Below, piece by piece: positions 1 to 41,908 of a DNA stretch of 41,908 nt. The position numbers and the translations under genes are program-made. The DNA comes from a virus: the IMG/VR virus record IMGVR_UViG_3300044625_002264, positions 1 to 41,908 of that record; one strand, written 5' to 3'. Below the pieces are notes generated by a model that searched no databases, was not told the origin of the DNA, and worked only from the letters and a program-made list of their open reading frames with translations. Position 1 is the stretch's first letter. Each line of letters begins with the position of its first letter.

Positions 1-446
1 CCTGAAAAAGCACAGTTTTTTGAGCAGAATCTAACGTGCCTTTTTATAAAATCTTTTTGAAATTCTTTTCCACAACCTTCGCAGATTTTTGATATTATCT
101 TAGAATCTCTTTCGTATTTATGATGATAAAAGCAATCAGAAGAGCAGTACTTCGCTTTTTTTTCATAAGACTTAGTTGCTTCAAAAGCTTTACTGCAATT
201 TAGGCATTGCTTTGTAATGCTGCTCGTTAAAGATTTTGAAATTGAAATTTTCATGCAATCTTGGTTGCACGTCTTTTTTTCTCTAAATCTATAAGGAACA
301 ACAAACTGTTTGTTACAAACAACGCAGATATTTGTTATTAACTTCTTTCTAGACAAGAAATAACATTCCTTACAACAAAAAGTTTTTTTCTTTACTGAAA
401 GAAAATCAATTTTGCAATTCTTGCAATTATAGCTTGATTGTTTCAT
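1..446 (-). CDS. Zinc-finger protein, probable N-terminal part of a homing endonuclease (cut by window edge)
   Basis: The reading frame opens at an ATG at 444-446 and stays open through base 1, so the C-terminus lies outside the window. The 148 visible residues contain four repeats of a C-x2-C ... C-x3-C pattern (Cys 8/11 with 25/28, 41/44 with 60/64, 81/84 with 101/105, 122/125 with 141/145), separated by Lys-rich, aromatic spacers. The repeat type matches the three fingers in front of the NUMOD3/Vsr-like endonuclease at the right edge, so a free-standing homing endonuclease is the best guess, but no nuclease domain is visible here. The gene is co-directional with the virion block and starts 23 bases after the stop of the preceding gene. 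Endonuclease identity is inference; the zinc-finger repeats are seen directly. Confidence 0.6.
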   Translation of the reverse strand, partial: MKQSSYNCKNCKIDFLSVKKKTFCCKECYFLSRKKLITNICVVCNKQFVVPYRFREKKTCNQDCMKISISKSLTSSITKQCLNCSKAFEATKSYEKKAKYCSSDCFYHHKYERDSKIISKICEGCGKEFQKDFIKRHVRFCSKNCAFS

Positions 447-469
447 CAAACTATAACTATAACGTGATA

Positions 470-1708
470 TTACTTTGTGTAACTTCTTGATTTCTTTTTC
501 GCAAAGTCTAATCGAACCCTGAATGTCAAATCCCTCTCCGGACTCTTTTCTACTGGTCGACTTAATTTAGCAACAGCAAGAAGATTATCATTAGCGTCGT
601 ATAATCCAACTGATGTTACAAAAGTAAACGTCTGTTGTGTGTCTTCCTCACCAGGATCTATCACAACAATTCTATTGTTTGAGTCAGTGAATGTTGGATT
701 AGACGAATAATTGAATTCATCTGCTGCGGCCCTACAGAAGATCAATGTGCTGTTTATATTCGTAGTATTCTGAAATGTTATTGCAGTTTGAGAACCAGAA
801 CTAAATCTAGTTGCGCATATATGATCTACGACATTATCTATAGACGCTGAAACTATGAAATCGGGTATAAATTTTGAACGGCCTGCTGTTTCAGTTCCTT
901 GAGCACCGAGAACGGTAAATCCAGTTGGAGTCATTGCATCGATCGTGCCTGTAACGAACTGACTTGCAGAAGTTATCTTTTCGAGATCTAATATTGCAAT
1001 GCCTCTATCATAGAACATCAATCCTACTGTTCTACTTGTGTCTGCTGCATCGACGACGTTTCCAAATTGTCCACCAAACTCAGTAAACTTTTCATTAGAT
1101 GAACCGATATCCGTATAGACGGAAACACCAAGTTCAGATGTCTTGTAAAGATTTGCGATGTTTGGCCCACCGCTGTCCGCTGTAAGAGACGCTGATTGAT
1201 AAAATCTCATTGCAAAAGATTCGCGCTTAATTTGGTCTCTTGAAAACAATCGTTTAAATGCAACGAAAAATGCTGCATCTATCTTATCATTTGCTGCAGC
1301 TGATCCATACGGTGCGACGAACTGAGAATCTGCATCTCCTAACAAAAGTTGTGAAAATTGTCTGTAGTTGTCCATCTTTTCTCTCATCATGATAGATGAT
1401 GATGGAAACAATTCCTTGCCAACCGAATCAACTCCTGCTAATGATGAAGAGACTATGTCTGAATTAGGAAACAATCCAATCGTACAATCAAAAACTTGGT
1501 TAGAAGTTTGTAATGAAAAGTCTTGATCATAAACAGTTTGAAATAACGAAGAAGTAATGCCTGGGCCTATACCTCCAGTTACGAATACTTGATATTTTCT
1601 TCTAGAAGTAGATCCGCTAATGTCTTCTTGAATAATGTCAATCAGCTGGCTCAAAAACGATTTAGCCGTCTTAATGTCCGAAGGTTCTAGATTTTTATAG
1701 GTTGCCAT
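470..1708 (-). CDS. Putative virion structural protein (412 aa)
   Basis: No enzyme motif is visible. The protein has an N-terminal helical stretch (about residues 8-32), then mixed Ser/Thr/Gly-rich sequence with the alternating hydrophobic pattern of beta structure, and a basic C-terminal tail. It is the last gene of the minus-strand virion block; its ATG lies 9 bases after the stop of the 243-aa virion-type gene at 1718-2449, so the two are probably translated from one message. I infer a structural or assembly role from position and composition only. A tail or baseplate component is plausible, but no specific family is recognised. Confidence 0.5.
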   Translation of the reverse strand: MATYKNLEPSDIKTAKSFLSQLIDIIQEDISGSTSRRKYQVFVTGGIGPGITSSLFQTVYDQDFSLQTSNQVFDCTIGLFPNSDIVSSSLAGVDSVGKELFPSSSIMMREKMDNYRQFSQLLLGDADSQFVAPYGSAAANDKIDAAFFVAFKRLFSRDQIKRESFAMRFYQSASLTADSGGPNIANLYKTSELGVSVYTDIGSSNEKFTEFGGQFGNVVDAADTSRTVGLMFYDRGIAILDLEKITSASQFVTGTIDAMTPTGFTVLGAQGTETAGRSKFIPDFIVSASIDNVVDHICATRFSSGSQTAITFQNTTNINSTLIFCRAAADEFNYSSNPTFTDSNNRIVVIDPGEEDTQQTFTFVTSVGLYDANDNLLAVAKLSRPVEKSPERDLTFRVRLDFAKKKSRSYTK

Positions 1709-1717
1709 TGTCTTATT

Positions 1718-2449
1718 TTACGTTGTTTGTTTGATGTTAACAGCGAAATCTTTGACAGTACCAGATTGCATTCCGGTTACTCTTACGTATGTCTTGATTG
1801 TATCTTTTGATGTTCCAGTTCCATAAACGTCGAACATCGTTTGAGTTAATGATTTTACGCCGACGCTAAAAGATAGTTCAGAGCCGCCTGAAGTTGCAGA
1901 CGTTGCTGTACTAGTTAAAACGTAATTAGCTCTTTGTTGATTGTCAACATTGTTTGGGCTTATCCTACCATCATTGATGTTTAGAAATAAATTTGGTACG
2001 TCAATTAAGAAAGTTTGATCTCTAAGCTCGACATCAATAAATGTTTCATTTAGCAACGTTTGAGAAATTGTTAGAGCTTCTGTCGTTTTTAAACCTCTTG
2101 TCCCGCCTGTGGTATATAGCGTTACGGTATCTCCAGAAACCGCAGAACCTCCAGAAAAAGTAAACTGAGGCAATCTAACCAAATTGGGATTAGAAACGCT
2201 AACTAATTTAAATTTTTGAGCCTGTGATTGATTCGTCAAGGCCTCAAAAACTGGAGTGTTTTTCTCTACTTTTTCTCTTCCAACGCTTCTACCATATTTT
2301 GAAATAATAGAATAATTGACTTCATCGTCGCCAAGAGCAAATTTAAACAGGCTAAAAGACCCATCGTTTCTTGACAAGAACTGGCGGCCTGTATCTGTTA
2401 ACACCGCATCTAAAATAATGTTGTTTGTACTATGATCAAGAAACCCCAT
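1718..2449 (-). CDS. Virion structural protein with N-terminal LD..T..II.D..LT..GR motif (243 aa)
   Basis: The N-terminus (residues 3-50) reads FLDHSTNNIILDAVLTDTGR and continues into a segment ending FALGDDEVNY. From general knowledge this N-terminal type is common in virion-associated proteins of large environmental phages, though its exact function is not established. The rest is beta-rich with a glycine/serine-rich middle. A variant of the same motif occurs in the 320-aa protein at 10415-11377, at the other end of the virion block. The ATG is preceded by GAGG at 5-base spacing. A 77-base gap with only a weak dyad separates it from the upstream gene. The call as a structural protein is family-level; no role in tail, baseplate or head can be assigned. 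Confidence 0.6.
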   Translation of the reverse strand: MGFLDHSTNNIILDAVLTDTGRQFLSRNDGSFSLFKFALGDDEVNYSIISKYGRSVGREKVEKNTPVFEALTNQSQAQKFKLVSVSNPNLVRLPQFTFSGGSAVSGDTVTLYTTGGTRGLKTTEALTISQTLLNETFIDVELRDQTFLIDVPNLFLNINDGRISPNNVDNQQRANYVLTSTATSATSGGSELSFSVGVKSLTQTMFDVYGTGTSKDTIKTYVRVTGMQSGTVKDFAVNIKQTT

Positions 2450-2526
2450 ATTTCCTCACAAAAAATCTTACATGTAACTATCATTGAAGTAAACTTTTTA
2501 ATCCTTTTAGACGATTAAACAATTTA

Positions 2527-4362
2527 TTACCTTAAGTCGTCTATATTAATTTCAAGCTTTGCGCCGGCACCTTTATCTGTGTTAATAAAATTTATTGTAT
2601 ATTCAGCTCCATTTTTAGAAAAATTTAATACATCAATTGTTGAATTATTGTTTGCTAGTACCGAATAACAATCTGGAGTTAGATAAACATAAAGATTCTT
2701 TTTATTTCCTATCTTTATTGTGTCAAGAAATAAATCTTCTTGAAGATACATGTTAGGATACTGCTTTGGAGCATTGGCTATAGAGATCAATTCAGTTATT
2801 AATTTATTTTCATATGCATTGAAAGTAACTCTAATTTGCTCTGAATAGTTTGATGACCACCCATGAGCGTCTATACACGCTACAGTGTAGATATAATTGG
2901 AATTTTTTAAAAATTCATCATCATAATAACGCAAAACAGGAACTGGTATGGACGGTTTATTTAATCTGTCTATTACCGATCGTTGCACAACCTTTGGGTT
3001 AATAGACTCTTCCAATCCAGGGAATTGAATTGTTGAATTATCAAAATCTACCATCTTTAACAATTCAAACGGATCATCTATGCTTTTTCTTCTAAAGACT
3101 TGAAATTTTTTAATATCGAGTTGAGGGTTAATTGGGAATGACCAATACAACATTAACGAACCCCTGGCTCCCGTCCCTGGATATGGAGAACCCGTCGCTG
3201 GATCTATTTTTGATGTCGTAGGATTAAATCTATCGTAATCCCAAACAAATCTTAATTCTACGGGAGGAGGAGGCGCTACACTTTCCGTCGCTTCAACATA
3301 TGTTGAATCAGATTTTGAAGATATTATTGAAGAAGGAAACGTAAATTTTAAAGAATCGTTATCAATAGCTGGGTAATTTATCTCAAATAATGATTTAATT
3401 TTATATGAATATATTGCACCATATCTTACCTTTAAATCAATATAAGAATTAACATTTCCGTTTTTTATGACAATAGGATCATGAACCTTTATTTTTCCAT
3501 CTGAAAATAACTCAGTTTTTTCTATCAAATATCCCATAAGAGAAGATCTAATATCCTCTTGCTTGGTCGCCCCGGATATCGTCTCTATTCCATCTTGGTA
3601 TTTAGTTATGCTTGGTTTAAAATTATCATCACTTATTGCAAATTTTGGATTTGCCGTTATCTTGGATTTTGCAAATTCAAGATTATTTGCATATGTCTCA
3701 TGATTCGGTCCATAAGAACCAGATGAATAAAGAAAAAGATCATAGATTACGTTGTTGTTTATCTGTCCAACGAATTTTGCTTTTTTAATATTTTCAAAAC
3801 TAGAAGCTAAGCTTGTAGTAAAAGCTGCACCACTTTTTTGAACTTGAAAAGATGATGCAGCAATGATTGAGTTTAAAACTTTTTTATCATTATCATCGAA
3901 GTTTGTTTGTAACTTTTCAACTACTGTAGAATAATCTTGGTCAAAATTGCTGATTGTTTGCTCTGCGATATTTTTATTGTTTGTGTTAATTGAAGTGTAA
4001 TAGCTTGTAGAAAAATCTTCTTCGCTCACAATTTTAGATAAAAATCCACTAATTTGACTATCATCAACATCGCCGTACTTCATTCCTTCTTTAAACGGTG
4101 GCGTAAATGATAATTTTATGTATCGTGGAATTTTTCTTAAATCCGCGTTATTTTCTAATTTTCCAGTTTGCGATTTTTCTAAGATAACCCCAGTTATGTT
4201 CATCAAGTCTATTGTTTCATCAGATAAAACCCCGCTATCATTTATTGCTTCATCTGTTACATGAAAGTTATAGACAAATTGTGAAGTAAAATTTTTAACT
4301 TCAGGTACATCCACAGAATAAACTGGTAATGACGGATATGTTGGTATTGAAATTTCTGACAT
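2527..4362 (-). CDS. Large virion protein with fibronectin-III-like region (611 aa)
   Basis: The N-terminal half (about 1-350) is mixed, Asn/Ser/Lys-rich and unrecognised. A proline linker (PPPPVELRF, about 364-372) leads into a segment where LMLYWSFP, FQVFRRKS and YIYTVACIDAHGWSSNYSEQ follow the strand pattern of a fibronectin type III fold (W in strand B, Y.V.A.D..G.S near strands F-G). Such domains are frequent in phage tail and baseplate proteins that touch cell surfaces or other proteins. The start codon is one base beyond the stop of the 1211-aa gene upstream, which suggests translational coupling. A tail-associated structural protein is the most likely role; no enzymatic domain is visible. 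Confidence 0.55.
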   Translation of the reverse strand: MSEISIPTYPSLPVYSVDVPEVKNFTSQFVYNFHVTDEAINDSGVLSDETIDLMNITGVILEKSQTGKLENNADLRKIPRYIKLSFTPPFKEGMKYGDVDDSQISGFLSKIVSEEDFSTSYYTSINTNNKNIAEQTISNFDQDYSTVVEKLQTNFDDNDKKVLNSIIAASSFQVQKSGAAFTTSLASSFENIKKAKFVGQINNNVIYDLFLYSSGSYGPNHETYANNLEFAKSKITANPKFAISDDNFKPSITKYQDGIETISGATKQEDIRSSLMGYLIEKTELFSDGKIKVHDPIVIKNGNVNSYIDLKVRYGAIYSYKIKSLFEINYPAIDNDSLKFTFPSSIISSKSDSTYVEATESVAPPPPVELRFVWDYDRFNPTTSKIDPATGSPYPGTGARGSLMLYWSFPINPQLDIKKFQVFRRKSIDDPFELLKMVDFDNSTIQFPGLEESINPKVVQRSVIDRLNKPSIPVPVLRYYDDEFLKNSNYIYTVACIDAHGWSSNYSEQIRVTFNAYENKLITELISIANAPKQYPNMYLQEDLFLDTIKIGNKKNLYVYLTPDCYSVLANNNSTIDVLNFSKNGAEYTINFINTDKGAGAKLEINIDDLR

Positions 4363-4363
4363 A

Positions 4364-7300
4364 TCATTTGCTCACAGTTGCGTGCGTTTCGATAGAAACA
4401 AAATACGTATTCATCGCTATATCGTTAGGCCCTTTATCAACATCGACATAAGGATCTTTAGAATTAGAATAATACTTGAATTTTTTGTTATCAAGCAACA
4501 TGTTAAATGTGCTTGTTGACAAATCATTTTTTTCTGTAGATATATTAGATTTCATTGCATCGTAATCTACTACAAATTCAGGATCAAAAATTATATTAAA
4601 AACCCTATCAAATCTTTTTGGTTGAAGAAGTTTAGAGATATAAGGATCTGGATCTGGTATTGCTATAGTAGCCGCCTTATTTAGACCATAATTTTTTGAG
4701 GTTGCAATTCTATTAAAATCAGAAATACCTTGGCCAAGAATGTCTATAAGATAAGGATTGTTAGAACCAAAAGATAATGATAATTCTTTTGCTTCTTTTG
4801 CTGGTATGTCGTTAAATGTTAATTCGTTCAAATTTAATCCAGAAATTAAACGTAAGTAATTTTCTAGTAAAAAGCTTCTTGAATGATTTGCTAATATTTG
4901 TTGTTTTTCTTCCGTGCTTAAAAAGTCGTATTCATCTCCAAAAGCGTTAGATAAGTCAGTTCCAAGATATGGGTTTCCTTCCTTTATTAAATTTGGATCA
5001 GCATATAATGAATAATTTCTTGTAGGAATTGTCTTATAAATCGCTACATTCTTATCGACATTTGCTATGTCAGAATATACTCTATCTATAAATCTAGAAG
5101 CTTCAAAAAGAAATTTTTTAGGTTTGTAAATTATAAAAGGATTTAAAAGATCCATTTTATATACAAGAATCGAAAAGATATCATCATGTTTTGCATTTTT
5201 AGATTTCTTACTCTTTAAAACTTCATTTAAGTTTTTTAATAAACCTTGAGGTAGGCCTACTGAAATGATTTGTTTATTATACCCTTGATTGAAACGGAAC
5301 TGTGCGTTACTAAAATAGTTTCTAAGAAGTTCTACAATTTTTGTAGAGTGAGGTAATGTTTCTTCTTTCTTAATAAACAATTGAGATTTATCTGCTTTTT
5401 CGGTAGAAAAGCCGGTATAAGATTGATATACATCCTCTACGGTGGACAATAATAGCATCAGTTGAGGTTCTTTAAAAAGAGTTGAAAGTTTCTTTTCATC
5501 ATTATTAAGATAACGAAGAAGATAATTTGGTATTGTTTGATCGAAAGTTTCAAGTTCATTCAATGTTGAAGTAATGTTTTTATTTAGCGTTTGTATCGTA
5601 CTAAGTATAGAAAATGTTAAATTTAACATTTTTATCATTTCATTCGAAATTGTAGATGATGTTTTATTTCGAAACGCATATAAATCTTCAGAAATTTTCT
5701 TATCACCTCTTTTATCATAATGTGTATATACTGTTAAAACAAGGTTTGGATAGATCCCGCTTAGATCAAGCGCTTTAACAAAAACGGGCGTTGTTCTAGC
5801 TGTCATGTCTTGAATAACACGAAAAAATGTGGGTAATAAATCTTCCAATGATAAAAATTGTTTAAAAAACGAAACAATTTTATCAATAAAAACGCTTCCT
5901 ATCAACGCATTTGAAACTAAAAGTTCCCAATCTGCACGAACACCACCTATTTTTTTTATAATTGAAGTTGGGTTTGGTGCCTTGTCTTCAGCTGATACTA
6001 ACTTAGATTCTAAAACGTCATTAAATAAAATATTGATTATTTTTTTTGAAACGTCTTTTACGAAATTTGGTTCTGATGCGTCTCCGCCGACGGCTCTATG
6101 ATAAATGTAACTATAAAATGCATTACGCATACCATAAGTTGACAACGGTTTTAAATTATTATAGTATGTGAATAAAGATATTAAATCATTATCTGTAAAC
6201 TTTGTTGCGCCGATGCCTATTTCTCCTGTTCCTTTTACGAAACCCTTAAAGGGCTCAAATAGCAGTCCTTTTTCAACTTCTGGCGTAGATATAAGATTAG
6301 GTTTTAGATTTTTTTCCCCATTAGATAATGTTTGTTCCAAAACCAAAATATTGAACAATTGATAAAATACATTAATTGAACTCAGCGAAGTAAACCCTTT
6401 TCCTGTCGATAACGCAGTAGAATCATCGATGGGTATAATTCCTAAATCTACTAAGTTTTCAAACGCTTGATTTGATACTTTATCTAAGAAATTTTTAAAA
6501 TCTCTTATTCTATTAATATTGTAAGTCGATGTAAAAAAATTCTCTGCATTTCCTGAAGAAAAAAGATAATCTTCTCCAGATGAAATAGAAGTAGGAAAGT
6601 TGTTTGAAGAACCATCTTCTAATACCAAAACTTTTTTTTGCTGATCATTTAAATTTCCAAAAAATGCCAAATCAGAAAGCTTATCACCAGTAAAAACATT
6701 TTCTTTCGATTGAGCTGCATCATAAACTTGCTTTGCTGCTGATGGGTAATAACCTATAAAAGAATCTAAAACATCGGTTCTATTTTCAATCGAATTATCT
6801 TTTCCAGATAGTTCAAATCTAGTTTTTTGTATTAAATCTTTAAAACATAAATGAAATATAAATGGGATATATTCAGAAATAGAAGATTTTAATTTATTTT
6901 CTATCGTTTGAAACCTTTCGTCTCCTGTCGAGCTAAGATCTGAAAATTTTGTTATTCCAGAAGTTAAATCTAAAACACTAATTCTTTGATCCTGTTGTAA
7001 AGATATTAAGTTGTATTTTTCTTCATCTGGCTTTTTAGAAACAAGGGAATTTTTTATTTTCTTTTTAAAGATTCCATAAGAATGAGTTTTAATCATCTTA
7101 TTTAGTTCATTAATACAAATTAAAAAAAGTTTTGAAGAAGAAAAAAGTCTGATTGCATCAAGCTCTTCTTTAGTATCTACATTTCTTGCTTCAATTAACG
7201 CTCTTCCTAAATCATAGGAAACATTTGAACCATTGGAGATGGTATAAAACCCGTTTATAACATCTTTAGAATTTAAAAGATTTGTTTCAACAAATTTTCC

Positions 7301-7999
7301 AGGAGTAAATTTATATCTGCCGTCAGTTGCGATATTAAGGGACGATTTATATGTTCCTATCTTTTTAATAAAATAATCTAAATTTTGTAGATTATCCCTT
7401 AAAACAGTTATTTGAGATTTAAATTTGTCGTTGCTTTCTTTAATTCCACTTTCACCAATCGTTTGTTTTAATAATTTGCTTGCATCTGACTCAGTATTTC
7501 TTAAACTAGAAACTTGAAGCTCAAATAGCTGTCCTTCTTCTGTAAGATCATCTTGACTTGAGTTATATAGCGGTTTGAATTGGGACAACAACAAGATTTC
7601 TGGTCTTAATTTAACATCAAAGTATTGCGGATCGGCATTGTAGACATCTGCTTTTATCTGGACTGAAGAATCTTGTTTGGGCGGAGGAAATTTTGGCGTT
7701 TGTTGGTTTTTAGAACTTCCTACCAAATTATCAAATTTTGCTAAGGCGCCCTTCGTGCTTTCTGTTATTGTAGGTGTACCTCCTGAGGATTTTTTTTCAT
7801 CAGATTGAATTGTAACTGTTTGAGTTACACCAACATTCAAAATATCTGTTGCACGTTGGGTCGTAGCTATTTGACTAATAGGAGCAGACGTACCAGCTGC
7901 AGTAAACAACGGTTTTTTATCAACGGCAAGTTTTGTTTGTGAAGTTAATCCACCAGTTTTTAATGGTGCACGATTACTAATTTTTGGTGCTTTTAACAT
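4364..7999 (-). CDS. Very large virion structural protein (1211 aa), unrecognised
   Basis: This is the longest protein in the window. Residues 1-115 are Thr/Ser/Pro/Lys-rich and likely disordered; from about residue 150 to 1150 the sequence is dominated by amphipathic helices with many Leu, Asn, Phe and Lys, and a short extended tail follows. No transmembrane segment, peptidase, lysozyme or receptor-binding motif was found. It begins three bases after the upstream gene's stop and ends one base before the next start, so it is embedded in a single virion operon. It could be a tape-measure-like, baseplate or internal virion protein, but the long regular coiled coil of a tape measure is not obvious. 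The structural role is inferred from position. Confidence 0.5.
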   Translation of the reverse strand: MLKAPKISNRAPLKTGGLTSQTKLAVDKKPLFTAAGTSAPISQIATTQRATDILNVGVTQTVTIQSDEKKSSGGTPTITESTKGALAKFDNLVGSSKNQQTPKFPPPKQDSSVQIKADVYNADPQYFDVKLRPEILLLSQFKPLYNSSQDDLTEEGQLFELQVSSLRNTESDASKLLKQTIGESGIKESNDKFKSQITVLRDNLQNLDYFIKKIGTYKSSLNIATDGRYKFTPGKFVETNLLNSKDVINGFYTISNGSNVSYDLGRALIEARNVDTKEELDAIRLFSSSKLFLICINELNKMIKTHSYGIFKKKIKNSLVSKKPDEEKYNLISLQQDQRISVLDLTSGITKFSDLSSTGDERFQTIENKLKSSISEYIPFIFHLCFKDLIQKTRFELSGKDNSIENRTDVLDSFIGYYPSAAKQVYDAAQSKENVFTGDKLSDLAFFGNLNDQQKKVLVLEDGSSNNFPTSISSGEDYLFSSGNAENFFTSTYNINRIRDFKNFLDKVSNQAFENLVDLGIIPIDDSTALSTGKGFTSLSSINVFYQLFNILVLEQTLSNGEKNLKPNLISTPEVEKGLLFEPFKGFVKGTGEIGIGATKFTDNDLISLFTYYNNLKPLSTYGMRNAFYSYIYHRAVGGDASEPNFVKDVSKKIINILFNDVLESKLVSAEDKAPNPTSIIKKIGGVRADWELLVSNALIGSVFIDKIVSFFKQFLSLEDLLPTFFRVIQDMTARTTPVFVKALDLSGIYPNLVLTVYTHYDKRGDKKISEDLYAFRNKTSSTISNEMIKMLNLTFSILSTIQTLNKNITSTLNELETFDQTIPNYLLRYLNNDEKKLSTLFKEPQLMLLLSTVEDVYQSYTGFSTEKADKSQLFIKKEETLPHSTKIVELLRNYFSNAQFRFNQGYNKQIISVGLPQGLLKNLNEVLKSKKSKNAKHDDIFSILVYKMDLLNPFIIYKPKKFLFEASRFIDRVYSDIANVDKNVAIYKTIPTRNYSLYADPNLIKEGNPYLGTDLSNAFGDEYDFLSTEEKQQILANHSRSFLLENYLRLISGLNLNELTFNDIPAKEAKELSLSFGSNNPYLIDILGQGISDFNRIATSKNYGLNKAATIAIPDPDPYISKLLQPKRFDRVFNIIFDPEFVVDYDAMKSNISTEKNDLSTSTFNMLLDNKKFKYYSNSKDPYVDVDKGPNDIAMNTYFVSIETHATVSK

Positions 8000-8002
8000 A
8001 AA

Positions 8003-10405
8003 TTAATCTAAATTATTTATTAAAATGTAATTAGAAGCTTCAGAAGCCCCTGAAGAATAATCTTGATATATCGGATTTAATACAAATCTTACGTTTCCAA
8101 GATCATGATTTGTAAGTTCATGGATAAAATCTAAATTGTCATCAAAACAATGAGATTTTCCAATAATGCTCTTAACTCCATTAATTTCTTTCATTAATAT
8201 AAAATGATCTACTAGTGTAGTTTCACCTGACAAGCTCCAGCTCAAAATCAATCTTTTCTTATCCAAAAAGCTAACAATAAAGTTTTGTATTTTTGGTAAA
8301 TTTTTAGGTGTTATTATATCAACTTCAATAGACGTCCCTATAGACCCATACAACATATCATCCTTCGGGTTCTTATCTAAGAAACGTTTAGTTATAACTG
8401 ATCCTTTAATTAAAGTTAATGGGTGATGATGTTTTCTAGGATTAATCTTATACATTTTCCTAGTTTCTTGATCTCTTAATTCTACATTTTCGTTAATAAC
8501 ATCATAAGGATTTCTTACCAATGGATAAATCACATATTTGTATCGATCACCTTGAATTAACTGCTGAGCAGAAACTTGCAAAGATCGTGAAGAATCAACA
8601 AACGTTTCACCGTTTGCTATGATTCCTAGATTGTCGACATGGCCTCTATCTAAATTGTATCTGATAATGCTAAATGCAATAAATTTATCAAATTCAGCAG
8701 GGCGATCTCGTAGCGCTGCTACTTCATAAGAAGCGTTTGTTTGAGACAATAAGCTATTAATCATTCCTATTTGATCAGGTAATAGAGAAGCGTTGATATT
8801 AAATTGAACATCTTTATCAACGGTTAGTTGGGAAATTTCTGAATTAATATCTCCAGAATAAGGAACATATTCTAAAAATGAAGAGTAATTTGACATTACT
8901 TCAACACCATTTTTAAAAATTAACTTTGTCGTAATTTCATATACGTGATAAGGAGTTAAGTTATTAATCGTAATAGCGTTGTTTGAATTGTTGGAATTAA
9001 ACGTTGCAATTTGATTTGAAAAAGAAAAGTTTTTATTTTTAATTGTCGCATCTCTATACAACAATTTTGCTGCAATTACTTCTGGTAATGAATTGTTTAT
9101 AATTGAAACGCGAATGCCTGTTTGAATTAATCTGGGTATAACGATCAATTTTGATGATAATTTTTTACCAGGACTTTTAAAAACTACATCCTCAAATTCA
9201 GAAGAATTTTCAAAAGAAATTCTATAGATTGAATTTTCTCCTGATCTATGAGCATAAGTGTATTTTTGAAATTCTTGAAATGAAGTATTATCTACGTTAG
9301 AAACATTTAGTCTTTCATATGTAGATTTTAAATCTTCATCGATAACTTTTCTATAAATTCTTAAAGTTTTATTAGAACCATCAAAGTTCTTTTTGTCTTT
9401 AGACTGTTTAACATACAATGATGTTTCTCGATCATTAAAAGACAATCCTACAGATGGTGGAGAAGAATCAGAAAGTTGACCTACATAACGACTTAAGTTT
9501 ATCGTCTTATCTACTTTGTCTAAAACAATAGTTTTTCTGATACCGTTTTGAGTAAATGTCGTTTTTAAAAGTTCAAAACTAACATTTAACGAAGTTGCGA
9601 TATTCAAAAAATCATATATCATTATCGGTGTATTAATCGTTACTATTTCATCAAAAACTTGACCTATCCTGGTTTCATATTGAATATTTCTATCATCTTG
9701 TGATGCATAAGAAGTATAATGATTTGAAAGTTGGTCTAAAAATAAATTTTTATTTATTCTATCGTCTTTTCTATAGATTCCAGTCAAGCTAGAAAATGCA
9801 GTTACTGTCTTACTAGATAACAAAGAAACATTTGCTGGAGATATGGAGTATTGTTTCAACAATTTTAGTCTTGTTGATCTATCTTCTATTGACGCGGGAT
9901 TTTCTATTTGTGTGGTCTTTAAAGGCTTTAAAAAATTGCCAGTTAATTCGTTTGATTGTTTACTACTAACAATTATCTTTGTTTTTTCTAGACCCTTGTT
10001 AGATACATCTTCACCATTTTTAACGATGTTAATGATATGATTATTAATCTTTGAGGTTATATCAGCTACTTTTGTAGCAACAACATCATTTTGATTTTTT
10101 TTATTGATGTTTGATAGCTTTATTTTATGACTCAAAATATTTTCGACGATAGAACCGGCTGATACCGTGCTGGTTCCTAAACGATCTTGAGGTACGATTT
10201 TCGGTTCAACTAAAGTAGAAGGTTTTTTAACTGTTATTAAAACAGAAAAAGCATTTTCCTTCAGAGCTTCTATTTGAGAAATTTTAAAAGAAAACTCAAA
10301 CTTCGCTGCTTGTTGTTGATTAACGGATTTAACTTCAATTAACGTTGCAAAATTATCATCAACATTTAATAAGCTATTAAGTCTTGTTGAACTTTTAATG
10401 TACAC
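8003..10405 (-). CDS. Large virion protein with fibronectin-III-like C-terminus (800 aa)
   Basis: The start is a GTG at 10403-10405, chosen because AAGAGG lies five bases upstream. The sequence is beta-rich throughout. Around residues 480-515 the segment YHVYEITTKLIFKNG, followed by more strands, resembles a fibronectin-III repeat. A second such repeat forms the C-terminus (about 700-800: RLILSWSLSG, then FILMKEINGVKSI). This architecture fits an extended tail, fibre-attachment or baseplate protein. It lies between the 320-aa motif-bearing protein and the 1211-aa protein, 9 and 3 bases away, in one operon. No catalytic residues are evident and no named family is recognised. Confidence 0.55.
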   Translation of the reverse strand: MYIKSSTRLNSLLNVDDNFATLIEVKSVNQQQAAKFEFSFKISQIEALKENAFSVLITVKKPSTLVEPKIVPQDRLGTSTVSAGSIVENILSHKIKLSNINKKNQNDVVATKVADITSKINNHIINIVKNGEDVSNKGLEKTKIIVSSKQSNELTGNFLKPLKTTQIENPASIEDRSTRLKLLKQYSISPANVSLLSSKTVTAFSSLTGIYRKDDRINKNLFLDQLSNHYTSYASQDDRNIQYETRIGQVFDEIVTINTPIMIYDFLNIATSLNVSFELLKTTFTQNGIRKTIVLDKVDKTINLSRYVGQLSDSSPPSVGLSFNDRETSLYVKQSKDKKNFDGSNKTLRIYRKVIDEDLKSTYERLNVSNVDNTSFQEFQKYTYAHRSGENSIYRISFENSSEFEDVVFKSPGKKLSSKLIVIPRLIQTGIRVSIINNSLPEVIAAKLLYRDATIKNKNFSFSNQIATFNSNNSNNAITINNLTPYHVYEITTKLIFKNGVEVMSNYSSFLEYVPYSGDINSEISQLTVDKDVQFNINASLLPDQIGMINSLLSQTNASYEVAALRDRPAEFDKFIAFSIIRYNLDRGHVDNLGIIANGETFVDSSRSLQVSAQQLIQGDRYKYVIYPLVRNPYDVINENVELRDQETRKMYKINPRKHHHPLTLIKGSVITKRFLDKNPKDDMLYGSIGTSIEVDIITPKNLPKIQNFIVSFLDKKRLILSWSLSGETTLVDHFILMKEINGVKSIIGKSHCFDDNLDFIHELTNHDLGNVRFVLNPIYQDYSSGASEASNYILINNLD

Positions 10406-10414
10406 TTCTACCTC

Positions 10415-11377
10415 TTATTCAAATACTAAAGTGAACATTTTGACGAATGTTTGACTTCCGTTACTGTCAACTAAAACTTTACCCACAAAGTATGCATGTT
10501 TAGAAGAACCTTGATATTGATAACTTCCATAATCAATAACATCTAATTTTTTTATTTCCGTACCGTTAATTTCAAAAATTTGAGCAACAATATTGTTTGA
10601 TAAAGAAGTCGGTTCAAATTTAACTAATTTTCTAAATCCGTCATACTGAAGACTTAATAAGTCTTTTTCCAAATTAGCAGGAGTATACTCATCTTCTTTA
10701 TTAAGATTTTCATAATCTCCTATTTTGTTTTGCAATATAACGTTAGGACTTGATCGATCAACCGTTTTGTCATCAATTTTATTAATTGGTGGCAAGTACT
10801 TAAAGTTTTTTACTCTACTTAAATTTTTATCGTTAAATAAAGAAGGTAACTCTTCCAAACTTCTATTTTCTTTATTCGAAGAAACAGGAGACTCATGTCC
10901 CAATCCAAAACTAATTGTAGATGGGCCAATTTCGAATCCATCATCTTCAAAGATATAATCTTTGCTTCCTAAGACTTGGAGATTTTTAAAATTACTAATA
11001 GAAGAAGCTAATAAAGATCCTGCTGAAGAAGCAAATTGAGATCCGCTTAAATAATCAAATTTTATCGAAGAAGTGTAATTTTCGTATATTTTCCCAGAAG
11101 GAGCCGCGGTGATTCCTTGAACGTTTTTAAAAGGTTTTAACTTACCAGAATCGTCTGCTTCAAATGTTATTTGATCTTGAGGAAGATGACACTGTTCAAA
11201 ATAAATCCTAGTCGTTACATCAGCAGATCCACTTACTGCATCTGAATCATAAAACGTAGAACAATCGGTAAAGCTTACATATTCTACGCGGAGCTTTCCT
11301 TCGGCCATCTGTCGTCGACCTTCTAAGGTGACGATGGTGTCCATTATTCTTGTTCTATTATCTAGGATCCCACTCAT
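10415..11377 (-). CDS. Virion structural protein with N-terminal ILDNRTRIMDTIVTLEGRR motif (320 aa)
   Basis: Residues 4-60 (ILDN..RIMD.IVTLEGRRQ, then VSFTDCSTFYD and a segment with RIYFEQCHLPQDQITFE) match an N-terminal type I know from virion-associated proteins of large environmental phages. The motif parallels that of the 243-aa protein at 1718-2449, suggesting a shared docking or assembly domain. The C-terminal part is beta-rich and includes a YGSYQYQGSSKHAYFVG strand pair. It is the first gene of the virion block, 47 bases after the PIN-PhoH stop, with no good ribosome binding site. A structural role is likely; the exact position in the particle is unknown. Confidence 0.6.
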   Translation of the reverse strand: MSGILDNRTRIMDTIVTLEGRRQMAEGKLRVEYVSFTDCSTFYDSDAVSGSADVTTRIYFEQCHLPQDQITFEADDSGKLKPFKNVQGITAAPSGKIYENYTSSIKFDYLSGSQFASSAGSLLASSISNFKNLQVLGSKDYIFEDDGFEIGPSTISFGLGHESPVSSNKENRSLEELPSLFNDKNLSRVKNFKYLPPINKIDDKTVDRSSPNVILQNKIGDYENLNKEDEYTPANLEKDLLSLQYDGFRKLVKFEPTSLSNNIVAQIFEINGTEIKKLDVIDYGSYQYQGSSKHAYFVGKVLVDSNGSQTFVKMFTLVFE

Positions 11378-11424
11378 GGCAGCAATACCAATTATGCATT
11401 TCTAAGAATATTCTACCCTTAGTT

Positions 11425-12789
11425 TTATAAAATCTTAGATGCTAGTGTTGCTAATGGACTTCTTTCACCCTTTAACAAGGTAACGTGAGCAGCAATTGGA
11501 TATTCCTTAAACTTTTCAATTGCGTAAGTAAGGCCATTTGTGTAAGCGTCGACATCAACATTGTCAATCTGTTCAATGTCTCCTGTAAGAACTATCTTCG
11601 TTCCCTCACCAACTCTTGTGACGATAGTCTTTAGCTCATGCATCGAAAGGTTCTGAGCTTCATCAATGATGATGTATGCGTTTGGAATCGATCTACCTCT
11701 GATGAATGAAATTGCCTCAATCTCTATCAATCCTCTTTGCTGCATTAGTTCCAGATAAGGATCAGATGACATTAGATTATCTTTTGATTTACGACCTGGT
11801 TTCTTACCATTAATACCTAAAAGAAAATCTAGATTGTCTTTGACAGGTGCTATCCATGGTTCCATCTTCTCCTCCAAAGTGCCTGGAAGATATCCAATGT
11901 CCTTTCCTACCGGTTGAACTGGACGGGACACTATCAATTTCTGGTACTTTGATTGTGCACCAATCGTGTTCAACTGTTCTAATCCAGCAGCGATCGCTAA
12001 CAATGTCTTTCCACAACCAGCTTTACCTATCATCGATAGCAACTTGATATTCTCATCCATCAAAAGATCGAGAGAAAAATGTTGTTCCTTGTTCCTTGGA
12101 CGAAGACCAAAGACGCTTTCTATTTTTGCCAACGATTTCAATGAACCATCTTCATATGCCCTAGACATCGCAGACTTTATTGTGTTACCTTGATCATCAA
12201 CGGTTTTAAGGATGACTATTTGGTTTGGAAAAACTTGCTCTTGGGTAACATTTTGTGTCTTGACCTCACCATTCCTATAAAATGAATCAACGATATCCTC
12301 AGTGGTGTGTATTAATTTAACCCCGCGATACAATTCGTCAATGTCAGAAGAAACCCTCATACTGAGGTAGTCTTGGCATTTCAAGCCCATGGCATCACAT
12401 TTTACTCGAATGTTAATGTCTTTGGAAACCAAGACAAGGTTCTCGTCTTTATATGATAGCATGAAACCAATGATCATATTGTCGACGCTGGAACTTACTG
12501 ATAATTCTTTTGGTAATAACGTCGCAGGATCTTGTGGCGAAGGAACAATTCTAATAATTCCACCGCCGCGAGTTTTTACTCCATCATGGAAACTACCATC
12601 AACACGCATTGCATCTAAGGCTCTGCTTACTTGTCTAGCGTTTCTACCAACATCATCATTTCTAGTCTTGTGTTTATCCAGTTCTTCCAAAACTAGAATT
12701 GGAATCAACAAGTTATTGTCTTCAAAACTGTTGATAGAGTCTGGGTCACTTAGCAAAACGTTTGTGTCTAGAACATAAGTCTTTGTCAT
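11425..12789 (-). CDS. phoH: PIN-PhoH (PhoH2-type) RNase/ATPase
   Basis: This 454-aa protein is a full-length PhoH2-type fusion. An N-terminal PIN ribonuclease domain (about 1-145) shows the acidic residues of the family: Asp8 in VLDTNVLL, Glu35 or Glu36 in VLEELDKHK, and Asp124 in VSKDINIR. A PhoH ATPase domain (about 225-454) has a Walker A GKAGCGKT (255-262), a Walker B IIIDEAQN (373-380) and the sensor-like TGD at 402-404. The family couples ATP-driven RNA unwinding to RNA cleavage; phage copies are common and their benefit is unproven. It is transcribed leftward from a divergent region shared with the sigma-like gene, and its leader carries one arm of a 12-base inverted repeat. No clear Shine-Dalgarno sequence is seen. 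PIN metal ligands look intact, so nuclease activity is plausible. Confidence 0.93.
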   Translation of the reverse strand: MTKTYVLDTNVLLSDPDSINSFEDNNLLIPILVLEELDKHKTRNDDVGRNARQVSRALDAMRVDGSFHDGVKTRGGGIIRIVPSPQDPATLLPKELSVSSSVDNMIIGFMLSYKDENLVLVSKDINIRVKCDAMGLKCQDYLSMRVSSDIDELYRGVKLIHTTEDIVDSFYRNGEVKTQNVTQEQVFPNQIVILKTVDDQGNTIKSAMSRAYEDGSLKSLAKIESVFGLRPRNKEQHFSLDLLMDENIKLLSMIGKAGCGKTLLAIAAGLEQLNTIGAQSKYQKLIVSRPVQPVGKDIGYLPGTLEEKMEPWIAPVKDNLDFLLGINGKKPGRKSKDNLMSSDPYLELMQQRGLIEIEAISFIRGRSIPNAYIIIDEAQNLSMHELKTIVTRVGEGTKIVLTGDIEQIDNVDVDAYTNGLTYAIEKFKEYPIAAHVTLLKGERSPLATLASKIL

Positions 12790-12812
12790 GTTGTTATTTC
12801 TATATGAACAAT

Positions 12813-12871
12813 GGTAATTTCATTACATAAATTATAAACTAATCCTTAAGATCTAACGAAATGAAATTACC
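12813..12871. promoter_or_regulatory. Perfect 12-bp inverted repeat in the PhoH/sigma-like divergent region
   Basis: GGTAATTTCATT at 12813-12824 is the exact reverse complement of AATGAAATTACC at 12860-12871, with 35 bases between. The right arm covers the ATG of the plus-strand sigma-like gene (12861-12863), and the left arm sits in the PhoH leader. The AT-rich interior contains TTATAAAC. It could be an operator for both genes, an RNA hairpin that hides the start codon, or a trace of inverted duplication, since the minus strand at the left arm also reads ATG-AAA-TTA-CC. Which of these holds is unknown. Confidence 0.5.
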
Positions 12872-13109
12872 CGTAATTAATAATACCAAATGTTTTGAAG
12901 CTCATTCTACCCATAAAGTTAACTGTCAAAAGAAAAGCTGCCGACATTATATCAATAATTCCGACAGCTTTAATTGCGTTGTTATCGCTTCTCAAAACGG
13001 ACCTTATACACTTCAAAAAATTGGAAAAATCTACGGATTAACAAGAATGAGAATTTGTCAGATCGAAAAGAGTATCATTCAAAAAATAAAGAATTCGATT
13101 CTAATTTAA
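12861..13109 (+). CDS. Cys-rich mini-protein with sigma-70 region 4-like helix-turn-helix
   Basis: The 82-aa product has two parts. Residues 11-39 contain four Cys (11, 22, 27, 39) and several His (15, 18, 29), which could bind zinc. Residues 49-77, including YTLQKIGKIYGLTRMRICQI, follow the sigma-70 region 4.2 pattern (tLeEIG..fglTReRiRQIE..al.Kl), the helix-turn-helix that reads the -35 element. Sigma regions 2 and 3 are absent, so it is not a complete sigma factor. It may steer host RNA polymerase, act as an anti-sigma-like adaptor or be a simple DNA-binding regulator. It is plus-strand among minus-strand genes and ends two bases before the convergent stop of the acidic protein gene. Helix-turn-helix call confident; role inferred. 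Confidence 0.75.
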   Translation: MKLPVINNTKCFEAHSTHKVNCQKKSCRHYINNSDSFNCVVIASQNGPYTLQKIGKIYGLTRMRICQIEKSIIQKIKNSILI

Positions 13110-13121
13110 TTTCAATTCTTT
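13088..13121. terminator. Weak bidirectional terminator candidate between convergent genes
   Basis: AAAGAATT (13088-13095) pairs perfectly with AATTCTTT (13114-13121) around an 18-base loop holding both stop codons. Each strand has a T-rich run beyond the stem in its own direction (TTCTTTGATTTTTT on plus, ATTTTTT on minus). The stem has only one G-C pair, so it would be weak. Confidence 0.3.
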
Positions 13122-13528
13122 TTCTTTGATTTTTTCTTAGAAAAACCAAGAGTTGTTTCTGCAACTGAAGATACTTCAACTACAGTTTCTTCAGTTGAAA
13201 CTGTTTCAGAAGCTAATACTTCTTCAACTTTCAACTCTTCTGCAACTTCATTTATTACTTCTTGTACCAATGGTTCTTCCATCACGGGTTGTTCAACCTT
13301 AGATTCTTGAACAGGTTCAACGTGTTCAACATGTTGTTTGACTTGCTCCTGTCTAATCTCTGATACAACCTTTTGTTTGCTGGCGAATACTATCTTCGGT
13401 AGTTCGTGTTCAACAACTTCTTTTGAAGAAACCAACTTTCCTGTTTTATCAAGTTGTGTGTGAGAAGTTGTTGGGTCTAGTTTACGTTCGTGAATATTTG
13501 CTAAAATTGCTCTTCTTGGTGCGGGCAT
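13112..13528 (-). CDS. Acidic low-complexity protein (138 aa), unknown
   Basis: After a short basic N-terminus (MPAPRRAILANIHERK), residues 40-125 are dominated by Glu, Val, Gln and Ser (for example VEHVEPVQESKVEQPVMEE), and the C-terminus is a basic KKKSKKKN tail. It looks intrinsically disordered, with an acidic centre between two basic ends. The start is supported by GAGG five bases upstream. It lies just downstream of the histone H1-like gene, with a hairpin between them. A role with DNA or with the histone-like protein is possible, but this is inference from charge and position only; no family is recognised. Confidence 0.6.
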   Translation of the reverse strand: MPAPRRAILANIHERKLDPTTSHTQLDKTGKLVSSKEVVEHELPKIVFASKQKVVSEIRQEQVKQHVEHVEPVQESKVEQPVMEEPLVQEVINEVAEELKVEEVLASETVSTEETVVEVSSVAETTLGFSKKKSKKKN

Positions 13529-13545
13529 TGTTACCTCATATGAAA

Positions 13546-13572
13546 ATGGGATACATGATATATGTATCCCAT
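13546..13572 (-). terminator. 11-bp perfect hairpin between histone-like and acidic-protein genes
   Basis: ATGGGATACAT (13546-13556) and ATGTATCCCAT (13562-13572) form a perfect stem with a five-base loop. In the direction of transcription (minus) it lies 28 bases past the histone-like stop and is followed by TTT then CATATGAGG, so it resembles a terminator or attenuator with a short T run. It ends 17 bases before the next start codon, so it could instead be a leader hairpin or a repressor operator. Confidence 0.45.
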
Positions 13573-13600
13573 CGTAAAAAAACGACCAATTTTAAGGATT

Positions 13601-13801
13601 TCAGTCCTTCTTCTTAGTCTTATCAAATGTAATTGTAAGCTTGACAAGATCTCCGGCCTTTGCCTTCAGCTCGCGAAGACCTTTGCGAACTCGAACACCA
13701 GCTGCGGCTGTGCCCTTTGCATTCTTTGCAACATCATGCTCAAGTGCCTCGACGAGTGCCTTAAGATCTGCCCACTTAGCTAAAACTTCATTTTCAGACA
13801 T
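13601..13801 (-). CDS. Histone H1-like (Hc1-family type) DNA-binding protein
   Basis: The 66-aa product matches the small bacterial histone H1-like proteins of Bacteroidota and the N-terminal part of chlamydial Hc1: a helix around ALVEALEHDVAKNAKG, then the hallmark AAGVRVRKGLRELKAKAGDL, then a basic end (TFDKTKKKD). In that family these proteins bind and compact DNA without strong sequence preference. Here it could organise phage DNA during replication or packaging, or affect the host nucleoid. Its start has the strongest Shine-Dalgarno sequence noted in the window (AGGAGGA, nine bases before the ATG), consistent with high expression. It lies between the DinG-type helicase and the acidic protein. 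Family call from motif recognition; phage role inferred. Confidence 0.75.
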   Translation of the reverse strand: MSENEVLAKWADLKALVEALEHDVAKNAKGTAAAGVRVRKGLRELKAKAGDLVKLTITFDKTKKKD

Positions 13802-13809
13802 GTTTTATA

Positions 13810-13838
13810 TCCTCCTCGTGAAAATATAGGTCTCACGA
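13810..13838 (-). promoter_or_regulatory. Strong RBS plus leader hairpin of the histone-like gene
   Basis: On the minus strand TCGTGA and TCACGA (13833-13838 and 13816-13821) form a 6-bp stem with an 11-base loop, immediately followed by the Shine-Dalgarno AGGAGGA (13816-13810). The hairpin would stack next to, but largely leave free, the ribosome binding site. The complete ribosome binding site is seen directly; regulation by the hairpin is inferred. Confidence 0.45.
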
Positions 13839-13851
13839 TTTAGGAGTAAAA

Positions 13852-15498
13852 TTATGTCACAATAAAATCAGGTGGAAACATATTTCGATTCATCTTATAG
13901 AAACGATCCCAGTCACCATCTAGGATATAAGACTCAGCATGATCACTTTCATTTCTAATAGATCTACCCAACGATTGAATGACAGATTTGGAAGTCATAT
14001 AAGGATACCAGAATCGATTCTTTTCCATTCTCTTTTTAACAACAAGATCGCCAAGATAAGGAAATGGAACCTTACAGATTATTTGAAATCTACTGTTATC
14101 ATCAAATAGATCAACACCTTCCATCATAGAAGGACTCAGTAGAACTGTTGCATCTTTTGACTCAAGATGAAACTTTAACATTTGATCTCTGTTCGTAGAA
14201 TCATGCATCAACAGCCTTGGCGATTCTAGCGCATCATTGATGTATTTGGCCACTTTATAATTTGAACAGTGAATTATGCCTTTGTCTTTTGAATGTTTTT
14301 CTAAGAGCATCCTGACAGCCTCAGCCATGGCTGGTAGAGTGTTGTCAATGTTGTTCTTAGACATAGATCCAACTGGAATGAAATGAATCGGCCTGTTTTC
14401 TACAGGAAATGGAGATTGAATGTTTAGATAAGCAGCTACAGATTGATCAATTCCAAGAGATTCAAAAAAGATATCTTTGTTGACTATCGTGGCAGACATC
14501 AACAAAACCCTTCCACCGTTCTTAAAAAGAACATCATGACTGTATGGTGAAACATCAATAGGTTTAAATTCGAATTTTTTTCCGGCCTTCTTGTTGTCAG
14601 GGAGGGGATACACAACATTTAGAATCCAGTTATCAGGCTTATAAACATCAAGGAACCTATCAATCTTACAGACGTGCTTGTCAAGCATCTCATACTGTTT
14701 TGAGAATGAACCATATCCTTCAATGTCACCGCTAAGCTTGGCCAGCGATTTCTCAAGTTCCTTCATGTATTTACTTGCAGCCTTAGCGTAGGTCTTCTTG
14801 ATCCAGTCATGAATAGACTCTTGATCGAAATTTTTTGGCATCTTACATTTCAAAACGTCTCGAGCAAACTTTTCAGAAAATGTAACTTCAATAAATTTCC
14901 CAAGCTCTGATTCAGTGTTGTGTGCCTCATCAACTACCAATAATGCTCTAGGTTCAAGCTTCCCTGCATACATTGTCTCTGCTAGAAAATAAGAAAAATT
15001 AGTTACTGAGACTGACGAATCTATGAACTCCTGCTTCTCTAACCCATAAGGACATTGGGTTTTGCATTGCTTCTGAAATTCAGATCCGTTTAAATGTTTT
15101 GCTAGCTTGCTAAGAATCCTTCTAGATTCTGCACAGTTTTGATCAGAATAGAAAGAACATTGATAATTTGAACTGGACTTAATTGACCGCAACAGGGGAG
15201 TTTTGTCTTTTCCTCCCCCGAAATCACGAAGGTACTGTTCCTGCAAGATCTTTTGAGTTGTGATAACATATGCACCGGTCATCAAGTCACCATCCTTATT
15301 CCTCAATGGAGGAGCATGTGACTCAAGATACCTGGCTATCGTTATTCCAATAGCAGACTTGCCAACACCAGTTCCAAGCTCTAGAGCGACGAACTGTTTT
15401 CCAGATTCATAAGCATCAATTGCGAATTCAATCGCTTGTGCTTGTTCTTTCCTGATCTTCGGAAAAGGAAAGTATCGAACATAATCATGTTCAGGCAT
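13852..15498 (-). CDS. DinG/XPD-family Fe-S superfamily 2 DNA helicase
   Basis: The 548-aa protein carries Walker A (LGTGVGKSAI, 41-50), the DEAH box (190-193) and C-terminal helicase motifs including GVDLFDD and QSLGRSIR (motif VI). Between motifs I and II lie four Cys (114, 122, 145, 149) placed as in the 4Fe-4S domain of the DinG/XPD/Rad3 group. These enzymes unwind DNA (or R-loops) 5' to 3' using ATP and need the cluster for activity. It is 41 bases downstream of the ClpP gene and co-directional. In a phage it may serve recombination-linked replication or R-loop removal. E. coli DinG is longer (about 700 aa), so this is a compact version; the specific subfamily is not certain. Confidence 0.9.
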   Translation of the reverse strand: MPEHDYVRYFPFPKIRKEQAQAIEFAIDAYESGKQFVALELGTGVGKSAIGITIARYLESHAPPLRNKDGDLMTGAYVITTQKILQEQYLRDFGGGKDKTPLLRSIKSSSNYQCSFYSDQNCAESRRILSKLAKHLNGSEFQKQCKTQCPYGLEKQEFIDSSVSVTNFSYFLAETMYAGKLEPRALLVVDEAHNTESELGKFIEVTFSEKFARDVLKCKMPKNFDQESIHDWIKKTYAKAASKYMKELEKSLAKLSGDIEGYGSFSKQYEMLDKHVCKIDRFLDVYKPDNWILNVVYPLPDNKKAGKKFEFKPIDVSPYSHDVLFKNGGRVLLMSATIVNKDIFFESLGIDQSVAAYLNIQSPFPVENRPIHFIPVGSMSKNNIDNTLPAMAEAVRMLLEKHSKDKGIIHCSNYKVAKYINDALESPRLLMHDSTNRDQMLKFHLESKDATVLLSPSMMEGVDLFDDNSRFQIICKVPFPYLGDLVVKKRMEKNRFWYPYMTSKSVIQSLGRSIRNESDHAESYILDGDWDRFYKMNRNMFPPDFIVT

Positions 15499-15539
15499 AT
15501 CACCTAAAGTATAACACTTGGGTGAGACATTACACCGGA

Positions 15540-16145
15540 TCAGCGGCCAATAATTTTATCAACGATTCCAAGCTTGATAGCGTCTTCTGCTGTGAGATAA
15601 TAATCATGCCCAGATTTCATGATTGATTCAATCTGGTCTCTTGACATCTTGGTCTCTTTCTCAAGTGCACCAGTCATCAAGTCATGTAGTCTCTTGTGCT
15701 CGTTTGTCTCACTCATTGATTCGAATACGTTTCCATAGAAACCACCAGAAATTGGGTGCATCATTAGACGAGCAGAAGAACCTATCAATCTCTTACCTTT
15801 CACACCAGAAGCAAGCAAAAGAACACCGGCCGACATGACCTTACCCAAAGCAATGGTATGGACTGGACATGGTAGGAATCTAATGGTGTCATACAAGGAG
15901 AACATTTCATCAACCGATCCACCATAAGTTGAAACAACAAGATGAATTGGTTTGTGATTCTGATTCGCTAGGTATAGAAGTTGGACAATTGATGCTGCAA
16001 TAGATTGCTCGCTAACGCCACCATAAAGAACAACAATTCTAGAATCTTCATTTGGATGCATTAAGATGCTGGTATCGTGATCATCTGAATTTGTTTTCCT
16101 TGTTGGAGCCCCGTGCCTATTTTGTGGTTCAACTGATCGTCCCAT
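15540..16145 (-). CDS. clpP: ClpP-like serine protease
   Basis: The 201-aa product is a full-length ClpP-type peptidase with the Ser-His-Asp triad visible: Ser105 in GKVMSAGVLLLA, His130 in ARLMMHPISGG and Asp181 in SGHDYYLTAEDA. The oligomerisation strand VVSTYGGSVDEMFSLYDTI matches the family. ClpP forms a barrel that degrades proteins fed by Clp ATPases; some phage ClpP-like enzymes instead mature capsid proteins. No Clp ATPase is in this window, so it would have to use a host unfoldase or act alone. The first about 25 residues are extended and polar. Its start overlaps the preceding 80-aa gene by 17 bases, indicating coupled translation. Protease identity is firm; substrate is unknown. 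Confidence 0.93.
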   Translation of the reverse strand: MGRSVEPQNRHGAPTRKTNSDDHDTSILMHPNEDSRIVVLYGGVSEQSIAASIVQLLYLANQNHKPIHLVVSTYGGSVDEMFSLYDTIRFLPCPVHTIALGKVMSAGVLLLASGVKGKRLIGSSARLMMHPISGGFYGNVFESMSETNEHKRLHDLMTGALEKETKMSRDQIESIMKSGHDYYLTAEDAIKLGIVDKIIGR

Positions 16146-16371
16146 TGTCTTCCTTTTTTGAAATAAAGATTTCGTCTCCAGCTAACTCTTTAATTACGCT
16201 AGTCATTGTCTGGACATATTCGATGTTTTCAAGCTCCATAGACAAAAGATAAATTAAAAACATTTGTTGTCGTTGTGTTAATCCAACGTTAAGAACTTCT
16301 TTAACGATTTTACGACAATCATCATTTTCTATAGCAAGTTTTTCTGAAGCTAATTGTCCATAAGTTTGCAT
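16129..16371 (-). CDS. Small helical protein (80 aa), unknown
   Basis: The sequence is mostly helical (about residues 5-66, with LTQRQQMFLIYLLSMELE as the most hydrophobic stretch) and ends in a charged tail. It has no Cys pair, no signal peptide and no clear transmembrane segment. The gene sits two bases after the zinc-ribbon protein's stop and overlaps the ClpP start by 17 bases, so it is translated in one unit with ClpP. A partner or adaptor of ClpP is possible from position alone; no family is recognised. Confidence 0.6.
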   Translation of the reverse strand: MQTYGQLASEKLAIENDDCRKIVKEVLNVGLTQRQQMFLIYLLSMELENIEYVQTMTSVIKELAGDEIFISKKEDNGTIS

Positions 16372-16373
16372 GA

Positions 16374-16844
16374 TTAATCTCCTATTACATCTTTTCTTGT
16401 ATGAGAATCAACTTTAAACAACGTTTCTCCTAAAACTCTCACATACTTTATTACTTTATCATCGTCTTCATTATCGTTGGTCAAGATAATAATATCGCCC
16501 CAACGTTTATTGTCAACTACATACTGTGCATGTTCCCATGTAGGTAAGTCGCACTGGTGCCTTTCAAGTATCCCTACAAGATTAGGATTTAATCCAGCCT
16601 TTATGTCTTCTATCGAAAGGATAGAAGACATTCCTTCTTTGCCTTGTAATATTTCAGAAGTGCAGATGTCAACTATTTTATGAATTAAACCGCAATTATT
16701 ACATTGCGCATATTTTTGTTTTGCTACGTCTTCAATAACTTCAGAAAAAACAACGAATCTATGTTGTTTTGAATCAGGTTTGTTTTTGAATTGAGGTAAT
16801 ACACACCTGCATTTTATTAGGTGTTTTTGACCAAAAGTTGCCAT
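16374..16844 (-). CDS. Zinc-ribbon protein (156 aa), unknown function
   Basis: A C-x-C ... C-x2-C set (Cys 12, 14, 48, 51, in IKCRCVLPQF and YAQCNNCGLIH) suggests a zinc ribbon in the N-terminal half, with an extra Cys61. The C-terminal half is acidic, with a W-containing segment (LPTWEHAQYVVDNKRWGDII). The gene is 16 bases downstream of the 92-aa unknown and 2 bases upstream of the 80-aa gene in the minus-strand operon leading to ClpP and DinG. Zinc ribbons often bind nucleic acid or proteins; nothing in the sequence decides which. I do not recognise a named family. Confidence 0.6.
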   Translation of the reverse strand: MATFGQKHLIKCRCVLPQFKNKPDSKQHRFVVFSEVIEDVAKQKYAQCNNCGLIHKIVDICTSEILQGKEGMSSILSIEDIKAGLNPNLVGILERHQCDLPTWEHAQYVVDNKRWGDIIILTNDNEDDDKVIKYVRVLGETLFKVDSHTRKDVIGD

Positions 16845-16860
16845 ACTTTTTTAAATAAAT

Positions 16861-17139
16861 CTACTTTCTTTTTTTTAAAGAAGCAGATGGTACACCTGCT
16901 TCTAAAGAATTGTTAGAATAATCTTTACTTATCTTTTCAAATTTTGAAGAAAAATGTTTATAACTCTTATTATAACCTTCAGACATAGAAGCATCTAATA
17001 AACTAAAAAGTTTAGGCAAAATGTCCTCTTCAATTTTTATTTGTTTTGTACTGACAGCTATAGCTAAATTCTTTTTAGCTGTATCTTTCAAGATTTCTAT
17101 AAGTTCCCAAGAAGTTTTATCTAAGTCGACGTTTGACAT
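16861..17139 (-). CDS. Small Lys/Ser-rich protein (92 aa), unknown
   Basis: The protein is helical and soluble-looking, with a Leu/Ile-rich N-terminal half (SWELIEILKDTAKKNLAIAV) and a basic C-terminal tail (SLKKRK). It begins at an ATG only 11 bases from the ATG of the divergent plus-strand gene at 17151. It heads a tight minus-strand run of five genes (this gene, zinc-ribbon, 80-aa, ClpP, helicase). No domain or catalytic residues are visible. It is kept as a real gene because of the close spacing to its neighbours and the absence of a better frame. Confidence 0.5.
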   Translation of the reverse strand: MSNVDLDKTSWELIEILKDTAKKNLAIAVSTKQIKIEEDILPKLFSLLDASMSEGYNKSYKHFSSKFEKISKDYSNNSLEAGVPSASLKKRK

Positions 17140-17150
17140 ACATATATGTT

Positions 17151-17837
17151 ATGCAAAATATAAAAAAAGTAAATACAAAACAAAGATTTTCTTTTGACAA
17201 AGAAGCAAAAAAAATTGCAATTCAAATTATAAAAGAAGAAATTTCAAAACAAGAAAAATCTTTTTTAAAAGCAGCTTCCGCAACTCAATCTACAATTAGA
17301 ATGATAAGGAAATCTTTGCCTGATGGATTAGAAAATATAGAAAATAGTTTTCTTAATCCAATTGAAGAAAAAATAAGCAATTTGGCTGCAAACAGCGAAA
17401 ATGTATACAAAAAATCAGGTTTTTGGTTATTCAAAAGCGAAAAAATAAATGAAGAATTTTATTATTCTCTTTTTGCAATTAATCAACTTATTTTTGAATT
17501 TGGAAATTTCGTAAAAAGTATTCCAGAGACGTTATCTTTAGCGTTTCCAAAAATAGAAAAACATATTAAAGAAAATCCTTCAATAACGTTGAATGATCTT
17601 GGTCAAGAAAATAAAGTCATTTCTTTTAAAAAGATTTTATTAAAACAGTTTGATAAAAACACTATCAAAAATATAGAAAAAAAGTACAAACTAAATTTAA
17701 AAAAATCTATTGGTTATACAGAAGATTTTTCGTATATTCCAGAAGTTTTTATTGAAGATATCTGTAATACTCCTATCAAAAATTTTGAAAAATATTTTAA
17801 AAAATCATTTAGCAAATTATCGCACCAAGATGATTGA
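17151..17837 (+). CDS. Lys-rich plus-strand protein (228 aa), unknown
   Basis: The frame could begin at a TTG at 17133, but that lies inside the divergent gene; the ATG at 17151 gives MQNIKKVNTKQRF and is preferred, although neither has a Shine-Dalgarno sequence. The protein is very rich in Lys, Ile, Asn and Phe and mostly helical, with a hydrophobic stretch around YYSLFAINQLIFEFGNFV that is too polar for a clear membrane segment. The 3' end overlaps the chaperonin-like gene by 29 bases tail to tail. It interrupts a minus-strand block and is more AT-rich than its neighbours, suggesting a late insertion. No family recognised. Confidence 0.6.
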   Translation: MQNIKKVNTKQRFSFDKEAKKIAIQIIKEEISKQEKSFLKAASATQSTIRMIRKSLPDGLENIENSFLNPIEEKISNLAANSENVYKKSGFWLFKSEKINEEFYYSLFAINQLIFEFGNFVKSIPETLSLAFPKIEKHIKENPSITLNDLGQENKVISFKKILLKQFDKNTIKNIEKKYKLNLKKSIGYTEDFSYIPEVFIEDICNTPIKNFEKYFKKSFSKLSHQDD

Positions 17838-19008
17838 TCTGTTCGAAAAACTTTGTTGATATTTCTTTTGAAATATTTGTAGTTGCGTAAAGATCAACTT
17901 TTCCATCTTGAATTAAGATTCCATAATCTAACATTGACTTTACTGATCTAAGAATATGATCAATTGCTTGAGATTTAAGAACATAATTTGAGTCATCTGG
18001 CAATCTTATGACGACATTGCTTCCTGTCAACGACTTAATTCTCGTCGTGATAAGACTTTCTATGTCAAAGTTTGAAGTCTTTGCTTTTTCAAGCAAGTTT
18101 CTAACATGAATGTTAACGTTATTTCTAGTTCTAGAATTCTTAAAAGTCAATGTGTTTCCAATGACAGTTGCTTCATCTACATCAGATGCATTAGAAATTT
18201 TTATAGAACTTATTAAGTCTCCAAGATGACATGAAACTGGATTAGTACCAACAACTGTTGAAATGTCCGCCATGGTGTTGATTCCGTCTAAATCAAAATT
18301 GATTATTACAGGATACACGAACATAGTTCCTCTATCACGGTTAACTTTAATCGTGTTAACAACCTCATCATGCATGCCTCTTGAAATTAATAATAGTTGA
18401 TGTTTGGTTTCTACTGCACCTTCAAACAACATGTTAACTTCAGAAACAGATTCGATATATCCATCGACACAAACAACTTTAGGCTTTGTTAACTTAACTG
18501 GCCTTAACCCAACAGGATTATGTTTAAACACGTAACCTTCAATTAGCTCAATTGAAGTTGAAGAATTTACGCTCTTTTCAATAGAAACTTTCCCACCAAA
18601 TCCAGCCAATCGTATGGCTTCAATTACCAATTTAGAGATTGATTTTTCTCTTACGCAATTTTCAATCAATACCTCTAAATCGTTTAATCTAGGATGAAAA
18701 ATCTGAACTTCAGAAGAATGATTCTCGACTCCATTCACTAGAGACATTACGTTTAATAAAGTTTTTTGAAATCCACCAGGTGATAATCTCTCAGCGTAAA
18801 AGCAATGATCTATCAAAATTTTGTGAATAGATCGTTTAAGATCATCATCAAATTTGTAATTTACACACGTCTGAATGTCTGTCTTCAGCAAAATTTTACC
18901 TTTTTCGCTCTTTAAAACAGATTCAGATGCGTAAGAAACGATTCTGTTCATTTCGACCAAAACGTCATTGATCGCTGATGATACATCATTCCTAAGATAG
19001 ATCGCCAT
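17809..19008 (-). CDS. Divergent, shortened GroEL-like chaperonin (399 aa)
   Basis: From about residue 140 the order of segments follows GroEL: IRLAGFGGKVSIEKS and ELIEGYVF (apical entry), LLLISRGMHDEVVNTIKVNR (GroEL [20 protein letters not shown]), MADISTVVG (LEDIAILTGG), then FDIESLITTRIKSLTGSNVV and MLDYGIL (DREKLQERLAKLSGGVAV, AVEEGIV). Two canonical ATP-site elements are not seen: the DGTTT motif expected in the N-terminal equatorial part, and the C-terminal equatorial part of about 130 residues including GGG, because the protein stops soon after the intermediate domain. Length is 399 against about 545 aa. It may be an ATP-independent substrate holder, a subunit that modifies host GroEL, or a decayed chaperonin. 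Homology is well supported; activity is inferred to differ. Confidence 0.8.
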   Translation of the reverse strand: MAIYLRNDVSSAINDVLVEMNRIVSYASESVLKSEKGKILLKTDIQTCVNYKFDDDLKRSIHKILIDHCFYAERLSPGGFQKTLLNVMSLVNGVENHSSEVQIFHPRLNDLEVLIENCVREKSISKLVIEAIRLAGFGGKVSIEKSVNSSTSIELIEGYVFKHNPVGLRPVKLTKPKVVCVDGYIESVSEVNMLFEGAVETKHQLLLISRGMHDEVVNTIKVNRDRGTMFVYPVIINFDLDGINTMADISTVVGTNPVSCHLGDLISSIKISNASDVDEATVIGNTLTFKNSRTRNNVNIHVRNLLEKAKTSNFDIESLITTRIKSLTGSNVVIRLPDDSNYVLKSQAIDHILRSVKSMLDYGILIQDGKVDLYATTNISKEISTKFFEQINHLGAIIC

Positions 19009-19040
19009 GCGATCACTTTAAACAGTTGAATCTTAAATGT

Positions 19041-19664
19041 TCAGGTTATTTGAATATGACCGGAAATAAATTCGTAAATCAATTTACCGATCATGCTTAA
19101 TAAGCCTCCACCGACTGAAACAATCAACCATTTCCCGGCAGTGTTGTATTTGTTGATGGTTTCTTGAAGATCTTTAATGATTATTTCATGATTGTTCAAG
19201 ATCTTATCATTTTCAGAGCCGTGAGCTTCTTCTTTTGCAGATAATTTTTCTTCAGAATTCTTCCAGATTTTGATCTCTTGAATGTCTTTCTCGATGTCAT
19301 CTAAAGCGCCTTCTGGCAAACAATCTTTTTCGACATTCTTGATCCTAGCATAAAGCCCGGTATCTGGTTCATAAAGTACACCATGAATTTGATCAACTTT
19401 TTCGACTAGCTGACTTTGAGAATTCTCAATATTTTCAACTTTAAAGAGCAAAGTTGTAAACCCACCATTCATAGCTGGAGCTGATAGAATTCTATCTTGC
19501 ATTTCAAGGATCTGGCGATAGTTGTTTTCAATGGTTTGCAATGCCTTTTGAGAAAGCGGATTTAAGTCTTTTGGAGACACTGTCACTTCATCTTCAGAGA
19601 CCCTCATACGCCTAGCTGACTTCGTTGAAGAAACATTTTTTTCCGTTGATAGCTTCTTAGGCAT
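19041..19664 (-). CDS. Coiled-coil protein with C-terminal membrane segment (207 aa)
   Basis: The start is taken as the ATG at 19664 (MPKKLSTEK), six bases after GGTGAGG; a GTG at 19676 and an ATG at 19670 are alternatives. Residues about 1-35 are basic and Ser-rich. About 40-170 form charged helices with heptad-like hydrophobic spacing (LQTIENNYRQILEMQDRIL, VENIENSQSQLVEKVDQI). Residues about 180-202 (WLIVSVGGGLLSMIGKLIYE) make one transmembrane helix near the C-terminus. It therefore looks like a tail-anchored inner-membrane protein with a cytoplasmic coiled coil. Holin, membrane anchor for phage complexes and virion protein are all possible; none is supported further. It is first in its minus-strand run, facing the divergent glycan locus. 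Confidence 0.65.
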   Translation of the reverse strand: MPKKLSTEKNVSSTKSARRMRVSEDEVTVSPKDLNPLSQKALQTIENNYRQILEMQDRILSAPAMNGGFTTLLFKVENIENSQSQLVEKVDQIHGVLYEPDTGLYARIKNVEKDCLPEGALDDIEKDIQEIKIWKNSEEKLSAKEEAHGSENDKILNNHEIIIKDLQETINKYNTAGKWLIVSVGGGLLSMIGKLIYEFISGHIQIT

Positions 19665-19791
19665 ATACATCCTCACCAGCTGTAGCTAATATAACAATCT
19701 AGAATACTAGAAATAATAACAGATTAGATCTTATTAAGAATTAATCTAACTAAGATTTAAATATTCTTTAACTTAAGAATTAGAGGACTAA
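19665..19791. promoter_or_regulatory. Divergent regulatory region upstream of the glycan locus
   Basis: This AT-rich stretch separates the coiled-coil gene from the plus-strand glycan locus and is the natural place for its main promoter. It holds a 10-base direct repeat TTAAGAATTA (19734-19743 and 19773-19782) and an imperfect hairpin with GATTA/TAATC and TCTT/AAGA arms around 19722-19747. AGAGGA at 19782-19787 is the ribosome binding site that supports the TTG start at 19792. No promoter boxes can be assigned with confidence because of the base composition. Confidence 0.45.
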
Positions 19792-21786
19792 TTGACTAAC
19801 TTTAATGAAAGTATTTTTAGCACGCAACAACAAAAAATAAGCATTCCAGTAGATGTTAAAGTGGTTTTTGTTGCGGATCTTTTTGCAGAACACTACGTTG
19901 GAGGAGCTGAGTTAACAACCCAAGCCCTGATTGATGAATGTCCTCTACCCTATGTTAAAATTCTATCCAGGGATCTGAACATAAGTCTCTTAAAAGATGG
20001 TGTTGATAAGTTCTGGGTCTTTGGAAACTTTGCACAAATGAATCCAGAACTCATTCCTACAATCATCGGAAACCTGAAGTATACAGTGCTTGAGTATGAT
20101 TACAAATTCTGTCGATATAGATCCCCAGAAAAACATGCTTCTGCAACCGGAAAGACTTGCGATTGTCCAGAACAAATGAACGGAAAATTAATTTCTGCTT
20201 TCTACTACGGATCAAAGGGTCTGTGGTGGATGTCAGAGGCACAAAAAGAGAAGTACCTCACGTTGTTCCCATTTTTATCGGAAAAAGATAATGTGGTTTT
20301 ATCAAGCGTATTTTCAAAAAATACTCTAGGGACCATCAAGCTCCTTCGAGAGCAGGTCAAGAAGGATGTTGTCCAACGAAAGGGTTGGGTCGTCCTTGGT
20401 TCTGAATCTTGGGTTAAGGGAGCGGGTGATGCCAAAAAGTGGTGTGAAGACAACGACAAGGAATACGAAGTTGTATGGAACATCCCATACCAAGAAATGT
20501 TGGCCAAATTTTCAGTGGCAGAAGGATTTGTTTACCTCCCTGCCGGAGCAGATACTTGTCCAAGGATGGTGATCGAAGCAAAACTGCTTGGATGCCAACT
20601 TCACCTCAATGACTACGTTCAACATGGGAAAGAAGACTGGTTTGACACCACGGACATAACATCGATTGAGGAATACCTCTATGCCGCTCCGGGTTTGTTC
20701 TGGAACGGTGTGAAAAACATGATGAACTATAAGCCTTCAATAAGCGGATACACGACAGTCTATAATTGCATCAAACAAGAATATCCTTTCGAGGAATGCA
20801 TCCAATCAATGCTTCAGTTCAGTAATGAAGTATGTGTTGTTGATGGCGGATCAACTGACGGAACGATTCAACGGTTATTGAATCTCATGAACCTTGAACC
20901 GAATGATTCTATCATGTCATCTCTTGAAAAGGGAGAGACCGTGGCATCTCCTGATGAAAAGATCTTGTTGAGGGTCATCAAAAGAGATTGGAATCACCCA
21001 CGATTCGCGGTGTTTGACGGAATGCAAAAGGCCGCGGCTCGAGCAATGTGTAAATCTACTTTCTGCTGGCAAATGGATTCTGATGAAATTGTTCATGAAG
21101 ATGATGCTCAAAGAGTCATTGACCTCTGTTCAAAGTTTCCAAATGGAGTAGATCTCATCTCACTTCCAGTCATCGAATATTGGGGCGGACCTGAAAAAGT
21201 CCGTGCAGATATCATGCCGTGGAAATGGAGGTTGAGCAGAAACAAATCAAACATCACCCATGGAATTCCCGCAGATCTTCGAAAGTTTGATGATCAAGGA
21301 AATCTATGTGCCGCTGAAGGAACAGACGGCTGTGATATGATTGATGCCGTTACAGGCGAAAGAATCAATCACGTCAGCTTCTATTCTCCTGAAGCCGACA
21401 ACGCTAGAAGATCAGCAATGATCGGAAATGAAACTGCTCTTAACGATTACAACAAATGGTTCAATACTGTAATTGAAAATCTTCCTGGAGTCTTTCATTA
21501 TAGCTGGTATGACCTAGAAAGAAAGATGAGGTTGTATCGTGATTACTGGACACGACATTGGGAATCTCTTTCAGGTAAGACGTATGAAGATACCTCACAA
21601 TCTAACATGATGTTTGATGTTCCATGGTCTCAAGTCACAGATGACATGATCAAGACACGAGCCGCTGAGTTCAAGTCAAATTTGGGTGGATGGATTTGGC
21701 ATCGAAAATGGGATGGTACAACTACAACTCCCCACCTTACAATCGATAGGTCTCAACCAAAGATCATGTTGAATAGGATGAAGTGA
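19792..21786 (+). CDS. Two-domain glycosyltransferase (GT4-like plus GT2-like, 664 aa)
   Basis: The start is a TTG, chosen because AGAGGA lies upstream at good spacing and no in-frame ATG is near. Residues about 22-310 resemble a GT-B fold: VVFVADLFAEHYVGGAE at the start, WVVLGSESWVKGAGDA, and a donor-site region FVYLPAGADTCPRMVIEAKLLG (about 247-267). Residues about 318-560 resemble a GT-A (GT2) domain: DGGSTDGT at 351-358 and a DxD-type FCWQMDSDE at about 424-432. The remaining about 100 residues are Trp-rich. The protein could add two sugars in sequence, with the first domain possibly inactive. It is the first gene of the glycan locus and ends one base before the RmlA-like gene. Donor and acceptor cannot be read from sequence. 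Confidence 0.82.
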   Translation: MTNFNESIFSTQQQKISIPVDVKVVFVADLFAEHYVGGAELTTQALIDECPLPYVKILSRDLNISLLKDGVDKFWVFGNFAQMNPELIPTIIGNLKYTVLEYDYKFCRYRSPEKHASATGKTCDCPEQMNGKLISAFYYGSKGLWWMSEAQKEKYLTLFPFLSEKDNVVLSSVFSKNTLGTIKLLREQVKKDVVQRKGWVVLGSESWVKGAGDAKKWCEDNDKEYEVVWNIPYQEMLAKFSVAEGFVYLPAGADTCPRMVIEAKLLGCQLHLNDYVQHGKEDWFDTTDITSIEEYLYAAPGLFWNGVKNMMNYKPSISGYTTVYNCIKQEYPFEECIQSMLQFSNEVCVVDGGSTDGTIQRLLNLMNLEPNDSIMSSLEKGETVASPDEKILLRVIKRDWNHPRFAVFDGMQKAAARAMCKSTFCWQMDSDEIVHEDDAQRVIDLCSKFPNGVDLISLPVIEYWGGPEKVRADIMPWKWRLSRNKSNITHGIPADLRKFDDQGNLCAAEGTDGCDMIDAVTGERINHVSFYSPEADNARRSAMIGNETALNDYNKWFNTVIENLPGVFHYSWYDLERKMRLYRDYWTRHWESLSGKTYEDTSQSNMMFDVPWSQVTDDMIKTRAAEFKSNLGGWIWHRKWDGTTTTPHLTIDRSQPKIMLNRMK

Positions 21787-21787
21787 A

Positions 21788-22510
21788 ATGAAGGGAATCG
21801 TTCTCACCGGCGGCATAAGCAGCAGGTTACAGCCTCTTACAAAATTCACAAGTAAAACACTCCTACCAGTAGGTGAAAAACCCATGATTCAATATTCAAT
21901 TGAATTGTTGGTTTCATCAGGAATAAAAGATATTTGTCTCATCACTAGGCCGGAGCACATTGCACAATTTGCTTCGCTTTTTGGAACTGGTGAAAACTAT
22001 GGCTGCTCAATCTATTATTGCATACAAGAAGTTGCAAATGGTATTGCTTCAGCAATAAAACTTTGTCAAGGATTTGTTGGAGGAGAAAGATTTGCAGTCG
22101 TTCTTGGGGACAACATCTTTGAAAACAACACAAACGTTTCTAAGTCAATAAAGAAATTCCAGACTTCAAACGATGATTATGCACTATTTACAAAGAAAGT
22201 ACCAGATCCAGAAAGGTTTGGAATTCCCGTTTATAAAGACGGAAAAATTGTTGACGTTGTAGAAAAACCAAAAACCCCGAGCTGTGATGAAGCAATCGTG
22301 GGATTGTATTGTTACACCTACGAAGCATTTGATATTATTGACGCACTAAAACCATCAGCTCGAGGAGAGTATGAGGTCAGTGACATCAACTCATTTATGG
22401 TGAAAAATAGAAAAGGTACCTTTAACGACGTAGGATGCGGATGGATAGATGCAGGTACTCATGAATCTTACAAATTAGCAAATCAGATGATGGTAACAAA
22501 ATGTCGATAA
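21788..22510 (+). CDS. RmlA-like sugar-1-phosphate nucleotidylyltransferase
   Basis: The 240-aa enzyme shows the nucleotidylyltransferase signature in variant form: GIVLTGGISSRLQPLT (3-18) with the catalytic-type Lys in TSKTLLPV (Lys23), VLGDNIFEN (Asp108 metal site), VVEKPKTP (Lys160), ARGEYEVSDIN and GWIDAGTHES. The family joins a sugar-1-phosphate to dTTP, UTP or another NTP, giving the activated sugar that the transferases use. RmlA usually has LAGG and GTRL where this has LTGG and SSRL, and about 290 residues, so this is a short, divergent member and glucose-1-phosphate/dTTP specificity is not assured. It overlaps the next gene by 10 bases. Confidence 0.85.
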   Translation: MKGIVLTGGISSRLQPLTKFTSKTLLPVGEKPMIQYSIELLVSSGIKDICLITRPEHIAQFASLFGTGENYGCSIYYCIQEVANGIASAIKLCQGFVGGERFAVVLGDNIFENNTNVSKSIKKFQTSNDDYALFTKKVPDPERFGIPVYKDGKIVDVVEKPKTPSCDEAIVGLYCYTYEAFDIIDALKPSARGEYEVSDINSFMVKNRKGTFNDVGCGWIDAGTHESYKLANQMMVTKCR

Positions 22511-23247
22511 TAGAACACAATAGATTTGTCTTTGTTGCTCCGATGTTCAATGCATCGGAAACGCTTCCACGAATGTTACATTCAATATGTGGACAATCAT
22601 ACCAAAACTGGAAACTGATACTAATTGATGACGTTTCCTCAGAAAAACACGTTAAGTCATCAATGAAGATTTGTAATGACTTCAAAAGAATTCTAGACGG
22701 GAAATACGAAGACAAGATCGTTAATGTTTGGAATCTAGAAAAGAAGTGGGAAGTTGCAAATGTTCTTAATGGAATATCATTGTGCAAAGACGATGATATT
22801 GTCTGTAGGATTGACGCTGATGACTGGTTGACAGACTCAGACGCCCTTACAATCATTGATGCTGGATATCAACAGACTGGGTGCGAAATTCTTTGGACAG
22901 CACATCGTTGGGGTTTTAGTGATAATAACATCAGTGGTCCAATGGATGTAAAAGCAGACCCTTACAAACATCCATGGGTTTCAAGTCACTTAAAGACATT
23001 CCGAAAAAGACTTTTAAATGATGTCAATGATGAAAACTATAGAGGTTCAGACAGAAACTACATTCGTAGAGCTGGTGATCAAGCAATATATCTTCCAGCA
23101 CTGCACAACACTCATAAAAGATTCTTTTTGCCAAGAGTAATGTACCATTATACCATAGAAGATGTCCCAGAGACTTATATGTCAGATGATGCGCATTTTC
23201 AAAGAAATGAAGCTGAATTTTTAAGAGAAAGAGGATACATCAAATGA
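22501..23247 (+). CDS. GT2-like glycosyltransferase (248 aa)
   Basis: A GT-A fold is indicated by the N-terminal FVFVAPMFNASETLPRMLHS and LILIDDVSSE (39-47), followed by CRIDADDWLTDSDAL with the metal-binding DxD-type DADD at 105-108. This matches family 2 transferases, which use a nucleotide-diphosphate sugar and invert the anomeric centre. The C-terminal part has an unusual run of Arg/Asn around RGSDRNYIRRAGDQ. No membrane segment is present, so the enzyme should be cytosolic. It overlaps the upstream gene by 10 bases and the next by 4 (ATGA), in one translational chain. Sugar specificity is unknown. Confidence 0.85.
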   Translation: MSIIEHNRFVFVAPMFNASETLPRMLHSICGQSYQNWKLILIDDVSSEKHVKSSMKICNDFKRILDGKYEDKIVNVWNLEKKWEVANVLNGISLCKDDDIVCRIDADDWLTDSDALTIIDAGYQQTGCEILWTAHRWGFSDNNISGPMDVKADPYKHPWVSSHLKTFRKRLLNDVNDENYRGSDRNYIRRAGDQAIYLPALHNTHKRFFLPRVMYHYTIEDVPETYMSDDAHFQRNEAEFLRERGYIK

Positions 23248-23609
23248 TGCAAGGTGAAGCTCTACATGAATCAATTTCAAAGTTACTAACTGATAGACTA
23301 GCAAAGAGACAGGGAGAAAAGCTGAACTCTTCAGTTTGTTCAGAAATCTACCAGGACATTTTTTTTTCGCTTTCTGAGATTGTAAAAGAATCTTCAGTTC
23401 CTCTGACAAACGAGTCTGTAAATTTCATTTCTCAGATGTACTATGATGCAGTAACAATCAACGGTGGACAGGAACTAGACCCAAACATCTTTACACAACG
23501 TGCAAGCCTTTCTAACATTGAAACAAAAGAAATTGCTCTGATGGCAATGATGTTCAATAAGACTCCATTTGCAGTTCCTTTCATCTCTGAAGTCAAGCGA
23601 AGATCATGA
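23244..23609 (+). CDS. Small helical protein inside the glycan operon (121 aa), unknown
   Basis: The product is an all-helical, soluble-looking protein (SISKLLTDRLAKRQGEKLN, YQDIFFSLSEIVKESS, KEIALMAMMFNK) without nucleotide-sugar or metal motifs. Two ATGs in a row (23244, 23247) are possible starts; the first overlaps the previous stop as ATGA. The stop overlaps the following GT4 gene start in the same way, so it is co-translated with enzymes on both sides. It is not a transferase. An acceptor, a scaffold or a regulator of the neighbouring enzymes would fit the position, but this is inference. I do not recognise the family. Confidence 0.65.
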   Translation: MMQGEALHESISKLLTDRLAKRQGEKLNSSVCSEIYQDIFFSLSEIVKESSVPLTNESVNFISQMYYDAVTINGGQELDPNIFTQRASLSNIETKEIALMAMMFNKTPFAVPFISEVKRRS

Positions 23610-24532
23610 AAATACATCTCGACAATGTCAACATGGATTCAACATCTGGACCCAACTCTTTTGCTAAACGTTTGGCAATGGGTCTCATAGAAACAGGACA
23701 TGAAGTCGAGTTGTATGATGGTAGAAATGCTGATGTTTCTATAGTTTTTATTGAACCAACAGGTCGTCCCCTTGCGAACAAGGTCATTCAAAGGTTAGAT
23801 GGTATCTGGTTTTCTCCATCTGAATTTGAGACAAAAAATTCTGCAATTAAGCAGATGTATGAAAATGCAGATGGAGTAATTTGGCAATCTGAATTTGATA
23901 AAGGAATGACAACAAAGTGGTGGGGCAATCCCAAGTCTGGTATGGTCATTAGAAACGGTATCAACGCTCCTGAAATAAAGAAATTTCAAATATCAGTATT
24001 AGAACAAATAAGGCAACAGTACGAAATGTTATTTGTATGTTCTGCAAATTGGCATCCACAAAAGAGATTGATGACCAATGTTGAACTATATAAACATTTG
24101 AGAAGTTTTTATTCTTCTGCTGCTTTAATCGTGCTTGGATCAAATCCTACTAAGGTTGCAGATCCACATATCTTCTACGCAGGTTCTCAACCTCATGAGG
24201 TTTGTCTAGAAATATTTTCTGCATCTAATTGGATGTTACATACGGCATGGTTAGATCATTGTCCAAATACGGTCGTCGAGGCATTGTCACAAGGAACTCC
24301 TGTGATATGTTCTGAACAAGGCGGAACAAAAGAGCTTGTTCAGGGTTATGGAATTATTTTAAAAGAAAATATTGAATATAATTTTGAGTTAGTAGATTAT
24401 GATAGACCTCCAATTTTGGAAATAAATCAAATAACTCGTAAACTTCCTGCTAAGGATAAACTATCTAATTGCTTTGATGTTTCGATGGGTAGAACAATAA
24501 AAGATTATGTTTGTTTTTTAGAAAGCTTTTGA
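23606..24532 (+). CDS. GT4-like glycosyltransferase (308 aa)
   Basis: The N-terminal half begins KIHLDNVNMDSTSGPNSFAKRL, the glycine/serine-containing acceptor-site loop seen in GT4 enzymes. The second half has LFVCSANWHPQKRL, the start of the donor domain, LIVLGSNP, and HCPNTVVEALSQGTPVICSE (about 219-238), the E-x7-type donor-binding region of retaining GT-B transferases. It ends before a full-length C-terminal helix, and at 308 aa is shorter than typical GT4 proteins (350-400). No membrane anchor is seen. It is joined to its upstream neighbour by an ATGA overlap and to the next gene with no gap. Donor sugar cannot be predicted. Confidence 0.82.
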   Translation: MKIHLDNVNMDSTSGPNSFAKRLAMGLIETGHEVELYDGRNADVSIVFIEPTGRPLANKVIQRLDGIWFSPSEFETKNSAIKQMYENADGVIWQSEFDKGMTTKWWGNPKSGMVIRNGINAPEIKKFQISVLEQIRQQYEMLFVCSANWHPQKRLMTNVELYKHLRSFYSSAALIVLGSNPTKVADPHIFYAGSQPHEVCLEIFSASNWMLHTAWLDHCPNTVVEALSQGTPVICSEQGGTKELVQGYGIILKENIEYNFELVDYDRPPILEINQITRKLPAKDKLSNCFDVSMGRTIKDYVCFLESF

Positions 24533-25435
24533 ATGAATAAAGTTTACGTTCTTCCGCCTTCAGAAGATTGGATCGTCGACCGATTTGTTAATGAATGGAA
24601 TCAAGACAATTCTGATATTAGCGTCATGCATCCAAAAGATGCTGATGTTGTATGGTTACTTGCTGATTGGGCATGGGATCAACTTGCAAGAACTGGGTGG
24701 TTAACTAATAAAAAAGTATTAACTTCTGTTCATCACATTGTTCCTGAAAAATTTAAAGATCAAGACATCAAAAATTTTTTACTGCGAGATAAATTCACAA
24801 CTGCGTATCATGTCTATAATCAACAAACTGCAGAGTTCATAAAGAACTTTACTGAAAAGCCGATTCATTTAGTAAAGTACTGGGCAAATCAAAAAATCTG
24901 GCATCAAACTGCAGATAAGTTAGATTTAAGAAAAAAATATAATCTTCCAGAATCTTCTTTCTTAATAGGTTCTTTCCAAAGGGACACTGAAGGAAGTGAT
25001 CTGATTTCTCCAAAACTTGAAAAAGGACCAGATCTTCTAGCTGACGCTATAGAAAAGTGGTGGTCTACAAATAAAAAAATTCATGTAGTTTTAGCTGGGT
25101 GGAGAAGACAATACATCATCAATCGACTCAATTTAGCTAAAATTCCTTATAGCTACTTTGAAAGACCAGCACGTGAAATAATAAATGATCTTTACCAAAC
25201 TCTAGACTTGTATCCAGTTACTGCAAGATGTGAAGGCGGTCCGCAGTCGTTAATTGAATGTGGGTTAATAAACGTACCAGTTGTTTCAAGAAACGTTGGA
25301 ATTGCTGAACAAGTATTACCACAAGAATCTATAAATGATAACGTCACGTTAGCAATTCCAAATGTTCCAAACGTTGAAGACTGGAAATTACCAAACGGTT
25401 ATCAAAAGTACAGAGAATTGATACTATCATTGTGA
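24533..25435 (+). CDS. GT4-like glycosyltransferase (300 aa)
   Basis: The donor half carries FLIGSFQRDTEG (start of the second Rossmann domain), VVLAGWRRQYIINRL and the donor-site stretch CEGGPQSLIECGLINVPVVS with the expected Glu pair. The N-terminal half is short and lacks the usual GG.e..v..La signature, beginning instead with VYVLPPSEDWIVDRFVNEW. It is thus a compact GT-B enzyme, probably retaining. It begins directly after the upstream stop. It is the last gene before a 50-base gap with an inverted repeat, so it may end a transcriptional sub-unit. The sugar and acceptor are unknown. Confidence 0.8.
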   Translation: MNKVYVLPPSEDWIVDRFVNEWNQDNSDISVMHPKDADVVWLLADWAWDQLARTGWLTNKKVLTSVHHIVPEKFKDQDIKNFLLRDKFTTAYHVYNQQTAEFIKNFTEKPIHLVKYWANQKIWHQTADKLDLRKKYNLPESSFLIGSFQRDTEGSDLISPKLEKGPDLLADAIEKWWSTNKKIHVVLAGWRRQYIINRLNLAKIPYSYFERPAREIINDLYQTLDLYPVTARCEGGPQSLIECGLINVPVVSRNVGIAEQVLPQESINDNVTLAIPNVPNVEDWKLPNGYQKYRELILSL

Positions 25436-25483
25436 ACTAAAATAATAAATGTTGTAATATTAGCATTTAAAGAGGTTAGTTCA
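25433..25483 (+). promoter_or_regulatory. Inverted repeat (possible hairpin) before the first carbamoyltransferase gene
   Basis: TGAACTAA (25433-25440) pairs perfectly with TTAGTTCA (25476-25483); an inner pair AAATG/CATTT (25447-25451, 25464-25468) lies in the 35-base interval. The left arm overlaps the stop of the upstream gene and the right arm ends two bases before the ATG at 25486. The likely ribosome binding site AAAGAGG (25469-25475) falls in the unpaired part. TAATAT at 25455-25460 could be a -10 box of an internal promoter. RNA folding and promoter use are inferred. Confidence 0.45.
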
Positions 25484-25485
25484 TA

Positions 25486-27120
25486 ATGAAGATAGCTGGT
25501 ATTTGGCCTGGGCATGATTGTTCTTTTTGTATTTTAGAAGATGGAAAGCCAACTATTCATGCAGAACTTGAAAGGTACAATAGAGAAAAATCTCCACCAG
25601 GAGATGCTATTAAGTTCATGTTTGATCGTGTAAGATCAGAATCCAAACAAGTATCACATTTTGCTTCAGTTCATCCATTAAAGAAAACGAAGCAATATGA
25701 AGAATCTTTTTCAGCTGCAGAAAAAATTGCTTCTGAAAATGGAGGAAAGTTTCATTTTTTCTCTCATCATAGAGCCCATGCTGCTAACGCTTTCTATTCA
25801 AGCAATTTAAATGAATCTTTAGTTTTGACTATAGATGGTGGTGGCGTAGAAGATGAAAATGGAGGAGAAACAGCATGCACAATCTGGTATGGAAAAGATT
25901 GTTCAATGAAACAATTGAAGTCTTTTAAACCATATGAAGTTAATATTGGAGGAGTTTGGACAAGAATTACTCGATATGTCTTCAAGCTTCAAAATGGATG
26001 GCCACTTGGGGGTGAAGAAGGAACAGTCATGGCTATGGCTGCATTTGGTGATCCTCAAAAGTACTTTAAAGATTTTTTGAAAATGTTAACAACCGATATT
26101 ATTGCTTCTAGCGTAAAGCCCCATAATCAACCTCCTGGTGCAACTTCAGATTCAGATCCAACGCATCCATATCTTGAACCGTGGGCAGCAATTGCAAGAA
26201 AATCAGAACAAGATAAGTTCGATCTTGCAGCTGGATTACAATTAGCTACAGAAGAATTACTAAAACAAATCATTCAATTTGCTTTAGATAAAAGTCCTGT
26301 AAAAACTAAAAATGTTTGCATTTCTGGTGGGGTTTCTTTAAATTCAGTCGCAATGGGCAAAATTAAGTCCTGGTTTCCAGGGGTTATAGAAAACGTTTAT
26401 ATCCCACCAGTTCCATATGACGGTGGTCTTGCTATTGGAGCAGCGCAGATCGTCTGGCATGAAGTTTTGAATAACCCAAGAATTGAATGGAATCATAATT
26501 TCACCCCGTATCTTGGTGAAACATGGAACAAGGATCACTTTGATAAAGTCGTCAAAAGCTATCCAGTCGATATAACCCCTTGTAACGTAGAACAAATAGT
26601 TGATTATTTAAACGATGGTAATATCGTTGCTGTATTTAACGGTAAGAGTGAATCTGGTAGGAGAGCTTTAGGAAATAGAAGCATTCTTGCAGATCCTCGT
26701 AGATCTAATATGAAAGACATAATCAACGAAAAAGTAAAGCATAGAAAATGGTTTAGGCCATTTGCTCCATCTATCCTAGAGCAAGATGCTACGGAGTGGT
26801 TTGACGATTATCAGGAAAGTCCTTACATGCAATTTGTGCTGAAATTCAAGGAAAAAAAGAAACACTTAGTGCCAGCAGTCGTCCATCAAGATGGAACTGC
26901 TCGCTTACAAACAGTTAGAAAAGAAGACAACGAGTGGTATTATGATTTCTTGACAAAATGGAAGCAAAAATCAGGAGTACCAATCATTTTGAATACTAGT
27001 TTTAATGATAGAGAACCAATCTGCGAAGACGCTTCTCATTCTATTAGATGCTTTTTAGGAACTAGAATAGATTATCTTTACTTCCCTGAATATTCGATAG
27101 TTCTTAGTAGAAAATCTTGA
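25486..27120 (+). CDS. NodU/CmcH/TobZ-family O-carbamoyltransferase, copy 1
   Basis: The 544-aa protein is a complete member of the family that moves a carbamoyl group from carbamoyl phosphate, via a carbamoyl-adenylate, to a hydroxyl (on sugars in nodulation factors and aminoglycosides). The N-terminal ASKHA-type domain shows WPGHDCS (7-13), the metal-site HHRAHA (94-99), LTIDGGG (114-120), EEGTVMAMAAFG and SGGVSLNS (280-287). The C-terminal YrdC-like domain shows SESGRRALGNRSILADPR (388-405), KHRKWFRPFAPS and PIILNTSFNDREPI. Active-site motifs look intact. It lies amid glycosyltransferases, so a sugar hydroxyl is the expected acceptor. A paralogue is at 31319-32998. Family certain; target unknown. 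Confidence 0.95.
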   Translation: MKIAGIWPGHDCSFCILEDGKPTIHAELERYNREKSPPGDAIKFMFDRVRSESKQVSHFASVHPLKKTKQYEESFSAAEKIASENGGKFHFFSHHRAHAANAFYSSNLNESLVLTIDGGGVEDENGGETACTIWYGKDCSMKQLKSFKPYEVNIGGVWTRITRYVFKLQNGWPLGGEEGTVMAMAAFGDPQKYFKDFLKMLTTDIIASSVKPHNQPPGATSDSDPTHPYLEPWAAIARKSEQDKFDLAAGLQLATEELLKQIIQFALDKSPVKTKNVCISGGVSLNSVAMGKIKSWFPGVIENVYIPPVPYDGGLAIGAAQIVWHEVLNNPRIEWNHNFTPYLGETWNKDHFDKVVKSYPVDITPCNVEQIVDYLNDGNIVAVFNGKSESGRRALGNRSILADPRRSNMKDIINEKVKHRKWFRPFAPSILEQDATEWFDDYQESPYMQFVLKFKEKKKHLVPAVVHQDGTARLQTVRKEDNEWYYDFLTKWKQKSGVPIILNTSFNDREPICEDASHSIRCFLGTRIDYLYFPEYSIVLSRKS

Positions 27121-27122
27121 GC

Positions 27123-28073
27123 ATGGCTAAAATATTAATAAACAGAAAAGTCGTTCAAGGTCCTTGGGGCGGTGGAAATAATTTCGTTAAATCTCTGTAC
27201 GAAAATTTATCTTTTGCTGGTCACGAGATCGTAGAGTCATTAAATGACAATGATATTGATCTAATCGTTATGATAGATCCTCGTTACGACGATTTAAAAA
27301 TTTCAATCAACGAAATTTTTTCTTATAAGCAAAAAAATAAAAACGTTAAAATTCTTCATAGAATAAATGAATGTGATGCAAGAAAAAATACAAATGAAAT
27401 TGACAGACTTCTCTTAGCATCTAATGTAGTTGCAGATGAAACAGTTTTTATCAGCGAGTGGTTACAAAGCTACTTCATTACTAAAGGTTTCAGTAATCAC
27501 AGTAGTGTAATTTATAATGGGTGTAATTCATCACACTTTTATCCTGAAAAAAATCATAAAAATAAAACCGTCCAATATCCTATCAAAATTGTTACGCATC
27601 ACTGGAGTGACAACTGGATGAAAGGATTTGATGTTTATAAACATCTTGATAAGTTATGCCAAGAACACCCTGAAAAATATAAATTCACGTACATCGGCCG
27701 TTATGCAAAAGAATATTCTCCTATTGCATCTACGATTATCGATCCTTTGTACGGTAAAGAACTTGGAGATGAGTTAAGAAAAAATGATGTTTATATTACC
27801 GCTTCTAGATGGGAACCTTGCGGAATGCATCACATTGAAGGAGCTTCGTCAGGACTACCCGTCATTTATCATGAAGAAGGCGGAGGAATTGTAGAAGGAT
27901 GTAAAAAGCATGGTGTATCATTTCTTTCAAATGATCAATTAATAAACGTAATAGACACAGTAATCAACAATTATCATGAACTTGCGTCAAACATTGATTA
28001 TGATCAATTATCTTTTTCTAGATGTATTAAAAGTTATTTGAACTTAATTGATAAGATGTTAAGAGGTCGATGA
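27123..28073 (+). CDS. GT4-like glycosyltransferase (316 aa)
   Basis: The ATG at 27123, two bases past the preceding stop, is preferred over a TTG at 27117 that lies in the upstream gene's end. The sequence follows a GT4 plan: ILINRKVVQGPWGGGNNFVKSL (acceptor domain with the GG loop), VFISEWLQSYF, VIYNGCNSSHFYP (typical linker into the donor domain), IVTHHWSDNWMKGFDVY, and the donor motif EPCGMHHIEGASSGLPVIYHE (about 270-290). All core motifs of a retaining GT-B enzyme are present. It follows the first carbamoyltransferase immediately. The substrate sugars cannot be told from sequence. Confidence 0.85.
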   Translation: MAKILINRKVVQGPWGGGNNFVKSLYENLSFAGHEIVESLNDNDIDLIVMIDPRYDDLKISINEIFSYKQKNKNVKILHRINECDARKNTNEIDRLLLASNVVADETVFISEWLQSYFITKGFSNHSSVIYNGCNSSHFYPEKNHKNKTVQYPIKIVTHHWSDNWMKGFDVYKHLDKLCQEHPEKYKFTYIGRYAKEYSPIASTIIDPLYGKELGDELRKNDVYITASRWEPCGMHHIEGASSGLPVIYHEEGGGIVEGCKKHGVSFLSNDQLINVIDTVINNYHELASNIDYDQLSFSRCIKSYLNLIDKMLRGR

Positions 28074-28891
28074 TGAAAAAAACAGTCGTTGGATACTTGA
28101 CATACATAACTGTTAAAAATTCAAATAATAGATTGCTAGATTTTCGCGATAGTGTAGAGTCATTAAACTTATTAAGATCGAACAATATCGAAATAGTATC
28201 AATTGATAATTCTTCCATCGACGAAGTTAGAAAAAACATTAAATCTTCAGGATTATTTTCAAAACATTTTCATTATCAAAAAAATTATTTTGATGTTGCT
28301 TTATTCTACACCACGTTGTGGTATGCAAAAGATATTGATGCCGATTACGTTTGCTTTTTATATGATGATTTTATCATGTATGATAATGCTATAAATGACG
28401 TAATAGAATTTTTGGAACAACATCAAGATGTATCTTGTGTAAGATTACCATCGTATGATTTTAAAAATAAATCAAAATATGATTCAGATATAACTCCAAA
28501 GTCTATTAACCCTGATTCGATTAGACATTACAATTCAATAACTGGAAAATCTTTAATTTGGGAAGGTCCTTTTCAATTTGGAGAACATTCATTTTACAAA
28601 AATAACTGGCATTATACTTCAAGACCTTGTGTGTGGCGAAGAAGCTTTTTTGAAAAAGTTATTGAAACTCAAGGTCAAACTAGCAACGTCTTACAAGGAT
28701 TCGAGGCTTGGGCTACAAATGAATTTGAAAAATTTTCAGTGAAAACAGGAGTCCTCGACGGAGGAATGTTAAAAACAACCCCAGTCATTCGATCAGCAAG
28801 GGGATTAGAAATTTGCGCCGAAAAAGAGAATAGTATAAAAATATCTGTTGATGAGATGTTTGAAGAATACAAAAAAATGAAGGTGAATTGA
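28070..28891 (+). CDS. GT-A-like probable glycosyltransferase (273 aa)
   Basis: The N-terminus resembles GT2 enzymes (TVVGYLTYITVKNSNNRLLD and IVSIDNSS at 43-49). The segment DADYVCFLYDDFIMYDNAI (90-108) provides a DxD-like DD at 99-100, followed by VIEFLEQHQDVSCVRLPS. The same layout recurs in the 255-aa protein at 30545-31312 (YLIYQQEDFFLDNQV, then FLESSDYSFVRLLK), so the two look like distant relatives. The C-terminal half is not recognised. It overlaps the previous stop (ATGA) and is one base from the GT17 gene. A GT-A transferase is probable; the family number is uncertain. Confidence 0.65.
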   Translation: MMKKTVVGYLTYITVKNSNNRLLDFRDSVESLNLLRSNNIEIVSIDNSSIDEVRKNIKSSGLFSKHFHYQKNYFDVALFYTTLWYAKDIDADYVCFLYDDFIMYDNAINDVIEFLEQHQDVSCVRLPSYDFKNKSKYDSDITPKSINPDSIRHYNSITGKSLIWEGPFQFGEHSFYKNNWHYTSRPCVWRRSFFEKVIETQGQTSNVLQGFEAWATNEFEKFSVKTGVLDGGMLKTTPVIRSARGLEICAEKENSIKISVDEMFEEYKKMKVN

Positions 28892-28892
28892 C

Positions 28893-29726
28893 ATGGCTGT
28901 TTATGATTGCTTTTTGTTTTTTAATGAGCTAGATTTGCTTGAAATACGTCTAAACGAATTAAATGATGTTGTTGATAAATTTGTTCTAGTAGAATCTTCG
29001 CTGACTCATTCTAGCAAAAAGAAACCTTACTATTTTGAAGAATCAAAAGACAGGTTTAAAGATTTTTTACACAAAATCGTGCACATAAAAGTAGATGATA
29101 CTCCTAACATTCCGGCGCGCCCGGGCCGAATGGGTACGTTTCACAATAGACATGACATAGAATGGTTTCAACGTGACTGTGCTTCTAGAGGTCTTGTTTC
29201 TTGCTCTGATGATGACTTGATTTTGCTGTCTGACGTCGATGAAATACCACGTCCTGAATCTGTTATGCAAACAAATGAGATATTACTGAGAGATGAAAAC
29301 TCAATCGTGTCGTTTAAACAAAAGCTTTACTATTACTATATCAATGGGCTGTGCATGAAAGGTAGCGTTACGGAACCTTGGTGGGGAACGACAGCGTGTT
29401 TATATAAGCGATACCCTGGAGCACAGAACATGAGAAACACTAAAGCAAGCAACAAAAACGTTATAAACGATGGAGGTTGGCACTTTTCGTACATCGGCGG
29501 CGCAGATTCAATCGCATTGAAGATAGAAAGTTTTTCTCATGCTGAATTTGACAATGAAGCAGTAAAAGATAGAAATAGACTTAACAAGGTCATTGAATCA
29601 GGAATGGATTTATTTGAAAGACATGATAAGCCAAGACAAACATACATTCAACTTGACCAATCTTTCCCTCGACATTTATTAAACAACAAAGAAAAATTTT
29701 CTCATCTCATAAAGGAGCCAAAATGA
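28893..29726 (+). CDS. GT17-family (MGAT3-like) glycosyltransferase
   Basis: The 277-aa protein closely follows family GT17: YDCFLFFNELDLLEIRLNEL (4-23), VVDKFVLVESSLTHSSKKK (26-44), the SDVDEIPRP box (113-121) and the GGWHFSYIGGA segment near 193-203. GT17 includes eukaryotic beta-1,4-mannosyl-glycoprotein N-acetylglucosaminyltransferase and many bacterial and viral homologues of unknown specificity. It is inverting and metal-dependent in the characterised members. The chain overlaps the next gene by an ATGA. A 17-base all-G/C run lies inside it at 29112-29128, in the stretch coding PARPGR. Family call is firm; activity in the phage is not known. Confidence 0.88.
   Translation: MAVYDCFLFFNELDLLEIRLNELNDVVDKFVLVESSLTHSSKKKPYYFEESKDRFKDFLHKIVHIKVDDTPNIPARPGRMGTFHNRHDIEWFQRDCASRGLVSCSDDDLILLSDVDEIPRPESVMQTNEILLRDENSIVSFKQKLYYYYINGLCMKGSVTEPWWGTTACLYKRYPGAQNMRNTKASNKNVINDGGWHFSYIGGADSIALKIESFSHAEFDNEAVKDRNRLNKVIESGMDLFERHDKPRQTYIQLDQSFPRHLLNNKEKFSHLIKEPK
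29112..29128 (+). other. 17-base uninterrupted G/C run in AT-rich DNA
   Basis: CCGGCGCGCCCGGGCCG contains only G and C, including overlapping GGCGCGCC and GCCCGGGC palindromes, inside the GT17 gene. It codes with CCG, GCG, CGC, CCG and GGC codons, whereas the surrounding gene prefers CCA/CCT, GCA, AGA and GGA. A sequence with this composition is unexpected in such AT-rich DNA. Confidence 0.6.
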
Positions 29727-30535
29727 GAGTTGTAAGTTTAGTTTTTTCTTATGATCTTGATAGAATGAAATCTAGTGGTCGAGTATGGAGCCACGGCGGG
29801 TACAGAGATAAGAATTATATTCAATCATACTCTGCGGCTTCGATTGCAACTTTTTTACATCACAATCCTGAAAAAGAATACATTGTTAACACCGATGATG
29901 TTGATGGGTTGTTTAAACATATCAATCAATATGATGTTTCAACTTCAAATCTAAGTTTAGTAGACTGGTCAAATAAGTTACAAGAATGGAAGCAGCACGA
30001 ATATTGCTTCTTTCCAGCTATGATGCATTCGTTAGAACATGCAAAAGAATGCCAAAAGAACGATGAAGATTTTCTAAAACTAGACAATGATTTGACATGT
30101 AAGAAAAACATTGATGGTTTAATCAAAGACTTTGATGGAGCTATCTTGTGGAGAAAAGAAAGAAACGTTTCAGAAGGTCGCTATTACTGGAGTGAAAGAT
30201 ACGTTTGTGAAAAAACCGTCGGAACAGATAACTTCTTCGGATACAACATCGGGGTTCTAGGTTTTTCAAAAAATTATCTAAAGTACGTTCAAGAGTCTTT
30301 CGACATAGGAATTGAAATGTCGAAAGTTGACGTATCAAGCGTAATACATTTTCCTGAAAACCCAAGTTATAAATCAAAAATTTTTGCTTGTTGCGAACAA
30401 ACAGGATATAGCTGGATTTTGCATAAAACGAAAATTCCAGTTATGACTTCTGAAGAATTTTTTGATCATCACTGTTATGCAAAAACCAAGCAAGGATGTA
30501 TCGATGCAGCTGAATTTTTAAAGAAAGTCAAGTGA
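29723..30535 (+). CDS. Putative GT-A-type glycosyltransferase (270 aa)
   Basis: The start overlaps the GT17 stop (ATGA). A sequence of VVSLVFSYDLDRMKSSGRVW, IVNTDDV, FLKLDNDLTCKK (DxD-like DND at 121-123) and DNFFGYNIGVLGFSKNYL resembles GT-A enzymes that look for a nucleotide-sugar by a metal-bound DxD, with the later NxG element seen in GT8/GT32-like folds. No named family is recognised. It lies between clear transferases and is cytosolic by sequence. An alternative is a non-catalytic sugar-binding relative. The gene ends nine bases before the next start. Confidence 0.5.
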   Translation: MRVVSLVFSYDLDRMKSSGRVWSHGGYRDKNYIQSYSAASIATFLHHNPEKEYIVNTDDVDGLFKHINQYDVSTSNLSLVDWSNKLQEWKQHEYCFFPAMMHSLEHAKECQKNDEDFLKLDNDLTCKKNIDGLIKDFDGAILWRKERNVSEGRYYWSERYVCEKTVGTDNFFGYNIGVLGFSKNYLKYVQESFDIGIEMSKVDVSSVIHFPENPSYKSKIFACCEQTGYSWILHKTKIPVMTSEEFFDHHCYAKTKQGCIDAAEFLKKVK

Positions 30536-30544
30536 TAAAAACAT

Positions 30545-31312
30545 ATGTCAAATCTATTAGAAGATATTAGCGTTATAACATATACAAACTCAAAATGTCA
30601 TGATGTTTTAAACATCCATTTAAAACAACTTGATAAGTTTGCATCTCAAATTAAAAGTTATGTTTTAACAAATGAATATCCAAAATTTGACGTAGGGAAT
30701 CATCAAATTATTCTGTATAATGATTCAGACCCTTATTATGTCCAATGGACTAAATCCCTAGATTCCGTAAAAGAAAACTATCTAATTTATCAACAAGAAG
30801 ATTTTTTTCTTGATAATCAGGTAAACTATAACGAAGTTAAGAGATGCAAAAACTTTTTAGAATCTTCAGATTATAGTTTTGTTAGATTATTAAAGGTAAT
30901 GTTAGAAGGCGCAATTCACAGACCCGAACTAAAAATGAAATCATTTGATGATATTAAGTTAGATGACAACATCTATGACGCACATGTGTTAGATCCAGAT
31001 TCATTTGCATTTATGATGCAATCTACATTGTGGAAAAAGAAAGACTTCATTAAACTATATGAACATGTGAAATCTCAAATGTGGTTAGAATCTCGTGAGT
31101 GGGATAAAGGGATGAGAGAAATAAAAACAAAAGGTTCTTATTATTACGGAGGTTCTCCCAAGACTGGAAAATACCATTGGGAACCTGAAATTTGGCCTTA
31201 CATTTGTACCGCTGTTGGAAAAGGTAAGTGGAACGTGTCTCATCACGGAGATAGATTAACCAACATGCTTAATGAGTATAAAATTGATATCGGTGTTCGT
31301 GGAACTAGGTAA
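30545..31312 (+). CDS. Putative GT-A-like glycosyltransferase (255 aa)
   Basis: The N-terminus (ISVITYTNSKCHDVLNIHL) and the acidic YLIYQQEDFFLDNQV (79-93) follow the pattern of bacterial capsule-type GT-A proteins in which an EDF/EDY takes the place of DxD. FLESSDYSFVRLLK follows as in the 273-aa protein at 28070-28891. The C-terminal third (GKYHWEPEIWPYICTAVGKG) is Trp-rich and could bind an acceptor sugar. It sits 6 bases before the second carbamoyltransferase gene. I infer a glycosyltransferase from pattern and context; the catalytic residues are not certain. Confidence 0.5.
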   Translation: MSNLLEDISVITYTNSKCHDVLNIHLKQLDKFASQIKSYVLTNEYPKFDVGNHQIILYNDSDPYYVQWTKSLDSVKENYLIYQQEDFFLDNQVNYNEVKRCKNFLESSDYSFVRLLKVMLEGAIHRPELKMKSFDDIKLDDNIYDAHVLDPDSFAFMMQSTLWKKKDFIKLYEHVKSQMWLESREWDKGMREIKTKGSYYYGGSPKTGKYHWEPEIWPYICTAVGKGKWNVSHHGDRLTNMLNEYKIDIGVRGTR

Positions 31313-31318
31313 AAATAT

Positions 31319-32998
31319 ATGACTTTAATATGTTCTTGGTGGCCTTCACATGATGCTTCTTATTGCATTATGAAAGATGGTAAGGTATTGATTCATGCAG
31401 AAATTGAACGATACAATCGGATGAAGGAAACCATGTCAAATACGTTAGAATATGTATTTGAAGATCATAATGACATAATTGAATCAATCGATTACTGGGT
31501 GACAGTTAGTCAACCATCAATTTCTCGTCATAGGTTTGGTTGTTACGGAAATCCACCTACTGAAAAGCATTGTCCAAAAGGAGTTTCAGATGATGCATTT
31601 AGAGAATGCATTAATAAAGTCGAATTATTAAGCGAAAAAAAAGGTAGAAAAGTTATCTTTGTCCCTCATCATACTAGTCACGCCGCTAATACTTTCTTTT
31701 CTAGCACATATGATGATGCAATAATTTTTACAATAGATGGTGGGGGACATGAACCATCAAATGATGATCCTCAACGTTGCGGATCATTTTTTGTATATGA
31801 AGGAAAAAAAAATAAAATAACTCCTATTGAAGAAGCAAAGAAAGACCAACATAAACTCAACATAGGAATGTGTTGGGATCTTTGTGTGAAGAACGTTTTT
31901 GGTTTAAGTACAGGATACCCTAGAGGTTCTCAAGCAGGAACAGTAATGGCCATGGCTTCTTTTGCTAATTCAGAAAAAGCAAAAGAATATGCTTCAATGC
32001 TTATACCTTTGCTTGTAAATTTTGAAAAGCATAAAGAAACTTCAAGAAATAATATACTAAAACTAAAGCAAATTTCCAATCAATCAGAACAAGATTCATT
32101 CGATGTTGCAGGCGGATTACAGATGGCAACTGAACAAATTTTGTTTGAAACTATGGAGACTTATCTTGCAAAATCTAACTCTAGAAATCTGTGTCTATCT
32201 GGAGGAGTAGCACTTAATACTGTTGCAGTAGGTAAGATGTATGATAGATTTTCAAAGTACATTGATAACATCTATGTTACACCTACACCTTATGATGGAG
32301 GTTTGACTATTGGCGCATGCCAGTATGTTTGGCATCATATGTTAGACAACCCCAGAATAAAAGAAATTTTATCTCCTTATTTAGGGCAAACCTTTTCAAA
32401 AGATAGGGTTTTATCTGATATTGAGAAAGTTTCTAATAAAATTTCTTATAAGATTTGTGATGATGAAGAAGTTATTCATCATTTAGCAAATGAAAAAGTT
32501 ATTGCAATATTTGGCGGAGGGTCAGAGTCTGGTAGAAGAGCTCTTGGTTGTAGAAGCATTTTAGCTGATCCACGAAATCATAACATCAAAAACGTAATTA
32601 ATCAAAAAGTAAAACACAGAGCATGGTTTAGACCTTTTGCTCCTTCAATTCTAAGAGAACATGTAGCAGAATGGTTTGAAAAAGATATCAGCAGTCCTTA
32701 CATGGACAAAATAATACAATTTAAACCAGGTTCAGAGTCAAGAGTACCAGGCGTCGTCCATGTTGACGGTTCAGGTAGATTACAAACTGTTACTCATGAT
32801 CTAAATCCGTGGTATTACAATTTTATCAAAAAATGGCATGAATATTCAGGCGTTCCTATGGTTTTAAACACCAGCTTTAATGATAGAGAACCTATATGTG
32901 AAACTCCTGAGCATGCAATAAATTGTTTTTTGAATACTAACATTGATTACTTGTATTTCTACGATTATAATGTTATTGTTGAAAAAAAGGCTATATGA
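31319..32998 (+). CDS. NodU/CmcH/TobZ-family O-carbamoyltransferase, copy 2
   Basis: This 559-aa paralogue of the first copy has the same elements: WPSHDASYCIMKDGK (8-22), HHTSHA (117-122) as the metal-site motif, FTIDGGG (137-143), QAGTVMAMASFA, SGGVALNTVAVGK, SESGRRALGCRSILADPR, KHRAWFRPFAPS and PMVLNTSFNDREPI. It differs by an insertion near residues 65-95 (RHRFGCYGNPPTEKHCP) and by a Cys in the ALGCRS box. It carbamoylates a hydroxyl in the family reaction, most likely on a different sugar or position from copy 1. It follows the 255-aa gene by 6 bases and overlaps the next gene by 4 (ATGA). Family certain; acceptor unknown. Confidence 0.95.
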   Translation: MTLICSWWPSHDASYCIMKDGKVLIHAEIERYNRMKETMSNTLEYVFEDHNDIIESIDYWVTVSQPSISRHRFGCYGNPPTEKHCPKGVSDDAFRECINKVELLSEKKGRKVIFVPHHTSHAANTFFSSTYDDAIIFTIDGGGHEPSNDDPQRCGSFFVYEGKKNKITPIEEAKKDQHKLNIGMCWDLCVKNVFGLSTGYPRGSQAGTVMAMASFANSEKAKEYASMLIPLLVNFEKHKETSRNNILKLKQISNQSEQDSFDVAGGLQMATEQILFETMETYLAKSNSRNLCLSGGVALNTVAVGKMYDRFSKYIDNIYVTPTPYDGGLTIGACQYVWHHMLDNPRIKEILSPYLGQTFSKDRVLSDIEKVSNKISYKICDDEEVIHHLANEKVIAIFGGGSESGRRALGCRSILADPRNHNIKNVINQKVKHRAWFRPFAPSILREHVAEWFEKDISSPYMDKIIQFKPGSESRVPGVVHVDGSGRLQTVTHDLNPWYYNFIKKWHEYSGVPMVLNTSFNDREPICETPEHAINCFLNTNIDYLYFYDYNVIVEKKAI

Positions 32999-33984
32999 AG
33001 AAAGCTTTAGTTTGTGGTGCAGGCGGCTTTATTGGATCTCATCTAGTCAAGCGTCTTAAATCGGAAGGGTATTGGGTCAGAGGCGTAGACCTAAAGCTTC
33101 CTGAATTTTGCGAAACTCATGCTGATGATTTTGTCATAGCTGATCTAAGGGAATCACACGCCGTGTCAACAATGATGCATCTTAATTCAGCATGGGACAA
33201 AGGATTCGATGAAGTGTATCAACTTGCCGCTGACATGGGAGGAGCAGGATACATTTTTACAGGTGAGCATGACGCGGATGTGATGCATAATTCTGCAACA
33301 ATAAACTTAAACGTTTCTCACGCCGCAACCAAGTTCAAGCAACCTCCGAAGATATTCTATTCATCTTCAGCGTGCATCTATCCAGCCTATAATCAAGAAG
33401 ATCCAGAAAATCCGTTGTGCAGCGAAAGCTCAGCATATCCTGCGGAACCAGATAGCGAGTATGGATGGGAAAAGTTGTTTAGCGAACGTTTGTATTTTTC
33501 ATTTGCAAGAAACTACGGATTAAAAGTTAGAGTTGCAAGATTTCACAACATATTTGGACCAGAAGGTACATGGAGAGGTGGCAAAGAGAAAGCCCCTGCC
33601 GCGCTTTGTAGAAAAGCAGCGGAAGCAAAAGATGGAGATGTGATAGAAGTATGGGGTCCCGGAAAACAAACTAGATCTTTTTTATATGTTGATGAATGTG
33701 TTGAAGGTATCAGAAGATTGATGGACTCTTCGTTCGAAGGTCCTGTAAACATCGGTTCCGAGGAAATGATTTCAATTAATGAATTTGCAAAAATGATTAT
33801 TGAAGTTTCTTTAAAAGATTTAAAGATAAAAAATGTCGAAGGTCCTGCTGGCGTCATGGGCAGAAACTCTGACAACAGATTGATAGAAGAAAAGTTAGGA
33901 TGGAAACCGTCGCTAACGCTACGACAAGGCATAGAAAAAACCTATGCATGGGTCGAAGAACAAACAAAGAAAGCGAATGAATAA
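32995..33984 (+). CDS. GDP-mannose 3,5-epimerase-like SDR enzyme
   Basis: The 329-aa protein is an extended SDR with the Rossmann motif GAGGFIGS (8-15). The later blocks match GDP-mannose 3,5-epimerase: LAADMGGAGYIF, YSSSACIYPA, YPAEPDSEYGWEKL, RFHNIFGPEGTWRGGKEKAP and GVMGRNSDN. The residues used by the plant enzyme are present: Cys127 in SSACIYP, Tyr156 and Lys160 (YxxxK), and Lys199 in GKEKAP. That enzyme turns GDP-mannose into GDP-L-galactose (or GDP-L-gulose) using NAD(H). Unlike the plant proteins (about 375 aa) it lacks the extended termini. The product would feed a transferase in this locus. Specificity is inferred but the motif match is strong. Confidence 0.85.
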   Translation: MKKALVCGAGGFIGSHLVKRLKSEGYWVRGVDLKLPEFCETHADDFVIADLRESHAVSTMMHLNSAWDKGFDEVYQLAADMGGAGYIFTGEHDADVMHNSATINLNVSHAATKFKQPPKIFYSSSACIYPAYNQEDPENPLCSESSAYPAEPDSEYGWEKLFSERLYFSFARNYGLKVRVARFHNIFGPEGTWRGGKEKAPAALCRKAAEAKDGDVIEVWGPGKQTRSFLYVDECVEGIRRLMDSSFEGPVNIGSEEMISINEFAKMIIEVSLKDLKIKNVEGPAGVMGRNSDNRLIEEKLGWKPSLTLRQGIEKTYAWVEEQTKKANE

Positions 33985-33986
33985 AC

Positions 33987-35135
33987 ATGGAAACGATACC
34001 TCTCTTTAAAGTGTACATGTCAGATACGGCTCCCGCAGCGGCCGCAGAAACTCTAAAATCAGGATACATCGGACAAGGGCCTAAGGTCGAAGAGTTTGAA
34101 TCGTTATTAAAGAAGAGATTACAAAAAGACTATGCGCTGACGGTGAATGCTGCCACGTCGGCAGAACACATGGCACTTCACTTGTTGAAAGCTCCTGATA
34201 AGGATTCTCATTGGCCCGGTTTACAAGAAGGTGATGAAGTCTTAACGACAGCATTGACTTGTACAGCAACCAACTGGCCAATTCCCGCAAATAACTTAAA
34301 GATCAAATGGGTTGACGTCGATCCAAAGACGTTGAACTTAGATTTAAACGATTTACGTAGAAAAATTACTTCAAAGACCAAGGTGATCATGGTAGTTCAT
34401 TGGGGCGGTTATCCAAATGATCTCGATGAACTAAAGAAAATCCAGCGTGAGACAAAAGGTTTGTATGGGTTTGAGCCTATGATCATTGAAGACTGTGCTC
34501 ATGCATTTGGATCGACATACAAAAAAGAACCAATTGGATCTCATGGAAACATTTGTACTTTTAGTTTCCAAGCCATTAAACATCTAACGACAGTTGATGG
34601 TGGTCTACTGGTTTGCCCTAATCAAAAGCTGTATGACAGAGGTAAGCTAATTCGTTGGTACGGAATTGATAGAAATTCAAATAGAAAAGACTTTAGATGT
34701 GAAGCAGACATTAAAGAATGGGGATTCAAATTTCACATGAATGATGTTTGCGCGACGATAGGAATTGAAAACCTTAAGAAGGTTGATGAAGTCATAAGAA
34801 AACATAAAGAAAATGCTGCATTTTATGATCAGACGTTAGCAAATCAAGACGGCATATCACTATTGTCTAGAGAACCTGGATTTGATTCTTCATTTTGGAT
34901 CTACAGCATGTTAGTTGATAGAAAGTCTGATTTTATGAAGTACATGGCTGAGAAAAACGTGATGGTTTCTCAAGTGCATGCTCGAAACGATACACACACA
35001 TGCGTATCTGAATTCAAGACGTTCTTACCGACTTTAGATAAAGTGGAACAAAAATTGATATCAATCCCAGTCGGCTGGTGGGTCGCGGAAGAACAACGGG
35101 AATACATCATCGATTGCATCAAGAAAGGATGGTGA
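33987..35135 (+). CDS. DegT/DnrJ/EryC1/StrS-family sugar aminotransferase
   Basis: The 382-aa PLP enzyme has GYIGQGPKVEEFE near the N-terminus (26-38), IIEDCAHAFGSTYK with the PLP-ring Asp169, and the PLP-binding Lys198 in SFQAIKHLTTVDGG. This family transfers an amino group to a keto-sugar nucleotide, for instance at C3 or C4. Neither the dehydratase that makes the keto-sugar nor its own nucleotide pathway is in this window, except for the RmlA-like and SDR enzymes. It is followed one base later by a GNAT gene, an arrangement typical of aminotransferase/N-acetyltransferase pairs that make N-acylamino sugars. Family firm; sugar position unknown. Confidence 0.92.
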   Translation: METIPLFKVYMSDTAPAAAAETLKSGYIGQGPKVEEFESLLKKRLQKDYALTVNAATSAEHMALHLLKAPDKDSHWPGLQEGDEVLTTALTCTATNWPIPANNLKIKWVDVDPKTLNLDLNDLRRKITSKTKVIMVVHWGGYPNDLDELKKIQRETKGLYGFEPMIIEDCAHAFGSTYKKEPIGSHGNICTFSFQAIKHLTTVDGGLLVCPNQKLYDRGKLIRWYGIDRNSNRKDFRCEADIKEWGFKFHMNDVCATIGIENLKKVDEVIRKHKENAAFYDQTLANQDGISLLSREPGFDSSFWIYSMLVDRKSDFMKYMAEKNVMVSQVHARNDTHTCVSEFKTFLPTLDKVEQKLISIPVGWWVAEEQREYIIDCIKKGW

Positions 35136-35136
35136 T

Positions 35137-35598
35137 ATGACGATCACCATCAGGGATTTAGTAGAAAACGATTTAGAGTTTCTTGTCGAAGTTAGAAATG
35201 AATGTAGACATTTTTTACACAATGCAACTGAATTTTCTTTAGAAGGATGTAGGGATTGGTTCAAAAGAACCAATCCGCGATTCTACGCGATAGAGAATGA
35301 TGGAATTCGAATAGGATACTTCAGAACCTCTGAATGGCAACAAGATTCTTGTTGGGTGGGCGGAGATCTACACAAGGATTATCGTGGTAAAGGATTGATG
35401 AAGGCCGCTTATTTTGAACTGTTTGAAAAATTGAAAAAGCTAAATGTTAAAACGGTTTTTTTAAGCGTTTTAAGTTTCAATGAAGTAGCGTTTAATCTCT
35501 ATAAAAGGTTAGGGTTTCAAACGTTGTCAATTACAGACGTACAGCAGAGTGGCACAAATAAACTTACCAACAGCATACAAATGGTGAAAGAATTATGA
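35137..35598 (+). CDS. GNAT-family N-acetyltransferase, probably for an amino sugar
   Basis: The 153-aa protein has the GNAT core with the acyl-CoA loop DYRGKGLMKAAY (81-92; RGKGL is the (R/Q)xxGx(G/A)-type motif) and a later FNEVAFNLYKRLGFQ block. These enzymes move an acetyl group from acetyl-CoA to an amine. Its place right after the sugar aminotransferase suggests it acetylates the new amine. A protein-acetylating role cannot be excluded from sequence. It overlaps the fucosyltransferase-fold gene by ATGA. Confidence 0.85.
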   Translation: MTITIRDLVENDLEFLVEVRNECRHFLHNATEFSLEGCRDWFKRTNPRFYAIENDGIRIGYFRTSEWQQDSCWVGGDLHKDYRGKGLMKAAYFELFEKLKKLNVKTVFLSVLSFNEVAFNLYKRLGFQTLSITDVQQSGTNKLTNSIQMVKEL

Positions 35599-36497
35599 AG
35601 TTAGTCTGCAACGCGGCAGGCGGCATAGGCAATAGAATAAAGACGTTGTTGACTTGCATGACGATAACCAAACCAGATGACATCCTGTTGATGTGGCCTG
35701 CGACGACATCATACCAAATTGACGGTGGAGTTTGGTGCGAATTCAATGATCTGTGGGAAAACAAGTTCGAAATTATCAACAAAGTTCCGACAGAAGAGCA
35801 TCGATATTACGGAAGAAATGCTAAACTAAAACATTACAACAACGGTAACTTCATAAGCCTAGAAGAAGCTTACTTAAAACCTAGCATAAAAACTTCGATC
35901 TACTTTTTAGAGATGAAGAATTTGGTTGAAAGCTTAATCCCAGTAGAGTATGTCAGAAACAAGATTACAGAATACAAGTCGCAAATACCAGTCAACTCTT
36001 GTACGTTAAGTTTAAGAACTTACATGTCATTTCCTCTTGAATATCATCAAAGAGGTAAGAGATTTAAGATTGAAAAAGTGTTTGAAGTAATTGAAAAGCA
36101 AATAAAAAACGAAAAGATATTTTTGACAGCAGATCATGAAGAAACTGTAAAAATCTTAAAAGAGAAATACGGTGACCGAATCTTTGTTACACCTAAGCGA
36201 ACTGAGTTCGGAGACTATACTTGTAAGGAAGGTCTTCAAGATGCCTTGATCGATTTGTATCTCGGCGGTATGATGAAGCAGCTATACATAACTTCAAAGT
36301 GCACTTTTAGTGAAATGCAGTGGTGGTTCGGCGGAACCAACGCAGAAACCGTCGAAATCAGTGTACATCACCCGTCTTTGATAGAATTATGTAATGAAAA
36401 GCCACCGTCAGACGTGCAACCAAAAAAAGCGCCTTCAATACCAGCTGTCACTTTTAACTCGTCTGGGATAGTCGATGGCAACATCAACAAGGTATGA
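35595..36497 (+). CDS. Fucosyltransferase-fold (GT11/GT23/NodZ-like) glycosyltransferase
   Basis: The N-terminus (AAGGIGNRIKTLLTC, 7-21) matches the GG.GN....l loop of the alpha-1,6/alpha-1,2-fucosyltransferase and NodZ superfamily. Further motifs are LSLRTYMSF (138-146), IFLTADHEE (175-183), and LIDLYLGGMMKQLYITSKCTFSE (218-240), comparable to the DlylL....igt..StFs.... of that superfamily. These enzymes take GDP-fucose in most members, but other GDP-sugars are possible. A GDP-mannose epimerase in the same operon suggests a GDP-hexose donor. At 300 aa it is near family size. The C-terminal about 40 residues are Pro/Ser-rich and probably flexible. The donor is inferred. Confidence 0.72.
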   Translation: MKLVCNAAGGIGNRIKTLLTCMTITKPDDILLMWPATTSYQIDGGVWCEFNDLWENKFEIINKVPTEEHRYYGRNAKLKHYNNGNFISLEEAYLKPSIKTSIYFLEMKNLVESLIPVEYVRNKITEYKSQIPVNSCTLSLRTYMSFPLEYHQRGKRFKIEKVFEVIEKQIKNEKIFLTADHEETVKILKEKYGDRIFVTPKRTEFGDYTCKEGLQDALIDLYLGGMMKQLYITSKCTFSEMQWWFGGTNAETVEISVHHPSLIELCNEKPPSDVQPKKAPSIPAVTFNSSGIVDGNINKV

Positions 36498-37276
36498 AAA
36501 TGAAAATAGGATTGGTCATCACAAACCATAGTTCGAGCAAAATTAGACCATATGGTAGAGACTTGTTACTAAATGCGTATCTAAGCTTTAAAGAACATTG
36601 CAAGTTTGATAACCAAGTTATCATTGTAGATAATCAGTCAGATTCCAGATTGACAGACGCTGATCTACAATTAAAACATTTGACGACCAGCTATCATTAT
36701 GTCGAAGATCAATGGAAGAAAGGTTTGACAGGCGCTTGGAATTTAGGAATAAAACAAGCCTATGATTTAGGTTGTGACATTATACTCAATTCTAATGATG
36801 ATCTTGTGTTCAATGAATCTATCAATTCATTCATTGAAAAAATAAACGATCACGCAGATTCCGGAATCACGATTTATGGTCCGCTAACAAACGGTGTGAA
36901 TGGTCCGTTTGAGAAGATACAGGGTTCTTCCCGTGTTGATCCGTCTAGATCAAGAGAGATTTTAGGACAAGGATGGGAAGGTTTCATCAGCGGTTTCTTT
37001 TTCGGTTTTACTAGAAACTTTTATGAAAAGTTCAGATATCCAGACGGAGATTTGTTCGCTGAATTTGAAAAATTTGATAAGGCATACATCCACAAGTACG
37101 CAGGTGATTGCGGTAAGTGGGGAGGTCAAGAAATGGAGATTTTACGCTTCAAAGAGAATGGTGGTAAAGTTTTCGTTATCGGAGAATGCTGGATCGATCA
37201 CATCAAGAAACGAGATTGGAATAAAGCTCGTCAACTTGCCGGTGAGTACGGTTGGCACTTGAAAGAAAAATTCTGA
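36494..37276 (+). CDS. GT2-like glycosyltransferase (260 aa)
   Basis: The GT-A fold is marked by IGLVITNHSSSKIRPYGRD, VIIVDNQSD (42-50), GAWNLGIKQAYD and the DxD-type ILNSNDDLVF (97-106). The C-terminal half has a conserved-looking FISGFFFGFTRNFYEKF (acceptor or membrane-surface segment, though not a transmembrane helix). Two in-frame ATGs (36494, 36500) are possible starts; the first overlaps the previous stop. The stop overlaps the next ATG as TGATG. Sugar donor unknown. Confidence 0.82.
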   Translation: MKMKIGLVITNHSSSKIRPYGRDLLLNAYLSFKEHCKFDNQVIIVDNQSDSRLTDADLQLKHLTTSYHYVEDQWKKGLTGAWNLGIKQAYDLGCDIILNSNDDLVFNESINSFIEKINDHADSGITIYGPLTNGVNGPFEKIQGSSRVDPSRSREILGQGWEGFISGFFFGFTRNFYEKFRYPDGDLFAEFEKFDKAYIHKYAGDCGKWGGQEMEILRFKENGGKVFVIGECWIDHIKKRDWNKARQLAGEYGWHLKEKF

Positions 37277-38322
37277 TGAAAAATTCTTCTGAAGTCGTAC
37301 TGGTAACTGGAGCTGCTGGCCTCATCGGTTCAGAAGTTACTAGATATTTTCTTGCATTAGGTCATATCGTCGTCGGCATCGACAATAACATGAGAAGAGA
37401 GTTCTTCGGCCCAGGCGGAGACACGTCCTTTGTCGCCGTTGAGTTATCTAAATTCGATTCTTATATTCATCAAAATTGTGACATCAGAGACTTTGAAAAA
37501 GTATCATCCATTTTTGAGAAGCATAAGCCCTCATACATCGTTCATGCGGCCGCGCAACCGTCTCATGATTTAGCTGCAAAAATTCCCCACAAGGATTTTC
37601 ATACGAACGCAACTGGAACATTAAACATTCTTGAAGCAGCAAGAAACCATTGTCCTAAATCTCCTTTCGTACATGTTAGTACGAATAAAGTTTATGGTGA
37701 CACGCCAAATCGCCTTGCTCTTGTTGAAAAAGAACTAAGATATGACTATTCAGATTCAGAATATGAGAATGGGATCGATGAGTCAATGTCCATAGATCAA
37801 ACCACACACTCTTTATTTGGTGTGTCAAAGACGGCGGGAGATTTGTTGGCGCAAGAATATGCTAGATATTTCGATATGCCAATCGGTATCTTTCGTGGAG
37901 GGTGTTTGACAGGTCCCCAGCACGCCGGCGTCGAATTGCATGGATTTCTTAGCTACATCGTGAAATGCGCGGTTCAAAATAAACATTACACGATTCACGG
38001 GTACAAGGGTAAACAAGTAAGAGATCAGATTCACTCATATGATGTATGCACAGCATTTCATGAATTCTTAAAAAACCCTCGCCCTGGTGAAGTTTACAAC
38101 ATAGGTGGTTGTAGGCAAAACAGCGCATCTATCCTAGAAATAATAAAAGAACTAGATGAGATGGGTCATACGCTAAACTACTCTCTTTCTGAGACAGCTA
38201 GAATTGGAGATCACATTTGCTACATTTCTAACATGGATAAATTTAATTCTGACTATCCTACGTGGAGAATGACAAAAGACTTAAAAACAATTCTAAAAGA
38301 AATTGTAGAATCATCAAAATGA
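37276..38322 (+). CDS. CDP-paratose 2-epimerase-like SDR enzyme
   Basis: The start is taken at the ATG at 37276 (in TGATG with the previous stop), giving 348 aa. The Rossmann motif TGAAGLIGS is at 11-19. Downstream, VSTNKVYGDTPN, HSLFGVSKTAGD, RGGCLTGPQHAGVELHGF, KGKQVRDQIHS and NIGGCRQNSASILE match the proteins usually annotated as CDP-paratose 2-epimerase (tyvelose pathway). In that subgroup the SDR catalytic Tyr of YxxxK is Phe, and here too position 181 is Phe with Lys185 kept. The reaction is therefore uncertain; it may be another NAD-dependent sugar-nucleotide conversion. Its neighbours are GT2 enzymes on both sides. Confidence 0.8.
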   Translation: MKNSSEVVLVTGAAGLIGSEVTRYFLALGHIVVGIDNNMRREFFGPGGDTSFVAVELSKFDSYIHQNCDIRDFEKVSSIFEKHKPSYIVHAAAQPSHDLAAKIPHKDFHTNATGTLNILEAARNHCPKSPFVHVSTNKVYGDTPNRLALVEKELRYDYSDSEYENGIDESMSIDQTTHSLFGVSKTAGDLLAQEYARYFDMPIGIFRGGCLTGPQHAGVELHGFLSYIVKCAVQNKHYTIHGYKGKQVRDQIHSYDVCTAFHEFLKNPRPGEVYNIGGCRQNSASILEIIKELDEMGHTLNYSLSETARIGDHICYISNMDKFNSDYPTWRMTKDLKTILKEIVESSK

Positions 38323-39257
38323 AAAAAGTAACTTTTGGCATCATAAATTGCAACAGGCTCTTTTATCTCAAGAGTTGTCTAGAATCTTTGATCGACACGA
38401 CTCGCGATTATGACAATAAAGAGTTAATCGTTGTTGATAATGCATCAGTTGAACCAGGTACGTCTGAATACCTTGACGAATTAGAATCTCGTGGTGTAAC
38501 TGTCATAAAGAAATTACAAAGAAATCCGGCCAATGAGTTTGCAATTGGATTAAACACGATTATTTCTAAAGCAACTGGTGATTACGTGTGTATGTTGCAA
38601 GGTGACATGCAGTTTGTTTTAGATGATTGGCTCAACGATGTAGTAGATTTTTATGATAAAAATCTTGATATCGTCGGTAGTATTATGCTAGATGCTCAAC
38701 GTCAAATTACGCATGCTTCTCATAAGATTGTTCAATTTCCCCAAGACCGTCACCCGACATTTTGCAAAAACAATTTCTTTGCAGACCTATCAAGAGATAG
38801 GATCAGCCCTGCTGCTGATGCTATTTTTAGTAGACAAGTAATCGAGCAAATCATGCCATGGCATGAAAAAAACGTTAATCATGAAGGAGGAATGGATTCT
38901 GAAAATGAGATGCGTTACAAGGTCAATAAAATGATCAATGAAGATAAGATTCCAAAATACGTTACTGCTTTATCTGCCATACCTCAAGCAATCGCAATAT
39001 ACACTGACGTAAGAGGAACTCAAGGCAGAGTTAGAGGAAACCGTAGGTACGGATCATACTGGCCGGCAAAAGATTCAACCGGATGGAAGTACTATGAATA
39101 TATTAACGTTTTTGATTATGATTTATCTAAACCGAACTCTATAGAAATTGTTGCAAAACCCATAGGTTTTGAAAAAATGCTAGATTCTAACGGAAATTGG
39201 TTAAAAAACCCGATAAGACCAGAATCTGCGTCTGCTGAAGATTGGGTTGAACTATAA
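38319..39257 (+). CDS. GT2-like glycosyltransferase (312 aa)
   Basis: The ATG at 38319 overlaps the previous stop (ATGA) and gives MKKVTFGIINCNRLFYL, a GT2 start. LIVVDNASVEPGTSEYL (37-53) and DYVCMLQGDMQFVLDDW (88-104, with GDM as the DxD position) follow. The C-terminal third is unrecognised but includes IAIYTDVRGTQGRVRGNRRYGSYW, rich in Arg and Gly. It is the last transferase in the operon. Inverting transfer from an NDP-sugar is expected; the acceptor is unknown. Confidence 0.82.
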   Translation: MKKVTFGIINCNRLFYLKSCLESLIDTTRDYDNKELIVVDNASVEPGTSEYLDELESRGVTVIKKLQRNPANEFAIGLNTIISKATGDYVCMLQGDMQFVLDDWLNDVVDFYDKNLDIVGSIMLDAQRQITHASHKIVQFPQDRHPTFCKNNFFADLSRDRISPAADAIFSRQVIEQIMPWHEKNVNHEGGMDSENEMRYKVNKMINEDKIPKYVTALSAIPQAIAIYTDVRGTQGRVRGNRRYGSYWPAKDSTGWKYYEYINVFDYDLSKPNSIEIVAKPIGFEKMLDSNGNWLKNPIRPESASAEDWVEL

Positions 39258-39294
39258 GCTGAACATATCAAACTTACTCTTTTATTTTAAATCT

Positions 39295-40257
39295 ATGAAA
39301 AAGAATTCGATTGCAGTAATAGGACAAGGTTTCGTCGGGGGTTCACTTACGACTGTCTTCTCAGAACGAGGCCTCGACGTCTACGCTTATGATAAGGCTG
39401 GAAAGTATGCAAAAGGATCTCTACCAAGCCATGGAGACCCAGTTGCAGGTTACCCAGGATCCATTGCAGAATTAATTCATGATAATGAGAATGGTGGAAC
39501 ACCGGGATTTTCTAATGTTTATTTTGTGTGCCTTCCAACGCCCATGTATGATGATGGATCAGCTGACCTCAGCATTGTCGAAGGCGCCTTGAAAGAGTTA
39601 GCTACAGTACCAGGCGAGCGAATTGCGGTTGTTAAGTCTACTGTTCCTCCTGGTTCAACTGAACATTGGAACAAGAAATTTTCAGAAACAGGCCTCCGCG
39701 TCGTCTTTAATCCTGAATTCTTAACCGAAGCTAATGCAGTCGATGATATGCGAAATCAAAACCGCATTATTCTAGGTGGACCTCGTCCGTGGATCAATAA
39801 GGTCAAACAAGTCTTTGAGTCAGCTTTTCCAAGCGTTCCAATCATTAAGACTTCAAGCACGACCGCAGAGATGGTTAAGTATGTCACTAATATTCACCTT
39901 GCAGTTAAGGTCTCTCTCGCAAATGAGTTCTACCAAATCTGTCAGGCTCTAGATAATGCTGGTGCTAACATTGATTATGACAAGGTAATTGAGTATGCTA
40001 CTCTCGATAAGAGATTAGGGAACTCTCACTGGAAGGTTCCCGGCCCAATGCCGGCTGACGACACTGGTGAACCTGCGTTTGGGTTCGGCGGAAGCTGTTT
40101 TTGTAAAGATATTAATGCGCTCATCTCAATCGCAAAGACTTTGGGAATTGATCCGAAGGTGATGAATGGAGCATGGCAAAAGAACATGGAAGTTCGTCCT
40201 CAACGCGATTGGGAAAAGCTGGTAGGCAGAGCAATCTCAAAGAAATCAAAGGGTTGA
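39295..40257 (+). CDS. Short UDP-glucose/GDP-mannose dehydrogenase-like enzyme
   Basis: The ATG at 39295 gives MKKNSIAVIGQGFVGGSL, the expected NAD-binding start; a TTG at 39247 is inside the previous gene and unlikely. The 320-aa product has VVKSTVPPGST, FNPEFLTEANAVDDM (with the family Glu), SSTTAEMVKYVTN, and the catalytic Cys268 in GFGGSCFCKD. The family normally has GGSCFPKD, and continues about 80-100 residues into a UDP-binding domain that is absent here. The reaction in the family is oxidation of UDP-glucose to UDP-glucuronate (or a GDP-mannose equivalent). Without the third domain, substrate affinity or multimer structure would differ. No Shine-Dalgarno sequence is visible at its start. 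Confidence 0.85.
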   Translation: MKKNSIAVIGQGFVGGSLTTVFSERGLDVYAYDKAGKYAKGSLPSHGDPVAGYPGSIAELIHDNENGGTPGFSNVYFVCLPTPMYDDGSADLSIVEGALKELATVPGERIAVVKSTVPPGSTEHWNKKFSETGLRVVFNPEFLTEANAVDDMRNQNRIILGGPRPWINKVKQVFESAFPSVPIIKTSSTTAEMVKYVTNIHLAVKVSLANEFYQICQALDNAGANIDYDKVIEYATLDKRLGNSHWKVPGPMPADDTGEPAFGFGGSCFCKDINALISIAKTLGIDPKVMNGAWQKNMEVRPQRDWEKLVGRAISKKSKG

Positions 40258-40266
40258 ACTAACAAA

Positions 40267-40312
40267 TAAGAGGGTGTTACTATTCCTAAATGCAAGAAGT
40301 AACACCCTCTTA
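40267..40312 (+). promoter_or_regulatory. Perfect 14-bp inverted repeat enclosing the start codon of the nuclease gene
   Basis: TAAGAGGGTGTTAC (40267-40280) is the exact reverse complement of GTAACACCCTCTTA (40299-40312), separated by 18 bases that contain the ATG (40290-40292). The left arm contains the only Shine-Dalgarno-like sequence (AAGAGGG) and the right arm encodes Val-Thr-Pro-Ser. If the mRNA folds, the ribosome site is sequestered. It could also be a dimeric repressor operator. No T run follows, so a terminator is unlikely. Base pairing is seen directly; function is inferred. Confidence 0.65.
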
Positions 40313-41108
40313 CGAGGTACTACCGACCGGTAAACAGCATGTTTCATTTTCAGAAGTAAAGCTCTGGAAAGAATGTTCCTACCGTCACAATCTCATTCAT
40401 ATAAAAAAGATCGATCTTTCTAAACCATCTCCTGTTCTAGACTTTGGTACTGCAGTTCACGCTTCATGTGAGCATTATCTTCTAACGAGAGAGATGAAGC
40501 CCGAGATTGCTTTTGAGCACATGGAAAAAGCCTGGGCTAAACATGAAGGAAATCCAGACTTTAGTCCTGCATCTCTAGAAAAGTCTAAGAAAGAAGTTGA
40601 AGCTATTCTTTCTGAAGTTCCAAAGTTTTTTGATGAAACATTTCCTGAATGGGAAGCCGTTGATGCAGAGCATCAACTATATGAAGCAGTAGAGAATCAC
40701 CCTCATGCTTTTAAGGGTTTTATTGACGCGATTATAAAAACAAAAGGAAAAAGAGGCGAAACTATTTACTGGATACTGGATCACAAAACTACAGCGCGGG
40801 GATGGTTTAGAGAGAAGCGATCAGATGACATGGTGAAAGCCCAGCTTGCACTCTATAAAAACTATTGGTGTCAAAAGAATCCACAGGTAGATATGAAGAA
40901 TGTTCGTTGCGGATTTGTTCTTCTAAAGAAAGCAGCCAAGCCAGGAGATCACTGCGAACTATTCTCCGTCTCTCTTGGTGAAGTTCCAATCAAACGTTCA
41001 TTAAAAGTTGTCAGCAACATGTTGACATCAGTAAAACGAGGTATTTCTTTAAAGAATCGTGATGCATGTACTTGGTGCGAATTTAAAGGCACAAAACACT
41101 GCACTTAA
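40290..41108 (+). CDS. Cas4/AddB-like Fe-S PD-(D/E)XK nuclease
   Basis: The 272-aa protein has the RecB-nuclease-type layout: SFSEVKLWKECSYRH (19-33), GTAVH with His57, FKGFIDAII (Asp146), WILDHKTT with Asp164 and Lys166, and the QLALYKNYW helix with Gln185. Cys29, Cys260, Cys263 and Cys271 (C-x2-C-x7-C at the C-terminus) are placed as in the iron-sulphur staple of Cas4/AddB proteins. Such nucleases degrade single-stranded DNA ends and act in recombination and replication. It could handle phage recombination or host DNA turnover. It is separated from the glycan genes by the inverted repeat. No Cas genes or CRISPR array occur here, so a Cas4 role is not implied. Confidence 0.85.
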   Translation: MQEVTPSYEVLPTGKQHVSFSEVKLWKECSYRHNLIHIKKIDLSKPSPVLDFGTAVHASCEHYLLTREMKPEIAFEHMEKAWAKHEGNPDFSPASLEKSKKEVEAILSEVPKFFDETFPEWEAVDAEHQLYEAVENHPHAFKGFIDAIIKTKGKRGETIYWILDHKTTARGWFREKRSDDMVKAQLALYKNYWCQKNPQVDMKNVRCGFVLLKKAAKPGDHCELFSVSLGEVPIKRSLKVVSNMLTSVKRGISLKNRDACTWCEFKGTKHCT

Positions 41109-41144
41109 TTTACGCTTTGTTTCCAACACCACATATCTATAGTG

Positions 41145-41908
41145 ATGAAAACAAAATGTTGTATTTTATGTAATCTAGAATTTATTCCAAACGTTAATAA
41201 TCAAAAGTTGTGTTCTGATAAATGTAGGACTAACTTTGGGAATATAAAAGAAAAAAAAAGATATGCTGAAAGTTTAGTATCATCAAGAAAAGAAGCGACA
41301 TGTATTACGTGCTGTAATAAATTTGAATATCATTTTAGAAAAGAAAGAGGAGAAAGAAAGTTTTGTAGTAGATCATGTGCATCAAAATTTTATATTAAAG
41401 AAGGCACTTTTAATGAGTGGCGAACAAGAGTAAATTCTAAGTGTGGCAAAAACGTAAAGTGTCTTAATCTTGTTTGCGAAAATCTTGTTTATGTCCCACC
41501 ACGATTGTTAAAATCTGGTAAAGGGAAATTATGCTCTTTTAAATGTGAAAAAGACTATTTTAGTCAATTATTCAAAGGAAATAAAAATCCTTTTTATGGT
41601 AAGAAATTATCAAATGAAAGTAAGCAAAAACAAAAGGCTACATTACGATCTAATTACCCAAATGTAACAAATGCTTTTAGCTTGGCAAAAAGAAGGACAA
41701 AAACTCGTCCACAAATAGCAATATTTGATTATGTTAATAACAAATATCCATCATTAAATTTTGAAATAGAGAAAAGGCTGAATGAGGGTAATAAAGAATT
41801 TTATGGAGACATTGTTTCATTCTCTAAAAAAATTCTTATTGAATTTAATGGAGATTATTGGCATTGTAATCCTGACAAATATAAATCAGATTTTTTTCAT
41901 CATATTAA
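41145..41908 (+). CDS. NUMOD3 / Vsr-like homing endonuclease with zinc fingers (cut by window edge)
   Basis: The frame starts at an ATG at 41145 and runs open to the last base (254 codons), so the C-terminus is missing. The first 135 residues hold three C-x2/4-C ... C-x3-C fingers (Cys 6/9 with 23/27, 53/56 with 74/78, 106/111 with 130/134). A NUMOD3 DNA-binding repeat follows (GNKNPFYGKKLSNESK, 145-160). The nuclease part has YGDIVSFSKKILIEFNGDYW (220-239; Asp222, Glu233), then His240 and CNPDKYKSDF, the EDxHD/Vsr-like signature of phage homing endonucleases related to I-Bth0305I. Such enzymes cut intronless sites and spread their own gene. The gene is 36 bases after the nuclease stop. Its kinship to the left-edge gene is visible only in the fingers. 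Confidence 0.82.
   Translation, partial: MKTKCCILCNLEFIPNVNNQKLCSDKCRTNFGNIKEKKRYAESLVSSRKEATCITCCNKFEYHFRKERGERKFCSRSCASKFYIKEGTFNEWRTRVNSKCGKNVKCLNLVCENLVYVPPRLLKSGKGKLCSFKCEKDYFSQLFKGNKNPFYGKKLSNESKQKQKATLRSNYPNVTNAFSLAKRRTKTRPQIAIFDYVNNKYPSLNFEIEKRLNEGNKEFYGDIVSFSKKILIEFNGDYWHCNPDKYKSDFFHHI

Follow-up and report, generated by a model that had tools for sequence, protein, structure and literature searches.

In phage T4, the long transcripts of e, soc, 49 and I-TevI fold their start regions shut, while transcripts from a promoter in the 5' arm of the fold are made without that arm and are translated (PMC3014915, PMC2988022). For gene e, the hairpin cuts synthesis about 100-fold (PMC3014915). 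At segB and at mobE of phage Aeh1, too, a promoter is embedded in an inhibitory hairpin of the start region (PMC3014915, PMC2988022). Leaderless mRNA is known from Deinococcus, where it arises from a -10 motif placed 6-7 bp before the open reading frame (PMC12340547).

The locus described here, at the start of a nuclease gene in 41,908 bases of viral DNA (the whole stretch analysed, hereafter the window), resembles the e, soc, 49 and I-TevI cases in several ways. A long transcript is predicted to fold at the start region, and a conserved promoter-like motif overlaps the 5' arm, which its predicted transcript would lack; several of the genes controlled in this way in T4 are nucleases, as here; and similar structures of varied sequence occur in related phages. 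However, the T4 hairpins hide a Shine-Dalgarno (SD) sequence, whereas the element here has none, and the T4 cases mostly use T4 late promoters, whereas this promoter is sigma70-like and its transcript predicted to be leaderless. The T4 late promoter TATAAATA does not occur in the window. The arm sequences are also completely replaced between lineages, and the function here is deduced from sequence. The element would work like the T4 gates but, having neither a T4 late promoter nor an SD, is not a strict member of that group. With the leaderless genes of Deinococcus-Thermus it shares the missing SD and a -10 hexamer that precedes the start codon by 6-7 bp (PMC12340547); it differs in its strictly conserved -35-like TGAACT, in serving one phage gene and in being combined with a hairpin. 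We consider it probable that the element is a translational gate with a promoter inside a hairpin. This reading draws on the dyad, its covariation, the replacement of hairpins across lineages, the promoter geometry and the absence of an SD, all established by sequence comparison, and on a transcription start, read-through, repression and timing that are predicted.

The dyad and its surroundings

The arms of the dyad (Table 1) form a perfect 15-bp inverted repeat, 16 nt apart, with the ATG at 40290 inside the loop. The earlier note had described a perfect 14-bp dyad with an 18-base loop; the place, the perfection and the position of the start codon between the arms all stand, and the arms are slightly longer than described. 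Among the inverted repeats listed for the whole window (arms at most 100 nt apart), this is the longest perfect one, the next-longest being 12 bp. Folding the RNA of 40255-40325 gave -23.0 kcal/mol (z = -5.25), equalled by none of 200 shuffles. The Rfam search of the window returned no riboswitch, thermometer or leader family above the gathering score. On the plus strand the stem is followed by CGAGG rather than a T run, its loop is 16 nt long and no intrinsic terminator was called, so we dropped the terminator reading for want of the T run.

Table 1. Features at the start of the nuclease gene and on either side of it, with positions in the window.
Feature	Position	Strand	Remarks
UDP-glucose/GDP-mannose dehydrogenase-like gene, expected source of read-through	39247..40257	+	PF03721/PF00984; directly upstream of the nuclease gene
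-35-like box TTGAACT	40254..40260	+	TGAACT nearly invariant; overlaps the upstream gene's stop codon
Left arm TAAGAGGGTGTTACT	40267..40281	+	15 bp, perfect; overlaps the promoter spacer and the first part of the -10 box
-10 box TACTAT, with extended -10 TG before it	40278..40283	+	17 nt after TGAACT; spacing fixed in relatives
Loop, 16 nt, holding the start codon	40282..40297	+	From the inverted-repeat listing and the RNA fold
Predicted transcription start, the A of the ATG (leaderless)	40290..40290	+	Predicted from the spacing to the -10 box
Probable Fe-S nuclease gene: PD-(D/E)XK exonuclease-like, four conserved cysteines	40290..41108	+	PF12705, E 9.5e-17; PHROG exonucleases
Right arm AGTAACACCCTCTTA	40298..40312	+	Lies within the nuclease gene, over parts of codons 3-8

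The source of the window is likely a jumbo-type phage, since the IMG/VR contigs that carry its relatives reach about 300 kb and its helicase most resembles the one encoded by the 308-kb Tunturi_5 phage. In an alignment of 25 relatives of the nuclease, Cys29, Cys260 and Cys263 are invariant and Cys271 is nearly so. We take this four-cysteine layout to be the one expected of a RecB/Cas4-type Fe-S nuclease, and, with the PF12705 match, it makes the name Fe-S nuclease used in the earlier note a reasonable one. A search of solved structures with the nuclease profile gave no meaningful match, and the nearest nucleases of cultured phages are just 26-27% identical. In Microcystis phage Mel-JY01 the nuclease gene and the gene before it share 4 nt, so that there is no space between them for an element of this kind.

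An upstream gene on the same strand was found in all main lineages, usually ending about 29-55 nt before the ATG, and read-through into the nuclease gene is therefore expected. What this gene encodes differs by lineage (the dehydrogenase, homing-endonuclease-like genes or other transferases). In five lineages (L011, L019, L031, L047 and L120) it is a Cys-rich gene (CKGC...) that resembles a homing endonuclease of unconfirmed family; the promoter and hairpin survive there despite it. In the window, the nuclease gene is preceded by a run of about 20 genes on the same strand (19792-40257), and those scanned are two carbamoyltransferases, glycosyltransferases, an epimerase and the UDP-glucose-dehydrogenase-like gene, making up a large glycan-modification cluster. 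On the other side, the nuclease gene is adjoined by an open frame (41145-41908) that is truncated, carries a NUMOD3 motif and probably encodes a free-standing homing endonuclease.

The predicted promoter

Relatives were gathered from two IMG/VR scans and are 52-95% identical; clustering at 72% identity gave the 27 lineages used below, with 263 other gene starts as controls. In 49 of 56 relatives with aligned start regions, TTGAACT is followed after 17 nt by TAnnnT and, 6-10 nt later, by the ATG, a promoter arrangement that the earlier note did not mention. Each base of TGAACT is conserved in 37-38 of 38 lineages, and the TA...T of the -10 box in 36 of 38 at fixed spacing, unlike the spacer and surroundings of the promoter, which have diverged among the same lineages. 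TGAACT (40255-40260) is thus nearly invariant at one gene, although the phages differ greatly in G+C.

All 27 lineages have TAnnnT 6-10 nt 5' of the ATG, against 43 of the 263 control starts, and none has an SD core within -17..-5, against 88/263 (Fisher p = 4e-5). When the transcription start is predicted by the usual spacing from -10 to +1, the leader comes to 0-4 nt in every one of the 27 lineages, and in the window the start falls exactly on the ATG. Such -10 geometry together with a missing SD is the sequence signature of a leaderless gene, with a predicted start site.

The dyad overlaps the -10 box TACTAT (40278-40283), and the left arm also covers part of the spacer, so RNA started at this promoter should not include the left arm. 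This makes a switch within that transcript unlikely. Of the functions proposed in the earlier note, a selected regulatory structure acting on translation is still the best reading. The SD-like AAGAGGG pointed out there does lie in the left arm, where it would suit a hairpin that masks an SD within the nuclease mRNA itself until a ligand, temperature or the nuclease opens it. However, about 15 nt separate its end from the ATG, more than is usual for a normal SD, and it is not conserved, reading AAGCGGA in L007 and AAGTGGA in L015. It also lies upstream of the predicted transcription start, and with no SD core in any of the 27 lineages and no Rfam match, an SD-hiding hairpin is very improbable.

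Elsewhere in 18 related records, TGAACT-N17-TAnnnT is about as frequent as its reversed control, with no clear excess, and no convincing second site emerged when the window and two related genomes (G001 and G004) were scanned with a weight matrix. We rejected a regulon on these grounds: the motif is essentially unique to the nuclease gene.

Hairpins in related phages

Within the clade of the window (13 sequences, the window and 12 close relatives) the dyad is largely kept, as in L007 (arms AAGCGGACGTTATT and AATAACGTCCGCTT); in one member, L013, the hairpin is largely lost. Compensatory changes, to which the earlier note had looked, were found: 5/15 pairs in this clade changed on both sides, a number reached by 0/500 shuffles, and the covariation was lost once the partner was slid by 1-3 columns.

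Outside this clade, hairpins of unrelated sequence occupy the same place. Their arms are TCTGACATGTTA and TAACATGTCAGA in L111, TTGCATGTTA and TAACATGCAA in L122, TCTTGCATTAT and ATAATGCAAGA in L020, TGCATTGTATG and CATACAATGCA in L031, and ATAAGGTAAT and ATTACCTTAT in L022. The hairpins differ between lineages in the sequence of their arms, in how long the arms are (7-15), in the loop and in where the centre falls. Keeping the gene while losing the dyad, which would have spoken against a function, is therefore not the rule, as close relatives keep the dyad and, in most of the other lineages, its place is taken by a different hairpin.

The read-through RNA is predicted to be strongly folded in this group as a whole, with a mean z of -2.70 in the 27 lineages vs 0.03 at the 263 control starts (p = 4e-13, a guide only, as the lineages are related). 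A z below -1.64 was reached by 17/27 lineages vs 7.6% of the control starts; the ten that miss it include L017, L028, L030 and L034. Sliding the folded segment along the genes located the signal at the start codon alone. Conversely, RNA beginning at the predicted promoter start has a mean z of +0.33 in the 27 lineages, and in 397 of 421 predicted pairs the 5' base lies upstream of that start. As nearly all 5' partners are upstream, the fold should be kept in read-through mRNA only.

A palindrome without function would have one point in its favour, a second hairpin of similar strength in the window that relatives do not share, which shows that genomes of this kind can produce strong hairpins in isolation. 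This hairpin lies at the start codon of a carbamoyltransferase gene (25427-25489; -23.3 kcal/mol, z -5.06; arms TGAACTAA and TTAGTTCA) and also holds a promoter-like TGAACT...TAATAT and, within the fold, an SD-like AAAGAGG. We rejected it as a second such element: its fold is strong, but the hairpin is missing from relatives of that carbamoyltransferase gene. The earlier note's description of the nuclease-gene dyad as the clearest structure in the window is therefore nearly right, the other folding about as strongly but lacking counterparts in relatives. At the nuclease gene, given the covariation and the repeated presence of hairpins at this site across distinct lineages, a functionless palindrome is barely credible, which agrees with the note's view that a perfect dyad here was unlikely to arise by chance.

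Alternatively, the inverted repeat may matter as DNA, with a dimeric regulator (a phage repressor or the nuclease) binding across the promoter and repressing transcription. The dyad does overlap the spacer and the -10 box, and covariation preserves a DNA palindrome just as it preserves an RNA stem. The distinct pairing exceptions are also about equally G-T (G-U in RNA) and A-C, 5 vs 4, a balance that favours neither RNA nor DNA action and so leaves this reading some room. On the other hand, the total turnover of arm sequence, arm length, loop and centre position is unlike the sites of one conserved protein, and in nearly all cases the 5' arm is found upstream of the predicted start. We therefore regard a DNA operator, although the main rival, as unlikely. 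The turnover of arm sequence and spacing likewise disfavours the autoregulatory site or shared operator suggested earlier, including binding of the nuclease to its own dyad.

How the fold treats the start codon bears on a further alternative, in which the stem of the read-through RNA is cut by an RNase III-like enzyme or separates off the upstream cistron, leaving translation ungated. Four lineages (L019, L022, L026 and L027) have all or most of their main hairpin 5' of the ATG, which it does not pair, so any block of translation there must act by proximity. Three of these hairpins (L019, L022 and L027), just 5' of the ATG, would suit processing or insulation, as would the 15-bp stem of the window. 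However, the stems are often shorter than 12 bp, and in most lineages the AUG is enclosed in the loop or paired. Processing or insulation thus appears distinctly improbable beside a translational gate.

In 13 more distant lineages the promoter is mostly kept, with little hairpin (mean z -0.73). A promoter without a clear hairpin in these lineages suggests that the promoter is probably the older of the two elements.

Candidate mechanism and other observations

The translational gate that we favour would operate as follows. The sigma70-like promoter (TTGAACT, 17 nt, TACTAT) would start an mRNA on the start codon or at most 4 nt from it. RNA reading through from the upstream glycan-gene cluster would carry the left arm as well and fold, the hairpin enclosing or pairing the start region, and with its start folded shut and no SD the nuclease would stay silent in this mRNA. 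Transcripts from the embedded promoter would lack the left arm, remain unfolded and be translated, leaderless initiation taking the place of the SD release in the T4-type scheme. With a fold in the read-through mRNA and none in the promoter mRNA, the nuclease would be made only when its own promoter fires, perhaps as a means of withholding it until then. As a counterpoint, the missing SD might by itself make read-through mRNA a poor template for translation, whether or not the hairpin forms.

More tentatively, the element may represent a gate for leaderless genes, in which a genome-unique promoter with a nearly invariant TGAACT yields the leaderless nuclease mRNA and a repeatedly re-evolved hairpin silences read-through mRNA. 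The single-copy box would then suggest a dedicated factor, possibly the nuclease itself. We put this forward as a possible but rather doubtful extension.

If the translational gate is real, the way in which T4 delays a dangerous product at e and I-TevI also exists in a distant, uncultured group of large phages, and there it can do without an SD. The natural variants would show that the fold, rather than its sequence, is under selection. It also gives a concrete prediction of when these phages make the nuclease, namely when its own promoter is active.

Two minor features were noted along the way. In the 278-kb related genome IMGVR_UViG_3300044641_009805 (G004; L067-L071 region at 50-160 kb), G+C falls from 0.57 at 50-80 kb to 0.32 at 110-140 kb, possibly reflecting a mosaic genome or mis-assembly. 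In the window, a 12-bp hairpin at 13528-13578 (GATGGGATACAT...ATGTATCCCATTTTC), just 5' of the minus-strand gene 13112-13528, looks like an intrinsic terminator for the gene before it, and G001 has a similar stem ahead of one of its genes (53217).
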